A stretch of 64,000 nt of DNA from Nocardioides sp. zg-1230 (GTDB lineage: Bacteria > Actinomycetota > Actinomycetes > Propionibacteriales > Nocardioidaceae). Shown here piece by piece: positions 1 through 64,000 of this stretch (positions within the stretch are counted from its first letter, which is position 1; each line of letters starts with the position of its first letter). The translations under genes and the position numbers were made by a program. The notes beneath the pieces are model-generated. The model did no database searches. It worked only from the letters and a program-made list of their open reading frames with translations, and was not told where the DNA came from. The stretch is from positions 992,001-1,056,000 of the forward strand of contig NZ_JABJQZ010000001.1 in assembly GCF_013155335.1 (NCBI RefSeq). The letters run 5' to 3'.

Positions 1-748
1 CGGCGCCGACGAGCAGCGGGGCGAGGTCCGCGGGCGGCGCCTCTTCCGAGACGTCGGCGACGATGCAGGTGACGTTGTCGGTGCTGCCGGCCTCGAGGCT
101 CGCCCGGACGAGCTCGACGGCGGCGAAGTCGGGGGTGCCGGTGCCGAGGATCTCGGCCATCCGGTCGTCGGTGAGCGTGCCGCAGGCGCCGTCGCTGCAG
201 ATGAAGACGCGGTCGCCGACCTCGGCAGGGAACTCGAAGAGGTCGGGCTCCTCGTGGCGGATGCCGTCGAGCGCCTTGAGGATGAGGTTGCGGTGCGGGT
301 GGGTCCGCGACTGCTCCTCGGTGATGCGGCCCTCGTCGATGAGCGACTGGACGAAGGTGTGGTCGTGGGTCAGCTGGCGCAGCTCGCCGCGGCGGTAGAG
401 ATAGGCGCGGCTGTCGCCGATGTGACCGACACCGAAGCGGGTGCCGTCGAACAGCGCGACGGTGGCGGTGGTCGAGGTGCCGTTGAGGGCGGGGTCCTCC
501 TCGACGAGCTCGGCGATGCGGTCGTCGGCGCGGTGCACGGCCCCGGCCACCTGGCCGAGGAGGTCGTCGTCCGGCTCCTGGTCGAGCTTGCGCAGCGCCT
601 GCACGGCGGTGCTCGAGGCGAGGTCGCCGCGGACCGCGCCACCGACGCCGTCGCAGACCGTGAGCAGCCAGGGACCGGCGTACCCGCTGTCCTGGTTCTC
701 CCGGCGCACCCGGCCGACGTCGGAGATCGCGGAGTAGTGGAGGTACAT
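1..748 (-). CDS. pstP: PP2C-family Ser/Thr protein phosphatase, partial at window edge
   Basis: The minus-strand frame runs from an ATG at 748 off the left end; about 249 residues of the catalytic domain are visible. It reads MYLHYSAISDVGRVRRENQD, then CDGVGG, GHIGDSRAYLYRRGEL and SDGACGTLTDD, which are the metal-binding and core motifs of the PP2C (PPM) family. The start codon overlaps the stop of the upstream FHA gene by one base (TGATG), so the genes are probably translationally coupled. Family knowledge: PstP reverses phosphorylation by PknA/PknB-type kinases during growth and division, and in related genomes rodA, pbpA and the kinase genes follow it. That part lies outside the window, as does any C-terminal membrane segment. 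Confidence 0.93.
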   Translation of the reverse strand, partial: MYLHYSAISDVGRVRRENQDSGYAGPWLLTVCDGVGGAVRGDLASSTAVQALRKLDQEPDDDLLGQVAGAVHRADDRIAELVEEDPALNGTSTTATVALFDGTRFGVGHIGDSRAYLYRRGELRQLTHDHTFVQSLIDEGRITEEQSRTHPHRNLILKALDGIRHEEPDLFEFPAEVGDRVFICSDGACGTLTDDRMAEILGTGTPDFAAVELVRASLEAGSTDNVTCIVADVSEEAPPADLAPLLVGA

Positions 749-1233
749 CACTTCCGCAGCTCCAGGATCGTCTTGCCGACGCGGACCTGGACGCCGAGGC
801 CGATGGTGGTGGGCTGGGTGATGCGGACCGGGCCGACGTAGGTGCCGTTGGTCGAGCCGAGGTCCTCGACGAACCACTCGTCGCCGCTGGCCGCCACCCG
901 GGCGTGGCGGGTGGAGACGTAGTCGTCGTCGAGCTTGATCGCTGCGTCGCTGCCGCGGCCGATGAGGAGCGGGGCGTCGGCGAGCTCGGCCCGGGTGCCG
1001 GGGTTCTCGCCCTCGACCACGAGCAGGTGCGTCGGGGCGCCGCGGCGCGGCTTCTTGTTGGCCTTGGCCTTGCCGTTGTTCTTGCGTCCCGGGGCGGGGG
1101 CGCCACCCCGGGCCGTCTCGGGCACGCGGGCGCCGAACATGTCGGAGCGGATCACCGAGATCGCGGACAGCACGAAGATCCAGAGGATGGCCAGGAACGC
1201 GACCCGGATCAGGAAGAGGGTCAGCTCAGACAT
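748..1233 (-). CDS. fhaB: FHA-domain membrane-anchored protein FhaB
   Basis: This 161-residue protein has one N-terminal membrane helix (about residues 4-28), a basic proline/alanine linker (30-68) and a C-terminal forkhead-associated domain. The phosphothreonine-binding residues are visible as GRG at 92-94, STRHA at 107-111 and GSTNGT at 126-131. FHA domains bind phosphothreonine partners of Ser/Thr kinases. In mycobacteria FhaB (FipA) links PknA/PknB signalling to the division machinery; the role here is inferred from order and architecture. The start overlaps the end of fhaA by eight bases, and the stop overlaps the pstP start, so the three genes form a tight operon. Confidence 0.92.
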   Translation of the reverse strand: MSELTLFLIRVAFLAILWIFVLSAISVIRSDMFGARVPETARGGAPAPGRKNNGKAKANKKPRRGAPTHLLVVEGENPGTRAELADAPLLIGRGSDAAIKLDDDYVSTRHARVAASGDEWFVEDLGSTNGTYVGPVRITQPTTIGLGVQVRVGKTILELRK

Positions 1234-1942
1234 TCCAGCCCCCGGCCTCGTCGCGTCCGCCGTCGATGCGCACCGTCATCTCGGTGTGGCCGATCTTGAT
1301 GGTCGAGCCGTCACGCAGCCGTGCGCGGGGCACCTTGGTGCCGTCGACGAGGATCCCGTTGGTCGAGCCGAGGTCGACGGCCTCGACGCCGTCGATGCTC
1401 ACCTCGAGCTCGAGGTGGCGCCGGCTCACGCCGGGGTCGTTGATGCGCAGGTCGGCCTCGGTGCCGCGGCCGATGACGAGGCCCGGCGGGCGCAGCGGGT
1501 GGCGCGTGCCGTTGACCTCGAGGGTGGCGTGGGAGGAGCGCGTACGGGTGCGCTGGTCGTTGTCGGTGACGCTTGCCTGAGCCTTGGACCGGATCCGGAA
1601 GCGCCCGGTGGTCAGGTCGTCGGCGGACTCGAAGGCGATGCTGATCGGGCCCGTGAAGACGTAGCCCTGCGCGTCGGCGTGGTCCTGCAGCTGGTCGACC
1701 AGGTCCTGCTCGAGGGCGCGACCGAGGCCGACGATGCGGTCGAGGTCGGTGGCGGACAGCTCGACATGGAAGTCGTTGGGCACCAGTCGGCGCTGCCGGC
1801 TCAGCACCTGAGCGTTGTTGTCGCACTCCCGCTGGAGCGCGGCGGCGATCTCGACGGGTTGCACGGCGCTGCGGAAGGCCCGGGCGAACGCGCCGGAGAT
1901 CACGGTCTCGAGGCGCTGCTCGAAGCGCTGCAAGGGGTTCAT
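1226..1942 (-). CDS. fhaA: DUF3662 and FHA domain protein FhaA
   Basis: The 238-residue protein starts MNPLQRFEQRLETVISGAFA, the usual start of the DUF3662 domain (about 1-115). A linker and a C-terminal FHA domain follow, with GRG at 158-160, SRRH at 173-176 and GSTNG at 192-196. I chose the ATG at 1942 because GAGAGGAGG lies just upstream; the longer frame to 2137 runs into the promoter region of the tRNA gene. Family knowledge: FhaA binds phosphorylated partners such as the pseudokinase MviN in mycobacteria and tunes peptidoglycan synthesis. It is the first gene of fhaA-fhaB-pstP. Confidence 0.93.
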   Translation of the reverse strand: MNPLQRFEQRLETVISGAFARAFRSAVQPVEIAAALQRECDNNAQVLSRQRRLVPNDFHVELSATDLDRIVGLGRALEQDLVDQLQDHADAQGYVFTGPISIAFESADDLTTGRFRIRSKAQASVTDNDQRTRTRSSHATLEVNGTRHPLRPPGLVIGRGTEADLRINDPGVSRRHLELEVSIDGVEAVDLGSTNGILVDGTKVPRARLRDGSTIKIGHTEMTVRIDGGRDEAGGWNV

Positions 1943-2088
1943 CCTCAGGCCTCCTCTCGTCGAACCGTCGTGGTGGGCAGGCATCAACGACCGCCCGACC
2001 GGTGCCGCCGAGCGTACCGGCCGGTCGCTCCTCCGCCACGGGGGCGCCCCGGCGTCCAGCCGATTGGGAGGGCGCGTCGGCGGTGGGG

Positions 2089-2094
2089 TAGCCT
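2089..2094 (+). promoter_or_regulatory. Likely -10 box of the tRNA-Leu gene
   Basis: TAGCCT lies 13 bases before the mature tRNA 5' end, with a weak TTGGGA (2064-2069) upstream at 19-base spacing. Confidence 0.45.
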
Positions 2095-2107
2095 GAGCCC
2101 GCTTCTC

Positions 2108-2194
2108 GCGCGAGTGGCGGAATAGGCAGACGCGCACGGTTCAGGTCCGTGTGTCCGAAAGGACGTGGGGGTTCAACTCCCCCCTCGCGCACCA
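2108..2194 (+). tRNA. tRNA-Leu (anticodon CAG)
   Basis: This is an 87-base class II tRNA. The acceptor stem GCGCGAG (2108-2114) pairs with CTCGCGC (2184-2190), followed by discriminator A and an encoded CCA. The anticodon arm CACGG/CCGTG (2135-2139/2147-2151) holds loop TTCAGGT with anticodon CAG at 2142-2144. A long variable arm (GTCC-gaaa-GGAC) and the T arm GGGGG-TTCAACT-CCCCC confirm the leucine class. It reads CUG, the dominant leucine codon in such genomes. A tRNA-Leu beside fhaA is also found in mycobacteria. Confidence 0.96.
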
Positions 2195-2205
2195 CCACAC
2201 ACGTT

Positions 2206-2235
2206 GGCCCCGGACTGCGGTCCGGGGCCTTCGTC
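2206..2235 (+). terminator. Intrinsic terminator after tRNA-Leu
   Basis: A perfect 10-bp stem GGCCCCGGAC (2206-2215)/GTCCGGGGCC (2220-2229) with a 4-base loop is followed by the pyrimidine-rich TTCGTC, 11 bases after the tRNA CCA. Confidence 0.85.
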
Positions 2236-2298
2236 GTTCTCTCGGCACGCGCGAGGCGTACCGTGATGGGCGCGCAGCACCGACCTCCCGGAGCCGAC

Positions 2299-2709
2299 AT
2301 GACCCACTCCTTGAGCTACCGACTCCTGCGGGTCGCCCTCGTCGTGTTCGGCACGGTGATGGTGCTGCTCTACCCGCTGGCGGCGGTGTGGCCCTCGGGA
2401 TGGGCATGGCACGACGGCGCTCCGCACGAGTCCCGCTACTTCATGATGATCGTGGGGCTGTACGCGACCCTGGGCCTGTTCCTCGTCGTCGCCGCGCGGC
2501 GGCCCGAGGCGCACCTCAGCCTGATCTGGTTCGCCGCGTGCTCCAGCGCCGTGCACGCGGGCATCATGGCGGTGCAGGCCCTCAGTGCGACCCACCACCG
2601 CGGGCACCTCTGGGGCGACGTGCCCGCCCTGCTGCTGGTGGCGGTCGTGCTCGCCGTGCTCGTCCGGGCCGCCGGCCTCGGGCAGACGTCCGCGCCCAAG
2701 GCTCAGTGA
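2299..2709 (+). CDS. Small four-helix membrane protein, DUF6632-like
   Basis: The 136-residue protein begins MTHSLSYRLLRVALVVFG and has four hydrophobic segments separated by short loops. Its pattern, with LYPLAAVWPSGWAWH near the front, a central MIVGLYATLGLFLVVAARRP and a final LWGDVPALLLVAVVL, matches small membrane proteins I know as DUF6632. No function is known. I chose the ATG at 2299, with CCCGGAG upstream, over an ATG at 2264 that adds only polar residues. It ends head-on with the next gene, the two stops overlapping by seven bases, so transcripts from both sides run into each other here. Confidence 0.7.
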   Translation: MTHSLSYRLLRVALVVFGTVMVLLYPLAAVWPSGWAWHDGAPHESRYFMMIVGLYATLGLFLVVAARRPEAHLSLIWFAACSSAVHAGIMAVQALSATHHRGHLWGDVPALLLVAVVLAVLVRAAGLGQTSAPKAQ

Positions 2710-3143
2710 CTCCGCCCCTCCAGGTAGGTCTTCAGGTCGACCCAGTTGCGGCGTTCCCACCGGGGGCCGACCAGCACCAGCAGCGGCGTGAGGATCCGCA
2801 GGGGACCGACGAGCCGCATGGCCCAGTCCCACCGCAGCCGCGTCGCGTTCCCGGACTCGGAGAAGGTGAGCGTCCCGTCGACGAGCATGTACGACGAGCG
2901 GATCACGTTGTGCAGCCGGTGGGGCCGCTCGTGCTCCACGATCTCCAGGTCCATCCGGCCCCGGGCGCCCATGCCCCTGGGCTCGGCGACGAAGCGTGAG
3001 CCGGCTCGGACCGGCTCGTCCGTGAGCATCTCGACCCGCGCGATGCGTGGGTTGTAGCGCGGCTCGTTGCGCTCGTCGGCGACGGTGTCGAACACCGTGG
3101 TGGTCGCCGCGTCGATGAGGACCTCTCCGGTGATGTGCACCAT
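2703..3143 (-). CDS. SRPBCC-fold polyketide cyclase/lipid-binding-like protein
   Basis: This 146-residue protein begins MVHITGEVLIDAATTTVFD, the typical first strand of the START/SRPBCC fold. The alternating pattern EPRYNPRIARVE, SRFVAEPRGMG and TRLRWDWAMRL supports a helix-grip fold that encloses a hydrophobic ligand. Length fits the stand-alone family (about 140-160). The ATG at 3143 is preceded by GAGGGAAGGA; upstream in-frame starts lack such a site. The ligand cannot be told from sequence. The gene stands alone, converging on the DUF6632-like gene and diverging from the small membrane protein to its right. Confidence 0.75.
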   Translation of the reverse strand: MVHITGEVLIDAATTTVFDTVADERNEPRYNPRIARVEMLTDEPVRAGSRFVAEPRGMGARGRMDLEIVEHERPHRLHNVIRSSYMLVDGTLTFSESGNATRLRWDWAMRLVGPLRILTPLLVLVGPRWERRNWVDLKTYLEGRSH

Positions 3144-3245
3144 CGCTGCACGTCCTTCCCTCTCGACACCGATGCTCGTCCCCGCGGCTCCTGATGCCCA
3201 GTGCCGAAAGCCCCGCCGAGACATGGGCACCGGCACACTGGGGCC

Positions 3246-3458
3246 GTGACCACCGACGGATTCCGCGCCGGAGTGCTCTTCGGAGCCGCCGGTGCAGTGA
3301 TCGCCCTGCTCGTCGACGCAGCCCGGATGTCGGGACTCGGGCCGGTGGCCGCGGTCCTCGGCTTCGCCGCAGGGCTGCTCGTGCAGCAGACGATCCTGTG
3401 GGGTGCCGTCGTCCTCGTCAGCATCCGCGGCGCGGTTCGGTGGGTGGCCCGCCGGTGA
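3246..3458 (+). CDS. Small two-helix membrane protein of unknown function
   Basis: From the GTG at 3246 the product is 70 residues with two hydrophobic segments (about 7-27 and 29-58) and a basic C-terminus ending RWVARR. I do not recognise the family. The start is chosen because an in-frame ATG at 3201 adds a histidine/proline-rich head with no ribosome site, and CACACT sits six bases before the GTG, in the position of the leaderless -10 boxes seen elsewhere in this window. Base usage matches its neighbours. Confidence 0.5.
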   Translation: MTTDGFRAGVLFGAAGAVIALLVDAARMSGLGPVAAVLGFAAGLLVQQTILWGAVVLVSIRGAVRWVARR

Positions 3459-3557
3459 TGAAGCGGACGTTCGTCATCCGCAGCTTCGTGGATGACGAGC
3501 CGCCCCTGCCGCGGTGACCGGTCAACGACGCTCCGGCGCGTCGGGCATGCTCGGGAC

Positions 3558-3869
3558 GTGGCCACCGAGCGGACAGACCCTCCGACCGAGGACGAGAAGT
3601 GGCTGGTCGTGGACGGCCGGCGCTGGCGGCGTACGGACCCGGCGATCCCGGAGGACGCGCTCGCGCGCCTGAAGTCCCACCTCGGGCGCGGGAGGTCGGG
3701 GGTGCGCACCGCCGCCGGTGACGCCGAGCTCGCGGCCACCCGCCACCGCACCCAGCTCGCGAAGGTCGGGCTCGGCGAGCGCGGCCCGAAGTGGTGGGAG
3801 CAGACCGACGCCGAGCGGCGCGAGCGGCGGGAGTCCGCGCTGGCCGAGCTCGACGCCCTCGACGACTGA
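3558..3869 (+). CDS. Conserved small charged actinobacterial protein, function unknown
   Basis: The 103-residue product from the GTG at 3558 opens with KWLVVDGRRWRRTDPAIPED, continues with LARLKSHLGRGRS and LAKVGLGERGPKWWEQ, and ends in an acidic/arginine-rich helix. Proteins of this pattern are common next to unrelated genes in actinobacteria, and some databases carry unsupported transport-related names for them. No membrane segment or catalytic motif is visible. Its stop codon lies inside a perfect hairpin shared with the converging gene. Confidence 0.65.
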   Translation: MATERTDPPTEDEKWLVVDGRRWRRTDPAIPEDALARLKSHLGRGRSGVRTAAGDAELAATRHRTQLAKVGLGERGPKWWEQTDAERRERRESALAELDALDD

Positions 3870-3885
3870 GGCGTGGACGCCTCAG
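3866..3885. terminator. Hairpin spanning both stop codons of a convergent pair
   Basis: CTGAGGCG (3866-3873) pairs with CGCCTCAG (3878-3885) across a 4-base loop. The plus-strand stop TGA (3867-3869) and the minus-strand stop (3882-3884) are symmetric parts of the stem. There is no T-run, so termination is likely but not certain. Confidence 0.6.
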
Positions 3886-4736
3886 GTCCGCGACGACGAT
3901 CCGTCGCGGCGACCCAGGTCCGCCAGCAGGGCGTCGAGTGCCTCCTTCAGCGCCCGCGGATCCAGGCCGTCGGTCGCCAGTACCGCCACGTCCCGGTCCT
4001 CGAACACGACCTCCCTCACGCCGGGCACGGCGGCGAAGAGCTCCTCCAGGCTCGCGTACGCCTCCGGGCCCAGGAGGTCCTCGACCTCCTCCGGAAGGCT
4101 CACCTGCACGTTCCACGGGCCGCCCGTCAGGGAGGTCACCTCCACGGTCACCGGTGCAACCTGGGGCACGGCCGCGGCCGGGGCGCCGCCTTCCGCGCTC
4201 AAGGCGGGCGCGCCGGCGAGCCGCAGAGCGGGGTCGTACTGGTCGATCATCCGGGGCACCAGGACGGAGAGCGGTCTCGGCGTCCGTCCCGACGACGCCT
4301 CCAGCACCGCCAGTGTTGCGAGACGCTGCGGAGTGTTGACGATGCCCTGGAGCACCGGCTGGTGACCGGTGACGTATCGCGCGTCGGTGTCGAACACCCA
4401 CCAGGCACCGGTCGCTGTGGTGATCACCTCGGCCACCGCGGCGGCGAGCCCCTCGACCCACTCGGCCCCCGCTGGGGTCCAGTCCGGCCGTCGGCCGGGT
4501 GGTTGGAACCAGAACGGGTCCGCCGTGACCGGGCCCGGGTCGTGCGCCCGGACGGCGACGAACGCGGCCAGGGCATCGAGGGAGGCGACCGTGCCGTCGA
4601 CCGGGGGGCCGCCCGCGGCGCCCACGCGGTCACGGAACCACGGCAACCGCCAGGCGAGCTGCTCGACGTACGCGCGAGCGAGTGGGAGCGCGACCTCGCG
4701 AGGAGCGGGGGAGCCGCTGTCGAAGTAGGGACTCAT
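3882..4736 (-). CDS. Hypothetical protein, 284 residues
   Basis: The ATG at 4736 gives MSPYFDSGSPAPREVALPLA and a soluble, acidic protein without membrane or signal segments. A tryptophan-rich middle (WWVFDTDARY) and a C-terminal part with FAAVPGVREVVFEDRDVAVL and LDALLADLG suggest an alpha/beta domain; the last stretch loosely recalls SseB-like or contact-dependent immunity-type proteins, but I cannot assign it. The frame is open to 5369, but the upstream part overlaps the nitroreductase and is a shadow. The gene diverges from the nitroreductase, with about 93 bases between starts. Confidence 0.65.
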   Translation of the reverse strand: MSPYFDSGSPAPREVALPLARAYVEQLAWRLPWFRDRVGAAGGPPVDGTVASLDALAAFVAVRAHDPGPVTADPFWFQPPGRRPDWTPAGAEWVEGLAAAVAEVITTATGAWWVFDTDARYVTGHQPVLQGIVNTPQRLATLAVLEASSGRTPRPLSVLVPRMIDQYDPALRLAGAPALSAEGGAPAAAVPQVAPVTVEVTSLTGGPWNVQVSLPEEVEDLLGPEAYASLEELFAAVPGVREVVFEDRDVAVLATDGLDPRALKEALDALLADLGRRDGSSSRT

Positions 4737-4829
4737 GGCAGGTAGATCCTCACCTCGACGCCGCGTAGCTTCAACTGGACGGCGCAGGGATGACGTGTGC
4801 CCGGGTACGGCCCCGCCATACTCGACCGC

Positions 4830-5465
4830 GTGACCGATCGTGCGCCGCAGCCCACCGCCGCCGGACTGGCCGAGCCGCTGCGCTCGCGCTGGAGCCCGAG
4901 CGTGTACGACGACGCGCACCGGCTGAGCAGCACCGAGATCGAGACCCTCCTGCGCGCGGCGCAGTGGGCGCCGAGCAAGGGCAACACCCAGCCGTGGGCG
5001 TTCTTCGTCTGCGTCCCGGGGACGCCCCAGCACGAGCGGCTCGTCGCGACGCTGAGCCGTGGCAACGCCGGCTGGGTGCCGCGTGCGTCGGTCGTCTTCG
5101 TCACCACCGCGCACGTGCGCGAGAGCGAGGAGCCCGGCGCGGCGTCGTACAGCGACCACGCCCTCTACGACGTCGGCCAGGCCGCGGCCCACCTCACCCT
5201 GCAAGCGCGGGCGATGGGGCTGCACGCGCACCAGTTCGCCGGCTTCGACCACGACGCGCTGGCCGAGGCGCTCGGCGTGCCCGCCACCCACCGCGTGCTC
5301 ACCGGCATCGCGGTCGGTGTGCCGGGCGACCCGGCCGAGGTCGACGAGCGCACCGCCGCGCGCGACCACCGCGACCGGGCGCGCAGGCCCATGGAGGAGT
5401 GGGTCTTCGGTGGCCGGTTCGGCGAGCCGTTCGTGACAGCACCGCTGGCAGACTCTGGGCCATGA
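4830..5465 (+). CDS. Nitroreductase-family FMN oxidoreductase
   Basis: This 211-residue protein shows the nitroreductase FMN-binding N-terminus WAPSKGNTQPWAF at about 45-57 and a later LYDVGQAAAHLTLQARAMGL, the helix that packs at the dimer interface. Members use NAD(P)H and FMN to reduce nitro compounds, quinones or similar electrophiles; the substrate cannot be predicted. I chose the GTG at 4830: CATACT lies seven bases before it, a leaderless-type -10. An ATG at 4797 is in frame but lies upstream of that box. The stop overlaps the glutathione peroxidase start (ATGA), indicating coupling. Confidence 0.85.
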   Translation: MTDRAPQPTAAGLAEPLRSRWSPSVYDDAHRLSSTEIETLLRAAQWAPSKGNTQPWAFFVCVPGTPQHERLVATLSRGNAGWVPRASVVFVTTAHVRESEEPGAASYSDHALYDVGQAAAHLTLQARAMGLHAHQFAGFDHDALAEALGVPATHRVLTGIAVGVPGDPAEVDERTAARDHRDRARRPMEEWVFGGRFGEPFVTAPLADSGP

Positions 5466-5938
5466 CCTCTCTCTCCGACTTCTCGGCCCCCGCGATCGAC
5501 GGCACCGACACCGACCTCGCGCAGTACGACGGCAAGGTCGTGCTCGTCGTCAACACCGCCTCGAAGTGCGGCTTCACCGGCCAGTACCAGGGCCTGCAGC
5601 AGCTGCACGACACCTACGCCGACCAGGGCCTGGTCGTGCTCGGCTTCCCGTGCGACCAGTTCGGCAACCAGGAGCCGGGCGACGAGGCGGAGATCTCGGA
5701 CTTCTGCGAGCGCAACTTCGGCGTGACCTTCCCGCTGTTCTCCAAGGTCGACGTCAACGGCGACGACGCGCACCCGCTCTTCGACTGGCTCAAGGACTCC
5801 AAGGGCGGGCTGCTCGGCAGCACGATCAAGTGGAACTTCACGAAGTTCCTCGTCGGGCGCGACGGCCAGGTCATCGACCGCTACGCGCCGCAGACCGAGC
5901 CGGCGAAGCTGGCCGACGACATCGAGAAGGCCCTCTGA
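5462..5938 (+). CDS. Glutathione peroxidase-family (probably thioredoxin-dependent) peroxidase
   Basis: The 158-residue protein has peroxidatic Cys36 in NTASKCGFT, Gln70 in FPCDQFGNQE and the Trp-Asn pair in KWNFTKFLV, which together make the catalytic site of the family. Cys82 in SDFCERNFGV sits where thioredoxin-dependent members carry their resolving cysteine, and actinobacteria generally lack glutathione, so thioredoxin is the likelier donor (inference). The peroxidatic residue is an ordinary Cys codon, not UGA, despite the selenocysteine system nearby. Start and stop overlap the neighbours (ATGA and TGATG), so it forms an operon with the nitroreductase and the beta-helix protein. Confidence 0.93.
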   Translation: MTSLSDFSAPAIDGTDTDLAQYDGKVVLVVNTASKCGFTGQYQGLQQLHDTYADQGLVVLGFPCDQFGNQEPGDEAEISDFCERNFGVTFPLFSKVDVNGDDAHPLFDWLKDSKGGLLGSTIKWNFTKFLVGRDGQVIDRYAPQTEPAKLADDIEKAL

Positions 5939-6960
5939 TGCGCGCCGGCGTCGTCGCCGCGGTGCTCGCCGCGGTGGTGGCGTCGGCTGCTCCGGCGGGA
6001 GCGGATGGTTTCGACTCGGTCGCTGCGCGACCTGCTCAACCAGCGGTGGGGGTGAACGAGCGAGCGGCCGACGTGGTCGTCGGCACCGGGACCCCCGCGT
6101 CCTGCACCTCTGCCGCGGTCGTACGAGCCGTGGCGAGGGGCGGCGTGATCTCCTTCGACTGCGGGCCGTCCCCGGTGACCATCGCGATGAAGCGCACGGC
6201 GAAGGTCGTCAACACCTCGAGCCGTGTCGTCCTCGACGGCGGTGGCCTCGTCACCCTGAGCGGCGAGGGCCGGCGGCGCATCCTCTACATGAACACCTGC
6301 GACCGCGCGCAGGTGTGGACGACGCCGCACTGCAACGACCAGGCCGAGCCGCGGTTGGTGCTCGAGCGGATGCGGTTCGTCCGCGGCAACAGCACCGGCG
6401 AGACGACCGACGGCGGTGGTGGCGGCGCGGTCTTCGTGCGCGGCGGCCGGCTGCGGATCGTGGGGTCGACCTTCGCCGACAACCGCTGCGACCGCACCGG
6501 CCCCGACGTGGGCGGCGCCGCGGTGAGGGTGCTCGACCAGTACCGCGACCTGCCGGTGCGGGTCAGCCGGTCGTTCTTCCAGCACGGCCGGTGCAGCAAC
6601 GGCTCGGCCCTCAGCAGCATCGGCGTCTCGTGGCACATCACCCGATCGACCTTCACGAGCAACTCGGCCGTGGGCCGGGGGGCCAACCCCGCCCGTCCGG
6701 GCACCCCTGGCGGCGGTTCGGGGGGCGCCATCTACATGGACGGCGACGACATCCACCTCACGCTCGAGGACAGCGTGATGTCGAACAACACCGCGCGCGA
6801 GGGCGGCGGCGCGATCTTCTTCGTGTCCAACGACCGCACGGGCACGCTGCGGATCGACGACTCGCGACTGCTCGGCAACACCAGTGACGGCTTCGAGACG
6901 CTGCCGGGGATCTTCTTCCTCGGCGCGAGCCGGACCATCACCGACTCGATCGTGCGCTAG
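5938..6960 (+). CDS. Secreted right-handed beta-helix protein
   Basis: The 340-residue product has a signal peptide (MRAGVVAAVLAAVVASAAPAG, cleavage near AGA-DG at about 21-22). Repeated short strands follow, with GGGGAVFVRGGRLRIVGSTF, NGSALSSIGVSWHITRSTF and GGAIYMDGDDIHLTLEDSVM; each rung has the GGAI/F..N.A pattern of pectin-lyase-type parallel beta-helices found in extracellular adhesin-like proteins. No lyase catalytic residues are obvious. A conserved DCGPSPVTI and several cysteines (CTSAAV, NTCDRAQV, PHCND, NRCDRT) suggest disulfides. It overlaps the peroxidase gene by one base and its TAG stop is shared with the converging gene (CTAG). Confidence 0.8.
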   Translation: MRAGVVAAVLAAVVASAAPAGADGFDSVAARPAQPAVGVNERAADVVVGTGTPASCTSAAVVRAVARGGVISFDCGPSPVTIAMKRTAKVVNTSSRVVLDGGGLVTLSGEGRRRILYMNTCDRAQVWTTPHCNDQAEPRLVLERMRFVRGNSTGETTDGGGGGAVFVRGGRLRIVGSTFADNRCDRTGPDVGGAAVRVLDQYRDLPVRVSRSFFQHGRCSNGSALSSIGVSWHITRSTFTSNSAVGRGANPARPGTPGGGSGGAIYMDGDDIHLTLEDSVMSNNTAREGGGAIFFVSNDRTGTLRIDDSRLLGNTSDGFETLPGIFFLGASRTITDSIVR

Positions 6961-8231
6961 CCGGTCGTGGGGAGGGACGGTGCGTCGGGGCCGACGCGCT
7001 CGGCCAGCCACTGCGCCACCTGGTCCTCCGACGGCGCGAGCCCGTCGCTGATGACGTGGGGCGCGACGCGCGAGAAGTAGTCGGTGACCATGGAGTCGGA
7101 CTCGCGCACGAGCATGCCGGCGGCCTCGCCGTCGACGATCCACGACCCCAGCACGACGCGGTTGCCCTCGAAGCTCGGCAGGTCGGTGTAGGCCTGGTAG
7201 ACCCAGCCCTCGGCGCCGTAGCCGCCGGGCATGACGACGTCCTCGAGCATGTCGTCGAGGTGGATGCGGATGTTGTCGCCCTCACGCCCGTGCAGCGGCT
7301 TGGCGACCCAGCGATCGAGGTCGCGCGGCTCGTCGAAGTACGCCGGCAGCAGCAGGCGGTGGCGCGGGAAGAGCTCCCACAGCACCGGCAGCAGCGCCTT
7401 CGTGCTGAGCAGCACCTTCCAGGCCGGCTCGATCCACCTGGTCGGGCGCGACTCGGCCTGCTGGACGACGTACTGGCCGAACGGCTCGGCCAGCATCTCC
7501 TCCCAGGCGTAGAGCTTGAAGGCGTTGCGCAGCGGCTCGTCGTGGACGTCGCGGTAGTCGCGGGTCTCGGGGTTCCAGCCGACCTCGGCCATCGGGTGAG
7601 CCATCGTGATCCACCCGGCCTGCACGGCGGCGTCCATCAGGTAGTGGACGGTCATCTCCATCTCACCGCCGTCGTAGGAGTCCTCCTCGCCGAGGTCGTA
7701 GAGGAAGTGCATCCGGTCGCCGTCGAAGTGTCCGGAGCGGCGGAGCTTGCGCCACCCGTCGACGAGCCGGTCGTGGACCGAGTTCCACTGGTCCATCTCC
7801 GGCATGACGTCCTCCATCCAGTTCCACTGGATGATCCCGGTCTCCACGAGGCCGGTCGGGGTGTCGCCGTTGATCTCGAGCATCTTGATCGACCCGTCGG
7901 CGCCGTACGCCAGGTCGAAGCGCGCGTAGAGAGCAGGGTCGCCGGCCTCGATGGAGCGTCGTACGACGCCCAGCGAGCCGGGCGGCAGGCCGAGCCGCTC
8001 GTCGGTCATCGTCGTGGCCATGTGGGTGACCGCCTGCAGGCACATCGCCCACAGCTCCTCGGTGGCGGCCTCGAGCGCCTCCACCTCCTCCATCGTCACC
8101 TCGTACCAGGCGTCCTCGTTCCAGTAGGGGAGCTCGGACCCGTCGGGCATCTTCGTGGTCGGGAAGACCAGGCCCTGCTCGACGACGGTCTCGCGCCAGC
8201 CCTCACGCGCCCGCGACCGGTGCCGCCACAT
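6957..8231 (-). CDS. Glutathionylspermidine synthase-like ATP-grasp ligase (YjfC/YgiC type)
   Basis: The 424-residue protein opens with GWRETVVEQGLVFPTT and carries the pre-ATP-grasp and ATP-grasp pattern of glutathionylspermidine synthase C-terminal domains: LKMLEINGDTPT-like KMLEINGDTPTGLVE, FLYDLGEEDSYDGG, WIEPAWKVLLSTKALLPVLWELFPRH, and KPLHGREGDNI. Relatives without the amidase half (YjfC, YgiC) are presumed acid-amine ligases with unknown substrates. I place the start at the ATG at 8231, after the DUF350 stop at 8249; an upstream in-frame ATG at 8267 would overlap it. It is the last gene of the channel/lipoprotein/DUF350/ligase cluster. Confidence 0.88.
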   Translation of the reverse strand: MWRHRSRAREGWRETVVEQGLVFPTTKMPDGSELPYWNEDAWYEVTMEEVEALEAATEELWAMCLQAVTHMATTMTDERLGLPPGSLGVVRRSIEAGDPALYARFDLAYGADGSIKMLEINGDTPTGLVETGIIQWNWMEDVMPEMDQWNSVHDRLVDGWRKLRRSGHFDGDRMHFLYDLGEEDSYDGGEMEMTVHYLMDAAVQAGWITMAHPMAEVGWNPETRDYRDVHDEPLRNAFKLYAWEEMLAEPFGQYVVQQAESRPTRWIEPAWKVLLSTKALLPVLWELFPRHRLLLPAYFDEPRDLDRWVAKPLHGREGDNIRIHLDDMLEDVVMPGGYGAEGWVYQAYTDLPSFEGNRVVLGSWIVDGEAAGMLVRESDSMVTDYFSRVAPHVISDGLAPSEDQVAQWLAERVGPDAPSLPTTG

Positions 8232-8248
8232 GTGTCGGTGCCCCCTGC

Positions 8249-8707
8249 TCAGGCGATGCTGGCGCACACGATGGCGCCGACCGACAGGGCGACGGCTGCC
8301 GCGACCTGCGCGAGGGGACGTACGGGACCGGGCGCGGTGACGATCTGGCGCAGGTCACCCGGCGTCATCGCCTCGACCGCGAAGAACATCAGCGTGTTGA
8401 GGACGATGCCCACCACGCCGAAGCAGACGGTCCACACCAGCGCCCAGCCCAGCGAGGTCTCGCCATTGGTCCAGATGGCGGTGAAGAGCACCGCCGCGTT
8501 GGAGACCAGCCACGCCGAGGTGACCAGGCCGGCGCCCTTGGAGTGGGCGTGCACCGACTCGTTGCCGTTCTCGTCGACCCCGCGCAGGTGGGTGCCGAGG
8601 TGGCCGGGCGTGGCGAGGTCGAGGACGTAGTAGGCCGCCACGAGCATCGCGCCGCCGACGAGGGCGTACGCGACGGCGTGGAGGAGGGCGTCGATCAGGT
8701 CGGTCAC
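8249..8707 (-). CDS. DUF350 membrane protein (YjfL-like)
   Basis: The 152-residue product has four membrane segments (about 10-32, 62-80, 85-108 and 130-150). It matches the DUF350 pattern, with GGAMLVAAYYVLDLATPG at the front and VWTVCFGVVGIVLNTLMFFAVEAMTPG in the middle. DUF350 proteins are found beside glutathionylspermidine synthase-like genes in proteobacteria (yjfL-yjfC), and the same pairing here supports a shared but unknown membrane function. It lies 17 bases before the ligase gene. Confidence 0.85.
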   Translation of the reverse strand: MTDLIDALLHAVAYALVGGAMLVAAYYVLDLATPGHLGTHLRGVDENGNESVHAHSKGAGLVTSAWLVSNAAVLFTAIWTNGETSLGWALVWTVCFGVVGIVLNTLMFFAVEAMTPGDLRQIVTAPGPVRPLAQVAAAVALSVGAIVCASIA

Positions 8708-8771
8708 GGGGAGGTCTCCTGGGAGCGGTGCTGGCGGGTTCGGGTGGTGGGTCGGTGCGCTCGGGCGGGGC

Positions 8772-9158
8772 TCAGCCGAAGCCGCGGTTGCTGCCGCCGA
8801 AGCCGCCCTTGGTGGTGGCGGACTTGACGGTGGAGCCGCCGGTGGTGGGCAGGCCGCCGCGCTGCACCGTGCCGTTGAGGGTGCTGCCCCGGAAGGTGCC
8901 GCCGGTTGCGGTCTGGCCGACCGCGGGGATGAGCGTGCGGGCGCCGAGGTAGTACCAGAAGAAGCCGGAACCGCCGCCGTTGTAGTCGGAGTCGTCGTCG
9001 CACTGGTCGTCGTCGACGCGCTCCTGGGTCTCGGGGTCGACGCACACCGCGGCGTAGTCGGCGCTGGAGGAGCAGCCGGTGAGGCTGCTCGCCATCAGGG
9101 CGGTGATGCCCAGCGAAATGCTGGTCGACCGCATGCGGCGGCGGGTGGTCGTGGTCAT
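8772..9158 (-). CDS. Small lipoprotein, resembling YgiB/YjfM (DUF1190-type)
   Basis: The 128-residue protein has a basic N-terminus, a hydrophobic stretch and a lipobox ending SLTGCSSS, so it is predicted to be lipid-anchored. The mature part begins YAAVCVDPETQERVDDDQC, then has GGGSGFFWYYLGA and a glycine/threonine-rich tail ending GGFGGSNRGFG. The spacing of paired cysteines followed by an aromatic WYY and a Gly/Ser tail recalls E. coli YgiB/YjfM, which also neighbour YgiC/YjfC; the likeness is by eye only. It overlaps the channel gene upstream by four bases (ATGA). Confidence 0.7.
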   Translation of the reverse strand: MTTTTRRRMRSTSISLGITALMASSLTGCSSSADYAAVCVDPETQERVDDDQCDDDSDYNGGGSGFFWYYLGARTLIPAVGQTATGGTFRGSTLNGTVQRGGLPTTGGSTVKSATTKGGFGGSNRGFG

Positions 9159-9742
9159 CGGGCGCCTCCGGGCGGGTCCTGATCGGCGTTCGTCGGTGGG
9201 GCGTTCTTCTGCGCGAACATCGCCAGCATCTGCTCGGCGACGTCGGTGGTGGCTGCGTCGGCCGCCTCGTGCTCGGCGAGCCGCTCCTCGAGCCACGCGC
9301 GGCCGTGCTGCGCCTCGAGGGAAGCGAGGGTGAGGTGCTCGAGCCGGTCGATCCGTGCGTGGACGTCCTCGAGGACCGTCGCCACGGCGAGCGACTCCTT
9401 GTCGAAGACGAGGTTGGCGATGACGTGGCCGATCGCGATCGGGACGAGCACCAGCATCGACACGATGAGGACCGCGCCGACGGCGCGGCCGGCGGTGGAG
9501 GACGGGTAGAAGTCGCCGTAGCCGACGGTCGAGCCGGTCACGATGCCCCACCACAGCCCCTCGACCGGGCCCTTGTCCTCCAGCGCTGCGTAGGTGAAGG
9601 AGCACGCGACCCAGATGCCGAGCACCACGAGCACCAGCAGGTGCGGGGCGTTGACGAGTCCGCGCACCGGGCGCGCGACGAAGCCGATGCGTCGCGCGAT
9701 CGCCTTCTCGGCGCCGTCGACGTCCGTGACCTGCTCGGCCAT
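9155..9742 (-). CDS. Two-transmembrane potassium-channel-type ion channel
   Basis: The 195-residue product has TM1 at about 34-54, a pore loop with selectivity filter TVGYGD at 72-77, TM2 at about 86-112, and a charged C-terminal helix (VLEDVHARIDRLEHLTLASL) likely to assemble as a coiled coil. This is the minimal architecture of the Ion_trans_2 family. The start is the ATG at 9742, preceded by GGGGAACGGGGAT; the frame is open to 9832 but without a ribosome site. It leads the four-gene cluster. No RCK or nucleotide-binding domain is present. Confidence 0.88.
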   Translation of the reverse strand: MAEQVTDVDGAEKAIARRIGFVARPVRGLVNAPHLLVLVVLGIWVACSFTYAALEDKGPVEGLWWGIVTGSTVGYGDFYPSSTAGRAVGAVLIVSMLVLVPIAIGHVIANLVFDKESLAVATVLEDVHARIDRLEHLTLASLEAQHGRAWLEERLAEHEAADAATTDVAEQMLAMFAQKNAPPTNADQDPPGGAR

Positions 9743-9828
9743 GCCCGATCCCCGTTCCCCCGTGGTGTCGCCGCGAGTGTAGGGCGTCCCCCGGTCCCGG
9801 CCACGCAGACGCCTCGGCGTCCCGCGGC

Positions 9829-10107
9829 TCACGCGACGAGGTCGGCGTACTCCGGGTGCTTCTTGATGTACGACGCCACGTAGGGGCAGTCGGGTCGCAC
9901 CGTCAGGCCGCGCGAGCGGGCGTCGTCGAGCGCCCCGCGGGCGAGCGTCGAGGCGTGGCCCTGGCCGCTGAAGGCCTCCGGCACCTCGGTGTGGATCAGC
10001 CGGATCACGTCGCCGTGGATCCGGTAGTCGATGATGCCGACGAGCTCGTCGCCGGCGCGCAGCTCGTAGCGGTGGCGGTCAGGGGCGTCGATGAACTCTG
10101 TGTCCAC
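9829..10107 (-). CDS. Small GNAT-related acetyltransferase (COG2388 type)
   Basis: The 92-residue protein contains HTEVPEAFSGQGHASTLARG, the acetyl-CoA-binding loop of the short YidJ/GTLF3B-like GNAT group, and ends with RPDCPYVASYIKKHPEYADL, that group's hallmark C-terminus. Its substrate is unknown. Translation starts at a GTG at 10107, six bases after TAGGCT, a leaderless arrangement. It diverges from the malic enzyme. Confidence 0.88.
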   Translation of the reverse strand: MDTEFIDAPDRHRYELRAGDELVGIIDYRIHGDVIRLIHTEVPEAFSGQGHASTLARGALDDARSRGLTVRPDCPYVASYIKKHPEYADLVA

Positions 10108-10113
10108 AACCTG

Positions 10114-10119
10114 AGCCTA
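10114..10119 (-). promoter_or_regulatory. -10 box (TAGGCT) of the acetyltransferase gene
   Basis: Six bases separate TAGGCT from the GTG at 10107, consistent with a leaderless transcript. Confidence 0.5.
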
Positions 10120-10168
10120 GACGGAGGTGACTTGCCCGTAACCCCGCGCGGGGGAGAGGGTCTGCCTC

Positions 10169-11548
10169 ATGGCAGCAACCGCATCGTCGTACTCGATCAC
10201 CATGCGGTTGTACACCGCGGCCGACCACAGCGTCGTCGGCTCCGTCGCGACCACCATCGCGCACAACGGGGGCGTCGTCACCGCGATCGACGTCGCCGAG
10301 TCGCGCCACGACCGGCTCACCGTCGACGTCACCTGCTCGGCCGCCGACGCCACGCACTCGCAGGAGCTCGTCACGGCGGTCTCCGGCGTCGAGGGCGTGA
10401 CGGTCCACAAGGTCAGCGACCGGACGTTCCTGCTGCACCTCGGCGGCAAGATCGGCGTGCAGTCCAAGGTGCCGCTGCGCACCCGCGACGACCTGTCGAT
10501 GGCCTACACGCCCGGCGTGGGCCGGGTCTCGATGGCGATCCACGACAACCCCGAGGACGTCCGCAAGCTCACCATCAAGGGCAACTCGGTCGCCGTCGTC
10601 ACCGACGGCTCGGCCGTCCTGGGCCTGGGCAACATCGGGCCCGGCGCAGCGATGCCGGTGATGGAGGGCAAGGCCGCGCTGTTCAAGCGCTTCGCCGACA
10701 TCGACGCGTGGCCGATCTGCCTGGCCAGCCAGGACACCGACGAGATCGTCCGGGCCGTCGAGATGATCGCGCCCGGCTTCGGTGGCATCAACCTCGAGGA
10801 CATCGCGGCCCCGCGCTGCTTCGAGATCGAGGCCCGGCTGCGCGAGTCGCTCGACATCCCCGTCTTCCACGACGACCAGCACGGGACCGCCATCGTGGTG
10901 CTCGCCGCGCTCACCAACGCCCTGCGTTGCGTCGAGAAGCAGCTCGCCGACGTGCGCATCGTGGTGTCCGGCGCCGGTGCCGCGGGCACCGCGATCGTCA
11001 CCCTGCTCCTCGCCGCGGGAGCGAAGGACGTCGTCGTCGTCGACCGCGAGGGCGCGCTCGCCGCGGGCGACGAGTCACTGTCGGCGGCGCACGCCGAGCT
11101 GGCCGGGGCGACCAACCCGCGCCGCGCCACCGGAACGCTCCGGGAGGTGCTCGTCGACGCCGACGTCTTCGTCGGCGTCTCCGCGCCCGGCATCCTCGAC
11201 CCCGAGTGGATCCCGACGATGGCGCCCAAGCCGGTCGTCTTCGCCCTCGCCAACCCCGACCCGGAGGTCGACCCGGCCGAGGCCGACCGGTACGCCGCCG
11301 TGGTGGCCTCGGGCCGCTCGGACTACCCCAACCAGATCAACAACGTGCTCGCCTTCCCCGGTGTCTTCCGGGGCCTCCTCGACGCCGGCGCCCAGCACGT
11401 GACCACCGACATGCTGCTGCGTGCCGCCCAGGCGATCGCCGACACCGTCAGCGCCGAGGAGCTCCACGCGGCGTTCATCATCCCGAGCGTGTTCCACCCC
11501 GACGTGACCAAGCGCGTGGCATCGGCGATCAGCGGCCGGGAGAGCTGA
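10169..11548 (+). CDS. NAD(P)-dependent malic enzyme with N-terminal ACT domain
   Basis: This 459-residue enzyme decarboxylates malate to pyruvate in the cytoplasm. An ACT-like regulatory domain spans about 8-85 (SITMRLYTAADHSVVGSVAT onward), followed by the malic N-domain with SMAYTPGVGRVS, KGNSVAVVTDGSAVLG and the metal site FHDDQHGTAIVVLAA. The NAD-binding domain carries GAGAAGTAIVTLLLAAGA. ACT-malic enzymes are allosterically controlled by small ligands; the ligand here is unknown. The ATG at 10169 follows a G-rich GGGGGAGAGGG. The 3' end overlaps the converging MMPL gene by 20 bases. Confidence 0.93.
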   Translation: MAATASSYSITMRLYTAADHSVVGSVATTIAHNGGVVTAIDVAESRHDRLTVDVTCSAADATHSQELVTAVSGVEGVTVHKVSDRTFLLHLGGKIGVQSKVPLRTRDDLSMAYTPGVGRVSMAIHDNPEDVRKLTIKGNSVAVVTDGSAVLGLGNIGPGAAMPVMEGKAALFKRFADIDAWPICLASQDTDEIVRAVEMIAPGFGGINLEDIAAPRCFEIEARLRESLDIPVFHDDQHGTAIVVLAALTNALRCVEKQLADVRIVVSGAGAAGTAIVTLLLAAGAKDVVVVDREGALAAGDESLSAAHAELAGATNPRRATGTLREVLVDADVFVGVSAPGILDPEWIPTMAPKPVVFALANPDPEVDPAEADRYAAVVASGRSDYPNQINNVLAFPGVFRGLLDAGAQHVTTDMLLRAAQAIADTVSAEELHAAFIIPSVFHPDVTKRVASAISGRES

Positions 11549-13736
11549 CGTACGAGGGCGCCGGGCTCGGCGTCGTACCGGCGTCCACGTCCGGCGGACC
11601 CACCTTGCGCGGCCACCAGAACTTCTCGCCGAGGGTGAGCGCGAGGGCGGGCACGAGCACGGTGCGGACGACGAGCGTGTCGAGCAGCACGCCGACGAAG
11701 ATGATCGCGCCCAGCTGGGCGAGCACCACCAGCGGCAGCACGCCGAGGACGGCGAACACCGCGGCGAGCAGGATGCCCGCGCTGGTGATCACGCCTCCGG
11801 TCGCGGTGAGGGCGCGGAGCATGCCGGTGCGCGTGCCGTGCTCGCGCGCCTCCTCGCGGGCGCGGGTGACCAGGAAGATGTTGTAGTCGACGCCCAGCGC
11901 GACGAGGAACAGGAAGGCGAGGAGCGGCACGCCCGTGTCCATCGCCTCGAAGCCGAAGACGGTCTGGAAGAGCCACCAGGACGCGCCCATGCTGGCGGCG
12001 TACGTCGCCACGACCGTCGCGACGAGCAGCAGCGGTGCCACGATCGAGCGCAGCAGCAGGAGCAGGGCGCCGAGCACCAGCAGCAGGATGAGCGGCAGGA
12101 TCAGCTGCCGGTCGCTTGCGGCGTACTCCTCCGCGTCGAGCGCCTCGGCGTCGCCGCCGCCGACGTGGGTGTCGTCGAAGTCGACCACCGCGCCCCGGAC
12201 GTCGAGCACGACGGCCTGCGCCGCGTCGCTGCCCGGGGCGGCGTCGGGCACGGCGTCGATGCGGCTGATGCCGTCACCGCTGCTGGTGACGCGCGCGGAG
12301 TCCACGCCCCCGACCCCCTCGACGGCGGTGAGCACCTGGTCGGCGTCGTCGCGGGTGAGGACCTGGATCGGGTCGCTGGTGCCGGCGGGGAACGACTCGC
12401 CGAGCCGCTCGGCGGCGGCGATGGCCTCGGGGCGCTCCAGGAACTGGTCGGCCGGGTCGAGACCCGTGGTGATGGTCGTGGTGCCGAGAGCCATGACCGC
12501 CAGCGCGGCAACCGTCACGGCGACGAAGGTGCGCGGACGTCGCGACACGGCACTGCCGACGCGGTGCCAGACGCCGCGCGAGTCGACGAGGACCGGGTCG
12601 CCCACGTGCGGCACCCGCGGCCAGAAGACCCACCGACCGAACAGCACCAGTGCTGCTGGCAGCACGACGAGGGCGAACGTCGCGGCGATGACGACGCCGA
12701 CCGCGCAGGCGAGGCCGAGACCGCGCGTGGTCGGGATCGCCGACAGGAGGAGCGTGAGCAGGCCCAGCACGACGGTGGTGGCGCTCGAGAGCACCGCCTC
12801 GACGGTCCGGCTGAGCGCGTGGGCCATGGCCTCGTAGCGCGACTCGGTGGTCTTGAGCTCGTCGCGGTAGCGCGAGATCAGCAGCAGGGCGTAGTCGGTG
12901 CCTGCTCCGAAGACCAGCACGCTGAGGATGCCGACGGTCGACTCGTCCCAGGCCACGCCGACCACCTCGAGCACGTTGGTCGACACGATCGCCGCCAGCC
13001 GGTCGGCGATGCCGACGACCGTCAGCGGGACCAGCCAGAGCACCGGGCTGCGGTAGGTGATGATCAGCAGGATGGCCACGACCGCGGCGGTCGCGGCGAG
13101 GAGCCGGATGTCGGCGCCGTCGAAGACCTGGCCGATGTCGGCCTGGATGCCGGCCGGCCCGGTGACCTGGACCTCGACCCCGTCGGGGGCGTCCTCGCGC
13201 AGCTGGTCGCGCAGCTCCTCGACCCGGTCGATGTTGTCGGTGGCGGAGGTCGAGGAGACGGGTACGGCGACGAAGGCCGCGGTGCCGTCCTCGGCCACGA
13301 CGAGGGGGGACTGCTGCCCCTCGCCGCCACCGGGCGGACCGCCCTGGGGCCCGCCGGCCCCGCCGGTCCCTTGGTCGCCGCCCGCCGCGGCGCCGTCCGG
13401 GGCTCCCTCGGAAGCGCCCCCACCGCTCTGCGACAGCAGCGAGACCGCCTGCTGGGTCAGCTCGTCCTGCGCCGCGGCGTCGAGCTCACCGGACTCGGCG
13501 GTCCACAGCACGATGGCCACCTGGCCCTCGTCGTCGGGCAGCTGCTCCTCGAGCTCGACGGCCAGCGTGCTGTCCGCCCCGACGGGCAGCGTGTCCAGGG
13601 GTGAGGTCTCGCGCTCGCCCTCGGGCACGAAGGCGATGACGAAGAGCGCCAGCAGGATCGGCACGAGCGCGAAGAACCAGGCCAGTCGGCGTCCGGCGAT
13701 CGCCCGGGCCGGGGCGGGGGTGTGGTGGGAGGGCAC
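11529..13736 (-). CDS. MMPL/RND-family exporter
   Basis: The 735-residue protein has the two-fold RND layout: TM1 (about 17-34), a large extracytoplasmic domain, five helices, a second such domain, then five helices. Each half carries the MMPL proton-relay motif, GAGTDYALLLISRYRDEL and GVDYNIFLVTRAREEA. The first extracytoplasmic domain has a Gly/Ala/Gln-rich insertion (about 105-145) that is probably disordered. MMPL proteins export lipids, siderophores or drugs. The ATG at 13736 follows GAGGAGA. The divergent MarR gene and the palindromes between them suggest MarR-controlled efflux. Confidence 0.9.
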   Translation of the reverse strand: MPSHHTPAPARAIAGRRLAWFFALVPILLALFVIAFVPEGERETSPLDTLPVGADSTLAVELEEQLPDDEGQVAIVLWTAESGELDAAAQDELTQQAVSLLSQSGGGASEGAPDGAAAGGDQGTGGAGGPQGGPPGGGEGQQSPLVVAEDGTAAFVAVPVSSTSATDNIDRVEELRDQLREDAPDGVEVQVTGPAGIQADIGQVFDGADIRLLAATAAVVAILLIITYRSPVLWLVPLTVVGIADRLAAIVSTNVLEVVGVAWDESTVGILSVLVFGAGTDYALLLISRYRDELKTTESRYEAMAHALSRTVEAVLSSATTVVLGLLTLLLSAIPTTRGLGLACAVGVVIAATFALVVLPAALVLFGRWVFWPRVPHVGDPVLVDSRGVWHRVGSAVSRRPRTFVAVTVAALAVMALGTTTITTGLDPADQFLERPEAIAAAERLGESFPAGTSDPIQVLTRDDADQVLTAVEGVGGVDSARVTSSGDGISRIDAVPDAAPGSDAAQAVVLDVRGAVVDFDDTHVGGGDAEALDAEEYAASDRQLILPLILLLVLGALLLLLRSIVAPLLLVATVVATYAASMGASWWLFQTVFGFEAMDTGVPLLAFLFLVALGVDYNIFLVTRAREEAREHGTRTGMLRALTATGGVITSAGILLAAVFAVLGVLPLVVLAQLGAIIFVGVLLDTLVVRTVLVPALALTLGEKFWWPRKVGPPDVDAGTTPSPAPSYVSSPGR

Positions 13737-13770
13737 GGCGTCTCCTCGACGGGATAGCTAGGGAAGGTGA

Positions 13771-13799
13771 TTGCTAAGCAAGTTACTTATCAAGTTAGC
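13771..13799. promoter_or_regulatory. Probable MarR operator between the MMPL exporter and marR
   Basis: This AT-rich patch in a very GC-rich region holds palindrome TTGCTAAGCAA (13771-13781), palindrome ACTTATCAAGT (13785-13795), a direct repeat CAAGTTA at 13779 and 13791 (12-base offset), and outer arms GCTAA/TTAGC. Its place between divergent starts fits an operator that controls both genes. Confidence 0.65.
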
Positions 13800-13852
13800 G
13801 ATAGTATCCTCAGCGAGGCAAGCGCACGACGACGACCGGAGGTGTGACCAGC

Positions 13853-14338
13853 GTGACCGAGGAGCAGCACGTGGTCGCGCCCCCGCCCTGGGTGGACCGG
13901 GGCCGCGAGGACGCCCAGCCGCCGACGCTCCTCGCCCTGCGCGACCTCGTCGCCGCGGGCAGCCGCGTGAACCACGTGGTGTCGCGACGGGCCGGCCTCA
14001 GCGAGACCGAGCTGGTCACCCTCGAGCACCTCAGTCGCGAGCAGATCGGCCCCGCGGAGGTCGCGCGCCGGCTGGAGGTCTCGACCGCCGCGGCGACGGG
14101 CATCGTCGACCGGCTGGTCGCGCGGGGTCACGTCGAGCGCCGCCCGCACGAGGTCGACCGGCGCCGCACCGAGCTGCACATCACCGACTCCGGGCGCGAG
14201 GAGATCATCGGCCACCTGATGCCGATGTTCGCCGCCCTGCACCGGCACGACGGCAGCTTCTCCGAGGAGGAGAAGGCCGTCGTACGGCGCTACCTCCGCG
14301 GCGCGACCGAGGCCTTCGAGCGGGTGCTCGACGGCTGA
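13853..14338 (+). CDS. MarR-family transcriptional regulator
   Basis: The 161-residue protein has a winged helix-turn-helix: GLSETELVTLEHLS, then recognition part GPAEVARRLEVSTAAATGIVD and wing RRPHEVDRRRTELHITDSG, all typical of MarR. It probably binds the palindromic patch upstream and represses itself and the divergent MMPL exporter until a small ligand binds (inference from position). I chose the GTG at 13853, ten bases after GGAGG; an in-frame GTG at 13844 is too close to that site. Confidence 0.88.
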   Translation: MTEEQHVVAPPPWVDRGREDAQPPTLLALRDLVAAGSRVNHVVSRRAGLSETELVTLEHLSREQIGPAEVARRLEVSTAAATGIVDRLVARGHVERRPHEVDRRRTELHITDSGREEIIGHLMPMFAALHRHDGSFSEEEKAVVRRYLRGATEAFERVLDG

Positions 14339-14361
14339 CCGGCCCTGCATCAGGCTGGACG

Positions 14362-14413
14362 AGCGGTGAGCAGGACATGTTCTCGGGCGCGAGAACCTGC
14401 GCTACTCACCGCT
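14362..14413. terminator. Two-tier palindrome between convergent genes
   Basis: Outer arms AGCGGTGAG (14362-14370) and CTCACCGCT (14405-14413) enclose inner arms GTTCTCG (14379-14385) and CGAGAAC (14390-14396) with a 4-base loop; GCAG/CTGC extends the inner stem. It sits 24 bases past the MarR stop, where transcripts from marR and ppgK meet. Confidence 0.55.
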
Positions 14414-14496
14414 AGGTGGTGGGCGGTGTTCCACCCACGTTCGGGGCACCGGAAGTGTGGCTGGACCACCGACCGCAGGGCCAGCTGTGGCCCGGG

Positions 14497-15252
14497 TCAG
14501 TCCTCGGTGCCGGCCATGCGGTGCGCGACGAGCGCGGCGCCGACGATGCCGGCGCGGTTCTGCAGGGTCGCGGGCACCATCTCGGTCTCGACCTTGATGA
14601 GGTGGCCGAACTTGTCCCACGACTTGCTCACCCCGCCCCCGATCACGAAGAGGTCGGGGGAGAACAGGCGCTCGAGGTGGCGGAAGTACGCGGTGAGCCG
14701 CTCCGACCACTCCTCCCACGACAGGCCCTCACGCTCGCGGGCGCTGGTCGCCGTGGTCGCCTCGGCGACGGCACCGTCCAGCTCGAGGTGGCCCATCTCG
14801 GAGTTGGGGACGAGCTGGCCGTTCCAGATCATCGCCGAGCCGATGCCGGTGCCGAGCGTGATGACCATGACCAGTCCACGGCGGCCCTTCGCGGCGCCGT
14901 ACTCCGCCTCCGCCAGCCCGGCGGCGTCGGCGTCGTTGACGACGTGCACCTCACGCCCCAGGGCGGCGGTGAAGATCGCGTCCGCGTCCTCGCCGATCCA
15001 CGACTTGTCGATGTTGGCCGCCGAGTGCACCACGCCGTGCCGGACGATGCCGGGCACCGTCACGCCGACCGGCCGCGTGGACGCGGGGAAGCTGTCGATG
15101 ATCTGTCCGAAGACCTCGGCGACCGCCTGCGGGGTGGCGGGTCGGGGGGTGTCGATCCGTTTGCGGTCGTGCGCGAAGTCGCCGACCTCGAGGTCGACCG
15201 GGGCGCCCTTGATGCCGGTGCCGCCGAAGTCGATGCCGAAGGGGTGTTCCAT
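14497..15252 (-). CDS. ppgK: Polyphosphate-glucose phosphotransferase (ROK fold)
   Basis: The 251-residue protein starts EHPFGIDFGGTGIKGAPVDL, the phosphate-binding loop characteristic of polyphosphate glucokinases, and contains VTVPGIV, NDADAAGLAEAEYGAAKG and VMVITLGTGIGSAMIWNG. It lacks the cysteine-rich zinc site of many ROK regulators. Such enzymes phosphorylate glucose using polyphosphate, often also ATP. The ATG at 15252 lies seven bases after TAGGTT, so the mRNA is probably leaderless; the longer frame to 15300 is discounted for that reason. Confidence 0.92.
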   Translation of the reverse strand: MEHPFGIDFGGTGIKGAPVDLEVGDFAHDRKRIDTPRPATPQAVAEVFGQIIDSFPASTRPVGVTVPGIVRHGVVHSAANIDKSWIGEDADAIFTAALGREVHVVNDADAAGLAEAEYGAAKGRRGLVMVITLGTGIGSAMIWNGQLVPNSEMGHLELDGAVAEATTATSAREREGLSWEEWSERLTAYFRHLERLFSPDLFVIGGGVSKSWDKFGHLIKVETEMVPATLQNRAGIVGAALVAHRMAGTED

Positions 15253-15259
15253 GGCACTA

Positions 15260-15265
15260 AACCTA
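15260..15265 (-). promoter_or_regulatory. -10 box (TAGGTT) of ppgK
   Basis: Seven bases separate the box from the ppgK ATG, consistent with a leaderless transcript. Confidence 0.5.
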
Positions 15266-15343
15266 TCGCCAGCCGTACGCCGGTGTGACGGGGGCAACAC
15301 CCGGCGAGACCGGGCGCCCGGATCGCGGTCGCGGCGGCGGTGG

Positions 15344-15453
15344 ACGGGCCGACATCTTCAGCGATCCCCGGCTGACCGGCGGTTCCTGGACATGTCAGGC
15401 CGTGCACGGGCCGACATGTGCAGCGACCGCCGGCCGGCCGGGGATTCCTGATT
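15344..15453. repeat. Imperfect tandem repeat upstream of alkB
   Basis: Two copies begin ACGGGCCGACAT at 15344 and 15406 (62-base offset) and share CAGCGA and TTCCTG at matching offsets over about 48 bases. The second copy runs into the alkB promoter. No gene is visible in 15253-15527. Confidence 0.6.
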
Positions 15454-15477
15454 TGACACAAGCGGGCCTCTTGTCAA
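15453..15477. promoter_or_regulatory. Inverted repeat at the alkB promoter, possible operator
   Basis: TTGACA (15453-15458) and TGTCAA (15472-15477) form a 6-bp inverted repeat with a 13-base spacer. The right arm overlaps the -35 box, a good position for a repressor site. Confidence 0.45.
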
Positions 15478-15499
15478 GCGGCTTTACAGATCCTATGGT
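15471..15499 (+). promoter_or_regulatory. Promoter of alkB
   Basis: TTGTCA (15471-15476) and TATGGT (15494-15499) are separated by 17 bases, close to the sigma-70-type consensus and unlike the -10-only promoters common in this window. Confidence 0.6.
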
Positions 15500-15527
15500 C
15501 ATGTAAACCACGGCAGGAGGTCAGGAG

Positions 15528-17000
15528 ATGACCGGCTACCCCACCCGACTCGCCCCCAGCGGCACCGTCCCCGAGGGCACGACCGAGATCTGGACCGACA
15601 GCAAGCGCCACCTGTGGCTGATCGGCCTGGTGGTGCCGAGCCTGGCGTTCGTCGCCTTCGGCGGCTACGTCGCGACCGGCTGGGGCGTGTGGTTCTGGGT
15701 CGGACCGATCGTGATCCTCGGCATCGTCCCCGCGATCGACCTCGTCGCCGGGCTCGACCGCGCCAACCCGCCCGACGACGTGATCGAGGCGCTCGAGCAG
15801 GACCGCTACTACCGGTGGGTCACCTACCTCTTCCTGCCCATCCAGTACGCCGGCTTCCTGGGCGCGATGGCGATCGTCGGGGGCTGGGACGTCCTCGGCG
15901 TGCTGGCCGACCAGCCGCTGTCGACCCTCGACAAGGTCGGCCTGGCGGTCTCGATCGGCTGCATCGGCGGCATCGGCATCAACACCGCCCACGAGCTCGG
16001 CCACAAGAAGGAGGCCAATGAGCGCTGGCTCTCGAAGATCGCGCTCGCCCAGGTCTGCTATGGGCACTTCTACATCGAGCACAACCGGGGCCACCACGTC
16101 CGGGTCGCCACCCCCGAGGACCCGGCGAGCGCCCGGCTCGGCGAGAGCTTCTACGCGTTCTGGCCGCGCGCGGTCGGCGGGTCGCTGCGGTCCGCCTGGC
16201 GGTTGGAGAAGCGGCGTCTCGCGCGGCGGAAGCAGTCGCCGTGGCGCCTCGACAACGACGTGCTCAACGCGTGGCTGATGACGCTCGTGCTGTGGGCGGG
16301 GGTGCTGGTCGCCTTCGGCGTCGAGGTGCTGCCGTACCTCCTCGTGCAGGCGGTCGTCGGCTTCTCGCTGCTCGAGGTCGTCAACTACATGGAGCACTAC
16401 GGGATGCTGCGGCAGAAGGTCGGCGAGGGCGACCGCCGGCGCTACGAGCGGGTCCTGCCCAGCCACAGCTGGAACTCCAACAACATCGCGACCAACGTGC
16501 TGCTCTACCACCTGCAGCGCCACAGCGACCACCACGCCAACCCGACGCGGCGCTACCAGACGCTGCGCGACTTCGAGGAGAGCCCGGTGCTGCCCACCGG
16601 CTACGCCGGGATGATCGTGCTGGCCATCGTGCCCGCGGTGTGGCGGCGGGTGATGGACCAGCGGGTCGTGGACCACTTCGGCGGCGACGTGTCGCTGGCC
16701 AACATCAGCCCGCGCAAGCGGGAGCAGTACCTCGCCCGGTACGCCGCCGCGCCGCCGCTGGTCGGGCAGGGCGAGGAACGAGCCCGTGTCGAGACCCAGG
16801 CGAAGCAGCCGGAGGAGGTGCTCGCGGCCCGGTGCCCGGGCTGCGACTACGTCTACGAGGTCGCCGCCGGTGACGAGCACGAGGGCTTCGCCGCGGGAAC
16901 GGCCTGGGCGGACGTCCCGGACGACTGGTGCTGCCCCGACTGCGGGGTGCGCGACAAGGTCGACTTCGTGCCCTGCGCGCCCGAGCGCGCGGCGGGCTGA
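15528..17000 (+). CDS. alkB: Alkane 1-monooxygenase fused to rubredoxin
   Basis: This 490-residue membrane di-iron hydroxylase would oxidise medium- or long-chain n-alkanes to 1-alkanols. The AlkB histidine boxes are NTAHELGHK (about 151-159), EHNRGHH (about 184-190) and LQRHSDHH (about 328-335), plus NYMEHYG. After an arginine-rich linker comes a C-terminal rubredoxin (about 433-485) with CPGCDYVYE and CPDCGV, the two CxxC iron ligands, which would pass electrons directly to the di-iron site. Most AlkBs use a separate rubredoxin; such fusions occur in actinobacteria including Nocardioides and Dietzia. The ATG at 15528 follows GGAGGTCAGGAG. No reductase or downstream alcohol dehydrogenase gene is adjacent. 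Confidence 0.95.
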   Translation: MTGYPTRLAPSGTVPEGTTEIWTDSKRHLWLIGLVVPSLAFVAFGGYVATGWGVWFWVGPIVILGIVPAIDLVAGLDRANPPDDVIEALEQDRYYRWVTYLFLPIQYAGFLGAMAIVGGWDVLGVLADQPLSTLDKVGLAVSIGCIGGIGINTAHELGHKKEANERWLSKIALAQVCYGHFYIEHNRGHHVRVATPEDPASARLGESFYAFWPRAVGGSLRSAWRLEKRRLARRKQSPWRLDNDVLNAWLMTLVLWAGVLVAFGVEVLPYLLVQAVVGFSLLEVVNYMEHYGMLRQKVGEGDRRRYERVLPSHSWNSNNIATNVLLYHLQRHSDHHANPTRRYQTLRDFEESPVLPTGYAGMIVLAIVPAVWRRVMDQRVVDHFGGDVSLANISPRKREQYLARYAAAPPLVGQGEERARVETQAKQPEEVLAARCPGCDYVYEVAAGDEHEGFAAGTAWADVPDDWCCPDCGVRDKVDFVPCAPERAAG

Positions 17001-17005
17001 GCCCG
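16993..17005. terminator. Short hairpin over the alkB stop codon
   Basis: CGGGC-TGA-GCCCG places the alkB stop in the loop of a 5-bp stem, between the converging alkB and selB ends. Weak as a terminator. Confidence 0.35.
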
Positions 17006-17013
17006 AGGCGACC

Positions 17014-18789
17014 TCAGCGCACCACCTCGCGCCGGTCGTCGGCGAGGCGGCGGGTGAGACCGGCGCGGTCGAGCCGGTCGAGCAGCGGCAGCACCACCCG
17101 GCGTGAGGTGTCGAGGTCCTGCCGGGCCGCGCTGGTGGTGAACGGCTGGTCGAGCCGGGCGAGGCGGGCGGCGGCGTCCCGGTCGGCCCCGGGCAGCAGC
17201 ACCAGACCCGGCGCGATGCGCCACAGCAGTCCGGCGCGCTCGGCGGCACCGAGGGCGCGCTCGTCGAGGCCGAGCTCACGCAGCCGGTCGGCGGTGGGGG
17301 CGGCGAAGGGCGCGACCTCCAGCTCTCGGCGTACGACGTCGACGGCGGCGGCGACCTCTCGCGGCAGCCCCGACCCGGGCGCGCGCACCCGACCACCGAC
17401 GACCGTCAGCGGCGGGCGCACCAGCGGCAGCACGAGGTCCGTGCTGGGCAGGCGGAGCCGGTCGGCGAGGACGGCCAGCGGCACGTCGGGGTCGAGCGGA
17501 TGGGAGCGCGCGTGCTCCTCGACGAGGCGCGGCAGCCGGTCGGCGAGCGCCGCGGCGAGATCGCGGCTGACCAGCCACGGCCCGGCCTCGAGGTGGTCGC
17601 CGGGTGTGGCCGGCACGCCGATCCGACGCAACCGGTCGCGAGGGGCCAGGCCGCGCCGCGCGAGCTCGTCGGCAAGACGGGGGGTGCCGTCCGCGCCGGC
17701 GAGCGCGGCCGCCCGTCGAACGGCGGCCCCGCGCCGCCGCAGCCGCGGGGGGTCGGGATCGAGGACGTCGACCCGCCACAGCCGCCGGTCGCCCGGGTCG
17801 CGCAGCAGCATCCGGTCGCCCACCCGCAGCGGGAGGGCGCGCTCGAGGGTGAGCCGGGCGATGTCTTCGTGCGAGCCGAGCGGTCGGTGGCGCACGGCGA
17901 CGTCCGCGGCGCCGACGTGCAGCTGCGGCGCGAGTGGGGGAGTGCCGGTGCCGGCGCCCGACCCCGGCGTCAGGCGTACGTCGACCACCTCGGTGTGGTG
18001 CCAGGCGTCCGGGGTGGTCAGCGCCGTCCCGCGGCCGATCCCGTCGAGGTCGCCGGTGAGGTTGAGCGCCACCCGGGCGGTCCCCGCCACGGTGTCGGTG
18101 TCGCGACCGAGGGCCTGCAGCCCGCGGACCCGCACCAGCCGGTCGCCGTCGGTGAGGGTGTCGCCCACCCGGACCGTGCCCGCGGGCAGGGTCGCGGTGA
18201 CCACCGTGCCCGCACCCCGCACGCTGAACCGGCGGTCCACCCAGAGGCGTACGTCGGCGTCCGCGTCGGGCACCGGGAGCGCGCCGAGCATCGTGGCGAG
18301 CGCCGCCCGCAGGTCGTCGAGGCCGGCGCCAGTGCGGCCGCTGACGGCGACGACGGGTGCGCCGGCCAGGCTGGTGCGCGACACCTCGGCGGCCGCCCGC
18401 GCCATCGCGGGGCCGGGGTCGGCGAGGTCGCTGCGCGTGACCGCGACGACCCCGTGGCCGACGCCGAGGGCGTCGAGGGCGGCGAGGTGCTCGGCCGCCT
18501 GCGGCATCCACGGGTCGTCGGCCGCGACGACCAGCAGCGCCGCCGGCACGGGCCCGACGCCTGCGAGCATCGTGGTGAGGAAGCGCTCGTGGCCTGGCAC
18601 GTCGACGAACGCCACGTCGCCGCCACCGGGCCCGGCCAGGCCGGGCCAGGAGGCCCACGCGTAGCCCAGCTCGATCGTCAGCCCGCGTCGCCGCTCCTCC
18701 TCGAGCCGGTCGGGGTCGGTGCCGGTGAGCGCCCGCACCAGGGTGGACTTGCCGTGGTCGACGTGACCCGCGGTCGCGACGACGTGCAT
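17014..18789 (-). CDS. selB: Selenocysteine-specific translation elongation factor
   Basis: The 591-residue protein is an EF-Tu-like GTPase with GHVDHGKST at about 8-16, the G3 motif DVPGH at about 64-68 and TRSD near 122. Beta-barrel domains follow and the C-terminal half has winged-helix segments (TADRLRELGLDERALGAAERAG; LDTSRRVVLPLLDRLDRAGL). The GTPase part carries Sec-tRNA to the ribosome and the winged helices bind the SECIS hairpin in mRNA. Its start overlaps the selA stop by one base (TGATG), so the two are coupled. Its likely client is the formate dehydrogenase at 21873-25244. Confidence 0.95.
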   Translation of the reverse strand: MHVVATAGHVDHGKSTLVRALTGTDPDRLEEERRRGLTIELGYAWASWPGLAGPGGGDVAFVDVPGHERFLTTMLAGVGPVPAALLVVAADDPWMPQAAEHLAALDALGVGHGVVAVTRSDLADPGPAMARAAAEVSRTSLAGAPVVAVSGRTGAGLDDLRAALATMLGALPVPDADADVRLWVDRRFSVRGAGTVVTATLPAGTVRVGDTLTDGDRLVRVRGLQALGRDTDTVAGTARVALNLTGDLDGIGRGTALTTPDAWHHTEVVDVRLTPGSGAGTGTPPLAPQLHVGAADVAVRHRPLGSHEDIARLTLERALPLRVGDRMLLRDPGDRRLWRVDVLDPDPPRLRRRGAAVRRAAALAGADGTPRLADELARRGLAPRDRLRRIGVPATPGDHLEAGPWLVSRDLAAALADRLPRLVEEHARSHPLDPDVPLAVLADRLRLPSTDLVLPLVRPPLTVVGGRVRAPGSGLPREVAAAVDVVRRELEVAPFAAPTADRLRELGLDERALGAAERAGLLWRIAPGLVLLPGADRDAAARLARLDQPFTTSAARQDLDTSRRVVLPLLDRLDRAGLTRRLADDRREVVR

Positions 18790-20129
18790 CAGGCGCTGCC
18801 CGCCCCCGCCGCACGGCGTACGGCGTCTGCGAGCGCGGCGTCGTCGGCCGGGTCGAGCGCCAGGAGGTCGAGGAGCAGCCGCCCGCGCACGGTGCGGCCC
18901 AGGACCGGCGGCTCGCCGGCGCGCAGGGGCGCGGCGAGGCGCTCGGGCAGTGCGATCGCTGCACTGGGCATCTCGACGCCGGGCGCTCCGCCGCCACCGA
19001 CCGCGCCGGCGGAGTCGACGACCTCGGCCCCCAGTGACGTCACCACGTCGGCGGGCCACGTCCCGACGATGGCGCGTGCTCGCGCCGCGAGGTCCTCGAC
19101 GGAGCGAGCGAGCGCTGCCCGCACCGGCGGCACCGGTCCGACCAGCGTCGCTTCGAGGGCGGCGAGGGTGAGCTTGTCGACGCGCAGGGCACGCGCGAAG
19201 GGGTCGCGCCGCAGCCGCTCGACCAGCCCGGCCTCGCCGAGCAGCAAGCCCGCCTGCGGGCCGCCGAGCAGCTTGTCGCCGGAGGCGGTGACGAGGTCGG
19301 CGCCCGCGCGCAGGGCGGACGCGGCGTCGGGCTCGTGGGGCAGGCGGGCGTGGGGCTCGAGCAGGCCCGAGCCGATGTCGACCACGAGCGGGACCCGGCG
19401 TCCGGCGTGCTCGAGGCCGGCGAGGTCGCGGGCGGGCACCGAGGAGGTGAAGCCGGTGACGGCGAAGTTGGAGGGGTGGACCTTGAGCACGAACGCGGTC
19501 GAGTCGTCCAGCGCGGAGGCGTAGTCGGCGAGGTGCACCCGGTTGGTCGTGCCGACCTCCCGCAACCGGGCGCCGACCGACTCCATCAGCTCGGGGATGC
19601 GGAAGCCGTCGCCGATCTCGACGAGCTCGCCCCGCGCGATGACGACCGTGTCGCGTCCGTCGTCGCCGCGCGCGAGCACCCGGGTCACGAGGGCGAGCGC
19701 GGCCGCGCCGTTGTTGACCACGTGCACCCCGCCCGCGTCGGGCACGGCCGAGGCGAGCGCCTCGAGCGCGCCGCGGCCGCGTCGTCCGCGCTGCCCGGTG
19801 GCCAGGTCGAGCTCCACGTCGGTGGCGCCGGCTGCGACGCGCACGGCCTCGACGGCGGCGCCGGACAGGGGCGCGCGGCCGAGGTTGGTGTGGACCACCA
19901 CGCCGGTCGCGTTGAGGACCCGGCGCAGCGTCGTGGCCGACGCCGGCAGCGTGTCCACGGCCACGTCGACGACCTCCTCCGGGGCGACCTCGCCCGACCG
20001 GCACCGCTCCTGCGCCCGGACGACGGCCTGCTTGACCAGCGCCGGCCCGAGCCGGGTCGCGGCGGCCCGCAGCCGCTCGTCGGTCAGGACCTGGTCGGTG
20101 CGCGGGACGGCCCGTCTCGGATCCGGCAC
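18789..20129 (-). CDS. selA: L-seryl-tRNA(Sec) selenium transferase
   Basis: The 446-residue PLP enzyme converts Ser-tRNA(Sec) to Sec-tRNA(Sec) with selenophosphate. Visible hallmarks are GVVVHTNLGRAPLSG, VVDIGSGLL and the PLP-lysine motif TASGDKLLGGPQAGLLLG. Length is close to E. coli SelA (463). I chose the GTG at 20129, four bases after AGGAGG; the longer GTG start at 20147 lies only three bases from the end of tRNA-Sec and has no ribosome site. It is flanked by selC upstream and selB downstream on one strand. Confidence 0.95.
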   Translation of the reverse strand: MPDPRRAVPRTDQVLTDERLRAAATRLGPALVKQAVVRAQERCRSGEVAPEEVVDVAVDTLPASATTLRRVLNATGVVVHTNLGRAPLSGAAVEAVRVAAGATDVELDLATGQRGRRGRGALEALASAVPDAGGVHVVNNGAAALALVTRVLARGDDGRDTVVIARGELVEIGDGFRIPELMESVGARLREVGTTNRVHLADYASALDDSTAFVLKVHPSNFAVTGFTSSVPARDLAGLEHAGRRVPLVVDIGSGLLEPHARLPHEPDAASALRAGADLVTASGDKLLGGPQAGLLLGEAGLVERLRRDPFARALRVDKLTLAALEATLVGPVPPVRAALARSVEDLAARARAIVGTWPADVVTSLGAEVVDSAGAVGGGGAPGVEMPSAAIALPERLAAPLRAGEPPVLGRTVRGRLLLDLLALDPADDAALADAVRRAAGAGSA

Positions 20130-20150
20130 GCGCCCTCCTGCTCTCACGTC

Positions 20151-20245
20151 TGGCGGAGGCGGACGGGAATCGAACCCGCCCGACCCAGCTGCTGGGTCGC
20201 AACGGTTTTGAGGACCGCGTCCGTCACCAGACGAGAACCGCCTCC
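20151..20245 (-). tRNA. selC: tRNA-Sec (anticodon UCA)
   Basis: This 95-base tRNA has the bacterial Sec layout. An 8-bp acceptor stem GGAGGCGG/CCGCCTCC is followed by discriminator G and an encoded CCA (complement of 20151-20153). There is a long variable arm (GACCCAGC/GCTGGGTC) and a T arm with GGGTTCGATTCCC. The anticodon is TCA (complement of 20209-20211) in stem GCGGT/ACCGT. The loop reads CCTCAAA, so base 33 is C where U is nearly universal. The gene sits between the rhodanese and selA genes. Confidence 0.96.
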
Positions 20246-20252
20246 ACGAGCC

Positions 20253-20258
20253 ACCCTA
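20253..20258 (-). promoter_or_regulatory. selC: -10 box (TAGGGT) of selC
   Basis: TAGGGT lies seven bases before the mature 5' end of tRNA-Sec, so the primary transcript would start at or next to that end. The box includes the TAG stop codon of the rhodanese gene. Confidence 0.6.
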
Positions 20259-20681
20259 GTGCGTGGCGACACGCCGCTCCGTCGCGATCTCGCCCGCCTG
20301 CACCTCCGCGACGTACGCCGCCCACGCGACGAAGCCGCCGGCCAGGTCGGTCGCCCGGGTGAGGCCGAGCTGCTGCAGGGTGTGGGCCGCGAGGCTCGAG
20401 CTGTAGCCCTCGGTGCACACCAGCACGATCCGCCGGTCCGGGTCGCCGGCGACCGCGAGGCGCCACGGGCTGGTCGGGTCGAGGCGCCACTCGAGCACGT
20501 TGCGGTCGACGACGACCGCGCCCGGCACCTCGCCGTCACGGAGGCGCTGCTGCACCGGGCGCATGTCGACCACGAGCGCCCCGGCCGCGGTGACGGCCTC
20601 GAGCTCCGCGGGCTCGACCCGTTCGAGCCCGCGCCGGCACTCCTCGAGCAGGCGGGCGATGGCGGAGCCGTCGGGGTCCAT
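20256..20681 (-). CDS. Rhodanese-like sulfurtransferase
   Basis: The 141-residue single-domain protein has VVDMRPVQQR, PGAVVVDRNVLEWRLDP and the active-site loop VLVCTEGYSSSLAA with the catalytic cysteine, then LGLTRATDLAGGFVAW, all typical of rhodaneses. It lies immediately upstream of selC on the same strand, its stop ten bases before the tRNA. Rhodaneses can carry selenium as a perselenide, so a role in feeding SelD is plausible but inferred. The ATG at 20681 is six bases after TAGCGT, a leaderless promoter. Confidence 0.88.
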   Translation of the reverse strand: MDPDGSAIARLLEECRRGLERVEPAELEAVTAAGALVVDMRPVQQRLRDGEVPGAVVVDRNVLEWRLDPTSPWRLAVAGDPDRRIVLVCTEGYSSSLAAHTLQQLGLTRATDLAGGFVAWAAYVAEVQAGEIATERRVATH

Positions 20682-20687
20682 GACCTG

Positions 20688-20693
20688 ACGCTA
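20688..20693 (-). promoter_or_regulatory. -10 box (TAGCGT) of the rhodanese gene
   Basis: Six bases separate the box from the ATG at 20681; it would also drive selC-selA-selB read-through. Confidence 0.55.
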
Positions 20694-20754
20694 GGCGCGC
20701 ACCCGCGGTCCCCGCCACGAACAACGGGGTGAGGGGCGAGGTGCGGCGTCTGCC

Positions 20755-20760
20755 TAGATT
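20755..20760 (+). promoter_or_regulatory. selD: -10 box (TAGATT) of selD
   Basis: Six bases separate the box from the selD GTG, a leaderless arrangement. It lies about 60 bases from the divergent rhodanese box. Confidence 0.55.
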
Positions 20761-20766
20761 GGCCGG

Positions 20767-21789
20767 GTGACCCAGCACGCGAGCACGTCCGCCAGCGAGA
20801 TCCGCCTGACCCAGTACGCCGCCGGCGGTGGGTGCGCGTGCAAGGTCCCGCCCGGGGAGCTGGAGCGCGTGCTGAGTGGGCTCGGTCGGGGCCGGGCGTC
20901 CGGCGACCTGCTGGTCGGTCTCGACCACGGCGACGACGCGGCCGCCGTACGCATCGAGGACGGGCCCGACGGCACCGGTCGGGCCGTCATCGCCACGGCC
21001 GACTTCTTCACCCCGGTCGTCGACGACGCCTACACGTTCGGCCGCATCGCCGCGACCAACGCGATGTCCGACGTCTGGGCGATGGGCGGCACGCCGGTGG
21101 TCGCGGTCAACCTGCTCGGCTGGCCGCGCGACCGGATCCCCTTCGACGTGGCGGCGGAGGTGCTGCGCGGGGGTGACGACGCGTGCACCGAGGCGGGGGC
21201 CTTCCTCGCCGGCGGGCACAGCATCGACGACCCGGAGCCGAAGTACGGCCTGGCGGTCACCGGCATCGCCGACCCGGACGCGCTCCTGCGCAACGACGCC
21301 GCGCAGCCCGGGATGCCCCTGACCCTGACCAAGCCGCTCGGCCTCGGCGTGCTCAACAACCGGCACAAGGCGACCGGTGAGTGGTTCGAGGAGGCGGTCG
21401 CGGTGATGACCGCGCTCAACCGCGACGCCAGCCGCGCCGCCGTCGCCGCCGGCGTGCGCGCGGCGACCGACGTCACGGGGTTCGGCCTGCTCGGCCACCT
21501 CATGAAGATGATGCGCGCGAGCGGCACGACTGCGGTCGTCGACGCGGCCGCGGTGCCGTACGTCGATGGGGCGCGGCAGTCGCTGGCCGACGGGTTCGTG
21601 CCCGGTGGCAGCCGGCGCAACCTCGACTGGGTGCGCGCCCACCTCGCCTCCGACCTCGACGAGGACGAGCTCGTGCTGCTCGCCGACGCGCAGACCTCGG
21701 GCGGGTTGCTGGTGGTGGGCGAGCTGCCCGGACACCCGGTCGTCGGCGAGGTGGTCGCGGCCGGGGAGCACGCGCTCGTCGTCCGGTGA
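20767..21789 (+). CDS. selD: Selenide, water dikinase (selenophosphate synthetase)
   Basis: The 340-residue enzyme makes selenophosphate from selenide and ATP, the selenium donor for SelA. The N-terminus IRLTQYAAGGGCACKVPP is the family signature, with Cys23 in the catalytic position (Cys, not Sec) and Lys26. Further motifs are GLDHGDDAAAV, TADFFTPVVDD, AATNAMSDVWAMGG and ATDVTGFGLLGHLMKM. The GTG at 20767 is leaderless. It is divergent from the rhodanese/selCAB block and 83 bases before the formate dehydrogenase operon. Confidence 0.96.
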   Translation: MTQHASTSASEIRLTQYAAGGGCACKVPPGELERVLSGLGRGRASGDLLVGLDHGDDAAAVRIEDGPDGTGRAVIATADFFTPVVDDAYTFGRIAATNAMSDVWAMGGTPVVAVNLLGWPRDRIPFDVAAEVLRGGDDACTEAGAFLAGGHSIDDPEPKYGLAVTGIADPDALLRNDAAQPGMPLTLTKPLGLGVLNNRHKATGEWFEEAVAVMTALNRDASRAAVAAGVRAATDVTGFGLLGHLMKMMRASGTTAVVDAAAVPYVDGARQSLADGFVPGGSRRNLDWVRAHLASDLDEDELVLLADAQTSGGLLVVGELPGHPVVGEVVAAGEHALVVR

Positions 21790-21810
21790 CGCGCCCACCC
21801 CTCCGGTGGT

Positions 21811-21832
21811 GGACGGCCCCCGGTGACCGTCC
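21811..21832. repeat. Inverted repeat between selD and the formate dehydrogenase operon
   Basis: GGACGG (21811-21816) and CCGTCC (21827-21832) flank a 10-base spacer just before the TAGGGT box at 21834. It could end selD transcription or bind a regulator of the operon. Confidence 0.35.
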
Positions 21833-21833
21833 C

Positions 21834-21839
21834 TAGGGT
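21834..21839 (+). promoter_or_regulatory. -10 box (TAGGGT) of the formate dehydrogenase operon
   Basis: The box is 33 bases before the ATG at 21873, leaving a short leader that contains GGAAGG as ribosome site. Confidence 0.5.
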
Positions 21840-21872
21840 CGAGGTCCAGCCCACACTCGGAAGGTGACGTCC

Positions 21873-24800
21873 ATGGCGGAGTCGAGGTCTCTCCTCCCGT
21901 GGCCGGTGCTGCGACAGCTGACGAGCGGTGACCTCCTCGGCCGCGGCAGGGCCGTGCGCTCGCGGCGTACGGACGAGGTCGAGCCGCGCACCAGCACCGC
22001 CGATCGGGTCGCACGCAGCGTGTGTCCCTACTGCGCCGTCGGGTGCGGGCAGAAGATCTTCGTCAAGGACGAGAAGATCGTGCAGATCGAGGGCGACCCC
22101 GACAGCCCCGTCAACCGCGGCCGGCTGTGCCCCAAGGGCTCGGCCAGCAAGAACCTCGTGACCAGCGAGCTCCGTGAGACCACGGTCAAGTACCGCCGCC
22201 CCTACGCCACCGAGTGGGAGGAGCTCGACCTCACCACCGCGATGGACATGGTGGCCGACCGGGTCGTGAAGTCGCGGCGCGACGCGTGGCAGGAGCTCGA
22301 CGAGAAGGACCGTCGGGTGCGCCGCACGATGGGCATCGCGAGCCTCGGTGGCGCGACGCTCGACAACGAGGAGAACTACCTGATCAAGAAGCTCTTCACT
22401 GCGATGGGCGCCATCCAGATCGAGAACCAGGCACGTATTTGACACTCCGCCACCGTCCCCGGTCTGGGGACCAGCTTCGGACGCGGCGGCGCCACCGGCT
22501 TCACGGCTGACCTGGCCAACGCGGACTGCATCATCATCCAGGGCTCCAACATGGCCGAGGCCCACCCCGTGGGCTTCCAGTGGGTGGTGGAGGCGCAGAA
22601 GCGTGGCGCCAAGGTGATCCACGTCGACCCGCGGTTCACCCGCACCAGCGCGGTCGCGGACAAGCACGTCCCGATCCGCGTGGGCAGCGACATCGCCTTC
22701 CTCGGCGGGATCATCCGCTACGTCCTCGAGAACGGCCTCGACTTCCGCGACTACGTCGTGAACTACACCAACGCCGCGACCATCGTCAGCGACAAGTTCG
22801 AGGACACCGACGACCTCGACGGGCTCTTCAGCGGCTTCGATCCCGACAAGCGCACCTACGACCCCACCAGCTGGCAGTACGACGTCGAGGACGAGGAAGG
22901 CCAGCAGAGCGCGGCGCAGGCCGACGACTCCGAGGAGACCCAGGAGCAGCGCGACACCGCGGCCGGCCTGCAGCACGAGGCCCACGGCATGCAGGTCGAG
23001 GGCAAGCCGCGCCGCGACGAGACGCTCCAGCACCCCCGCTGCGTCTACCAGGTGCTCCGGCGCCACTTCGCCCGCTACACCCCCGAGGTGGTCGAGCAGA
23101 CCTGTGGCGTCAGCCAGGCCGACTTCCTCGAGGTCTGCCGGGCGTGGACGGAGAACTCCGGCCGCGAGCGCACGACCGCGCTGGTCTACAGCGTCGGCTG
23201 GACCCAGCACAGCGTCGGCGTGCAGTACATCCGCACCGGCGCGATCCTCCAGCTGCTGCTCGGCAACATGGGCCGGCCCGGCGGCGGCATCATGGCGCTC
23301 CGCGGCCACGCCAGCATCCAGGGCTCGACCGACATCCCGACCCTGTTCAACATCCTCCCGGGCTACCTGCCCATGCCCAACCCCGACCAGCACGCCACCC
23401 TCGGCGACTACGTCGACAGCGTCCGCAACCCCGGCAGCAAGGGCTTCTGGTCCAAGGCGGACGCCTACACGGTCAGCCTGCTCAAGGCCTACTGGGGCGA
23501 TGCCGCGACGCCCGACAACGACTTCTGCTTCGACTACCTGCCCAAGATCACCGGTGACCACGGCACCTACCGCACCGTGCTCGACATGATCGACGGCAAG
23601 GTCTCCGGCTACTTCCTGCTGGGCCAGAACCCCGCCGTCGGCTCGGCCCACGGCCGCGCGCAGCGCCTGGGCATGGCCAACCTCGACTGGCTCGTCGTGC
23701 GCGACCTCTTCGAGATCGAGAGCGCGTCGTTCTGGAAGGACGCCCCCGAGGTCGCCACCGGCGAGATCGTGCCGCAGGAGTGCCGTACCGAGGTGTTCCT
23801 CTTCCCCGCGGCCTCCTACGCCGAGAAGGAGGGCACCTTCACGCAGACCCAGCGGATGCTCCAGTGGCGCGAGAAGGCGGTGAACCCGCCGGGCGACTGC
23901 CGCTCCGAGCTGTGGTTCTTCTACCACCTCGGCCGGATGGTGCGCGAGCGCCTGGCCGACTCGACGGACGAGCGCGACCGGCCCCTGCTCGACCTGGCGT
24001 GGGACTACCCCGTGCACGACGAGGGCGTCCTCGGCACCGTCGGCGCGCAGGCCTGGGGCGAGCCCAGCGCCGAGGCGGTGCTGAAGGAGATCAACGGCTA
24101 CGAGGTCGCCACCGGGCGGCCGCTGTCGAGCTTCGTGGAGATGAAGGCCGACGGGTCGACCGCCGGCGGCTGCTGGATCTACACCGGCGTCTTCGCCGAC
24201 GGTGTCAACCAGGCCAACCGCCGCACGTCCCGCCACGACCAGTCCTTCGTCGCCCCCGAGTGGGGCTGGGCCTGGCCGCTGAACCGGCGCATCCTCTACA
24301 ACCGCGCGTCCGCCGACCCCGACGGCAGGCCGTGGAGCGAGCGCAAGGCGTACGTCTGGTGGGACGAGGCGCAGCAGCAGTGGGTCGGCGACGACGTGCC
24401 CGACTTCGAGAAGACCAAGTCGCCGTCCTACCGGGCGCCCGCGGGGTCCGAGGGCGTCGAGGCGATCGAGGGCATCGACCCGTTCATCATGCAGGGCGAC
24501 GGGAAGGGCGCGCTCTACGTGCCGCAGGGCCTGATCGACGGCCCCATGCCGACCCACTACGAGCCGGTCGAGTCGCCGTTCCGCAACCCGCTCTACGGCC
24601 AGCAGGCCAACCCGACGCGCAAGACGTACGACCGCAACGACAACCGGATGAACCCGGCGCCGCCGGAGGAGCACAGCGACGTGTTCCCCTTCGTCTTCAC
24701 CACCAGCCGGCTCACCGAGCACCACACGGCCGGCGGCATGAGCCGCTACCTCGAGCACCTCGCCGAGCTGCAGCCGGAGATGTTCGTCGAGGTGTCCCCG

Positions 24801-25244
24801 GCGCTGGCCCAGGAGCGCGGACTCGAGCACATGGGCTGGTGCCACGTGGTGACCGCACGGTCGGCGGTCGAGGGACGGGTGCTGGTCACCGAGCGGCTCC
24901 GGCCGCTGCGGGTCGAGGGACGGACGGTCCACCAGGTCTGGATGCCGTACCACTGGGGCCAGGGCGGTCTGGTCAGCGGCGACTCGACCAACGACCTGTT
25001 CGGCATCTCGCTCGACCCCAACGTGCTGATCCAGGAGAGCAAGGTCGGCACCTGCGACGTACGCCCCGGGCGGCGGCCGACCGGTGCCGCGCTGCGCGAG
25101 CTGGTCGGCGACTACGCGCACCGGGCCGGGATCCGGGACGACGTGCACCCCCGGATCGTCACCGCCTCGGACCAGGCGCAGGCCCGGTCCCTGGCGGCGG
25201 CCGACACCAGCGACGACGACCAGGACGACCAGGGAGGCCAGTGA
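21873..25244 (+). CDS. fdhA: Formate dehydrogenase catalytic subunit, selenocysteine-containing
   Basis: The 1123-residue molybdopterin enzyme oxidises formate to CO2. The 4Fe-4S site is VCPYCAVGCGQ (about 50-60) with a later RLCPKGSAS. Residue 190 is encoded by TGA (22440-22442) inside ENQARI-U-HSATVPGLGTS, the active-site position that is Sec or Cys in this family. The same frame then stays open to 25244 and aligns with the family (NMAEAHPVGFQW, NPAVGSAHGRAQ, FTTSRLTEHHTAGG). A SECIS hairpin follows the UGA. Length is near E. coli FdnG (1015) with an added acidic, Gln-rich segment at about 335-380. No clear twin-arginine signal is visible. I chose the ATG at 21873, eight bases after GGAAGG. 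A one-base TGATG overlap couples it to the next gene. Confidence 0.95.
22455..22471 (+). promoter_or_regulatory. SECIS hairpin for UGA recoding
   Basis: Stem GTCCCC (22455-22460)/GGGGAC (22466-22471) has loop GGTCT, beginning 12 bases after the UGA. The E. coli SECIS that binds SelB also presents GGUCU in its loop at a similar distance. Confidence 0.85.
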
Positions 25245-26158
25245 TGGGCCGCAACAGCCTCTTCGGACCGCTCGACCCGGCGCCCGACGCCGGCTACACG
25301 GACGCGCCGAAGCGCAAGGGCTTCTTCACCGACACCAGCGTCTGCATCGGCTGCAAGGCCTGCGAGGTGGCGTGCAAGGAGTGGAACGACGTCCCGGAGA
25401 ACCTGTTCGAGATGCTCGGCACGTCCTACGACAACAGCCACTCGCTCAACGCCAACCAGTGGCGCCACGTCGCCTTCGTCGAGCGCCCGGCGACCCCGGC
25501 CCGGCCCACCACCGACCTCGGCATGCCGAGCGTCGGCGCCCCGCCCAGCGACGTGCCCGAGGACGCGAAGCCCGACTTCCAGTGGCTGATGTCGTCCGAC
25601 GTGTGCAAGCACTGCACCCATGCCGCCTGCCTCGACGTGTGCCCCACGGGCTCGCTCTTCCGCAGCGAGTTCGGCACGGTCGTGGTGCAGGACGAGATCT
25701 GCAACGGGTGCGGCTACTGCGTCGCAGCCTGCCCGTACGGCGTCATCGACCGCCGCCGCGGTCCGGAGGGCGACCCCAAGGTGGGCATCGCGCAGAAGTG
25801 CACGCTCTGCTACGACCGCCTCACCGACGGCCAGCGCCCGGCCTGCGCGGCGGCGTGCCCGACGGAGTCCATCCAGTACGGCGACGTCGACGAGCTGCGC
25901 GAGCGCGCCACCGCGCGGGTGGAGCTGCTCCACGAGCGGGGCGTCATGGACGCCCGGCTCTACGGCAACGACCCCGAGGACGGCGTGGGCGGCACCGGTG
26001 CGATGTTCCTCCTGCTCGACGAGCCCGAGGTCTACGGCCTGCCGCCCGACCCGGTCGTGACGACGAAGGACCTCCCGCAGATGTTCACCCGGGCCGGGAT
26101 GGCGGGCACGGCCCTGCTCATCGGCGCGGCCCTGTCCTTCGTGCGGAGGCGGCCATGA
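25244..26158 (+). CDS. fdhB: Formate dehydrogenase iron-sulfur (beta) subunit
   Basis: The 304-residue protein carries four cysteine clusters for 4Fe-4S centres: CIGCKACEVAC, CKHCTHAACLDVCP, CNGCGYCVAACP and a fourth formed by CTLC with CAAACP. This is the ferredoxin-like relay that moves electrons from the catalytic subunit to the membrane subunit. A single hydrophobic helix near the C-terminus (AGMAGTALLIGAALSFV) probably anchors it, as in FdnH/FdoH. Start and stop overlap the neighbours (TGATG and ATGA). Confidence 0.95.
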   Translation: MGRNSLFGPLDPAPDAGYTDAPKRKGFFTDTSVCIGCKACEVACKEWNDVPENLFEMLGTSYDNSHSLNANQWRHVAFVERPATPARPTTDLGMPSVGAPPSDVPEDAKPDFQWLMSSDVCKHCTHAACLDVCPTGSLFRSEFGTVVVQDEICNGCGYCVAACPYGVIDRRRGPEGDPKVGIAQKCTLCYDRLTDGQRPACAAACPTESIQYGDVDELRERATARVELLHERGVMDARLYGNDPEDGVGGTGAMFLLLDEPEVYGLPPDPVVTTKDLPQMFTRAGMAGTALLIGAALSFVRRRP

Positions 26159-27183
26159 CCGAGGGCCCCGGGACGCAGGTGCAGCACGGCGGCAGCCCCG
26201 GCCGCTCTCGCGGCAGCTCGCGCGGCGGCGACCGGGTGATGGTGCCCGAGGCCGACTTCACCTCCTACTACGGCCGTCCGATCGTCAAGGCGGCGCCGTG
26301 GGAGCACGACATCGCCTACTACCTCTTCACCGGCGGCGTCGCGGCCGGCTCCTCGCTGCTCGCCGGCGGTGCGGACCTGACCGACCGACCCGGCCTGCGT
26401 CGCGCGGGACGGATGGGCTCGCTCGTCGGGCTGCTGCTCAGCGTCGTCGCCCTGGTGCACGACCTCGGCAGGCCGAGCCGCTTCCTCAACATGCTGCGCG
26501 TGGTCAAGCTGACCTCGCCGATGTCGGTCGGCACGTGGATCCTGTCGCTGCACGGGCCGTTCGCAGGCCTGGCCGCGGGCGCCGAGCTGGTCGGGATGCT
26601 GCCCACCCGCTGGCAGCGCGGGCCGGTGCGCCTGCTGCTGCGCCTCGGACGCCCGGCCGGGCTGGTGGGGGCCGTGACGGCCCCGCCCGTGGCGGCGTAC
26701 ACCGCCGTGCTGCTGGCCGACACCGCCACCCCGGCGTGGCACTCGGCCTACGAGGAGCTGCCCTTCGTCTTCTGCGGCTCCGCCGCCGCGGCCTCGGGCG
26801 GCTGGGCCATGGTGACCGCCCCGGTGGCGGAGGCCGGACCCGCGCGCACCTTCGCCGTCGGCGGCGCCGTCGTCGAGCTGGCGATGGCCCACCGCATGGA
26901 GGCGTCGATGGGCCTGTCGGCCGAGACGCTCCACACCGGCACCGCCGGCCGGTGGATGCGGGCCAGCAAGGTGCTCACTGCGGCAGGCGCGGCGGGCGCC
27001 CTCCTGGGTGGTCGCAGCCGTGTGATCTCGGTCGTTTCGGGTACTGCCCTGATGGCTGGTTCGTTCTGCACACGCCTGGGTGTCTACGAGGCCGGGATGG
27101 CCTCGGCGAGGGACCCGAAGTACACGGTGGTGCCGCAGCGCGAACGGGTCGAGCGCGGCGAACAGGTGCGCTACGAGGGCTGA
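26155..27183 (+). CDS. nrfD: NrfD/PsrC-type membrane subunit of the formate dehydrogenase
   Basis: The 342-residue integral membrane protein has an N-terminal hydrophilic Ser/Gly/Arg-rich stretch, then SYYGRPIVKAAPWEHDIAYY, a typical NrfD entry, and eight or nine membrane segments. HDLGRPSRFLNMLRV is the conserved NrfD loop. Such subunits pass electrons to the quinone pool without haem, in place of the cytochrome b FdnI. The ATG at 26155 overlaps the fdhB stop (ATGA). The three genes thus form one membrane-bound complex. Confidence 0.9.
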   Translation: MTEGPGTQVQHGGSPGRSRGSSRGGDRVMVPEADFTSYYGRPIVKAAPWEHDIAYYLFTGGVAAGSSLLAGGADLTDRPGLRRAGRMGSLVGLLLSVVALVHDLGRPSRFLNMLRVVKLTSPMSVGTWILSLHGPFAGLAAGAELVGMLPTRWQRGPVRLLLRLGRPAGLVGAVTAPPVAAYTAVLLADTATPAWHSAYEELPFVFCGSAAAASGGWAMVTAPVAEAGPARTFAVGGAVVELAMAHRMEASMGLSAETLHTGTAGRWMRASKVLTAAGAAGALLGGRSRVISVVSGTALMAGSFCTRLGVYEAGMASARDPKYTVVPQRERVERGEQVRYEG

Positions 27184-27236
27184 ACCGCAGGTCATCTCGG
27201 GCCATCGGACGGCCGGGCCGGACGAAGGAGACAGGC

Positions 27237-28526
27237 ATGGAAGAGACCACCACCCGCGCGCGCGGCGAGGCCGCGCAGGACGGCTCCACTCCCGGCGGCT
27301 TTCGCTGGCTGCTGGTCGCCGGCGCGCTGCTCCTCCAGCTGGCCATCGGCGGCGTCTACGCCTGGTCGGTGATCGGCGGGGCGCTGGAGGAGGCGGACTC
27401 CTGGCAGCTGAGCAAGGTCGAGGCGTCGCTGCCGTTCACCGTGAGCGTCGGCATGATCTTCGTCGGCAGCTACATCGGAGGGCGGCTGCAGGACAGGCGC
27501 GGCCCTCGGGTCGTCGCCCTCGCGGGAGGTGCGATCTACGCCGGAGGCATCCTGCTGGCCTCGTTCGCCAACGGGTCGGACGACTACTGGATGCTCATCG
27601 TCGGCTACGGCGTGATCAGCGGCTTCGGCCTCGGCTTCGCCTACATCGTCCCGATCGCGATGCTCCAGAAGTGGTTCCCCGACAAGAAGGGCCTCATCAC
27701 CGGTCTTGCCGTCGGCGGGTTCGGCTTCGGTGCGGTGATCACCGCTCCGGTGGCGCAGGCCCTGCTGGACCGCAACGCGGACGACCCGGCGAGCGTCTTC
27801 CTGCCTCTGGGGCTGGCCTACCTCGTGATGGCACTGGTCGGGGCTTCGGTCTTCCGCGACCCGCCGGAGGGATACCGGGTCCTCGGGTACGAACCGCCCG
27901 CCGGGACCGACGCCGGCGGCGACGCCGTCGACTACACGCAGGGTGAGGCGCTGCGCACGCCCCAGTGGTTCCTCCTGACCGCCATCCTCACGCTGAGCGT
28001 CAGCGCGGGCATCGCGCTGATCTCCCAGGCGAAGTCCAGCGCCACCGACATCGCCGGCGTCAGCGCCACCGGTGCCGCGACGCTGGTGGGCGTGCTGGCG
28101 ATCTTCAACGGCGCCGGCCGCATCGTCTGGGCCGGCATCTCCGACCGCATCGGGCGGATGAAGACGTTCGCCGCGATCCTGGCCCTGCAGGGCGTGTGCC
28201 TGATCCTGCTCCCGCACGCCGGCAGCGTGATCCTGTTCTCCGCACTCGCCGCGATCATCTACCTCTGCTACGGCGGCACGTTCGGCACGATGCCCGCCAC
28301 CGCCGGCGACTTCTTCGGCGTGCGCAACGCCGGCGCGATCTACGGCCTCATGCTCATCGGCTGGAGCCTGGGCGGCGTCATCGGCCCGGTGCTCGCCTCG
28401 GCGCTCATCGGCGAGGAGAAGGCCTACACCCTCGCCTACACGACCATCGGCGTCATCGCGCTGGCCGCCGTGGCGCTCACCTTCGTCACCAAGGTGCCCG
28501 CCGGCCGGCACGCCGAGCACGACTGA
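27237..28526 (+). CDS. OFA-family MFS transporter, probably formate/oxalate
   Basis: The 429-residue protein has 12 predicted membrane segments and the OFA-family N-terminal pattern LAIGGVYAWSVIGGALEEA, then GRLQDRRGPRVVALAGG, GFGLGFAYIVPIAMLQKWFPDKKGL, AGISDRIGRMKTF and FFGVRNAGAIYGLMLIGWSLGG. OFA members include oxalate:formate antiporters. The neighbouring formate dehydrogenase makes formate (or oxalate) a sensible substrate here, by context. The ATG at 27237 follows GAAGGAGA, 53 bases after nrfD, so it is probably part of the operon. Confidence 0.85.
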   Translation: MEETTTRARGEAAQDGSTPGGFRWLLVAGALLLQLAIGGVYAWSVIGGALEEADSWQLSKVEASLPFTVSVGMIFVGSYIGGRLQDRRGPRVVALAGGAIYAGGILLASFANGSDDYWMLIVGYGVISGFGLGFAYIVPIAMLQKWFPDKKGLITGLAVGGFGFGAVITAPVAQALLDRNADDPASVFLPLGLAYLVMALVGASVFRDPPEGYRVLGYEPPAGTDAGGDAVDYTQGEALRTPQWFLLTAILTLSVSAGIALISQAKSSATDIAGVSATGAATLVGVLAIFNGAGRIVWAGISDRIGRMKTFAAILALQGVCLILLPHAGSVILFSALAAIIYLCYGGTFGTMPATAGDFFGVRNAGAIYGLMLIGWSLGGVIGPVLASALIGEEKAYTLAYTTIGVIALAAVALTFVTKVPAGRHAEHD

Positions 28527-28559
28527 GGCGGATCAGGGGAGGCCTGCCAGACTTCCAGC

Positions 28560-29123
28560 ATGGCGACGACCACCCGCGAGCGCATCGTCGCGGCAGCCGT
28601 GGAGATGACGACCTCGTCGGGCTGGGCAGCGGTCACGATGGCGCGGCTCGCCGACGCGGCCGGCGTGAGCCGCCAGACCGTCTACAACGAGGTCGGCTCC
28701 AAGCCGGCGCTGGCCGAGACGATGATCCTCGAGGAGCTCGCCCGCTTCCTGCAGGTCGTCGAGGGGGCCTTCGACGCCGAGCCCGACGACCTCACCCGCG
28801 CCATCGAGCGCGCCGTCACCGACGTGCTCACCTACGCCCGCGCCAACAAGCTGCTGCACGCCGTCGTCAGCGCGACCCACGGCGCCGACACCGAGCTGCT
28901 GCCCCTGCTGACGACCAACGCCGGCTCGCTGCTCGGCGCGGCCAAGGACGTCATCAGCGCCCGCGTGGCGCCGTACGCCCCGGGCGTCGACGCCGCCCAC
29001 CTCGACCCCGCCATCGACATGGTCGTGCGCGTGGTGCTGAGCCACGTCATGCAGCCCTCGGGCCCGCCCGAGCGGACCGCCGCCGACATCGCCTGGCTCG
29101 CCGGTCGCGTCCTGCGCGGCTGA
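28560..29123 (+). CDS. TetR-family transcriptional regulator
   Basis: The 187-residue protein has an N-terminal HTH, TRERIVAAAVEMTTSSGWAAVTMARLADAAGVSRQTVYNEVGSK, split here as helices about 4-20, 28-35 and 39-45, and an all-helical ligand domain. It is followed after 51 bases by an MFS exporter with its own promoter, a common regulator/efflux pairing. CAGACT lies six bases before the ATG. Confidence 0.88.
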   Translation: MATTTRERIVAAAVEMTTSSGWAAVTMARLADAAGVSRQTVYNEVGSKPALAETMILEELARFLQVVEGAFDAEPDDLTRAIERAVTDVLTYARANKLLHAVVSATHGADTELLPLLTTNAGSLLGAAKDVISARVAPYAPGVDAAHLDPAIDMVVRVVLSHVMQPSGPPERTAADIAWLAGRVLRG

Positions 29124-29162
29124 GCCGGACCGCGGCCCACGGCCCGCGTCACCCGCGAGCCC

Positions 29163-29168
29163 TAGGGT
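29163..29168 (+). promoter_or_regulatory. -10 box (TAGGGT) of the DHA2 MFS gene
   Basis: Six bases separate the box from the GTG at 29175, which decides the start over a GTG at 29169. Confidence 0.55.
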
Positions 29169-29174
29169 GTGCGG

Positions 29175-30578
29175 GTGAGCGGAGTCGCCTGGGGTACGCC
29201 GACCGCGCGGGGGATCGTGGCCGCGGCCACCCTCGGGTCGGGGCTGACGCTGCTTGACGGCACCGTCGTCAACGTCGCGCTGCGGCGGATCGGCTCGGAC
29301 CTCGACGCGTCGCTGGCGCAGCTGCAGTGGATCACCAACGGCTACTTCCTCTCCCTCGCCTCGCTCATCCTGATCGGCGGGTCGCTCGGCGACCGCCTCG
29401 GCCGCCGCCGGGTCTTCGTCATCGGCACCGTGTGGTTCGCGCTCGCCTCCCTGCTGTGCGGGCTCGCCCCCACCGCCGAGGTGCTCATCGCGGCGCGGGT
29501 GCTCCAGGGCATGGGCGGCGCGCTCCTGACGCCGGGGAGCCTGGCGATGATCCAGGCGTCGTTCCGGGCCACGGACCGGGGTCGCGCGATCGGCGCGTGG
29601 TCGGGGCTGGGCGGCATCGCCGCAGCCGTCGGACCCCTGGTCGGCGGGCTCCTGATCGACTACGCGTCGTGGCGCTGGATCTTCCTGATCAACCTGCCCC
29701 TCGCCGCCCTGACGGTGTGGCTGGCGCAGCGCTGGGTGCCGGAGAGCCGCGACGAGCAGGCGAGCGGGCGCTTCGACGTCGCCGGGGCGACCCTCGCCGC
29801 GCTCGCCCTCGCCGGCATCACCTGGGCCCTCACCGACGCCGGCGGCACCGCGACGCCGTACGCCGTCGCCGTCGGGGTCGTGGCCGCGGTCGGCTTCATC
29901 GTCGTCGAGCGCCGGCTGCACGACCCGATGGTCCGGCTGGAGCTGTTCGCGAATCGCACGTTCAGCGCGGCCAACGGCATGACGCTGCTCGTCTACGCCG
30001 CCCTGGGGGCGATCCTGTTCTTCCTGGTGCTCCAGCTGCAGACCGTCGGCGGCTACTCCGCCCTCCAGGCGGGCCTCGCGACGCTGCCGATCACGGCCTG
30101 CATGCTGCTGCTCGCCTCCAGGGGCGGCGCGCTTGGCCAGCGGATCGGTCCCCGGATCCCGATGACGGTCGGTCCGCTGGTGATGGCCGCCGGCACCGTG
30201 TGGCTGCTCGTGGTGGGTGACGACGTGACCTGGTGGCGCGACGTCCTGCCCGGGCTCACCGTCTTCGGCCTCGGCCTGGCCCTCATGGTGGCGCCGCTGA
30301 CGTCCACCGTGCTCAACGCCGCCCCGGACGACAGCGCCGGCATCGCCAGCGGCATCAACAACGCCATCGCGCGCGCCGGCTCCCTGCTCGCGGTCGCCGC
30401 GCTGCCCGCGGCCGTCGGCCTCGCCGGCGACGACTACCGCGACCCGGCCCTGTTCGACGCGGCGTACGGCACCGCGATGCTCGCCTGTGCTGCGCTGCTC
30501 GCCCTGGGCGGGCTGGTCTCGTGGTTCACGATCCCGAGCGGTGTCCAGACACCGATCGACCAGACACCGGTTGCCTAG
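29175..30578 (+). CDS. MFS drug/metabolite exporter, DHA2 (14-helix) type
   Basis: The 467-residue product has about 14 membrane segments with LLDGTVVNVALRRIG (helix 1, DHA2 motif), IGGSLGDRLGRRRVF (MFS motif A), RVLQGMGGALLTPGSLAMI (motif C region) and WRWIFLINLPLAAL. Such EmrB/QacA-like proteins export drugs or metabolites by proton antiport. The TetR gene just upstream is the probable regulator. Substrate unknown. Confidence 0.9.
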   Translation: MSGVAWGTPTARGIVAAATLGSGLTLLDGTVVNVALRRIGSDLDASLAQLQWITNGYFLSLASLILIGGSLGDRLGRRRVFVIGTVWFALASLLCGLAPTAEVLIAARVLQGMGGALLTPGSLAMIQASFRATDRGRAIGAWSGLGGIAAAVGPLVGGLLIDYASWRWIFLINLPLAALTVWLAQRWVPESRDEQASGRFDVAGATLAALALAGITWALTDAGGTATPYAVAVGVVAAVGFIVVERRLHDPMVRLELFANRTFSAANGMTLLVYAALGAILFFLVLQLQTVGGYSALQAGLATLPITACMLLLASRGGALGQRIGPRIPMTVGPLVMAAGTVWLLVVGDDVTWWRDVLPGLTVFGLGLALMVAPLTSTVLNAAPDDSAGIASGINNAIARAGSLLAVAALPAAVGLAGDDYRDPALFDAAYGTAMLACAALLALGGLVSWFTIPSGVQTPIDQTPVA

Positions 30579-30581
30579 GGT
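30576..30581 (+). promoter_or_regulatory. -10 box (TAGGGT) of the M15-like lipoprotein gene
   Basis: The box overlaps the stop codon of the MFS gene and ends seven bases before the GTG at 30589. Confidence 0.55.
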
Positions 30582-30588
30582 CGGGGGC

Positions 30589-31824
30589 GTGAGCGTACGA
30601 CGGCGGGCGGGGGCGGCGGCGACAGCCGTCCTCCTGACCGTGCTCGTCGCGTGCAGCGAGCCCACCTCCCCGGGCGCGCCGGACCCCGCGCCGGCCACGA
30701 CCGCCGAGCCCAGCCGCTCGACCGCGCCTCCCGAGCCGACCGGGGAGACCTCGACGGTCCCGGTGGCCGACCCCGAGCACGCCGTCGACCCGCCCGGCGA
30801 GCGCGACGGACGGCTGTGGAGCGCCGACATCCTCGTGCAGTGGGACCGGGCGATCGACGACGACCTGCTCGAGCAGGTCGAGCAGCTGAAGGGCGTCGCC
30901 CACACCGAGCGCATCGGCCTGGGCCAGGTGAGCCTCGAGAACCGCGTGCTCACCGTCGCCTCTGTGGACCCCGCCCGCTACCGCAACTTCACCCAGGCGC
31001 AGGTCGCCGACCTCCAGGAGGCGTGGGAACGCGTCGCCGGCGGCGAGCTGGCCATCGACCGCACGGTCGCCCGCCGGCTCGCCGACGACGAAGGGATGAT
31101 CCGGCTCGGGGTCGAGGACGACGCGCCGACCCTGCACGTCGGCGCGTACACCCCGCAGATCCCGACCATCGACATGGTCGTCAACACCGCGTGGGCCGAG
31201 GACATCGAGATGGCCACCGACAACGGGCTGCTGATCTCGACCGACCGCAAGACCCCGGCCAGCATCCGCAAGCCGCTCGAGCGGCTCGTCGGCAAGGACG
31301 CCTCGGTGCAGATGCTCGACGTCGCCTCCCGCATCGGCCTCGACCCCGACGCCAAGCTCACCGCCGTCCCCACCGGCGGCACGCTGGGCAGCGTCGTCGG
31401 CGTCTTCCGCTACCGCGTGATAGGCGGCGGACGGATCGCCCCCGACCCGGCGTGGGTCTCGGCCAACATCCGCACCGAGGCGGTGCCGATCCTCGGCAGC
31501 GTCACCTGCCACAAGGACCTCTTCCCGCAGCTGCGCGCGGCCCTGCTCGAGGTGCAGCAGCGCGGCCTCGCCGACGCGATCGATCCCGGTCAGTACGCCG
31601 GGTGCTACTACCCCCGCTTCATCGCCAACACCACGACGCTGTCGAACCACTCCTTCGGCCTCGCCCTCGACCTCAACACCGCGGGCAACCAGCGCGGCAC
31701 CGTCGGCGAGATCGACCGCGACGTGGTCGCGATCTTCAAGACCTGGGGCTTCGCCTGGGGTGGCGACTGGCGCTGGACCGACCCGATGCACTTCGAGCTC
31801 GCCGAGGTGAAGCGGGTCGGCTGA
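30589..31824 (+). CDS. Lipoprotein with M15-type peptidoglycan peptidase domain
   Basis: The 411-residue product starts VSVRRRAGAAATAVLLTVLVAC, with the lipobox LVAC near residue 22, then a Pro/Thr/Ser-rich linker to about 65. The C-terminal domain shows the zinc site of VanY/M15 peptidases: SNHSFGLALDLN (SxHxxGxAxD) and WTDPMHFEL. It probably trims peptide stems of peptidoglycan on the outer face of the membrane. The middle 200 residues have no motif I recognise. Leaderless GTG start. Confidence 0.85.
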   Translation: MSVRRRAGAAATAVLLTVLVACSEPTSPGAPDPAPATTAEPSRSTAPPEPTGETSTVPVADPEHAVDPPGERDGRLWSADILVQWDRAIDDDLLEQVEQLKGVAHTERIGLGQVSLENRVLTVASVDPARYRNFTQAQVADLQEAWERVAGGELAIDRTVARRLADDEGMIRLGVEDDAPTLHVGAYTPQIPTIDMVVNTAWAEDIEMATDNGLLISTDRKTPASIRKPLERLVGKDASVQMLDVASRIGLDPDAKLTAVPTGGTLGSVVGVFRYRVIGGGRIAPDPAWVSANIRTEAVPILGSVTCHKDLFPQLRAALLEVQQRGLADAIDPGQYAGCYYPRFIANTTTLSNHSFGLALDLNTAGNQRGTVGEIDRDVVAIFKTWGFAWGGDWRWTDPMHFELAEVKRVG

Positions 31825-31835
31825 GGCGCCGTCGC

Positions 31836-31841
31836 TAGGGT
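31836..31841 (+). promoter_or_regulatory. -10 box (TAGGGT) of the quinone oxidoreductase gene
   Basis: Seven bases separate the box from the ATG at 31849. Confidence 0.55.
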
Positions 31842-31848
31842 CGGCGGG

Positions 31849-32826
31849 ATGAAGGCAGTCCAGGTCGTCTCGCTCACCGGTCCCGCCGACGTCGAGGTGC
31901 GTGAGGTCGACCCGCCGACCCCGGGGCACGACGACGTCCTCGTCGAGGTCCACAGCGTCGGTGTCTCGTTCCCCGACCTGCTGCTCAGCCGGGGGGAGTA
32001 CCAGTTCAGGCCGGAGCCCCCGTTCACCCTCGGCGTCGACTTCGCCGGCGTCGTGCTCGACCCGGGCTCGCCGGAGTCCAGCGGGTTCACGGTGGGCCAG
32101 CGGGTGGCCGGCGTGAACCTCCACGGCGGGGCGGCCGAGCAGGTCGCGAACCCGGCGATCTTCACCTTCGCCCTCCCCGACGCGATGTCGTACGACGAGG
32201 GGGCGGCGCTGCCGATGAACTACCTGACGGCCCTCTTCGCGCTCGAGGAGCGCGGGGGCCTGCGCGAGGGCGAGACGGTCCTCGTCCACGGCGCTGCCGG
32301 TGGCGTCGGCACCGCCACCCTGCAGGTCGCGAAGGGCCTCGGCGCCCGCACGATCGCGGTGGTGAGCACGGAGGAGAAGGCGGCGTTCGCGCGGGCCGCG
32401 GGCGCCGACGAGGCCGTGGTCGGCCCCGACTTCAAGGACGCCGTCAAGGACCTGACCGGCGGCCGGGGCGTGGACGTCGTCCTCGACGTGGTCGGCGGCG
32501 ACGCGTTCACCGACTCGCTGCGCTGCCTCGCCGAGCAGGGCCGGATCCTCGTCGTCGGCTTCGCCGCCGGCCAGGGCATCCCGGAGGTCAAGGTCAACCG
32601 GCTCCTGCTGGGCAACACCGACGTCCGCGGCGTCGGCTGGGGCGCCTACGCCATGACCCGGCCCGGCTACATGCAGCAGCAGTGGCACCGGCTGGTGCCG
32701 ATGATCGAGTCGGGCGTCGTGAAGCCACCGGTCGGGGCGACGTACGAGCTGGCCGGCTTCGGGCAGGCCCTCGTCGACATGGACGAGCGGCGCACCCTCG
32801 GGAAGTCGGTCGTGCACGTGCGTTGA
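31849..32826 (+). CDS. Zinc-free quinone oxidoreductase of the MDR superfamily
   Basis: The 325-residue NADPH-dependent enzyme has the GroES-like N-domain (VEVHSVGVSFPDLLLSRGEY, FTLGVDFAGVV) and a Rossmann domain with VLVHGAAGGVGTATLQVAKG. The catalytic zinc ligands of alcohol dehydrogenases are absent, as in quinone oxidoreductases. Likely substrates are quinones or reactive enones or acrylyl-CoA-like compounds; sequence does not decide. Monocistronic with its own leaderless promoter. Confidence 0.9.
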   Translation: MKAVQVVSLTGPADVEVREVDPPTPGHDDVLVEVHSVGVSFPDLLLSRGEYQFRPEPPFTLGVDFAGVVLDPGSPESSGFTVGQRVAGVNLHGGAAEQVANPAIFTFALPDAMSYDEGAALPMNYLTALFALEERGGLREGETVLVHGAAGGVGTATLQVAKGLGARTIAVVSTEEKAAFARAAGADEAVVGPDFKDAVKDLTGGRGVDVVLDVVGGDAFTDSLRCLAEQGRILVVGFAAGQGIPEVKVNRLLLGNTDVRGVGWGAYAMTRPGYMQQQWHRLVPMIESGVVKPPVGATYELAGFGQALVDMDERRTLGKSVVHVR

Positions 32827-32849
32827 AGCGCTCGCTGGGCCCACGGCGT

Positions 32850-32855
32850 TAGGGT
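32850..32855 (+). promoter_or_regulatory. -10 box (TAGGGT) of the M13 peptidase gene
   Basis: Seven bases separate the box from the GTG at 32863. Confidence 0.55.
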
Positions 32856-32862
32856 CGACCGC

Positions 32863-34806
32863 GTGACGATCCTCGACGCCGCCCGCGACGGCATGAACCC
32901 CGACATCCGCCCGCAGGACGACCTCTTCGGCCACGTCAACGGCCGGTGGCTCGACGAGACCGAGATCCCGTCCGACAAGTCGAGCTGGGGCGCCTTCATC
33001 GCGCTCGCCGACGCCGCCGAGCAGCAGGTGCGCGACATCATCACCGAGCTCGCCGACCGCCCGGCGGACGACCTGGACGAGGACGAGCGCAAGATCGGTG
33101 ACCTCTACGCCTCCTTCATGGACACCGAGACCATCGCCGCGAAGGGCCTCGCCCCGGTGCAGGGCCTGCTCGACCGCGCCCACGGCATCACCGACCTGAC
33201 CGAGCTCGCCGCCTTCCTCGGGGCCTACGAGCGCATCGGCGGGCCCGGCCTCTTCGGCTCCTACATCACCCCCGACCGCGGTGACGCCTCGAAGAACATC
33301 GTCTACCTCGCGCAGGGCGGCCTCGGCCTGCCCGACGAGTCCTACTACCGCGAGGACAAGTTCGCCGAGATCCGCGCGAAGTACGTCGACTACCTCACGA
33401 CGCTGCTCACCCTCAGCGAGCACGACGACCCGGAGGGCGCTGCGGCGCGCGTGATGGCGTACGAGACCCGGCTGGCCGAGGGCCACTGGGAGGCGGCCGA
33501 GACCCGCGACGTGCAGAAGACGACCAACCACAAGAGCCTCGAGGAGCTGCGCGAGCTCTGCCCGGCCTTCGACTGGGTCACCTACGTCACCGGCCTCGGC
33601 GGCACCGAGGAGACGCTGCGGCGCACGATCGTGATGCAGCCCGACTTCTTCTCCCACCTCTCCACCGTGCTGGAGGAGACGCCGATCGAGACCTGGCGCG
33701 ACATCCTGCACGTGCGCATCATCCGCAGCTCGGCGCCCTACCTGCCCGACGCGTTCGTCGAGGCCAACTTCGACTTCTACGGCCGCACCCTCAACGGCAC
33801 GCCGGAGCTGCGGGCCCGCTGGAAGCGCGGCGTCGACTTCGTCGAGGGCGCCATCGGCGAGGCCGTCGGCAAGGTCTACGTCGAGCGGCACTTCCCGCCG
33901 ACGTCGAAGCAGATGATGGACGAGCTGGTCGCCAACCTCGTCACCGCCTACCGGCGCTCGATCGAGGCGCTCGACTGGATGGGCGAGGACACCAAGCAGA
34001 AGGCGTACGACAAGCTCGACCGGTTCTACCCCAAGATCGGCTACCCGACGGAGTTCCGCGACTACTCCTCGCTCACCGTCTCCGCCGACGACCTGCTGGG
34101 CAACGTCGCGTCCGCGTCGGCCTTCGAGACCGACCGCCAGCTCGAGAAGGTCGGCCAGCCGGTCGACCGCGACGAGTGGCTGATGCTGCCCCAGACGGTC
34201 AACGCCTACTACCACCCGGGCACCAACGAGATCTGCTTCCCGGCCGCCATCCTGCAGCCGCCGTTCTTCAGCCCCGACGCCGACGACGCCGAGAACTACG
34301 GCGGCATCGGCGCGGTCATCGGCCACGAGATCGGCCACGGCTTCGACGACCAGGGCGCCCAGTACGACGGCGACGGCAACCTGCAGGACTGGTGGACCGC
34401 CGACGACAAGACCGCGTTCGAGGCCAAGTCGCAGGCGCTCATCACCCAGTACGACGCCTTCGAGCCGCGCAACCTGCCGGGCGAGCACGTCAACGGCAGC
34501 CTCACCGTCGGCGAGAACATCGGCGACCTCGGCGGCCTGACCATCGCCCACAAGGCGTTCGTGATCAGCCAGGGCGGAGAGGCCTCGGTCGAGGACCGGC
34601 GCACGCTCTTCCTCAACTGGAGCCACGTGTGGCGCACCAAGCGCCGCAAGGAGCAGGAGCTCCAGTACCTCACGATCGACCCGCACAGCCCCGCCGAGTT
34701 CCGCGCCAACATCGTGCGCAACCTCGACGAGTTCCACGAGGTCTTCGAGACGCAGCCTGGCGACGGCCTGTGGCTCGAGCCCGAGGGCCGCGTGCGGATC
34801 TGGTGA
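32863..34806 (+). CDS. M13-family (neprilysin-like) zinc metallopeptidase
   Basis: The 647-residue protein has the zinc site GAVIGHEIGHGFDDQG (HExxH at about 488-492), the third ligand in ENIGDLGGLTIAHKAF (about 551 onward), and the substrate-binding NAYYHPGTNEICFPAAILQPPFF. It begins ARDGMNPDIRPQDDLFGHVN, the typical M13 start, with no signal peptide or membrane anchor, so it is probably cytoplasmic unlike mammalian neprilysin. M13 enzymes cut short peptides. Leaderless GTG start. Confidence 0.95.
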   Translation: MTILDAARDGMNPDIRPQDDLFGHVNGRWLDETEIPSDKSSWGAFIALADAAEQQVRDIITELADRPADDLDEDERKIGDLYASFMDTETIAAKGLAPVQGLLDRAHGITDLTELAAFLGAYERIGGPGLFGSYITPDRGDASKNIVYLAQGGLGLPDESYYREDKFAEIRAKYVDYLTTLLTLSEHDDPEGAAARVMAYETRLAEGHWEAAETRDVQKTTNHKSLEELRELCPAFDWVTYVTGLGGTEETLRRTIVMQPDFFSHLSTVLEETPIETWRDILHVRIIRSSAPYLPDAFVEANFDFYGRTLNGTPELRARWKRGVDFVEGAIGEAVGKVYVERHFPPTSKQMMDELVANLVTAYRRSIEALDWMGEDTKQKAYDKLDRFYPKIGYPTEFRDYSSLTVSADDLLGNVASASAFETDRQLEKVGQPVDRDEWLMLPQTVNAYYHPGTNEICFPAAILQPPFFSPDADDAENYGGIGAVIGHEIGHGFDDQGAQYDGDGNLQDWWTADDKTAFEAKSQALITQYDAFEPRNLPGEHVNGSLTVGENIGDLGGLTIAHKAFVISQGGEASVEDRRTLFLNWSHVWRTKRRKEQELQYLTIDPHSPAEFRANIVRNLDEFHEVFETQPGDGLWLEPEGRVRIW

Positions 34807-34868
34807 GCGGCGCGAAGTAGGGCCGTTCGACCCCTGCCGCGTGGCCTGCCGGCTTCCTAAGATGGAGC

Positions 34869-35327
34869 ATGGTCAGGAGAGAAGCGAACATCACCGGGGG
34901 CATCGTCGTCGGGCACGACGGGTCGCGCGCGTCGAGCGCCGTCGTACGTCGTGCGGCCGATCTCGCGCAGCGCCTGGGCGTGACGCTCCACGTCGTGCGG
35001 GTGTGGAACCTCGCGACCGCGCCCCGGCCCGAGTCGATGGTCGGCGGCTACGTCCCCCCGTTCGCGGAGTTCGAGCAAGCGGTCATCGCCGACCTCAAGG
35101 CCGACTGCGCGGCTGCCGGGCTGGCCGACGACGTCGACCTCCAGCTCTACGCCCTGCGGGGCCAGACCACCGAGTGCCTCATCGCGGCCGCGGCCCACGC
35201 CGAGATGCTCGTGGTCGGCACGCGGGGCGCCGGCGGGTTCAAGGGCCTCCGCTTCGGCTCGACCGCGACCCAGGTCGTGCGCCACTCGACGGTCCCGGTG
35301 CTCGTCGTCCCCAACACCCCGGACTGA
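34869..35327 (+). CDS. Universal stress protein (UspA family)
   Basis: The 152-residue single-domain protein has the N-terminal IVVGHDGSRASSAVVRRAADLA and the ATP-binding loop VVGTRGAGGFKGLRFGSTATQVVRHSTVPVLVV pattern (G-x2-G-x9-G-S/T, about 118-135). The ATP motif is intact. Actinobacterial Usp proteins are often induced in hypoxia or dormancy. TAAGAT lies five bases before the ATG. Confidence 0.93.
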   Translation: MVRREANITGGIVVGHDGSRASSAVVRRAADLAQRLGVTLHVVRVWNLATAPRPESMVGGYVPPFAEFEQAVIADLKADCAAAGLADDVDLQLYALRGQTTECLIAAAAHAEMLVVGTRGAGGFKGLRFGSTATQVVRHSTVPVLVVPNTPD

Positions 35328-35367
35328 GCAGGCCGCGGTTGGGCCACCGTCACACCGGGGTTGTTGA

Positions 35368-36171
35368 ATGGCTCGCGTGACGCTGCCGGGACACGACCAG
35401 TCGACCTACCGGCTCCGCATGGAGTGGGGGCCGACCGGCGCCGAGGCCGTGCCGGCCGACTACGCCGTCGTCGTCGACGTGCTGTCCTTCACGACCACGC
35501 TGAGCGTCGCGCTCGACCGCGGCATCGAGGTCTACCCGTTCCGCTGGAAGGACTCCCGAGCCGCCGAGCACGCGGTGCGCCACGGCGCGACGCTCGCCGT
35601 CGGCCGGTTCGAGGCGCTCTCGCGCGGCGACGCCCGCCACGTCTCGCTGTCGCCTGCCAGCCTCGCGGAGGTCGAGGGCGTCCAGCGGCTCGTCCTGCCC
35701 TCGCCCAACGGCTCGACCATCGCCTTCGCCCTGGCCGACTCCGGCGCGCAGGTGGTCGGCGCCTGCCTGCGCAACGCCGGCGCGGTCGCCCGGTGGCTGG
35801 CGCCGAAGGTGGCCGACGGCGCCAGCGTGGTCGTCGTACCCGCCGGTGAGAGGTGGTACGACGACACCCTCCGCCCGGCGGCCGAGGACCTGTGGGGAGC
35901 CGGTGCGGTCCTCGCCGCGATCGACGCCGAGGCCGAGGCCGGGGCCAGCCCGGAGGCGCGGATGGCGATCGCGGCCTGGAAGGCTGCGGTGCTGCCCCAC
36001 GACCTGCTCCACTGCGCGGGCGGCCGCGAGCTGGCCGAGGCCGGCTTCGTGGCGGACGTGGAGATCGCCGCCCAGCACGACGTCAGCGACGTCGTGCCGG
36101 TGCTGGTGGGGGAGTCGTTCCGCGACGCCGCCTCCCTGCCGCCGTCCGGGGCTCGGCTGCGCCGGATCTGA
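35368..36171 (+). CDS. comB: 2-phosphosulfolactate phosphatase-like (ComB family)
   Basis: The 267-residue protein shows ComB family motifs: AVVVDVLSFTTTLSVALDRG near residue 30, the phosphate-site LVLPSPNGSTIAFALA, ACLRNAGAVARWL and VVPAGERWYDDTLRPAAEDLWGAGA. ComB hydrolyses 2-phosphosulfolactate in coenzyme M synthesis in archaea; in bacteria without that pathway the substrate is uncertain, and no ComA/ComC partner is nearby. The ATG at 35368 is used; a GTG at 35380 is possible. Confidence 0.8.
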   Translation: MARVTLPGHDQSTYRLRMEWGPTGAEAVPADYAVVVDVLSFTTTLSVALDRGIEVYPFRWKDSRAAEHAVRHGATLAVGRFEALSRGDARHVSLSPASLAEVEGVQRLVLPSPNGSTIAFALADSGAQVVGACLRNAGAVARWLAPKVADGASVVVVPAGERWYDDTLRPAAEDLWGAGAVLAAIDAEAEAGASPEARMAIAAWKAAVLPHDLLHCAGGRELAEAGFVADVEIAAQHDVSDVVPVLVGESFRDAASLPPSGARLRRI

Positions 36172-36310
36172 TCGCCGGCACGACCTGACCGATCGCCTCT
36201 GGTGCGGCGAGGTGCTCAGGCGCGCCGGGCCGCCCGCAGGGCCGGGATCGACATCGACCGGTTCACCGCCCGCAGCAGCCGATGGGTCGGGCGTCCGGAC
36301 GCGCGCCGAA

Positions 36311-36377
36311 GGGGTAGTCCAGTGAGGAACGGTCGGTCGTGGGCTTGATCCACGACCACCTCTCACTGGACTACCCC
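36311..36377. terminator. Large two-tier palindrome between convergent genes
   Basis: Perfect 16-bp outer arms GGGGTAGTCCAGTGAG (36311-36326) and CTCACTGGACTACCCC (36362-36377) enclose perfect 8-bp inner arms GGTCGTGG (36335-36342) and CCACGACC (36350-36357) with a 7-base loop. It lies between the converging comB and ABC permease ends. The rest of 36172-36390 holds nothing I recognise. Confidence 0.6.
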
Positions 36378-36390
36378 TGGGCGGGTAGGG

Positions 36391-37200
36391 CTACTTCACC
36401 TCCGAGCGGAGGACGCTCCTCAGCCCGAGGAGGGCCGGCAGGACCAGCCAGACCGCGGTGGTGACGCCGATCTGCGCCCACTGCTCGGCCGTCGGAGTTC
36501 CCTCGAACAGGAACGACCGTGCCCAGTTCGCGTCCACCCAGGGCTGGATGTCGACGAACGTCGGCTCGCTGGCGCTCAGGATGCCGGCAATGGTGGGAAA
36601 CACCAGCGCGAGCACGAGGTAGGCCACCAGGGCTCCCGCCGAGCTGCGGAACAGCATCCCCAGCATCGTCCCGGTCAGCAGGCAGAGCAGGCTGCCCAGC
36701 ACGATGGTGAGCACCTCGGCAGCCGAGACGTCCCAGACGAGGTCGGTACCGGCAATTGCCGTGCCGACGAGGTTGCCGACGACTCCGACAGCGAGCGCGA
36801 ACAGCATCGCCACCACGCCGACGATCACCGAGGAGATCGTCTTGGCCCAGAGCACCCGGCCCCGGTGCGGGACCAGGGTGAAGGTGGTCAGCCCGGTGCG
36901 CTGGCTCCACTCGCCGGTGATCGACAGGACCGCGATCATGGGCAGCACGAGCGTCATCGGGAAGCCGAGCGCCTTCGCGAAGGTGTAGTAGGTCAGGTCC
37001 TCGTCAGGGGCCAGGAGGACGACGCCGATCATGGTCGCCAGGGCGATGATGACGATGCTCGCCATCAGCCAGAAGCCGGAGCGGGTGTCGAACATCTTGC
37101 GCAGCTCGACGCGGACGACGCGTCCCAGGGGGACCGATGGTTGGTCGCCGTGCTGCTCGCGGGTGGGGTCGTATGTCGTGGAGGGGGCCGTGGTGGTCAT
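36391..37200 (-). CDS. ABC-2-type transporter permease
   Basis: The 269-residue protein has a polar N-terminus, VELRKMFDTRSGFWLMASI leading into helix 1, and six membrane segments, including VSTIVLGSLLCLLTG-like and ALVAYLVLALVFPTIAGIL. This fits ABC-2 permeases that work as dimers with a separate ATPase. The ATG at 37200 overlaps the ATPase stop by four bases (ATGA). With the two-component system just upstream it resembles self-protection or lipid/antibiotic export modules. Confidence 0.85.
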   Translation of the reverse strand: MTTTAPSTTYDPTREQHGDQPSVPLGRVVRVELRKMFDTRSGFWLMASIVIIALATMIGVVLLAPDEDLTYYTFAKALGFPMTLVLPMIAVLSITGEWSQRTGLTTFTLVPHRGRVLWAKTISSVIVGVVAMLFALAVGVVGNLVGTAIAGTDLVWDVSAAEVLTIVLGSLLCLLTGTMLGMLFRSSAGALVAYLVLALVFPTIAGILSASEPTFVDIQPWVDANWARSFLFEGTPTAEQWAQIGVTTAVWLVLPALLGLRSVLRSEVK

Positions 37201-38126
37201 GCTGCTGTCCTTTCTCGGCGGAGCTTCTTCTGGGGGTGGGTGACTTCTCGCTGCGTGTCGGCGGTCAGCTCGAGGAACATGTCCTCGAGACCGCCCTCCG
37301 TCGTGCGCAGCTCCGTGAGCGCGACGCCCGCGGCGAACGCCACGTGGCCGACGAGCCCGGGTTCCGCGGAGGTGGCCACGCCGCCCTCGTCGGAGACCGT
37401 CGTGGCGATGTCGGCCGCGTGGAGGGCCCGGCGCAGGGCGGCGAGGTCGTCGGCGCGGGCGACGGTCCCCAGGGACCGGACGAGGTCGGACTTGGCGCCC
37501 TCGCACACGACGCGGCCGTGGCCGATCATCACGATGTCGTCGGCGATGACCTCGACCTCGCGGAGCAGGTGCGACGACAGCAGCACCGTCCCGCCCCGGT
37601 CCGCGAAGTCGCGGAGCAGGTCGCGCATCCAGCGGATGCCGGCCGGGTCGAGCCCGTTGGCCGGCTCGTCGAGCATCAGGATGCCCGGGTTGCCGATCAG
37701 GGCCGTCGCGATCCCGAGCCGCTGCCGCATGCCGAGGGAGTAGTTCCCGACGCGCCGGTCGGCCTCGGCGGGGGTGAGGCTCACCAGGTCGAGCATCTCC
37801 TCGACCCGGCGGCCGGGCAGGCCCAGCATCTGCTGGACGATCGTGAGGATCTCGCGCCCGGTGCGACCGGCGTGCTGGGCCGAGGCATCCAGCATCACGC
37901 CGATCTCCCGGCCCGGGTTGGGCAGCTCCGCGAACGGGCGGCCGGTGACCGTCGACGAGCCAGACGTGGGCTTCGTCAGCCCGACGACCATGCGCATCGT
38001 CGTGGACTTGCCGGCGCCGTTGGGGCCGAGGAAGCCGGTGACCCGCCCGGGCCGGGCGACGAAGCTGACGTCGTCCACGACGGTGGTCCTGCCGTACTTC
38101 TTGGTGAGTGAGTCGATGGTGATCAT
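37197..38126 (-). CDS. ABC transporter ATP-binding protein
   Basis: The 309-residue ATPase has Walker A GPNGAGKST (about 34-42), signature YSLGMRQRLGIATALIG, Walker B GILMLDEPANGLDP and H-loop VLLSSHLLREVE. The order and the C-terminal extension (ADDLAALRRALHAADIATTV) fit the DrrA/bacitracin-type group. It pairs with the overlapping permease gene. Confidence 0.93.
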   Translation of the reverse strand: MITIDSLTKKYGRTTVVDDVSFVARPGRVTGFLGPNGAGKSTTMRMVVGLTKPTSGSSTVTGRPFAELPNPGREIGVMLDASAQHAGRTGREILTIVQQMLGLPGRRVEEMLDLVSLTPAEADRRVGNYSLGMRQRLGIATALIGNPGILMLDEPANGLDPAGIRWMRDLLRDFADRGGTVLLSSHLLREVEVIADDIVMIGHGRVVCEGAKSDLVRSLGTVARADDLAALRRALHAADIATTVSDEGGVATSAEPGLVGHVAFAAGVALTELRTTEGGLEDMFLELTADTQREVTHPQKKLRRERTAA

Positions 38127-38270
38127 GGGGTGTCCTCCGTGGTCCTGGGGTGGTGTTCCGGGGTCGTCTCGACCGTAGGAAGAACGGCTCGCCGCCGCGT
38201 CGTCGCGAGGTCGCGACCGTCGTACGCAGCGCGGTCGACGCGGCGTCCTCCGGAAGGAGGACCCCACCGC

Positions 38271-38921
38271 TCAGGCGTCGTCGAACAGGCCGGTCTGGTA
38301 GGCGAGGACGATCGCCTGGGCACGGTCGCGCAGGTCGAGCTTCTGGAACAGCCGGGTGACGTGGGTCTTGACCGTGGTGTCGCTGATGAAGAGCTCGTCG
38401 CCGATCTCGGCGTTGGACAGGCCCTGGGCGATCAGCCGGAAGACCTCGAGCTCCCGCGGGGTGAGCTCCGCGACGGCCGGCGGCGGGGCCTGGCGCCTGA
38501 CGGTCGCGAAGCGCCGGATGACCCGGCGGGTCACCGTCGGGGACAGCAGCGCCTCACCCGCAGCGATCGTGCGCACGGCCCCGATGAGCTGCTCGGGCGG
38601 CTCGTCCTTGAGTACGAAGCCGCTCGCCCCGGCGCGAAGGGCCTCGAAGACGTAGTCGTCGAGGTCGAACGTGGTGAGCACCAGCACGCGCGCCCCGGCG
38701 TCGGAGGCCAGGATCCTCCGCGTCGCCTCGAGGCCGTCCATCTCGGGCATGCGGATGTCCATCAGGATGACGTCGGGCCGGAATCGCGCGGCTTGGGCGA
38801 CGGCGTCCCGGCCGTTGCTCGCCTCCGCGACGACCTCGATGTCGGGCTCGTCCGCGAGCAGCAGACGGAAGCCGGCGCGCACCATCGTCTGGTCGTCGAC
38901 GACCATCACGCGGATGCTCAT
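38271..38921 (-). CDS. NarL/LuxR-type response regulator
   Basis: The 216-residue protein has a receiver domain with acidic pair Asp9/Asp10, phospho-acceptor Asp55 in VILMDIRMPEMDG and Lys in GFVLKDEPPEQL, then a LuxR HTH, ELTPRELEVFRLIAQGLSNAEIGDELFISDTTVKTHV (recognition part at about 163-185). Its ATG overlaps the kinase stop (ATGA). The ABC exporter genes begin 145 bases downstream on the same strand and are the obvious candidate targets. Confidence 0.94.
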   Translation of the reverse strand: MSIRVMVVDDQTMVRAGFRLLLADEPDIEVVAEASNGRDAVAQAARFRPDVILMDIRMPEMDGLEATRRILASDAGARVLVLTTFDLDDYVFEALRAGASGFVLKDEPPEQLIGAVRTIAAGEALLSPTVTRRVIRRFATVRRQAPPPAVAELTPRELEVFRLIAQGLSNAEIGDELFISDTTVKTHVTRLFQKLDLRDRAQAIVLAYQTGLFDDA

Positions 38922-40099
38922 GACCCGGCTCGCAGGGGTAGCCGGGCGCGCACCAGGAAGCCGCCACCGGGTGCAGGACCCGCGTCCAGGCTGCCGTCGA
39001 AGAGCTTGACCCGCTCACGGATGCCGACGAGGCCGTGGCCGCCACCACCGCCATCGGAGCCGACCGTCGCGCGGTCGTGGCTGCGACCATGGTCGCGGAC
39101 CTGCAGGCACAGCTCCTGCGGCGCGTACTGCACCGTCACCTCGGCGCGGTCCGCGCCCGAGTGCTTGAGGCTGTTGGTCAGTGCCTCCTGGACGATGCGG
39201 TACGCCGAGAGGTCCAGGCCGCGGGGGAGGGGCACGCGATCGCCGCGCACCTCGACCTGCACCGCGAGCCCGGCCGCTCGTACGTCGCGCACGAGCCGGT
39301 CGAGGTCGTCGAGGCCGGGGGTGGGGGCCAGCTCGGGAGCGTCCTCGTCGTCGCGCATCGCGGCCAGCAGCCGGCGCATCTCCGCGAGCGCCGTACGCCC
39401 CGCCTCCTCGACGTTGCGCAGGGCCTCGCGGTCGTCGGTCGCGGCCTCCGGCAACCGGTGCCGTACCGCCCCCACCTGGAGCACGATGACGCTGACGGCG
39501 TGCGCCACGACGTCGTGCAGCTCGCGAGCGATCCGGCCGCGCTCCTCCGCGACGGCGACCCGGGCGGCGGCCTCCCGCTCCAGCTCGGCGAGACGGGCAC
39601 GCTCCTCGGCCGCCTCGGTCCGCTCCGTGCGCTCGCGCAGGGACCACCCGACCAGCCACCCGAGCGCGAACATGACCGGGACGGAGATGAGGTCGTCGGT
39701 CGTGCTGTTGGGCCCGTTGCGCACCACCGTCACCGAGCTGGCCAGCGTGATCACCAGGCCCACGCGGGAGAGCGAGGCGCTGCGGACCGTGCCCAGCAGC
39801 ACGGCGGCGCCCATCCCGGCGACGAGGATGCCCGCACCGTTGACGATCAGCTGCTCGTCCGCGAAGGACAGGGCGGCGCACACCAGCCAGGTCGTGGCGG
39901 GCGCTGCGAAGGGGAAGCGCCGGCGGGCCAGCAGCACCAGCACCGACGACGTGATCCCCACCAGCTCGAGCACGAACAGCGGCCCGTCGGGGTTCTCCAG
40001 GTCGTCGCGCAGCAGGGTCCCCACCGCGGTGACCACCGCGGTGATGACGACCAGGAGGTCGAGACCATGCCTGGCGAGGAGTGCCCGCGCTCGGCTCAC
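38918..40099 (-). CDS. Sensor histidine kinase (HisKA_3 type)
   Basis: The 393-residue kinase has four to five N-terminal membrane helices with almost no external sensor, a coiled linker, the H-box GRIARELHDVVAHAVSVIVLQ, and an HATPase domain with YRIVQEALTNSLKHSGA, QVRDHGRS and GHGLVGIRERVKLFDG. This is the DesK/LiaS-like layout used to sense the membrane. I prefer the GTG at 40099 because TACGGT (40106-40111) sits six bases upstream; the frame also has a GTG at 40138. Confidence 0.92.
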   Translation of the reverse strand: MSRARALLARHGLDLLVVITAVVTAVGTLLRDDLENPDGPLFVLELVGITSSVLVLLARRRFPFAAPATTWLVCAALSFADEQLIVNGAGILVAGMGAAVLLGTVRSASLSRVGLVITLASSVTVVRNGPNSTTDDLISVPVMFALGWLVGWSLRERTERTEAAEERARLAELEREAAARVAVAEERGRIARELHDVVAHAVSVIVLQVGAVRHRLPEAATDDREALRNVEEAGRTALAEMRRLLAAMRDDEDAPELAPTPGLDDLDRLVRDVRAAGLAVQVEVRGDRVPLPRGLDLSAYRIVQEALTNSLKHSGADRAEVTVQYAPQELCLQVRDHGRSHDRATVGSDGGGGGHGLVGIRERVKLFDGSLDAGPAPGGGFLVRARLPLRAGS

Positions 40100-40105
40100 C
40101 TCGTC

Positions 40106-40111
40106 ACCGTA
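40106..40111 (-). promoter_or_regulatory. -10 box (TACGGT) of the histidine kinase gene
   Basis: Six bases separate the box from the GTG at 40099. Confidence 0.4.
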
Positions 40112-40268
40112 CGACGCTCCCGCGGGGTCGGCGTCCACACAAGGTAGGACGTCGGGTCGTCGCGAGGTGGCCGGCCGCTCGGACCGTTCCGACGACGCGC
40201 CCGGCCGCCACGGGACCTAGCGTCGAACACATCGACACCACGACACACCACGACACGAGGAGCCGGAG

Positions 40269-40427
40269 ATGGACATCGAGTTCGAGCAGGGAAGCGACAT
40301 GCCGACGTTCCGCCGGCGCCACAACGGCTACTGGGCGGGCGACTTCAGCCGCACCGAGCCGATGACCGCGGAGCAGCTGCGCCGGGTGACCGAGCAGTGC
40401 CGCCCCAGGTGGCCGGGCTCGCCCTGA
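40269..40427 (+). CDS. Small protein, 52 residues, function unknown
   Basis: The frame reads MDIEFEQGSDMPTFRRRHNG and continues YWAGDFSRTEPMTAEQLRRV to a TGA at 40427. It has a good ribosome site (GAGGAGCCGGAG before the ATG) and an upstream TAGCGT at 40217 that could be its -10. The product is highly charged and soluble with no motif I recognise. Strong initiation signals and normal actinobacterial composition are the only support. Confidence 0.5.
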   Translation: MDIEFEQGSDMPTFRRRHNGYWAGDFSRTEPMTAEQLRRVTEQCRPRWPGSP

Positions 40428-40502
40428 CCAGGCTGACCAGGTCTGACCGGGTCTCCCGCGAGCGCCTGTGGATGCGGCGGTGCGGGCGTCGGTGGCGGTT
40501 GG

Positions 40503-40508
40503 TAGACA
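40503..40508 (+). promoter_or_regulatory. -10 box (TAGACA) of the recQ-like gene
   Basis: Seven bases separate the box from the ATG at 40516, supporting that start over an upstream in-frame ATG at 40468. Confidence 0.45.
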
Positions 40509-40515
40509 GGAGCCC

Positions 40516-42657
40516 ATGAGTGCCCCGACCGCCGCCACCGACGATGTACGCCTCTCCGCCCGGGACGCAGCCGAGCGTCACCTGCGCGCGCTGGTCGGGC
40601 GCGACGACGCGGTGCTGCGCGAGGACCAGTGGGCCGCCATCGAGGCGCTCGCCGTCGACCGCCGGCGCGCCCTGGTCGTGCAGCGCACCGGGTGGGGCAA
40701 GTCGGCCGTCTACTTCGTGGCCACCAAGCTGCTGCGCGAGGCGGGGGCCGGGCCGACCGTGATCGTCAGCCCGCTGCTCGCCCTCATGCGCAACCAGATC
40801 GCCGCCGCGGAGCGAGCGGGCATCAGGGCGGTGACGATCAACTCCACCAACATCGACCAGTGGCAGCCGATCCACGACCAGATCCACGCCGGTGAGGTCG
40901 ACGTCCTGCTCGTCAGCCCCGAGCGGCTCAACAACCCCGGGTTCCGTGACGAGGTGCTGCCGCGGTTGGCGGCGACCTGCGGGCTCCTGGTCGTCGACGA
41001 GGCTCACTGCATCTCCGACTGGGGTCACGACTTCCGCCCCGACTACCGCCGGCTCCGCACGCTGCTGGCCGAGCTGCCGTCCGGCATCCCCGTCCTCGCG
41101 ACCACCGCGACCGCCAACGCCCGGGTGACCGACGACGTCGCCGAGCAGCTCGGCGTGCACGCCGACGGTTCGTCCGACGCGGCCGTCCTCGTGCAGCGCG
41201 GCACCCTCGACCGAGAGTCGCTCCGCCTCGGCGTCGTCCAGCTCAAGACGCCCGAGCAGCGGCTCGCCTGGCTGGCCGACCACCTCGCCGAGCAGCCCGG
41301 CTCCGGCATCGTCTACTGCCTCACCGTCGCCGCGACGCAGGAGGTGGCCGGCTACCTTCGCGAGCGTGGTCTCGAGGTCGCGGCCTACTCCGGGCAGACC
41401 GAGGCCGACGAGCGCCACGGGCTCGAGCAGGCACTCGTCGACGGCCGGGTGAAGGCGCTCATCGCCACCAGCGCCCTCGGCATGGGCTTCGACGCGAGCC
41501 TCGGGTTCGTCATCAACCTCGGGGCGCCCTCCTCGCCCGTGGCCTACTACCAGCAGGTCGGCCGCGCCGGCCGCGGCACCGACGACGCCACCGTGGTCCT
41601 GCTGCCGCAGATCGAGGACCGCGACATCTGGGCCTACTTCGCCTCGCTCGGCTTCCCCCGCGAGGAGCAGGTCCGCGAGACGCTCGCCGCCCTCGCCGAG
41701 TCCGACCGCCCTCTGTCGACCGCGACGCTCGAGACCCGCGTCGAGCTCGGCCGCAACCGGCTCGAGTCGATGCTCAAGGTGCTCGACGTCGACGGCGCCG
41801 TGCAGCGCGTCCAGGGCGGCTGGGTCGCCACCGGGCGCCCCTGGTCCTACGACGCCGAGCGCTACGCCCGCGTCGCGGAGGCGCGCGAGCGCGAGCAGCA
41901 GGCGATGCTCGGCTACCTGCGGACCACCGAGTGCCGGATGCGCTACCTGCGCGAACAGCTCGACGATCCCGAGGCGACCGACTGCGGGCGCTGCGACAAC
42001 TGCGGTGGCCTGACCCTGTCGACGTCGGTCAGTGAGGCTGCGGTCGCCGAGGCCGGGCAGCGGCTGTCGCGCCCGGGCGTGGTGCTCGAGCCGCGGCGCA
42101 TGTGGCCGACGGCCCTGGCCAATCTCGGCCTCGACCTCAAGGGCAAGATCGCCGAGGGCGCCGAGCCGGGCCGCACGGTCGCCCGCCTCACCGACCTCGG
42201 CCACGGCCAGGCGCTGCGCGCCCTGTTCCGAGAGGACATCCCCGACGGGCCGGTGCCCCCGGGCCTCGCGCAGGCGGTCATGGACGTGATGAAGGACTGG
42301 GCGCCCGAGTGGACCTCGCGTCCAGACGCGATCGTCGTCGTCGAGTCGGCGACCCGGCCCACCCTCGTCCGCGACCTCGCCGACGGCCTGTCGCGCGTCA
42401 TGCAGATCCCGGTCGTCGGCACCTGGGCGATCCGCGACCCGTCCGTGCCGCGGCGCGCCGGTCAGTCCAACTCCGCCCAGCGCGTCGCGGCGGTGCGCCG
42501 CCGCGGCGGGCTCGACGCCGACGTACGACCCGGCGCGACCGTGCTCCTCGTCGACGACCAGGTCTCCACCGGCTGGACCCTCACCGTCGCCGCGACCGCG
42601 ATCCGCGCCGCCGGCGCCTCAGCGGTCCTCCCCCTCGCCCTCGCGACCCAGGGCTGA
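40516..42657 (+). CDS. RecQ-type DNA helicase with C-terminal phosphoribosyltransferase-like domain
   Basis: The 713-residue protein has helicase motifs QRTGWGKSA (Walker A, about 57-65), VVDEAHCISDWGHDFRP (DEAH, about 160-176), VLATTATAN and the motif VI-like YYQQVGRAGRGTDD. A RecQ zinc-binding region CRMRYLREQL...CGRCDNCGG follows (about 475-500). The last 70 residues contain VLLVDDQVSTGWTLTVAATA, the PRPP-loop signature of type I phosphoribosyltransferases. It probably unwinds DNA 3'-5' in repair; what the transferase-like domain does is unknown. Confidence 0.9.
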   Translation: MSAPTAATDDVRLSARDAAERHLRALVGRDDAVLREDQWAAIEALAVDRRRALVVQRTGWGKSAVYFVATKLLREAGAGPTVIVSPLLALMRNQIAAAERAGIRAVTINSTNIDQWQPIHDQIHAGEVDVLLVSPERLNNPGFRDEVLPRLAATCGLLVVDEAHCISDWGHDFRPDYRRLRTLLAELPSGIPVLATTATANARVTDDVAEQLGVHADGSSDAAVLVQRGTLDRESLRLGVVQLKTPEQRLAWLADHLAEQPGSGIVYCLTVAATQEVAGYLRERGLEVAAYSGQTEADERHGLEQALVDGRVKALIATSALGMGFDASLGFVINLGAPSSPVAYYQQVGRAGRGTDDATVVLLPQIEDRDIWAYFASLGFPREEQVRETLAALAESDRPLSTATLETRVELGRNRLESMLKVLDVDGAVQRVQGGWVATGRPWSYDAERYARVAEAREREQQAMLGYLRTTECRMRYLREQLDDPEATDCGRCDNCGGLTLSTSVSEAAVAEAGQRLSRPGVVLEPRRMWPTALANLGLDLKGKIAEGAEPGRTVARLTDLGHGQALRALFREDIPDGPVPPGLAQAVMDVMKDWAPEWTSRPDAIVVVESATRPTLVRDLADGLSRVMQIPVVGTWAIRDPSVPRRAGQSNSAQRVAAVRRRGGLDADVRPGATVLLVDDQVSTGWTLTVAATAIRAAGASAVLPLALATQG

Positions 42658-42720
42658 CGTCCCGGGCTCCCCGGGTCGTCGACGGTGTCCGGCTCCGCCG
42701 TGCCCCCGGACGTCCCCGAC

Positions 42721-42791
42721 CCTCGATATCTGAGGACGTGGTGAACGGATCCGTCGCGGTTCCACGACCGTGACGTCCTCAGACATCGGGG
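42721..42791. terminator. Large palindrome between recQ and the converging MFS gene
   Basis: Perfect arms TCTGAGGACGT (42729-42739) and ACGTCCTCAGA (42773-42783) extend with one mismatch and one G-T wobble to 42721 and 42791, about 19 bp in all. The 33-base loop contains the palindrome ACGGATCCGT. Confidence 0.5.
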
Positions 42792-42834
42792 AGTACGACG
42801 TCGGGCAACGACCGGGGGCCGACGGGGAACGACA

Positions 42835-42866
42835 GCGGCCCGCCCTCCGGGTGGAGGACGGGCCGC
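42835..42866 (-). terminator. Terminator hairpin of the MFS exporter gene
   Basis: GCGGCCCG-c-CCTCC (42835-42848) pairs with GGAGG-a-CGGGCCGC (42853-42866) across a 4-base loop, 21 bases beyond the MFS stop. One C/A mismatch interrupts a 14-bp stem. Confidence 0.65.
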
Positions 42867-42886
42867 GGTCGACGTACGACGTCGGG

Positions 42887-44461
42887 TCAGTGACCCATCA
42901 CCGCGGTGGGGTCGACCGGGGCGACCTTCTTGCGGGGCAGGAACGCCGCCGGGATCAGGCAGCAGGCGACCAGCACGGTCGCGACGACGAAGACGGTCGC
43001 GAACGCGTCGGCCATGTCGTTGGTGACCAGCTGCTCGAGGGCGCCGAGCTGGTCGGGCGAGATGCCGAAGCGCTCGAGGATCGCGGCGACCTTGGTCTGG
43101 TCGTCACCGGCCTCGGCCAGCGCGGTGCCGGCGGCGACGAAGCGCGAGTCCTTGAGCTCGTTGGTGAGGATCACCGAGAACAGCGCGGTGCCGATCGAGG
43201 CCGCCACCTGCTGGGTGATGTTGAGCAGGGTCGAGCCGCGGGCGACGTTGTGCGCGGTCAGCGTCGCGAGCGCCGCCGTCATGATCGGCATCATCGTGCC
43301 GCCCATGCCGAGGCCCATGATGAAGAGCGCGCCGAGGATGTAGACGTAGGAGGTGTCCGCCTCGATCTGGGTGAACATCGCCATGCCGACGGTGATCACG
43401 GTGATGCCGGTGAGGACGATCTTGCCGGGGCCGATCCGGTCGGCCAGGATGCCGGCGATCGGCATCGTGAGCATCGCGCCGACGCCCTGCGGGGCCAGCA
43501 GCCAGCCGGTGAAGAGGGTGCCCTCGCCGCGGACCTGGATGAAGTAGAGCGGGAACAGCAGCGAGGAGCCGAAGAACGCGATCGCGAAGAGCGTCATCGT
43601 GATGACCGCGACCGTCATGTTCCTGTTCTTGAACAGCCGCAGCTCGACAAGCGGGTGGATGTTGCGCTTGGCCAGCGCCCACGGGACGAACGCGACGATC
43701 AGCACGAGCCCGAGCACCATCGGCACCAGGACCCGGGCGGCCATCGCGGTGCCCTCCTCGGGGATGGAGCTGACGCCGTAGAGGAACGCGGCGAGACCGG
43801 GGGAGAGCAGCACCATGCCCAGCCAGTCGAAGGTCTCCGACGGCTCGACGTGGTCCTTGGGCAGCACGATCCAGGCGTAGACGATCGCGGCGATGCCGAT
43901 GGGCAGGTTGATCAGGAAAATCCAGTGCCACGACGCGCTCTCGATCAGCGCACCACCGAGGATGGGGCCGAAGATCGGTCCGAGCAGCATCGGGATGCCG
44001 AGCACGGCCATCACGCGACCGACCCGCTCGGGACCGGCGGCGCGGGTCAGGATCGTCATGCCGAGCGGCATCAGCATGCCGCCACCGAGGCCCTGCAGGA
44101 CGCGGAAGAGGACCAGCATCTCCAGCGACGTCGCGGCCGCGCACAGCACCGAGCCGATGGTGAACAGCGCGACGGCCAGCAGGTAGAGGCGCTTGGTGCC
44201 GAAGCGGTCGGCGGCCCAGCCGGTCAGCGGGATCACGCTCGCGAGGGCGAGGGTGTAGCCGGTCATCGTCCAGGCGACCTCGGCCGCGGTCGCGTCGAAC
44301 TCCTCCTGGAAGGTGTTGAGCGCGACGGAGACGACGGTGATGTCGAGGATCGACATGATCGCGCCCAGGACGACCACGCCGGCCACCATCAGGACGCTCT
44401 TGTCGAGCTTGTCGGAGTGCTCCGGCTGCGTGGCGCCGGGCTGGGTCTGGGTGTCGGTCAC
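42887..44461 (-). CDS. MFS multidrug exporter, DHA2 (EmrB/QacA) type
   Basis: The 524-residue product has 14 membrane segments with MSILDITVVSVALNTFQEEF (motif D1), GWAADRFGTKRLYL (motif A), RVLQGLGGGMLMPLGMTIL (motif C) and WHWIFLINLPIGIAAIVYAW. It probably exports toxic compounds by proton antiport. The start is the GTG at 44461, six bases after TACCGT. A 19-bp inverted repeat just upstream suggests an unlinked or nearby repressor; no regulator gene is adjacent. Confidence 0.92.
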   Translation of the reverse strand: MTDTQTQPGATQPEHSDKLDKSVLMVAGVVVLGAIMSILDITVVSVALNTFQEEFDATAAEVAWTMTGYTLALASVIPLTGWAADRFGTKRLYLLAVALFTIGSVLCAAATSLEMLVLFRVLQGLGGGMLMPLGMTILTRAAGPERVGRVMAVLGIPMLLGPIFGPILGGALIESASWHWIFLINLPIGIAAIVYAWIVLPKDHVEPSETFDWLGMVLLSPGLAAFLYGVSSIPEEGTAMAARVLVPMVLGLVLIVAFVPWALAKRNIHPLVELRLFKNRNMTVAVITMTLFAIAFFGSSLLFPLYFIQVRGEGTLFTGWLLAPQGVGAMLTMPIAGILADRIGPGKIVLTGITVITVGMAMFTQIEADTSYVYILGALFIMGLGMGGTMMPIMTAALATLTAHNVARGSTLLNITQQVAASIGTALFSVILTNELKDSRFVAAGTALAEAGDDQTKVAAILERFGISPDQLGALEQLVTNDMADAFATVFVVATVLVACCLIPAAFLPRKKVAPVDPTAVMGH

Positions 44462-44467
44462 CGGGCA

Positions 44468-44473
44468 ACGGTA
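44468..44473 (-). promoter_or_regulatory. -10 box (TACCGT) of the MFS exporter gene
   Basis: Six bases separate the box from the GTG at 44461. Confidence 0.5.
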
Positions 44474-44474
44474 T

Positions 44475-44493
44475 TGGTTGCGTCCAACAACCA
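44475..44493. promoter_or_regulatory. Probable operator of the MFS exporter
   Basis: TGGTTG (44475-44480) and CAACCA (44488-44493) form a perfect inverted repeat with a 7-base spacer, lying immediately upstream of the -10 box, where a TetR- or MarR-type repressor would block transcription. Confidence 0.5.
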
Positions 44494-44525
44494 CGCAATT
44501 GTTTTCGCGGTGGCCTGCGTCACCC

Positions 44526-45737
44526 TCACGGGTGGACCGGTCGTACGCCGTCCAGGTCCTCGATGCGCGCCAGGCTGGGGCCGCGCTCGGCCTGGAGGTC
44601 CGCGGCCACCGACTCGACCTCGCGGAGCACGCGCAGGGTGTTGCGGCAGGTGAGCCGCGCGAGGTCGTCGGCCGACCAGCCGCGGTCGGCCAGCGCCGCC
44701 AGCAGCGCCGGGTAGGTGGACACGTCCTCGAGCCCGTCGGGGAGGGTCGCCACCCCGTCGTAGTCACCGCCGAGCCCGACGTGGTCGATGCCGGCCACCT
44801 CGCGCACGTGCTCACAGTGCGCCACCACGTCGGCCAGCGTGGCGACCGGCTGCGGGTGCTCGAGCGACCAGACCTCCTCGAAGGCGCTGAACCGCGTGCC
44901 GTCGGCCTCGGCGATCCCCTCGGCGGCCGCTGCCGCGACGAGCTCGCGGTGCGCGTCGGCGCAGGCGGCGTTCACGAACTTCGGCACGAAGGTCACCATG
45001 CACACACCGCCACCCCGGGCCATCGCCTCGAGCACGTCGTCGGGGGCGTTGCGCGGGCTGTCGGTGACCGCCCGGGCCGAGCTGTGGCTGAAGATCACCG
45101 GCGCCTCGGCGACCTCGAGCGCGTCGCGCATCGTATCGGCCGAGACGTGGGAGAGGTCGACCATCATGCCGACCCGGTTCATCTCCCGCACGAGCTCGCG
45201 GCCGAACGCCGTCAGCCCGCCGGCCACCGGGGTGTCGGTGGCCGAGTCGGCCCACGGGGTGTTCGCGTTGTGGGTCAGCGTCAGGTAGCGCACCCCGAGC
45301 TCGTGCAGCTGGCGCAGCGTGCCGAGCGAGCAGTTGATCGAGTGCCCGCCCTCCGCGCCGGCCAGCGAGGCGATCCGGTCCGACGCCCACGCCTCCTCGA
45401 CCTCGTCGGCGGTCCTCGCCCACGCCAGCTGGTCGGCGTACCGCGCAGTGAGCATCCGCGCCGCGTCGACCTGCTCGAGGGTCGCGCTGACCGCGTCGTC
45501 CCCGGTGAGCCGGGTGGGCACGTACACCGACCAGAACTGCGCGCCCATCCCGCCCGCGCGCATCCGCGGCAGGTCGGTGTGGGTCGCGGTGCCGCCGGTG
45601 CCGACGTCGTGGCGGGAGCCGACCCGATCGAGGAGGGCGTACGCCGACGGCTCGCGCGCCGCCCACAGGAGGTCGTTGTGGCCGTCGATCACGGGATGGG
45701 CAGCGAGCAGGGCCGAGATGTCTGCCGGGATGTGCAT
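44526..45737 (-). CDS. Membrane dipeptidase-like (M19 family) metallopeptidase
   Basis: The 403-residue protein has the M19 metal ligands: [10 protein letters not shown] (HxD), AGAEGGHSI (bridging Glu), [16 protein letters not shown] and GLGGDYDGV. It lacks a signal peptide and is probably cytoplasmic, acting on dipeptides or similar amides. Length is normal for bacterial M19 (about 350-400). The ATG at 45737 is six bases after TAGCGT. Confidence 0.94.
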
Positions 45738-45743
45738 GGCTCG

Positions 45744-45749
45744 ACGCTA
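45744..45749 (-). promoter_or_regulatory. -10 box (TAGCGT) of the dipeptidase gene
   Basis: Six bases separate the box from the ATG at 45737. Confidence 0.5.
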
Positions 45750-45827
45750 GCGGCTGGGAACTCCCTGTCGGTCCCAGGCGTTAGCGTCCTGTCGTCCCGC
45801 TGCCCGGCGGGGACAGGAGGGGGATCG

Positions 45828-48551
45828 ATGAGCTTCGTCCCGGTCACCGGTCCCGCCAGGCTGCTGGTGGGGGAACCGCCCCGGGAGGGCTCGGTCGAGT
45901 TCACCGACGAAGGCCGCACGATCGTGATGCCGATCCGTGGTGCGTTGCCGGTGCTCGGCAAGGTCCGAGACCAGGCAGACGTGCACCCGTCGGTCGCGCT
46001 GCTCGCCGGCGCGGCGTTGATGGGCCTGCAGCTGGTGGCCTCGGGCCGGTTCGCGCCCGACCCCGAGGGCCGGCACTGGCAGGTCGCGGGGCTCGACGCC
46101 GCCGACGAGCGCCGCATCGCCGAGCTGGCGCGCTCGCGTGCCTGGGACGGCTTCGACGAGGCGACGGCCGAGGGCATGGTGCGCGGGCTTCTCGACGCCG
46201 TGGTCGACACCATGCCCCGCACCACCCCCGGACGCTCGCGCCACCGCGGGCCGGCCCCCGCACGTCGTACGCCGTCGGGGGAGCCGTCGGAGGCCTCGCC
46301 GCGCAGCCCCGACGCGTTCAGCGACGAGCTCCAGCAGCGGATCGCCCGCATCCGCGCCCGGGGCAACGACGACCGGCCGCACCTGGTCTCCATCTCGTTC
46401 CGCGTCGAGGCCGACGAGGAGGAGCTCGTCGCGGGCGCCGTGCGGCTGGTGCTGCAGGTGCACGCCGTCGACAACCCCGCCCACCTCGCGGACGCCTCCG
46501 AGCTGTGGGCCGAGTCCGGTCCCGACGCGGCGCACGGCTTCGGCGACCGGGCCCGCACCCACGCCGCGATCGCCCTGCGCTCCGCGGCCGACGCCTGGCC
46601 CGTGCTCGACCGGCTGCTCGACCTGCGCGTCCCCGACGAGATCGTCCTCGACACCGACGAGATCCTCTCGCTGCTCGACGGCGGTGCCGCGGCGCTGACC
46701 GAGGCGGGCCACCCGGTGATGTGGCCGAAGTACCTCGACCGCGAGGTCACCCAGCGCGTCGAGCTGGGCCGCCGCTCGCCCGCCGGCACGCGCGAGGAGG
46801 CGCTGCAGGACGGCCTGTTCGGGCCGCAGGCGCTGTTCGGCTTCGAGTGGCAGCTCTCGCTGCACGGCGAGGAGCTCAGCGACGACGAGATGGACGAGCT
46901 GGCCCGCACCACCAGCCCGATCATCAAGCTGCGCGACAACTGGGTCGCCGTCGACTCGACGGTGATCAAGCGCGCCCGCAAGCGGCTGATCCGCACCGTC
47001 ACGCCCGTCCAGGCGCTCGCGGCGACGCTCACCGGGGTCGTCGACATCGAGGACGCGCCCTACGAGGCGGTCGTCGGCGCGAGCCTCCTCCCGGTCCGCG
47101 ACCGGGTCCGCGAGGCTGCCACGGGTGATCTCGTCGACGTGCCGCCCGCGCTGCAGGCCGAGCTCCGCGACTACCAGCGCCGCGGCCTGAGCTGGCTGGC
47201 CGAGCTCACCGGGCTCGGCCTCGGCGCCTGCCTGGCCGACGACATGGGGCTCGGCAAGACGATCACCCTGATCGCCCTGCACCTGCACCGGAGGGACACG
47301 GGGGCGGGCGGCCCCACGCTCGTCGTGTGCCCGGCGTCGCTGCTCGGCAACTGGGAGGCCGAGATCCGTCGCTTCGCGCCCGGGGTCGCCGTACGCCGCC
47401 ACCACGGCAGCGCCCGTGACCTCGACGGGGTCAGCGGCGGTTTCGTGCTCACGACCTACGGCACGATGCGCAACGACGCCGAGCTGCTCGCGGAGGTCGC
47501 GTGGGACCTCGTCGTCGCCGACGAGGCGCAGCACGTCAAGAACTCCCGCTCCGCCGCGGCCCGGGCCCTGCGCACGATCCCGAGCACGGCGCGCGTCGCG
47601 CTGACCGGCACCCCCGTCGAGAACGACCTCACCGAGCTCTGGTCTATCCTCGACTGGGCGATCCCCGGCCTGCTCGGCAGCCGCAACGCCTTCCGCAAGG
47701 TGTGGGCCGGTCCGATCGAGTCGGGCCTCGAGCCCACCAAGGCCCGGCAGTTCGCCGACCTCATCGGTCCGTTCCTCCTGCGCCGCCGCAAGTCCGACCC
47801 CGGTGTCGCCCCCGAGCTGCCGCCCAAGACCGAGACCGACCACCTGCTCGGCCTCACCCGCGAGCAGGTCGTCCTCTACGAGACCCTCGTGCGCGAGTCG
47901 ATGCGTCGGATCGAGGAGGCCGACGAGGAGACCCGCCGCGGCCTGGTGCTCAAGCTGCTCACCGGCCTCAAGCAGATCTGCAACCACCCCGCCCACTTCC
48001 TGCGCCAGCCCAACCCGAAGCTCCGCGGGCGCTCGGAGAAGCTCGAGCTGCTCGACGAGCTCGTCGGCACGGTCATGGCCGAGGACGGTGCGGTCCTCGT
48101 CTTCACCCAGTACGTCGCCATGGCGCGGCTGCTCGAGCGGAACCTCGCCGCCGTGGGCGTGCCGCACCAGTTCCTGCACGGCGGCACCCCGGTGCGCGAG
48201 CGCGACGCGATGGTCGCCCGCTTCCAGGCGGGGGAGACGCCGGTCTTCCTGCTGTCGCTGAAGGCCGGCGGCACCGGCCTCAACCTGACCCGCGCCGACC
48301 ACGTCATCCACTTCGACCGCTGGTGGAACCCCGCCGTCGAGGACCAGGCCACCGATCGGGCCTACCGGATCGGGCAGACCAAGCCGGTGCAGGTCCACCG
48401 CTTCGTCACCCAGGGCACCATCGAGGAGAGGATCGCCGAGCTGCTCACCCGCAAGCGCTCGCTGGCCGACTCGGTCCTGGCGCGCGGCGAGACGGCGCTC
48501 ACCGAGCTCTCCGACGCCGAGCTCCGCGACCTCGTGGAACTACGACGGTGA
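45828..48551 (+). CDS. SNF2-family DEAD/DEAH-box ATPase (HepA/RapA-like)
   Basis: The 907-residue protein has a 420-residue N-terminal part with the bacterial SNF2-associated domain, then the SNF2 core: LADDMGLGKTITLIAL (Walker A, about 468-484), VVADEAQHVKNS (DEAQ, near 564), ALTGTPVENDLTELWSILDW, and in the second lobe FLLSLKAGGTGLNLTRADHVIH with DQATDRAYRIGQTKPV. It probably remodels DNA-protein or transcription complexes. The ATG at 45828 follows GGACAGGAGGGGG. It overlaps the SWIM gene by four bases (GTGA). Confidence 0.95.
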   Translation: MSFVPVTGPARLLVGEPPREGSVEFTDEGRTIVMPIRGALPVLGKVRDQADVHPSVALLAGAALMGLQLVASGRFAPDPEGRHWQVAGLDAADERRIAELARSRAWDGFDEATAEGMVRGLLDAVVDTMPRTTPGRSRHRGPAPARRTPSGEPSEASPRSPDAFSDELQQRIARIRARGNDDRPHLVSISFRVEADEEELVAGAVRLVLQVHAVDNPAHLADASELWAESGPDAAHGFGDRARTHAAIALRSAADAWPVLDRLLDLRVPDEIVLDTDEILSLLDGGAAALTEAGHPVMWPKYLDREVTQRVELGRRSPAGTREEALQDGLFGPQALFGFEWQLSLHGEELSDDEMDELARTTSPIIKLRDNWVAVDSTVIKRARKRLIRTVTPVQALAATLTGVVDIEDAPYEAVVGASLLPVRDRVREAATGDLVDVPPALQAELRDYQRRGLSWLAELTGLGLGACLADDMGLGKTITLIALHLHRRDTGAGGPTLVVCPASLLGNWEAEIRRFAPGVAVRRHHGSARDLDGVSGGFVLTTYGTMRNDAELLAEVAWDLVVADEAQHVKNSRSAAARALRTIPSTARVALTGTPVENDLTELWSILDWAIPGLLGSRNAFRKVWAGPIESGLEPTKARQFADLIGPFLLRRRKSDPGVAPELPPKTETDHLLGLTREQVVLYETLVRESMRRIEEADEETRRGLVLKLLTGLKQICNHPAHFLRQPNPKLRGRSEKLELLDELVGTVMAEDGAVLVFTQYVAMARLLERNLAAVGVPHQFLHGGTPVRERDAMVARFQAGETPVFLLSLKAGGTGLNLTRADHVIHFDRWWNPAVEDQATDRAYRIGQTKPVQVHRFVTQGTIEERIAELLTRKRSLADSVLARGETALTELSDAELRDLVELRR

Positions 48552-49291
48552 GCCCGCCGATGAGCGCGTCCGACGCCACGGCCACCACCCACCCGCGGCT
48601 GCCCGCCCGCCGGGGTGGCGGGAGCGGCACCTGGTGGAGCAAGGCGGTGCTGCGAGCGGTGGAGGAGGCCGCCTTCGGTGAGAAGGACCTCCGCTCCGGG
48701 CGGGCGCTGGCCCGGTCCGGGGCGGTCGGGGCGATCACGGTCACCGAGGGCGGCGCGGTCGCGGCGGTGACCGAGGGCCAGGACGTCTTCACCGTCGAGG
48801 TCACCGTGCCCGTCCTCGACGACACCGACTCGGCGGCGTTCACCGAGCTCGTCGCTGCCGAGTCGGGTCGCATCGCGGCGCTCCTCGCCGGCCAGCTGCC
48901 GCACGCGTTCGTCGAGGCGGTGGAGGAGGCCGGCGTCGAGCTGCTGCCCTACGGCGGGGAGCTGGGCTCGGCCTGCACGTGCGACGCCTGGCTCGACCCG
49001 TGCCCGCACGCGCTGGCGGTGCTGACCCAGCTGGCCTGGCTGATCCAGGCGGACCCGTTCGTGCTGACCCACCTGCGCGGGCTCTCGCGCGAGCGGGTGC
49101 TGCGCGACCTGCACCGGCTCCGGCAGCCGGTCGGGCAGCAGTCCGCCGGGGCTGGGGCGGGGTCCGGCGAGGCCGCTTCCGACGCCCCAGGGCCGAGCGG
49201 GACCGACGTCGACGACCTGGTGGTCGCCGAGGACGCGGCGGTCCGTGCCGCGCGCCTGCTGCGCCTGGAGAGTCCCTTCGACTCCTGGTGA
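48548..49291 (+). CDS. SWIM zinc-finger protein
   Basis: The 247-residue product has the SWIM motif ACTCDAWLDPCPHALAVL (CxCx6CxH) near residues 140-155, preceded by GAITVTEGGAVAAVTEGQDVFTVEV-type beta strands. SWIM proteins are regular genomic partners of bacterial SNF2 ATPases and presumably bind DNA or protein for them. The GTG at 48548 gives a four-base GTGA overlap with the SNF2 gene; an ATG at 48560 is an alternative. The C-terminal third is low-complexity. Confidence 0.88.
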   Translation: MSPPMSASDATATTHPRLPARRGGGSGTWWSKAVLRAVEEAAFGEKDLRSGRALARSGAVGAITVTEGGAVAAVTEGQDVFTVEVTVPVLDDTDSAAFTELVAAESGRIAALLAGQLPHAFVEAVEEAGVELLPYGGELGSACTCDAWLDPCPHALAVLTQLAWLIQADPFVLTHLRGLSRERVLRDLHRLRQPVGQQSAGAGAGSGEAASDAPGPSGTDVDDLVVAEDAAVRAARLLRLESPFDSW

Positions 49292-49305
49292 GGAGCCCGA
49301 TGCCC

Positions 49306-49324
49306 GCCTCGGCTCAGGCGAGGC
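49306..49324. terminator. Weak hairpin between the SWIM and TetR genes
   Basis: GCCTCG (49306-49311) pairs with CGAGGC (49319-49324) across a 7-base loop between the convergent stops at 49291 and 49314. Confidence 0.35.
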
Positions 49325-49865
49325 CGAGCGCGCCGTGGGCCATGTCGCGCAGCACGTCGTGCATCTGCGGATCGGGCAGCCGGCCGCTGTGCGGCGTGGA
49401 GTTGAGCAGGCCGAAGAGGACGTGGGCGCGGGTGCGCGAGGCCTCCGGGCTGAGGGTGGGGTCGTGGCGGCGCACCTGCGCGGCCCACTCGTCGACGTAC
49501 GCGCGCTGGAGGGCGCGGACGCGCTCGCGTGCCTCGTCGGGCAGGCTGCTCCAGTCGCGGTCCTGCACGACGATCAGCGCCCGGTGCTCGAGGGCGAACT
49601 CGATGTGCCACTCGACCAGCGCCTCGAGTGCCTCGCGCGGTGTGCCGGCCGCGGCGACGCGGGAACGTCCCTCGGCGAGCAGCGTCTCGCTGATGGTCAC
49701 CAGCATCTCGGCGAGCATCGCGTCCTTGGACTCGAAGTGCTTGTAGAGCGCGGGGCCCGAGATGCCGCAGGCAGCGCCGAGCTCGGCCACCGAGACGCCG
49801 TGGAACCCGCGGGAGGCGAAGAGGTCGGCCGCGATGTCCAGGATCTGCTGGCGGCGGGGAGTCAC
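49314..49865 (-). CDS. TetR-family regulator of the acyl-CoA carboxylase operon
   Basis: The 183-residue protein has the HTH segment RRQQILDIAADLFASRGFHG with VSVAELGAACGISGPALYKH, followed by a helical ligand domain beginning FESKDAMLAEML. It diverges from the carboxylase operon. Its own promoter and the operon promoter carry the same 18-bp palindrome, so it very probably represses both, released by an acyl-CoA of the pathway (inference by analogy to LiuR/KstR-type regulators). The GTG at 49865 is leaderless, seven bases after TAACCT. Confidence 0.9.
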   Translation of the reverse strand: MTPRRQQILDIAADLFASRGFHGVSVAELGAACGISGPALYKHFESKDAMLAEMLVTISETLLAEGRSRVAAAGTPREALEALVEWHIEFALEHRALIVVQDRDWSSLPDEARERVRALQRAYVDEWAAQVRRHDPTLSPEASRTRAHVLFGLLNSTPHSGRLPDPQMHDVLRDMAHGALGLA

Positions 49866-49873
49866 GACGCCGA

Positions 49874-49891
49874 GGTTAGTGCCTGCTAACC
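49874..49891. promoter_or_regulatory. TetR operator over the tetR promoter
   Basis: GGTTAG-TGCCTG-CTAACC is an 18-bp palindrome whose left half forms the TAACCT -10 box of tetR on the minus strand (49873-49878). It shares GGTTA-N8-TAACC with the site at 50213. Confidence 0.75.
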
Positions 49892-50212
49892 CCGACCACG
49901 GCGTCCGTGGTGTGGGGAGCGGCATGAGGCGCTGTGGCGCCTCCGAGACTGCCAGCGGAATCACTCGTGCCTCCCCGTCCAACCCAGGTGCTGCAGTGGG
50001 CCGCAACCCCGCAGCGGCCCACTGATCCCCCGATCCGTGCACCCGACGCTCATCGTAGATCGTAGGCGCTACACCCCTAGGTGTGTGCGGCGCCTACACC
50101 AGTTTTGGGTAAAGAATCCGTCGCCTTGGCGTGTCGTCACCGCGGAATCCTGCGCCGATGGGGTATGTCCACGCGCGATGCGCGGCGGGGATGCGCCGCG
50201 ATGGACACGTTA
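49892..50212. other. Intergenic region between tetR and the carboxylase operon
   Basis: No coding frame is convincing here. It contains a nested palindrome at 50062-50097: outer arms GTAGGCGC and GCGCCTAC, inner arms ACACC (50071-50075) and GGTGT (50080-50084). Nothing else is recognisable. Confidence 0.6.
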
Positions 50213-50230
50213 GGTTAACGATCGCTAACC
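50213..50230. promoter_or_regulatory. TetR operator over the carboxylase operon promoter
   Basis: GGTTAA-CGATCG-CTAACC is an 18-bp near-perfect palindrome. Its right half, TAACCT (50226-50231), is the -10 box six bases before the accD1 GTG. It matches the site at 49874. Confidence 0.75.
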
Positions 50231-50237
50231 TGACGTC

Positions 50238-51821
50238 GTGTCCGAGTCACAGGCCCCGGCGACCGGGGCGGCCCCCACCATGCGCGAGCTCGTCGACGAC
50301 CTGCGTGCCCGGCTGGCGCGGGTGCGCCAGGGCGGGTCGGAGAGCGCGCGGAAGAAGCACACGGATCGCGGGAAGCTGCTGGTGCGCGAGCGGGTGGACC
50401 GGCTGCTCGACCCGGGCAGCCCGTTCCTGGAGCTGGCGCCGCTTGCGGCGTACGGCATGTACGACGGCGGCCGCGGCGACGACTTCGCGGTCCCGTCCGC
50501 CGGGGTCGTGGCGGGCATCGGGCGGGTGTCGGGTCGCGAGTGCGTGGTGGTGGCCAACGACGCAACGGTCAAGGGCGGCACCTACTACCCGATGACGGTG
50601 AAGAAGCACCTCCGTGCGCAGACGATCGCGGCGGAGAACCACCTGCCGTGCATCTACCTCGTCGACTCCGGCGGCGCGTTCCTGCCGATGCAGGACGAGG
50701 TGTTCCCCGACCGCGAGCACTTCGGCCGGATCTTCTTCAACCAGGCCAACCTGTCGGCGGCCGGCATCCCGCAGGTCGCCAGCGTGATGGGCTCGTGCAC
50801 CGCCGGCGGTGCCTACGTGCCGGCGATGTCCGACGAGACCGTCATCGTGCGCAACCAGGGAACGATCTTCCTCGGTGGTCCGCCGCTGGTGAAGGCCGCG
50901 ACGGGCGAGGTGGTCACGGCCGAGGACCTCGGTGGCGGTGACGTGCACGCGCGCACCTCGGGAGTCGTCGACCACCTGGCCGAGGACGACGCCCACGCGC
51001 TGGCGATCGTGCGTTCGATCGTCGACACGCTGCCCGCCGTCACCCCGGCCCGCACGCCGCGCGCCGAGGTCGAGGAGCCGCACGATCCGGCGGAGTCCCT
51101 CTACGACGTCGTGCCCACCGACACCCGCACGCCCTACGACGTGCGCGAGGTCGTCCGGCGCCTGGTCGACGGCAGCCGGTTCCACGAGTTCAAGAAGCTG
51201 TACGGCGACACGCTGGTGTGCGGCTTCGCGCGGATCGACGGCTACGAGGTCGGCATCGTCGCCAACAACGGGATCCTGTTCAGCGAGTCCGCGCTCAAGG
51301 GCGCGCACTTCATCGAGCTGTGCAACCAGCGCGGCATCCCGCTGGTGTTCCTGCAGAACATCACCGGCTTCATGGTCGGGCGCGAGTACGAGAACAAGGG
51401 CATCGCCCGCGACGGCGCCAAGCTCGTCACCGCGGTCGCGTGCAGCGTCGTGCCGAAGTTCACCGTCGTCATCGGCGGCTCGTTCGGTGCCGGCAACTAC
51501 GGCATGTGCGGCCGCGCCTACGACCCCCGTTTCCTGTGGATGTGGCCCAACGCCCGGATCTCGGTGATGGGCGGCGAGCAGGCCGCGTCGGTGCTCGCGA
51601 CCGTGCGCACCGACCTCGAGGACGACGCCGCCGTCGAGGCGTTCAAGGCGCCGATCCGCGAGCAGTACGAGACCCAGGGCTCGCCCTACTACGCCAGCGC
51701 CCGGCTGTGGGACGACGGTGTGATCGACCCCGCCGACACCCGCCGCGTGCTGGGCATGGCGCTGGCCGCGACGTCGTACACGCCCATCCCCGAGCCCCGC
51801 TACGGAATCTTCAGGATGTGA
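50238..51821 (+). CDS. accD1: Acyl-CoA carboxylase beta (carboxyltransferase) subunit, methylcrotonyl-type
   Basis: The 527-residue subunit transfers the carboxyl group from biotin to an acyl-CoA. It shows [56 protein letters not shown], the C-terminal acyl-CoA loop [20 protein letters not shown] and [25 protein letters not shown] and [10 protein letters not shown] are typical of methylcrotonyl-CoA carboxylase beta rather than propionyl-CoA carboxylase. With HMG-CoA lyase downstream, the leucine pathway is the best call. Leaderless GTG start. Confidence 0.9.
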
Positions 51822-51826
51822 GGCGC

Positions 51827-53758
51827 ATGAACACACTGCTGATCGCCAACCGCGGCGAGATCGCCCTGCGGGTCATGCGCACCGCGCAGCGGCTCGGCTG
51901 GGGATGCGTCGCGATCCACACCGACCTCGACGCCGACGCGCCGCACGTGCGCGCGGCCGACCGCGCGGTGCGGGTGGAGTCCTACCTCGACATCGACGAG
52001 GTCGTCGCGGCAGCGCGTGGGACCGGTGCGGGGTTCGTGCACCCGGGCTACGGCTTCCTGTCCGAGCGGGCACCGTTCGCCCGGGCGCTGGCCGAGGCCG
52101 GCATCACGCTGGTCGGACCGTCGGCCGAGGTGATGGACGCGATGGGCCGCAAGGACGCCGCCCGTGAGGTCGCCGTCGCGGCCGGGGTGCCGGTCGTGCC
52201 GTCGTACGCCATCACCGGTCCCGACGCCGCCGACCCGGCGTCGTTCGCCTACCCCGTGCTGGTCAAGGCTGCGGCCGGCGGCGGCGGCAAGGGCATGCGC
52301 GTCGTGCGCAGCGCGGGCGACTACGACGAGTCGTTCGCCGCGGCCCAGCGCGAGGCCCGCTCGTCCTTCGGTGACGACACGATCCTGGTGGAGAAGTACG
52401 TCGAGTCGGGCCGGCACATCGAGGTGCAGGTCATGGGTGACACCCACGGCACCGTGCTGCACTTCTTCGAGCGCGACTGCTCGACCCAGCGTCGCCACCA
52501 GAAGGTGCTCGAGGAGGCGCCGGCCCCGACGATCAGCGACGAGCAGCGTGCGGCGATCACCTCGTCGGCCGTCGCCCTGGCGCGGCAGTGCGGCTACACC
52601 GGCGCCGGCACGGTCGAGTTCCTGCTCGACAACGCCACCGGCGAGTTCTACTTCCTCGAGATGAACACCCGCCTCCAGGTCGAGCACCCGGTCACCGAGG
52701 AGGTCGTGCGCGTGGACGGCGGGCGGGTCGACCTCGTCGAGCTCCAGCTCCTCGTCGCGACCGGCGAGCCGCTGCCGATGACCCAGGACGCGATCACCCT
52801 CGACGGTCACGCGATCGAGGCCCGCGTCTACGCCGAGGACTCCTTCCACGGCTTCCTGCCGCAGGCCGGCCGCACCTCGATCGTCCGGTGGGGGTCGGGG
52901 GACGGCGTCCGCGTCGACCACGCGCTGGAGCCCGAGCAGGTCGTCTCCACCTCCTACGACCCGATGCTCGGCAAGGTCATCGCCTGGGCGCCGACCCGCG
53001 ACGGGGCCGTCGACGTCCTCGCGGACGCCCTCGGCGAGACCGCGATCCTGGGCATCACCACCAACACCGGCTTCCTGCGCGCGCTGGTGGCGTCGGGGGA
53101 GTTCCGCGGCGCGACGATCGACACGGCCTGGCTGGACCGCCACGACGTACCCGCGCCCGACCCGACCCTGGCGCGGGTGTTCGCCGCGTGGACCGAGGTG
53201 CTGCTCGACACGATGCCGACCCCGGGGAGCACACCGCGCCCCTGGCGGGCCGACGGCTGGCGGATGGGTGCCGACCCCGCGCCCGACACGGTGGTCCTCG
53301 GCCCCGACCTGGTCGTCGTCGACCGGCACCGCGGCCAGGTGACGCACGACGGCACCACCCACGACGTACGACTGGTCTCGGCTGCAGACCACACCGTCCA
53401 CCTCCTCGTCGACGGCCGTGACGAGCACGCGGTCCTCAACGTGCAGCGCGACTCCGTCGACGTGGTGCACCGCGGCCAGCGGTGGGCCTGGGAGCGACCC
53501 GACCCGTTCGGCGACCACGCCCACGCCGCCGGTGACGGCACGCTCCTCGCGCCGATGCCCGGCACGGTCCTCGCCGCAAACGTCACCGAGGGACAGGTCG
53601 TGGCCGAGGGTGAGACGCTGGGGGTGATGGAGGCGATGAAGATGGAGCTCGCGCTGAAGGCGCCCTTCGCCGGCACGGTCACCACGGTCGGTGCGACCAC
53701 GGGCGACCTCGTCAAGCTCGGCGCCGTGCTGTTCGTCGTGGAGCCGTCCGATGACTGA
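51827..53758 (+). CDS. accA1: Biotin-dependent acyl-CoA carboxylase alpha subunit
   Basis: The 643-residue protein has the biotin carboxylase N-domain (LLIANRGEIALRVMRTA; KAAAGGGGKGMRVV as ATP loop; FLEMNTRLQVEHPVTEEV), a C-terminal biotinyl domain with MEAMKMEL (lysine near residue 604) and a linking BT-type region. It carboxylates biotin with bicarbonate and ATP for the beta subunit. The ATG at 51827 follows the accD1 stop by five bases; its 3' end overlaps the lyase start by eight bases. Confidence 0.94.
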   Translation: MNTLLIANRGEIALRVMRTAQRLGWGCVAIHTDLDADAPHVRAADRAVRVESYLDIDEVVAAARGTGAGFVHPGYGFLSERAPFARALAEAGITLVGPSAEVMDAMGRKDAAREVAVAAGVPVVPSYAITGPDAADPASFAYPVLVKAAAGGGGKGMRVVRSAGDYDESFAAAQREARSSFGDDTILVEKYVESGRHIEVQVMGDTHGTVLHFFERDCSTQRRHQKVLEEAPAPTISDEQRAAITSSAVALARQCGYTGAGTVEFLLDNATGEFYFLEMNTRLQVEHPVTEEVVRVDGGRVDLVELQLLVATGEPLPMTQDAITLDGHAIEARVYAEDSFHGFLPQAGRTSIVRWGSGDGVRVDHALEPEQVVSTSYDPMLGKVIAWAPTRDGAVDVLADALGETAILGITTNTGFLRALVASGEFRGATIDTAWLDRHDVPAPDPTLARVFAAWTEVLLDTMPTPGSTPRPWRADGWRMGADPAPDTVVLGPDLVVVDRHRGQVTHDGTTHDVRLVSAADHTVHLLVDGRDEHAVLNVQRDSVDVVHRGQRWAWERPDPFGDHAHAAGDGTLLAPMPGTVLAANVTEGQVVAEGETLGVMEAMKMELALKAPFAGTVTTVGATTGDLVKLGAVLFVVEPSDD

Positions 53759-54692
53759 CCTGCCGATGACCGTCCGCGTCGACGGCCTGCCCGCGCGGGT
53801 CACCATCTACGAGGTCGGCCCGCGCGACGGCCTGCAGAACGAGCAGGCGATCGTCCCGGTCGCGGTCAAGGCCGAGTTCGTACGCCGGCTCGTGGCCGCT
53901 GGCCTGCCGATCGTGGAGGCCACCAGCTTCGTCCACCCGAAGTGGGTGCCGCAGCTCGCGGACGCCGCCGAGCTGATGACCGAGCTCGGCGAGGCGGGCC
54001 GCGACCTCCCCGTGCTCGTGCCCAACGAGCGCGGCCTCGACCGGGCCCTCGAGCTCGGCCTTCGACACGTCGCGATCTTCGGCAGCGCGACCGAGACCTT
54101 CGCCACCAAGAACCTCAACCGCACCTTCGACGAGCAGTTCGCGATGTTCGAGCCGACCGTCGCCCGGGCCCGGGAGGCCGGGCTCGACGTGCGCGCCTAT
54201 GTCTCGATGTGCTTCGGCGACCCGTGGGAGGGGGCCGTGCCGATCGAGCAGGTCGTCACCGCCGGCACGCGCCTGCTCGACCTCGGCGCGAGCCAGCTGA
54301 GCCTCGGCGACACGATCGGCGTCGCGACCGCCGGGCACGTCACCGCCCTTGTCGCGGCCTTCGCCGAGGCGGGCGTCGGCACCGACCGGCTCGCGATGCA
54401 CTTCCACGACACCTACGGCCAGGCGCTCGCCAACACCTTCTCCGCGCTGCAGGCGGGCATCACCACGTTCGACGCGAGCGCCGGCGGCCTCGGTGGCTGC
54501 CCCTACGCCAAGTCGGCCACCGGCAACCTCGCCACCGAGGACCTCGTGTGGATGCTGACCGGTCTCGGGATCGAGCACGGGGTCGACCTCGACGCGGCGG
54601 TCGCGACGAGCACGTGGATGGCCGCCCAGCTCGGCCGCCCCAGCCCCAGCGCCGTCGTACGAGCCCTCGGTCAGGCACAATCAGCGCCATGA
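53751..54692 (+). CDS. mvaB: Hydroxymethylglutaryl-CoA lyase
   Basis: The 313-residue TIM-barrel enzyme cleaves HMG-CoA to acetoacetate and acetyl-CoA, the last step of leucine breakdown. Motifs: EVGPRDGLQNEQAIV, EATSFVHPKWVPQLADA, LSLGDTIGVAT, MHFHDTYGQALANT (metal histidines) and GGLGGCPYAKSATGN with the catalytic cysteine. It overlaps accA1 by eight bases and the first sulfotransferase by four (ATGA). The isovaleryl-CoA dehydrogenase and enoyl hydratase expected for the pathway are not in this cluster. Confidence 0.94.
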   Translation: MTDLPMTVRVDGLPARVTIYEVGPRDGLQNEQAIVPVAVKAEFVRRLVAAGLPIVEATSFVHPKWVPQLADAAELMTELGEAGRDLPVLVPNERGLDRALELGLRHVAIFGSATETFATKNLNRTFDEQFAMFEPTVARAREAGLDVRAYVSMCFGDPWEGAVPIEQVVTAGTRLLDLGASQLSLGDTIGVATAGHVTALVAAFAEAGVGTDRLAMHFHDTYGQALANTFSALQAGITTFDASAGGLGGCPYAKSATGNLATEDLVWMLTGLGIEHGVDLDAAVATSTWMAAQLGRPSPSAVVRALGQAQSAP

Positions 54693-55774
54693 GCCGCGTC
54701 GTCCACCTCCACATCGGCGCCCCCAAGACCGGAACGACCTACCTCCAGGACCGGCTGCTCCTCAACACCGCCTCGCTGGCGCGGCACGGCGTGACCGTCC
54801 CCGGGCCTCGCGGCGGCCGCTCCGACATGTTCCACTTCCGGGCTGCGCTCGACCTGCTCGACCAGGACTGGGGTGGCGCGCCCGGGCACGCCGAGGGCGC
54901 CTGGGACGCGATGATGCGGCGGGTGCAGCGCGCCGACGGCAACGTCGTGATCAGCCACGAGATCCTCGCCGGCGCCAAGCCCGACAAGGTGGCCAAGGCG
55001 ATGAACGACCTCGCCGGCAACGAGGTGCACCTCGTCTACTCCGCCCGTGACCTCGGCCGGCAGCTGCCCGCGGCGTGGCAGGAGTCGATCAAGCAGGGCC
55101 GCAAGTGGCCCTTCAAGCGCTTCCTCACCAAGGTCGAGCGCAGCCAGACCTGGTTCTTCAACGCGATGGACCTGCCGACCGTGCTCGAGCGCTGGGGCGC
55201 CAAGCTGCCCCCCGAGCGGGTGCACGTCGTCACCGTCCCGCACGACCGCGGGCCCAACGGCGACGAGCTGTGGCTGCGGTTCTGCCGGGCGTTCAGCATC
55301 GACCCCGCGTGGGCGCCGCTCGACTCCGAGCGCGACAACCGCTCGCTCGGCATCGCGGAGACCTCCCTGCTGCGCAAGCTCAACCGTCGCCTCGAGCTCG
55401 GTGTGTGGCGCGACCCGGCGTACGACGCCCTCATCCGCGAGCTGCTCGCCCAGCAGGTGCTGGTCTCCCGCAAGGCGATCCCGGTCAGGCTGCCGCCCGA
55501 CCGCTACGACTTCGCCGAGCAGCAGGCTGACGCGTGGATCGAGTGGATCAAGGGCAGCGGCGTCGACGTGGTCGGCGACGTGGAGGACCTGCGCCCGCGC
55601 CGGCCTGCCGAGGACGAGAAGTGGAAGGACCCCGACCGGGTGCGCGCCAAGCTCGAGCTCGGCGCCGCCCTCGACGCCCTCACCGTGATGACGCAGGAAG
55701 CCGCCAACCGCGCCACGACCGACACGGTCGGCGGCCGGCTCCGCGACGCCGCGCGCCGGCTGCGGGACCGGTGA
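54689..55774 (+). CDS. Sulfotransferase-like protein
   Basis: The 361-residue protein begins VVHLHIGAPKTGTTYLQDRL, the PAPS 5'-phosphosulfate-binding loop of sulfotransferases, and has VHLVYSARDLGRQLPAAWQE (the 3'-phosphate-binding strand and helix) and PPERVHVVTVP. It would transfer sulfate from PAPS to an unknown acceptor. ATGA and GTGA overlaps on both sides tie it to HMG-CoA lyase and to the next gene. The link to leucine catabolism is positional only. Confidence 0.82.
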   Translation: MSRVVHLHIGAPKTGTTYLQDRLLLNTASLARHGVTVPGPRGGRSDMFHFRAALDLLDQDWGGAPGHAEGAWDAMMRRVQRADGNVVISHEILAGAKPDKVAKAMNDLAGNEVHLVYSARDLGRQLPAAWQESIKQGRKWPFKRFLTKVERSQTWFFNAMDLPTVLERWGAKLPPERVHVVTVPHDRGPNGDELWLRFCRAFSIDPAWAPLDSERDNRSLGIAETSLLRKLNRRLELGVWRDPAYDALIRELLAQQVLVSRKAIPVRLPPDRYDFAEQQADAWIEWIKGSGVDVVGDVEDLRPRRPAEDEKWKDPDRVRAKLELGAALDALTVMTQEAANRATTDTVGGRLRDAARRLRDR

Positions 55775-56937
55775 CCGGCAGCGCCACCCGACCGGCAGGG
55801 TCCGTGCACGGGTGGGTCGCCCACCTGCGCGCCGGCGGTACGACGCCGTGGCTGGCATGGACCGAGCCGTCTGACCCCGACCCCGCGCCGACCGGTCGCG
55901 TGCTGCCCGGCGCCCAGCAGCTCGAGCTCCTGCGCCGGGTCAACCTCGCCCGGGAGTCGAGTGCGCGGCCCCGCGGCGAGGGCGACCACGAGCGCACTCG
56001 ACTCGCCGACCGGGTGCTCGCCGCGCCGGCGGCCGGGCGGGGCAAGGCCGACCTGCCCGTGGTGGGCGCCGCGTCGGGAGGGTTCGGCGCACAGCCGGTC
56101 GACCCCGCAACGGTCAGCGCCCACGAGCTGCTCCGCGTGGCGAGCACGCTCCTCGCCGACGACCTCGTCGCGCTCGGACCGGACCCGGTCCGTCGGGGCC
56201 TCCCGCGGCCGTGGCGGCGCCGGTTCCGGCTGGTCGGCGACCCGGTCGTCACCACCGCGGCGCGCGAGCACCTGCTCGGTCGCGGCCGCCCCGAGGGCGG
56301 GCCCCGGCCCTTCGTCGTCGCGGTCGGCGGCCCCCTCGACGAGATGCTCGCCCACACCTGGACCCAGCGGTGCTTCGAGCACGGCAGCAGGCCGTGGGCC
56401 GACTGGCTGCGGTTCTGGCGCGAGCGCGACCAGCTGCCCGCACGCGTCGACCTCGACGACTCGATCCGCCGCTGGGGCGGGCACCGGCCCTACGTCCGGG
56501 TGGTGACCGACCTCGACCAGCTGCCCGCGCACCTCGGCGTACGCCGCCTGCCGGAGGTCCGGGTGCCGGGCGCCGACCAGGCCGAGCTCGCGCGCCGGAT
56601 CTCGGCCGTGGTGGGCCTCCGCGTCCCGATCGGCGAGCGGCCGGCACTGATGCGGACGCTGCAGAGGCGGATGCCCGACACCGGCGTCCCGCCCGTCGTC
56701 GTACCCCCGACGGAGCACGACTGGGTCGCGTCGTCCGCGGCGCGCACGACCCGCGCCCTGACCCGCGCTGGCTACCCTGTCGTCGGCGACCTCGCCGACC
56801 TCGCACCGCGCGCAGCGGTCCGCCCCGGGCTGTCCCGGCACGGCGGCGCCGACGACCGGCAGGTGCTGGAGCTGGCGATCCGGATGATCGTCGACCCGGG
56901 GTGGCGCACGGGCCGGGAGAGGAAGGTGGAGCGGTGA
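55771..56937 (+). CDS. Diverged sulfotransferase paralogue lacking the PAPS loop (inferred)
   Basis: The 388-residue protein has no obvious family at first sight and lacks the PKTGT loop at its start. Its middle and end match the order of the two flanking sulfotransferases: AHTWTQRCFEHGSRPWADWL parallels their AEWQENVKH...FLR, SIRRWGGHRPYVRVVTDL parallels ILERWGSSLPPERVHLVTL, and the C-terminal RAGYPVVGDLADLAP matches ERGYDVVGSLDDLLG. I infer an inactive or altered paralogue. The GTG at 55771 overlaps the preceding stop, and its own stop overlaps the next start (GTGA). Confidence 0.6.
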   Translation: MTGSATRPAGSVHGWVAHLRAGGTTPWLAWTEPSDPDPAPTGRVLPGAQQLELLRRVNLARESSARPRGEGDHERTRLADRVLAAPAAGRGKADLPVVGAASGGFGAQPVDPATVSAHELLRVASTLLADDLVALGPDPVRRGLPRPWRRRFRLVGDPVVTTAAREHLLGRGRPEGGPRPFVVAVGGPLDEMLAHTWTQRCFEHGSRPWADWLRFWRERDQLPARVDLDDSIRRWGGHRPYVRVVTDLDQLPAHLGVRRLPEVRVPGADQAELARRISAVVGLRVPIGERPALMRTLQRRMPDTGVPPVVVPPTEHDWVASSAARTTRALTRAGYPVVGDLADLAPRAAVRPGLSRHGGADDRQVLELAIRMIVDPGWRTGRERKVER

Positions 56938-58127
56938 GCAGGCGGGTGCTGCTGCACGTGGGCTGCCCGAAGACGGGCACGTCCTACCTCCAGGACGTCC
57001 TCTTCCGCAACCAGGAGGTCCTGCGTGAGCACGACATCCTCTACCCCGCCGACCGGTTCGACGCCCACTTCCTCGCCGCGCTCGACCTGATGACCCTGCC
57101 GTGGGGCGGCATCGAGACCGAGGCCGTCGGTGCGTGGGACCGGCTCGCCGCCGGGGTCCGTGAGTGGCACGGCACCTCGATCATCAGCCACGAGATCTTC
57201 GCCCGGGCGACCCCGACGCAGGTCGAGCGGGCGCTGGCCTCGCTCGGCGACGCCGAGGTCCACTTGGTGCTGTCGGCCCGCGACCTGGTGCGCCAGGTCC
57301 CGGCCGAGTGGCAGGAGAACGTCAAGCACCGCAGCCACATCACGTACGCCTCGTTCCTGCGCACCATCCGTGACCCGGCCCGCGACTCCCGCATCGGGTC
57401 GTGGTTCTGGGCGGTCCAGGAGCTCCCCGACATCCTCGAGCGGTGGGGCTCCTCGCTGCCGCCGGAGCGCGTGCACCTGGTGACGCTGCCTCCGCCGGGC
57501 GCGGACCGCGGCGAGCTGTGGCGCCGGTTCTCGCGGACCTTCGGGCTCGACGCGCTGCCGCTCGACCTGACCGCCGAGCGGGAGAACCCGTCCCTCGGCG
57601 TCCCCGAGACCTCGCTGCTGCGCACCATCAACGAGCGGGTGACCTCGATCATCGCGCCCCCCGACTACCGTCCCCTGGTCCGCGAGACGCTCGCCCACCA
57701 GACGCTCTCGCGGAGCGTGACCTCGGCCCGCCTCGGCCTCGCGCCGGCCGACCACGCCTGGGCGCGCGAGCTGTCGCAGCGCTGGATCGAGGTGCTCGAC
57801 GAGCGCGGCTACGACGTCGTCGGCTCGCTCGACGACCTGCTGGGCCCCGACGCCGGCACCTTCGCCGACCCGGACACCGCGACCGCCGAGGAGCTGCTGC
57901 CCCCCGCGCTCGACGCGATCAGCGCCCTCCTGGTGGAGGGCGCACGCCTCCGGGCGGTCGAGGAACGGCTGCACGGCGAGCTGCGCGAGGCGCACGAGGA
58001 GCTCGAGCGGGCCCGGGCGACCACCGCCTTCCGGGCCCGGCGCAAGGTCGTGACGACCCTGGAGAACAGCCCCGCGGGCCGGGGCTCGCTCGACGCCTAC
58101 CGGCGGCTGCGCGGCCGCAAGGGCTGA
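56934..58127 (+). CDS. Sulfotransferase-like protein
   Basis: The 397-residue protein starts RVLLHVGCPKTGTSYLQDVL (PAPS loop), with VHLVLSARDLVRQVPAEWQE and LPPERVHLVTLPP as in the gene at 54689. After the catalytic domain a charged helix (ERLHGELREAHEELERARA, about 348-366) is probably coiled coil. It is the last gene of the operon and is followed by a cluster of hairpins. Starts at a GTG in a GTGA overlap. Confidence 0.82.
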   Translation: MSRRVLLHVGCPKTGTSYLQDVLFRNQEVLREHDILYPADRFDAHFLAALDLMTLPWGGIETEAVGAWDRLAAGVREWHGTSIISHEIFARATPTQVERALASLGDAEVHLVLSARDLVRQVPAEWQENVKHRSHITYASFLRTIRDPARDSRIGSWFWAVQELPDILERWGSSLPPERVHLVTLPPPGADRGELWRRFSRTFGLDALPLDLTAERENPSLGVPETSLLRTINERVTSIIAPPDYRPLVRETLAHQTLSRSVTSARLGLAPADHAWARELSQRWIEVLDERGYDVVGSLDDLLGPDAGTFADPDTATAEELLPPALDAISALLVEGARLRAVEERLHGELREAHEELERARATTAFRARRKVVTTLENSPAGRGSLDAYRRLRGRKG

Positions 58128-58128
58128 C

Positions 58129-58192
58129 CCGGGGAGGGGCTGCCCCCGGCCGCAGAACCCCCGCTCGAGCGGGGACTCCGCCTCTTCGAGGC
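58129..58192 (+). terminator. Triple hairpin after the sulfotransferase operon
   Basis: Three stems follow one another: CCGGGG/CCCCGG (58129-58149), the perfect 16-bp palindrome CCCCGCTCGAGCGGGG (58159-58174), and GCCTC-TTC-GAGGC (58180-58192). They begin two bases after the last operon gene. Confidence 0.6.
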
Positions 58193-58329
58193 CGTTGCAA
58201 CCCCCTCCAGGTGTCGGCCTGCCCCTTCCAGTGGACGGTCCGGCGCGGGCGCCCGGTCATCCGGCGTACGACGACGAGCTGGCGCCACCCTGGTGACCTT
58301 GGACCCTGACGCGATCCGTCCCCGCTCCC

Positions 58330-58335
58330 TAGGGT
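58330..58335 (+). promoter_or_regulatory. -10 box (TAGGGT) before the broken lipoprotein gene
   Basis: TAGGGT lies 53 bases before the ATG at 58389, which also has GGGAGG as ribosome site, so the promoter and start of the gene are intact. Nothing else is recognisable in 58193-58329. Confidence 0.4.
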
Positions 58336-58388
58336 GGGATCGAGGGCACCTGCCCGGGGGCCGAGCGGGCCCTCGGGAGGTGAGGTCG

Positions 58389-59178
58389 ATGACGACCCCG
58401 TCGCACGCACGCCGGGGACACATCCGGTCCGCCCTCGCCCTGGCCGGGGCGATCGTCCTGCTGGCGGGCTGCGACGGCGTCGGCACGGGCACGGACCCGT
58501 CCCCGCCGGCCGGCGAGCCGTCCTCGTCGTCAGCGTCCACCGTGCCGACGCCTGAGCAGCTGGCCGGCGCCCTGGTGACGACGGACGACTACGCCGGCAC
58601 CTGGACCGTGAACATCCCGCCGGACCAGCGGGGGCGCGACGGACGGCGTGGTGACCGAGGCCCAGCAGAAGATGCTGCCGCGGATCCAGTTCTGCGAAGC
58701 GGCCAGCGAGGAGTCCCGGTCCGCTGCCGACGCGTTGCGCTGGCAGGCCTTCCGGCAGCTCGACTAGTCCGAGGACGACCCTATCGACATGCGCGCGGGC
58801 GACCGAAAGGGCCACCTGGTCTTCGTCCAGGAGTTCCTGATGGCCGCGGACCCGGACGAGGTGGCAGCGACCTTCGAGGCGCTGCGCGACGGGATGCGCG
58901 CCTGCGAGGGCGACTTCCCCGCCGGTGAGGAGGGCCCCGGCACGGTCGAGCCGATGACCGTCGCGGAGGTCGGCGACAACCGGTACGCCGAGCTGACGAC
59001 CATGGAGGAGGCCGGCGGCAGGGCCTCCTGGCTGCTCCACAACGTGCTGGTTCGGGAGGGCCCGGTCCTGATGACGCTGCAGGTGGTCGACATCGTGATG
59101 GGGTAGGACGTGCAGCCCGTCGTGAGCGTCGCGGACGTCGACACGTTCCTCACCACAGCGGTGGACAAGCTCCCCTGA
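58389..59178 (+). pseudogene. Broken lipoprotein gene (one frameshift, two in-frame TAG codons)
   Basis: The start encodes MTTPSHARRGHIRSALALAG and a lipobox VLLAGCDG, then a Ser/Pro linker and LAGALVTTDDYAGTWTVNIP. At a run of five Gs near 58630 the frame shifts by one; removing one G joins it to TDGVVTEAQQKMLPRIQFCE. That frame continues through TAG at 58765 and TAG at 59104 to a TGA at 59176. The parts between are clearly protein-like (GHLVFVQEFLMAADPDEVAATF; ELTTMEEAGGRASWLLHN). Both TAGs could be single C-to-T changes from CAG. A decayed surface lipoprotein is the simplest reading; assembly error is the alternative. Confidence 0.75.
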
Positions 59179-59193
59179 GGCGCGCGGTCGAGG

Positions 59194-59871
59194 TCAGCGC
59201 CGTCGCGGCAGCAGCTCGCGGTCGGCGTAGCGGCCGATGCGCCAGGTCAGGAAGCCGTCGGCGCCCATGCCGACCACGCCGCCGACGACCGGCATCCGAC
59301 GGGCCACGGTGGTGGCCAGCCGCTTGCCGGCCACCCGCGCGACGATGTCGGTCGCGACGGTCGCCGAGATGGTGCCGTCGATGGAGGGGTCGTGGACCGG
59401 TGCGGTGGCGATCGCCATGGGCGTGCTCGGCAGCTTGCGCTTCTTCACCAGCTCGTGGACCTGCTCCTCGCCGAGCAGGGTGGCGAGCACGGCGTTGCGC
59501 ACCCGCGGGTCGGTCAGGTCGTGGCCGCGCAGGTGCGCGATGCCGGCGACCATGCGGCACTGGATGATCGCCAGTCCCGTCACGTTGGCGGGGATCGCCA
59601 CCGCCATCGTGACCAGTCCGCCGACGTTGGTGGCGAAGCCCTGCGCGCCGGCGATGCGCACGTTGTTCTCGATCACCTCGTGGATCGCCCGCTCGACGTT
59701 GCCCCGCTGCTCGCGCAGCTGCTTGTCGGCGGCGGCCGCTGCCGGGGCGAGCGGTCCGACGCCGTCGATGGCACGGTTGAGCGCCTCGCGCACGAAGCCG
59801 CCGGTCAGCCCCGGCGCGAGCTCGTTGATCCGGGGGGCGAGCTGCCGCCCGACGGTCTGCTTCAGGCCCAT
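59194..59871 (-). CDS. EcsC-like family protein
   Basis: The 225-residue protein begins MGLKQTVGRQLAPRINELAP and has glycine-rich hydrophobic segments, FATNVGGLVTMAVAIPANVTG and RMPVVGGVVGMGADGFLTW, as in EcsC-domain proteins. These are membrane-associated and poorly understood, first named from a Bacillus ABC locus. No ABC genes are nearby. The ATG at 59871 is six bases after TACGAT; the longer frame to 59907 lies upstream of that box. Confidence 0.7.
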   Translation of the reverse strand: MGLKQTVGRQLAPRINELAPGLTGGFVREALNRAIDGVGPLAPAAAAADKQLREQRGNVERAIHEVIENNVRIAGAQGFATNVGGLVTMAVAIPANVTGLAIIQCRMVAGIAHLRGHDLTDPRVRNAVLATLLGEEQVHELVKKRKLPSTPMAIATAPVHDPSIDGTISATVATDIVARVAGKRLATTVARRMPVVGGVVGMGADGFLTWRIGRYADRELLPRRR

Positions 59872-59877
59872 GGCCCG

Positions 59878-59883
59878 ATCGTA
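59878..59883 (-). promoter_or_regulatory. -10 box (TACGAT) of the EcsC-like gene
   Basis: Six bases separate the box from the ATG at 59871. Confidence 0.45.
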
Positions 59884-59916
59884 CGGTCGTCGGCCCAGCG
59901 CGTTCACGACGCTCGG

Positions 59917-61290
59917 TCAGCGGCGCAGCTCGCAGGCCTTCAGCCGCTCACCCCGCACGCAACGGTCGCGACCGTTCGAGCCGTCCAGCACGTCCCGGCC
60001 GCGTCCGCCGTCGAGCAGGTCGCGGCCCTGGCCCCCGCCGATGCGGTCGTTGCCGCCACCGCCGTACGCCCGCACCGGTCCGTACTGCTCGGTGAGGCTC
60101 AGCACCTCGGAGCGGCGCGTGCCCCACCACGTCAGCCGGGTCTCGGCGCTGCCCTCCCACCCGAAGGAGGTGACGGAGGAGAAGCGGATGGGCGTGCCGA
60201 CCTTCATCCGGTACGTGCCGCGGCGGGCGTCGATCTCCACCCGGCTGCGGTGCGGTGCGGCGCGCAACGAGGCGGCCGGGGCGATGCGGTCGGCGCCGCC
60301 ACCGCCGCGGACGACGACCTTGTCGCCCTTGCCCTTGATCGCCGGGTAGAGGACGTCGTTGCCGCCGCCGCCGAGGAACGTCGCGCGGCCGCTGTTGCGG
60401 AAGCTCCAGGAGCCGAGACCGTCGCGACCCGGGCCGCCCAGGACGCGCGTGCCCTCCTCGGCCGCCGCCACGCGGAGGCTGTCCCGCCCGCCGTCGCCGT
60501 ACAGCTCGTCCACTCCGTGGCCCCCGTCGACCGTGTCCATGCCGGGCCCACCGTGCACGACGTCGTCGCCCGGCTCCGGGGCCGGGGGGTTCGGCATGCC
60601 CGAGTAGCCCCGGTCCGCCTCGATGACGTCGTCGCCGCCGCGCCCCTCGACCACGTCGTCGCCCCCGCCCGCGTCGATCTGGTCGTCGAGGTCCGTGCCA
60701 CGGATCACGTCGGCGTGCGGCGAACCCTCGACGCCCGCGCCGAGCACCACGGGCGCGATGGTGTCGGTGCCCTCGCCGGTGGCCGTGCCGGCCGCCATGT
60801 CCACGGTCACCGGGCCGGTGGCGTCGCGGAACGACACCCGGTCGAGGTAGATCGAGTCCCCGTACCAGAGGTCCTCGCCCTGCGGGTCGTGGCCGAGGTC
60901 GACGTGGTCGTCGCCCGGGCCGGGGACCACCACGTCCCCCCAGAAGTCGTCGTCGGCGACGTACACGCCGTCGAGGCCCCCGAAGAGCCGGTCATCACCG
61001 ACGCCCCCGCGGACCATGTCCTCGCCGCCGAGCGCGCAGATGGTGTCGTTGCCGGCCCCTCCGTCGATGGTGTCGCGGGCCTCGCTCCCGACGATGACGT
61101 CGTCGCCGGGGGTCCCCGTGACCGGTGCGGTCTCCGTCGAGTCGGTGATCGGCCCCTCCGGTGCGGGCACCACGATCGTTGCGGCCTTGCCGTCGCAGCC
61201 CACCGCCGCCGTGGCGGGAGCCGCGGTGACGGGGCCGAGGGTGCTCAGGGCCAGTCCGGCAAGGGCGGTCAGGGTCGCGGTGCGTCGCAT
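59917..61290 (-). CDS. Secreted RTX-type calcium-binding repeat protein
   Basis: The 457-residue protein has a signal peptide (about 1-29, ending ATAAVG). It then carries many GGxGxDx(L/I/V)-type nonapeptide repeats, such as GTPGDDVIVG, GGAGNDTICALGGEDMVRGG, GGGDDVVEGRGGDDVIEA and GGQGRDLLDGGRGRDVLDG, which form a calcium-binding beta-roll. A non-repeat insert at about 335-385 has WWGTRRSEV. No protease or lipase domain is present, so it may be purely structural. The ATG at 61290 follows CGGAGG. It diverges from aat. Confidence 0.88.
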   Translation of the reverse strand: MRRTATLTALAGLALSTLGPVTAAPATAAVGCDGKAATIVVPAPEGPITDSTETAPVTGTPGDDVIVGSEARDTIDGGAGNDTICALGGEDMVRGGVGDDRLFGGLDGVYVADDDFWGDVVVPGPGDDHVDLGHDPQGEDLWYGDSIYLDRVSFRDATGPVTVDMAAGTATGEGTDTIAPVVLGAGVEGSPHADVIRGTDLDDQIDAGGGDDVVEGRGGDDVIEADRGYSGMPNPPAPEPGDDVVHGGPGMDTVDGGHGVDELYGDGGRDSLRVAAAEEGTRVLGGPGRDGLGSWSFRNSGRATFLGGGGNDVLYPAIKGKGDKVVVRGGGGADRIAPAASLRAAPHRSRVEIDARRGTYRMKVGTPIRFSSVTSFGWEGSAETRLTWWGTRRSEVLSLTEQYGPVRAYGGGGNDRIGGGQGRDLLDGGRGRDVLDGSNGRDRCVRGERLKACELRR

Positions 61291-61350
61291 GGTGTCCTCC
61301 GAGTAGGTCGTTGCAGGGGAGACGTCGTTCCGGCGGGTTTGGTTGTTCGC

Positions 61351-61356
61351 TAGCGT
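61351..61356 (+). promoter_or_regulatory. aat: -10 box (TAGCGT) of aat
   Basis: Seven bases separate the box from the GTG at 61364, which decides the start over nearby in-frame codons. Confidence 0.5.
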
Positions 61357-61363
61357 GCGAAGA

Positions 61364-62083
61364 GTGCCCATCGCCCCCGCTCCGACGCCGTGGGCCTTCC
61401 CGCCGAGCTCGACGTGGGACCCCGACGACGACCTCGTCGCGCTGGGCGCCGACCTCGAGCCGGGCACCCTGGTCACCGCCTACGGGCTGGGCCTGTTCCC
61501 CATGCCGGTGACCCTCGACGGCGAGGAGCACCTCGGCTGGTTCTCGCCCGTGGAGCGCGGGGTGCTGCCGCTCGACGGGCTGCGGGTGACCCGGTCGCTG
61601 CGCCGCTCGGCGCGAGACTTCGAGATCCGCATCGACACCGCCTTCGACGACGTGGTGGCCGCGTGCGGGAGCCCGGACCGCTCCGACGGCTGGATCACCC
61701 CGGAGTTCCGGCACGCCTACGGCCGTCTCCACCGGCTCGGGTGGGCCCACTCGGTCGAGGCGTGGCGCGACGACCGGCTGGTGGGCGGGCTCTACGGCGT
61801 GAGCATCGGCGGGCTGTTCGCCGGGGAGTCGATGTTCCACCGCGAGCGGGACGCGTCGAAGGTCACGCTGATGGCACTCGTCGACCTGCTGAACGACCGT
61901 CACGCCGCGCGACGGGTGCTCGACGTGCAGTGGCAGACCCCGCACCTGGCGTCGCTGGGCGTCGTACGACGTCCGCGTGCGGACTACCTCGAGTCGCTCC
62001 GGCGAAGCCTGGACGTCCCGCTGCCCGATGCCTTCCGGGTGGACGACGAGGGCCCGCCTCCGTCAGGGTGGGCCCGATCGTGA
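61364..62083 (+). CDS. aat: Leucyl/phenylalanyl-tRNA-protein transferase
   Basis: The 239-residue protein adds Leu or Phe from tRNA to N-terminal Arg/Lys of proteins, marking them for the Clp system (N-end rule). It shows YGLGLFPMP, LGWFSPVERGVLPLDGLRVTRSLRR, VAWRDD-like SVEAWRDDRLVGGLYGVSIG, FAGESMFHRERDASKVTL and VQWQTPHLASLG, all diagnostic of Aat. Length matches E. coli Aat (234). Leaderless GTG start. Confidence 0.95.
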   Translation: MPIAPAPTPWAFPPSSTWDPDDDLVALGADLEPGTLVTAYGLGLFPMPVTLDGEEHLGWFSPVERGVLPLDGLRVTRSLRRSARDFEIRIDTAFDDVVAACGSPDRSDGWITPEFRHAYGRLHRLGWAHSVEAWRDDRLVGGLYGVSIGGLFAGESMFHRERDASKVTLMALVDLLNDRHAARRVLDVQWQTPHLASLGVVRRPRADYLESLRRSLDVPLPDAFRVDDEGPPPSGWARS

Positions 62084-62123
62084 CGCGACCCGGCGTGGGG
62101 GCGTCCCACCAGAGAGGGATCCC

Positions 62124-62612
62124 ATGACCTTCCGAGCCCGCCTGACCCTGACCGGCGCCGTGCTGCTGGTCGGGGCCGTCACCTCCGCCTGCGGGGGAGG
62201 GAGCGGCGCGCCGAGCGACGCGAGCAAGGACGGCTTCTGCGAGGCGGCCAACAGCCTGATGTCCGACCTGCTGCCCGAGGACATGGGCACCCCCGAGCTG
62301 CCGAGCGACGAGGACATGGCGCAGGCGGTCAAGGACTGGGGGTCGCGGATGGAGGAGGTCGGGACGCCCGAGGACATCCCCGACGACGCGCGCAAGGGCT
62401 TCGAGGCGGTGGTCGAGCAGGCGAAGGAGATCGATGCCGAGGACTTCTCCATCGAGAAGCTGGAGGAGCTCGAGAAGGGCGGCGCCGACGCCTCGAAGGA
62501 AGTGGAGGAGCAGGCCGACGCCTTCGGTGACTACCTGACCGAGACGTGCGGCAACCCGATGGACGACCTCGAGCTGCCCGAGCTGCCCGAGCTGCCCGAG
62601 ACGACCGAGTGA
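62124..62612 (+). CDS. Small acidic lipoprotein, function unknown
   Basis: The 162-residue product begins MTFRARLTLTGAVLLVGAVT followed by lipobox TSACGGG. The mature part is strongly acidic and helical (AANSLMSDLLPEDMG, EDFSIEKLEELEKGG) with cysteines in GFCEAAN and TETCGNP that could pair, and ends in a Leu-Pro-Glu repeat (ELPELPELPE). I do not recognise the family. AGAGAGGGA precedes the ATG at 62124. Confidence 0.7.
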   Translation: MTFRARLTLTGAVLLVGAVTSACGGGSGAPSDASKDGFCEAANSLMSDLLPEDMGTPELPSDEDMAQAVKDWGSRMEEVGTPEDIPDDARKGFEAVVEQAKEIDAEDFSIEKLEELEKGGADASKEVEEQADAFGDYLTETCGNPMDDLELPELPELPETTE

Positions 62613-62689
62613 CCCGCGACCCGAGTCCACGGCGCGGCGCCCGGTCGGGACGTACGATGGCTGGCGGTGCTGCAGAGGGAGGACGTGCC

Positions 62690-63079
62690 ATGGCGATCAC
62701 GCGCGAGGGCAGGATCTGCTCGTTCTGCGGCGAGCCCGGAGGGCCGGGCACCGACCTGCGCCTGATCGGGGGTCTCGGCGCGCAGGTCTGCGCCACGTGC
62801 ATCGACGACTTCCACGCGATCATCCACGACGAGACGGCCATCGCAGCGGTGAGCGGCCCCTTCCCGTGGGAGCGGATGGACGACGCAGCGCTGCTGGCCA
62901 CCCTGCCCCAGATCCTCGCCTCGGCCGAGCAGAACACCGCGTTCGCCCACGAGTGGGTCGACCTGCTCCGCAGCCGCAACATCTCCTGGGCCGAGATCGG
63001 GCGGGCGCTCGGCGTCTCCCGGCAGGCGGCCTGGGAGAGATTCTCGCGCCGCTCGGGCGACAAGGGCGCCACTGCATGA
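62690..63079 (+). CDS. ClpX-type zinc finger and helix-turn-helix protein
   Basis: The 129-residue protein has an N-terminal C4 zinc finger like that of ClpX (RICSFCGEPGG and VCATCIDDFH), then a linker with the short FPWERMDDAALLATLPQIL. A C-terminal helix-turn-helix, NISWAEIGRALGVSRQAAWERF (split around residues 100-122), follows. It has no AAA+ domain, so it is not ClpX. A DNA-binding regulator or adaptor is plausible. The ATG at 62690 follows AGAGGGAGGA. Confidence 0.75.
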   Translation: MAITREGRICSFCGEPGGPGTDLRLIGGLGAQVCATCIDDFHAIIHDETAIAAVSGPFPWERMDDAALLATLPQILASAEQNTAFAHEWVDLLRSRNISWAEIGRALGVSRQAAWERFSRRSGDKGATA

Positions 63080-63113
63080 GGCCATCGTCGACGTCAGGGT
63101 AGACTTGACGAGC

Positions 63114-63159
63114 GAGGCGTCGGCCGGGCTGTCACGGGGGTGAGCCCGGCCGGTGCCTC
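63114..63159. terminator. Strong hairpin between convergent genes
   Basis: GAGGC-GT-CGGCCGGGCT (63114-63130) pairs with AGCCCGGCCG-GT-GCCTC (63143-63159), a 17-bp stem with two G-T pairs and a 12-base loop, followed by TTCTGCTGTC. It lies between the zinc-finger gene and the glycosylase gene. Confidence 0.75.
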
Positions 63160-63208
63160 TTCTGCTGTCATCGGCTGGGCACGCCGGGGCCAAGGGCCCC
63201 GCGCGCTG

Positions 63209-64000
63209 CTACTTGAGCAGCTTGGACATCCGCCGGTCCGCGAGCGGCTTCCCGCCCGTCTGGCACGTCGCGCAGTACTGCAGGCTCGAGTCGGCGAATG
63301 ACACCTCGCGCACCAGGTCACCGCAGACCGGGCAGGCCTGACCGGTGCGGCCGTGGACGGCGAGGTTGCTCTTCTTCTCACCCTTGAGCTCGCTGGCGGC
63401 GAGCCCGCTCGAGCGCTGGACCGCGTCGCCGAGCGTCGTGCGCACGGCGTCGTACAACGTCTGGAGATCGGTCTCGTCGAGGCTGTTGGCCGGCTTGAAC
63501 GGCGACATCCGCGCGGCGTGGAGGATCTCGTCGGAGTAGGCGTTGCCGATGCCGGCGACGATCGACTGCATGCGCAGCACGCCCTTGATCTGCTTGCGGC
63601 CCTCGGCCTCGAGGATCTGGCGCAGCACCTCGATGGTGAAGTCGTCGGACAGCGGGTCGGGTCCGAGCCGGGCGATGCCCTCGACCTCCTGCGGGTCCCG
63701 GACGACGTAGATCGCGAGTCCCTTCCGCGTCCCGGCCTCGGTGACGTCGAGCCCGGGCTGGGTCTCGAGGTCCGGGTCGTCGATGACGATGCGGGCGGCG
63801 AGCGGGTTCTTGGAGTTCGGCCTGGCCGGCAGGGCCGGCACCTCGTCGCGCCAGCGGATCCAGCCGGCCCGCGCGAGGTGGATGACGAGGTGCACGCCGC
63901 TCGCGTCGATGTCGAGGAACTTCCCGTGCCGCGTGACGTCCTCGACGAGCGTGCCGTGCAGCGCGTGCAGCGGCGGGTCGAAGGTCTTGAGTGCGCTGAA
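63209..64000 (-). CDS. Fpg/Nei-family DNA glycosylase, 5' end cut by window
   Basis: About 263 residues are visible; the catalytic N-terminus (PEG/PELPE) lies beyond the right edge. Present are VTRHGKFLDI (the conserved backbone lysine region), the helix-two-turn-helix GIGNAYSDEILHAARMSPF with the DNA-binding Asn, and a C-terminal zinc finger with ACPVCGDLV and YCATCQTGGKPLADRR (two CxxC pairs), ending at the finger arginine. It removes oxidised bases. Without the N-terminus I cannot separate MutM from Nei; the visible part FSALKTFDPPL resembles a distinct actinobacterial Fpg-like branch. Confidence 0.92.
   Translation of the reverse strand, partial: FSALKTFDPPLHALHGTLVEDVTRHGKFLDIDASGVHLVIHLARAGWIRWRDEVPALPARPNSKNPLAARIVIDDPDLETQPGLDVTEAGTRKGLAIYVVRDPQEVEGIARLGPDPLSDDFTIEVLRQILEAEGRKQIKGVLRMQSIVAGIGNAYSDEILHAARMSPFKPANSLDETDLQTLYDAVRTTLGDAVQRSSGLAASELKGEKKSNLAVHGRTGQACPVCGDLVREVSFADSSLQYCATCQTGGKPLADRRMSKLLK

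What the first reader, a model, noticed from the sequence alone, without database searches (positions are those of the whole stretch)
17014..28526. Complete selenocysteine system beside its likely client enzyme
selC, selA, selB, selD, a rhodanese gene, and a formate dehydrogenase whose active-site codon is UGA lie within about 11.5 kb, followed by a formate/oxalate-type transporter. Nothing else in the window uses Sec (the peroxidase at 5462 has Cys). The block looks like a self-contained trait that could be gained or lost as a unit.
Basis: partly seen in the sequence, partly recalled or inferred. Interest (0 to 1): 0.8.

Follow-up and report, generated by a model that had tools for sequence, protein, structure and literature searches.

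The report
Portable selenocysteine cassette with formate dehydrogenase
In this bacterial genome, which likely belongs to the genus Nocardioides, the genes that make and insert the rare amino acid selenocysteine sit beside the one enzyme predicted to use it, a formate dehydrogenase; several relatives lack the whole block at the same spot, and gene trees indicate that it has likely been passed between distant bacteria, its parts sometimes swapped separately.

Summary
A SECIS hairpin follows the UGA: its six-pair stem forms in 111 of 111 related genes, one pair covaries, and its loop lies where E. coli fdhF has it. Among 147 genomes of the genus, 43 have selC, 42 SelB and 41 this FDH; none of the 104 without selC has SelB or FDH at the limits used. 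The block sits between alkB and tetR, which are 13-139 bp apart in 14 relatives lacking it. Three Rhodococcus species carry it nested inside Nocardioides trees, and an Arthrobacter plasmid typed as conjugative carries a complete relative. So gain and loss as a trait is supported. A strict single unit is not: sel genes, FDH genes and transporter have conflicting trees, rhodanese and transporter are optional, and one genome has FDH 1 Mb from sel. Movable Sec-FDH clusters are already published, in Actinobacteria too: a new member of a known kind, with a clear empty site and evidence of reassortment.

The parts
15528..17000 (+). alkB-like alkane hydroxylase fused to rubredoxin; left neighbour of the block and left border of the empty site
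   Evidence: Pfam FA_desaturase + Rubredoxin; found at E<=1e-60 in 130 of 147 genomes of the genus; 13-139 bp from tetR in 14 fetched genomes without the block
17014..18789 (-). selB, Sec-specific elongation factor, 591 aa
   Evidence: PF00009, PF09107; TIGR00475 240.7 bits, just below its cut-off 242.25
18789..20147 (-). selA, selenocysteine synthase, 452 aa
   Evidence: TIGR00474 403.6 bits, over cut-off
20151..20245 (-). selC, tRNA-Sec, anticodon TCA
   Evidence: ARAGORN; RF01852 77.6 bits
20256..20681 (-). single-domain rhodanese, 141 aa, about 10 bp upstream of selC; optional part
   Evidence: PF00581; absent between selC and selD of the nearest relative G095; close homologues (E<=1e-33) in 16 of 43 Sec+ and 3 of 104 Sec- genomes
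20688..20693 (-). TAGCGT, -10-like hexamer 6 nt before the rhodanese ATG (leaderless promoter, inferred)
   Evidence: read from sequence; inference, no transcript data
20755..20760 (+). TAGATT, -10-like hexamer 6 nt before the selD GTG (leaderless promoter, inferred)
   Evidence: read from sequence; inference
20767..21789 (+). selD, selenophosphate synthetase with Cys in GGGCACK
   Evidence: TIGR00476 383.3 bits; the same motif in 93 of 95 SelD loci, duplicates included
21834..21839 (+). TAGGGT, -10-like hexamer upstream of fdhA (inferred)
   Evidence: read from sequence; inference
21873..25244 (+). fdhA, selenocysteine formate dehydrogenase alpha, 1123 aa including Sec, ATG start (open frame from 21864)
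   Evidence: single internal TGA; NF041513 1942.7 bits; best-scoring solved relative E. coli FDH-N 1kqf
22440..22442 (+). UGA codon for Sec in NQARI-U-HS
   Evidence: a stop codon at this place in 119 of 119 loci, UGA in 110 of 111 after removing duplicates
22455..22471 (+). SECIS hairpin: 6-bp stem at +15..+20 / +26..+31, loop GGUCU at +21..+25
   Evidence: all six pairs formed in 111 of 111 genes, covariation at pair 17-29; same loop position as E. coli fdhF
25244..26158 (+). fdhB, 4Fe-4S electron-transfer subunit with a moderately hydrophobic C-terminal tail
   Evidence: Pfam Fer4 domains; TIGR01582 172.7 bits, below its cut-off 334.7; tail
26155..27183 (+). nrfD-type membrane subunit (quinone-side anchor, inferred)
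   Evidence: PF03916
27237..28526 (+). MFS monocarboxylate transporter; optional part
   Evidence: NF049980 SfMCT 414.7 bits, over cut-off; not found in the blocks of G029 and G088, where a short stretch like its 3' end remains
28560..29123 (+). tetR-family regulator; right border of the empty site
   Evidence: PF18556, PF00440; found at E<=1e-40 in 130 of 147 genomes of the genus

Best explanation
The 11.5-kb block between alkB and tetR is a complete UGA-selenocysteine decoding system (selC, selA, selB, selD) joined to its predicted client, a selenocysteine formate dehydrogenase, and it has likely moved between genomes by horizontal transfer. Predicted working: SelD makes selenophosphate, SelA converts Ser-tRNA-Sec to Sec-tRNA-Sec, and SelB carries it to the UGA at 22440, which is marked by the hairpin just downstream; the finished FdhA would oxidise formate at a Mo/W centre and pass electrons through FdhB and the NrfD-type membrane subunit to the quinone pool, probably with the active site on the cytoplasmic side because FdhA lacks an export signal. 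The transporter probably brings in a small monocarboxylate. Shown here: the genes, the UGA, the conserved hairpin, the joint presence and absence, the empty site and the conflicting trees. Inferred: enzymatic function, Sec incorporation, promoters, transporter substrate, the vehicle and the direction of transfer. After arrival, the machinery genes and the FDH genes have likely been exchanged separately by recombination, so the block is a linked set of modules rather than one frozen unit.
For: Gene identities. Frame through UGA. Hairpin: all six stem pairs in 111 of 111 genes; pair 17-29 occurs as five pair types, all standard (77.5 of 111 expected if independent); the loop codon is GGT in 106 of 111, although GGT makes up 8.9% of Gly codons elsewhere in these genes; loop GGUCU at +21..+25 as in E. 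coli fdhF. Joint presence: selC 43, SelB 42, FdhA 41 of 147; SelB and FdhA 0 of the other 104. Empty site: 13-139 bp between alkB and tetR matches in 14 genomes without the block against 10.2-11.6 kb in nine with it. Not one clade on the rpoB-region tree (AU p 0.0006, G129 left out of the group). Block genes reject the rpoB-region tree (delta lnL 687 and 420). Rhodococcus trio nested within Nocardioides: keeping 24 Nocardioidaceae rows apart from it is rejected for sel (AU p 0.0011) and FDH genes (AU p 0.0022). A complete relative, with selC and UGA, on a plasmid typed as conjugative. Own genome: 14 UGA+GGTCTG sites, only fdhA with a full stem; one of six molybdopterin-family genes has a TGA.
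Against: No transposase or integrase among the block's genes and no boundary repeat (longest shared word at the borders 8 bp). Composition is like the surroundings (GC 0.737 against 0.715 and 0.722), so no compositional sign of recent arrival. The block at the alkB-tetR site in both G129 and the window's clade could also mean an ancestral block with several losses. Tree conflict could partly reflect model error: parts of one module also reject each other's trees, with loss ranges that overlap slightly, and the 11-genome rpoB-region tree has weak inner branches. The two modules place the Rhodococcus trio next to different Nocardioides. SelB scores just under its family cut-off. Four of the six stem pairs never vary and a fifth could not fail given its letters, so the covariation rests on one pair. 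The folding z-score of the hairpin region alone is not significant. The assembly is flagged 8.25% contaminated.
Confidence: 0.85

Rival explanations
1. Ancestral trait lost many times: the block stood between alkB and tetR in the ancestor of these species and was deleted repeatedly and cleanly; little transfer is needed within the genus.
For: G129, outside the window's clade on the rpoB-region tree, has the block at the same site with its own diverged flanks. G029 and G088 show a nested clean deletion of the transporter gene. Losses of Sec traits are known (PMC1794560).
Against: Sel and FDH genes reject the rpoB-region tree by 687 and 420 lnL units. G129's block is about as close to the window's as G044's is (sel 79.6 and 78.5%, FDH 85.9 and 84.6%), although G129's rpoB region is further away (87.1 and 92.6%). 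The Rhodococcus nesting needs transfer.
Confidence: 0.3
2. Ordinary conserved cluster with no special mobility: the genes are adjacent only because they are co-regulated.
For: fdhA is within 5 kb of selC in 38 of the 41 genomes with FdhA. No mobility genes in the block.
Against: Empty sites, different flanks and at least three gene orders within one genus, conflicting trees, plasmid-borne relatives.
Confidence: 0.05
3. The UGA is a true stop or sequencing error and fdhA is broken.
For: Standard code reads a stop at 22440.
Against: The frame stays open for 933 codons beyond; UGA is conserved in 110 and the hairpin in 111 of 111 genes; selC, selA, selB and selD stand beside it.
Confidence: 0.01

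Closest known systems
selABC-fdhA clusters moved by horizontal transfer in Proteobacteria (PMC1794560, passages seen)
   Same: selA, selB and selC clustered and next to fdhA, the only selenoprotein gene in those organisms; transfer of machinery together with a client
   Different: here in Actinobacteria, with selD included, an exact empty site, and evidence that machinery and client modules were also exchanged separately
Sec-trait transfers among Actinobacteria (PMC5029168, passages and rows of Table 2 seen)
   Same: transfer of the Sec trait between actinobacterial suborders; the passages describe selD and fdhA close to the other genes or in one operon
   Different: other genera (Microlunatus and Nakamurella to Arthrobacter); in the passages that I saw no insertion site or module conflict is described
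FDH1 cluster of Actinomycetospora chiangmaiensis DSM 45062 (PMC7176365, passages and section 7 seen)
   Same: Sec-FdhA, FdhB and FdhC with selA and selB; formate removal depends on selenium in culture
   Different: that genome has three Sec-FDHs and SelD is not labelled as part of the FDH1 cluster; here one Sec-FDH was found, with selD in the block
NCBIfam NF041513 actinobacterial formate dehydrogenase
   Same: 1942.7 bits over a 1400 cut-off across nearly the whole protein
   Different: nothing that sets this protein apart
E. coli FDH-N alpha, 1kqf and the E. coli fdhF SECIS
   Same: active-site residue at the same place of the motif NQAR.-H; hairpin loop GGUCU at the same distance from UGA
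   Different: no twin-arginine leader with a hydrophobic stretch; membrane subunit is of the NrfD family; stem sequence differs

Membership tests
Bacterial Sec-decoding trait | selC with UCA anticodon | tested here: met
[quoted passage not shown]
   selB just under the curated cut-off of TIGR00475 but with SelB-wing_3 over its cut-off
Bacterial Sec-decoding trait | at least one selenoprotein gene with in-frame UGA and SECIS | tested here: met
Bacterial Sec-decoding trait | Sec is incorporated in the living cell | not testable with these tools
   needs 75Se labelling or mass spectrometry
Actinobacterial Sec formate dehydrogenase (NF041513) | score over the curated cut-off | tested here: met
   1942.7 against 1400
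Exported FDH-N | twin-arginine signal peptide with hydrophobic core | tested here: not met
   first 60 residues: best 19-residue Kyte-Doolittle mean 0.37; one RR pair at residue 31 without a hydrophobic stretch
Oxalate/formate antiporter (OxlT) | score over TIGR04259 or TIGR00890 cut-off | tested here: not met
   149.8 against 335 and 218 against 374.85
SfMCT monocarboxylate transporter | score over NF049980 cut-off | tested here: met
   414.7 against 320; substrate not tested
tRNA 2-selenouridine synthase (SelU/YbbB) | rhodanese domain plus C-terminal P-loop domain (recalled) | tested here: not met
   141-aa protein with a rhodanese domain, no SelU model among the hits
Transposon or integrative element | recombinase gene and terminal repeats | tested here: not met
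   no recombinase among the block's genes; longest shared word at the borders 8 bp
Horizontally movable trait cluster | presence in distant taxa nested inside another taxon's tree, and an empty site in relatives | tested here: met

The most novel reading that the evidence does not exclude
Selenocysteine use in Actinobacteria travels as two or three docking modules (machinery selABCD; client fdhAB-nrfD; transporter) that keep finding each other side by side: once a genome can read UGA as Sec, clients are swapped by recombination independently of the machinery. The alkB-tetR gap is a landing place used more than once, and conjugative plasmids such as Arthrobacter pYA7-1a are the vehicle.
Probability: 0.4. 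Interest if true: 0.6.

Novelty: new member of a known kind. Interest (0 to 1): 0.42.

Why it matters
Why a 21st amino acid comes and goes among bacteria is an open question. One genus with 43 carriers among 147 genomes, clean empty sites, one client enzyme found and a complete relative on a plasmid typed as conjugative is a tractable system for testing gain, loss and client exchange directly. The separate histories of machinery and client refine the published view that they must arrive together.

Tried and rejected
UAG-coded selenocysteine: one gene (L081, Marmoricola MAG) has TAG at the Sec place. Its genome's only tRNA-Sec over the cut-off has anticodon TCA, and the codon lies 38 bases from the contig end, so I treat it as a likely assembly fault and not as the Geodermatophilaceae CUA case described in PMC5330540 (section 17).

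Tn3 transposon as carrier of the plasmid copy: a Tn3-family transposase gene lies next to selB on pYA7-1a, but no long inverted-repeat pair encloses the block among the 21 pairs reported; rejected as shown.

Rhodanese as a core part: absent from the nearest relative and from most fetched blocks. Its close homologues are enriched in Sec+ genomes (16 of 43 against 3 of 104, Fisher p 1.4e-7), but genomes are not independent and the E-value cut was chosen after seeing the list (63 of 147 genomes match at the search's own limit of 1e-12), so the link stays a lead.

Single-sequence folding of the hairpin was uninformative (z -0.22 and -0.71); the comparative test decided. The first rpoB-region tree had four rows in the wrong direction and was replaced. 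Pair 13-33 was tried as an extension of the stem and never pairs (0 of 111); 14-32 pairs in 76 of 111 against 69 expected, so the stem is six pairs. The transporter follows neither module's tree. A flank-gene tree was too weakly supported to use alone. The first test of the Rhodococcus nesting (AU 8e-59 for sel, 2.8e-6 for FDH) had two further same-genus rows and one Ornithinicoccus row on the other side, some of which also fall among the 24 rows and inflate the rejection; one search repeats it with a single outgroup row, and its values are the ones used.

Unanswered: the client of the Sec system in G082. Gaps between alkB and tetR were measured, between match ends, only in the 26 regions where both were found, not in all 147 genomes; 13 of the 14 small-gap genomes were picked for having the most similar alkB. 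The pattern search finds only SECIS elements with the same loop and spacing as fdhA, and the molybdopterin search covers one enzyme family, so 'one client' means none other found by these two searches.
Full report
WHAT IS THERE. The window lies at G000:C1:992001-1056000 of a 4.9-Mb assembly. On the minus strand, in reading order, stand rhodanese (20681-20256), selC (20245-20151), selA (20147-18789) and selB (18789-17014), nearly gapless. On the plus strand stand selD (20767-21789), fdhA (21873-25244), fdhB, nrfD and an MFS transporter ending at 28526. The two strands diverge from an 85-bp gap between rhodanese and selD; each of these two genes has a TANNNT hexamer six bases before its start codon, read as leaderless promoters (inference).

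THE UGA AND ITS HAIRPIN. One TGA interrupts the fdhA frame at 22440-22442, in the motif NQARI-U-HS, which aligns with the active-site residue of E. coli FDH-N. All 119 FdhA loci that I gathered have a stop codon there; after removing eight duplicate loci, 110 of 111 are TGA and one is TAG. A six-pair stem at +15..+20 and +26..+31 forms in 111 of 111 genes. Pair 17-29 takes five forms, all standard pairs, where 77.5 of 111 would be expected if the sides were independent; pair 16-30 could not fail given its letters, and the other four pairs never vary, so the covariation rests on one pair. The loop codon is GGT in 106 and AGT in 5 of 111, whereas GGT is 8.9% of Gly codons elsewhere in these genes; the codon before the UGA is ATT in 88 and ATA in 21 of 111, codons used for 3.7% and 1.1% of Ile elsewhere. 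The loop GGUCU stands at the same distance from UGA as in E. coli fdhF. Single-sequence folding alone was not significant.

OTHER CLIENTS. In the genome, 14 places have TGA followed at this spacing by GGTCTG, against 16 for the reversed control pattern. Only fdhA has all six stem pairs; the best of the others has four. Of the 13 examined for coding signal, only fdhA has third-position GC of 0.9 or more on both sides; the fourteenth (L264) was checked for the stem alone and forms three of six pairs. Among six molybdopterin-family genes (seven matches) only fdhA has a TGA. The peroxidase near 5462 uses Cys. Elements with another loop or spacing would be missed.

PRESENCE ACROSS THE GENUS. In 147 genomes, drawn by the tool from a larger group, the tRNA-Sec scores fall into two sets: 43 genomes with a match of 69.5 bits or more, the rest with nothing above 48.5; I took the first set as carriers after seeing this gap. 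SelB is found in 42 and FdhA in 41, all of them carriers; none of the 104 others has either at the limits used (E 1e-30 and 1e-60). The exceptions among carriers are G036 (selC alone) and G082 (sel genes, no FdhA). All 40 FdhA that span the site have the TGA; G143 is a fragment. fdhA is within 5 kb of selC in 38 of the 41: 36 of the 40 fetched loci, plus the window and G047. It is about 12 kb away in G058, 1.03 Mb away in G059, and on another contig in G143.

THE EMPTY SITE. In nine genomes with the block at this site, the alkB and tetR matches are 10.2-11.6 kb apart; in 14 fetched genomes without it they are 13-139 bp apart. Thirteen of these 14 were chosen because their alkB is the most similar to the window's. 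G107 (286 bp), G072 (1.8 kb) and G128 (3.8 kb, Sec genes elsewhere) are the other fetched cases. Other carriers hold the block at other places and in at least three gene orders. On a tree of the rpoB region (28 of the 30 genomes asked for) the genomes with the block at alkB do not form one clade (AU p 0.0006, with G129 left out of the group; four changes on the tree, three forced by well-supported branches). G029 and G088 lack the transporter, and a short stretch like its 3' end remains between nrfD and tetR, evidence of one clean internal deletion.

TRANSFER AND MODULES. In the FdhA tree (111 rows, FastTree) the window's five-genome clade is sister to Rhodococcus gordoniae, R. phenolicus and Rhodococcus sp. 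HM1 (local support 97), while R. rhodnii sits with Kibdelosporangium. With one outgroup row, keeping 24 Nocardioidaceae rows apart from the Rhodococcus trio is rejected for sel genes (delta lnL 75.8, AU p 0.0011) and for FDH genes (71.5, AU p 0.0022). The two sets disagree with each other, however: FDH genes put the trio beside the window's clade (68/62) and sel genes put it beside G127 (88/87). SelA+SelB data reject the FDH tree by 519 lnL units (AU p 0.005), SelD data by 179, and FDH data reject the sel trees by about 545; SelD data also reject the SelA+SelB tree, by 29. Per 100 columns the loss is 15-54 between modules and 0-21 within modules; the ranges overlap slightly and several within-module tests also reject, so recombination or model error inside modules is not excluded. 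The transporter rejects both trees (175 and 138 units, 16 loci). In 11 genomes both modules reject the rpoB-region tree (687 and 420 units), and the rpoB-region data reject both module trees (182 and 114), though some inner branches of that small rpoB-region tree are weak. Each genome that has them shows one FdhA match, and one SelB match apart from the split gene in G117, so hidden paralogues are an unlikely cause.

A POSSIBLE VEHICLE. Of 72,556 plasmid records searched, an Arthrobacter sp. YA7-1 plasmid of 129,773 bp, typed as conjugative, carries fdhA, fdhB, nrfD, selD, selC, selA and selB with an in-frame TGA (its hairpin loop reads AGUUU), next to a Tn3-family transposase gene and with a site-specific integrase gene about 3.6 kb beyond fdhA. 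A Tsukamurella plasmid of 238,675 bp, typed as non-mobilizable, carries the same set. Neither is a close relative of the window's block (about 68 and 71% DNA identity over the matched parts), so this shows that such blocks ride on plasmids, not how this one arrived. Carriage of sel genes on a Sinorhizobium plasmid is known to me from memory, and 50 Sinorhizobium records appear in each.

WHAT IS KNOWN. Co-transfer of selABC with fdhA was proposed in 2006 (PMC1794560, passages) and Sec-trait transfers among Actinobacteria were listed in 2016 (PMC5029168, passages and rows of Table 2). A selenium-dependent actinobacterial FDH cluster with selA and selB was studied in culture (PMC7176365, passages and section 7). 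A 2026 review (PMC13188914, passages) had no match for 'actinobacter' or 'actinomycet'. Searches for Nocardioides with selenocysteine (5 papers, none on this from titles and abstract starts), for conjugative plasmid with selA, selenocysteine and formate dehydrogenase (0 papers), and for Arthrobacter with plasmid, selenocysteine and formate dehydrogenase (2 papers, neither on this from titles and abstract starts) found no report of this site or plasmid in the open-access library; module exchange as such was not searched for by name.

VERDICT. Observation confirmed; the cassette idea is right for gain and loss of the trait and for the borders, but too simple as a single unit. The kind is known; the empty site and the module conflict are the new parts.

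Noticed in passing
L108 (G082:C5:59101-79100): Complete sel genes and a rhodanese, but no FdhA homologue and no TGA-bearing molybdopterin-family enzyme found in that genome; nearby frames look, from memory, like a methylamine-dehydrogenase cluster. The selenoprotein that this system serves is unknown.
   Followed up: partly
L121 (G036:C3:48001-67000): A high-scoring selC (76.7 bits) with no SelB or FdhA found in that genome; possibly a relic of loss or a stray contig.
   Followed up: partly
L081:36-38: TAG instead of TGA at the Sec place of fdhA in a Marmoricola MAG, 38 bases from the contig end, while its tRNA-Sec reads UGA.
   Followed up: yes
L133 (G117:C1:1682870-1684625): SelB match split into two overlapping frames, one with an internal TGA; a broken gene or a frame error in that assembly.
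   Followed up: no
L143 (G059): sel genes at 3.34 Mb and the Sec-fdhA at 2.31 Mb on the same contig, a natural unlinking of machinery and client.
   Followed up: no
window 15528-17000 and 28560-29123: alkB-rubredoxin fusion and a tetR gene are each found in 130 of 147 genomes of the genus and are within 300 bp of each other in 15 of the 17 fetched regions that have both and no block between them; tetR may regulate alkB.
   Followed up: partly
L273 (NZ_CP110115.1:20000-56000): A plasmid typed as conjugative with a whole Sec-FDH trait between transposase/recombinase genes and an integrase gene.
   Followed up: partly
G000 assembly: The window's assembly is flagged 8.25% contaminated; the window's contig is 1.66 Mb and gene order around the block matches that of same-genus relatives, so the block itself is not suspect.
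   Followed up: no
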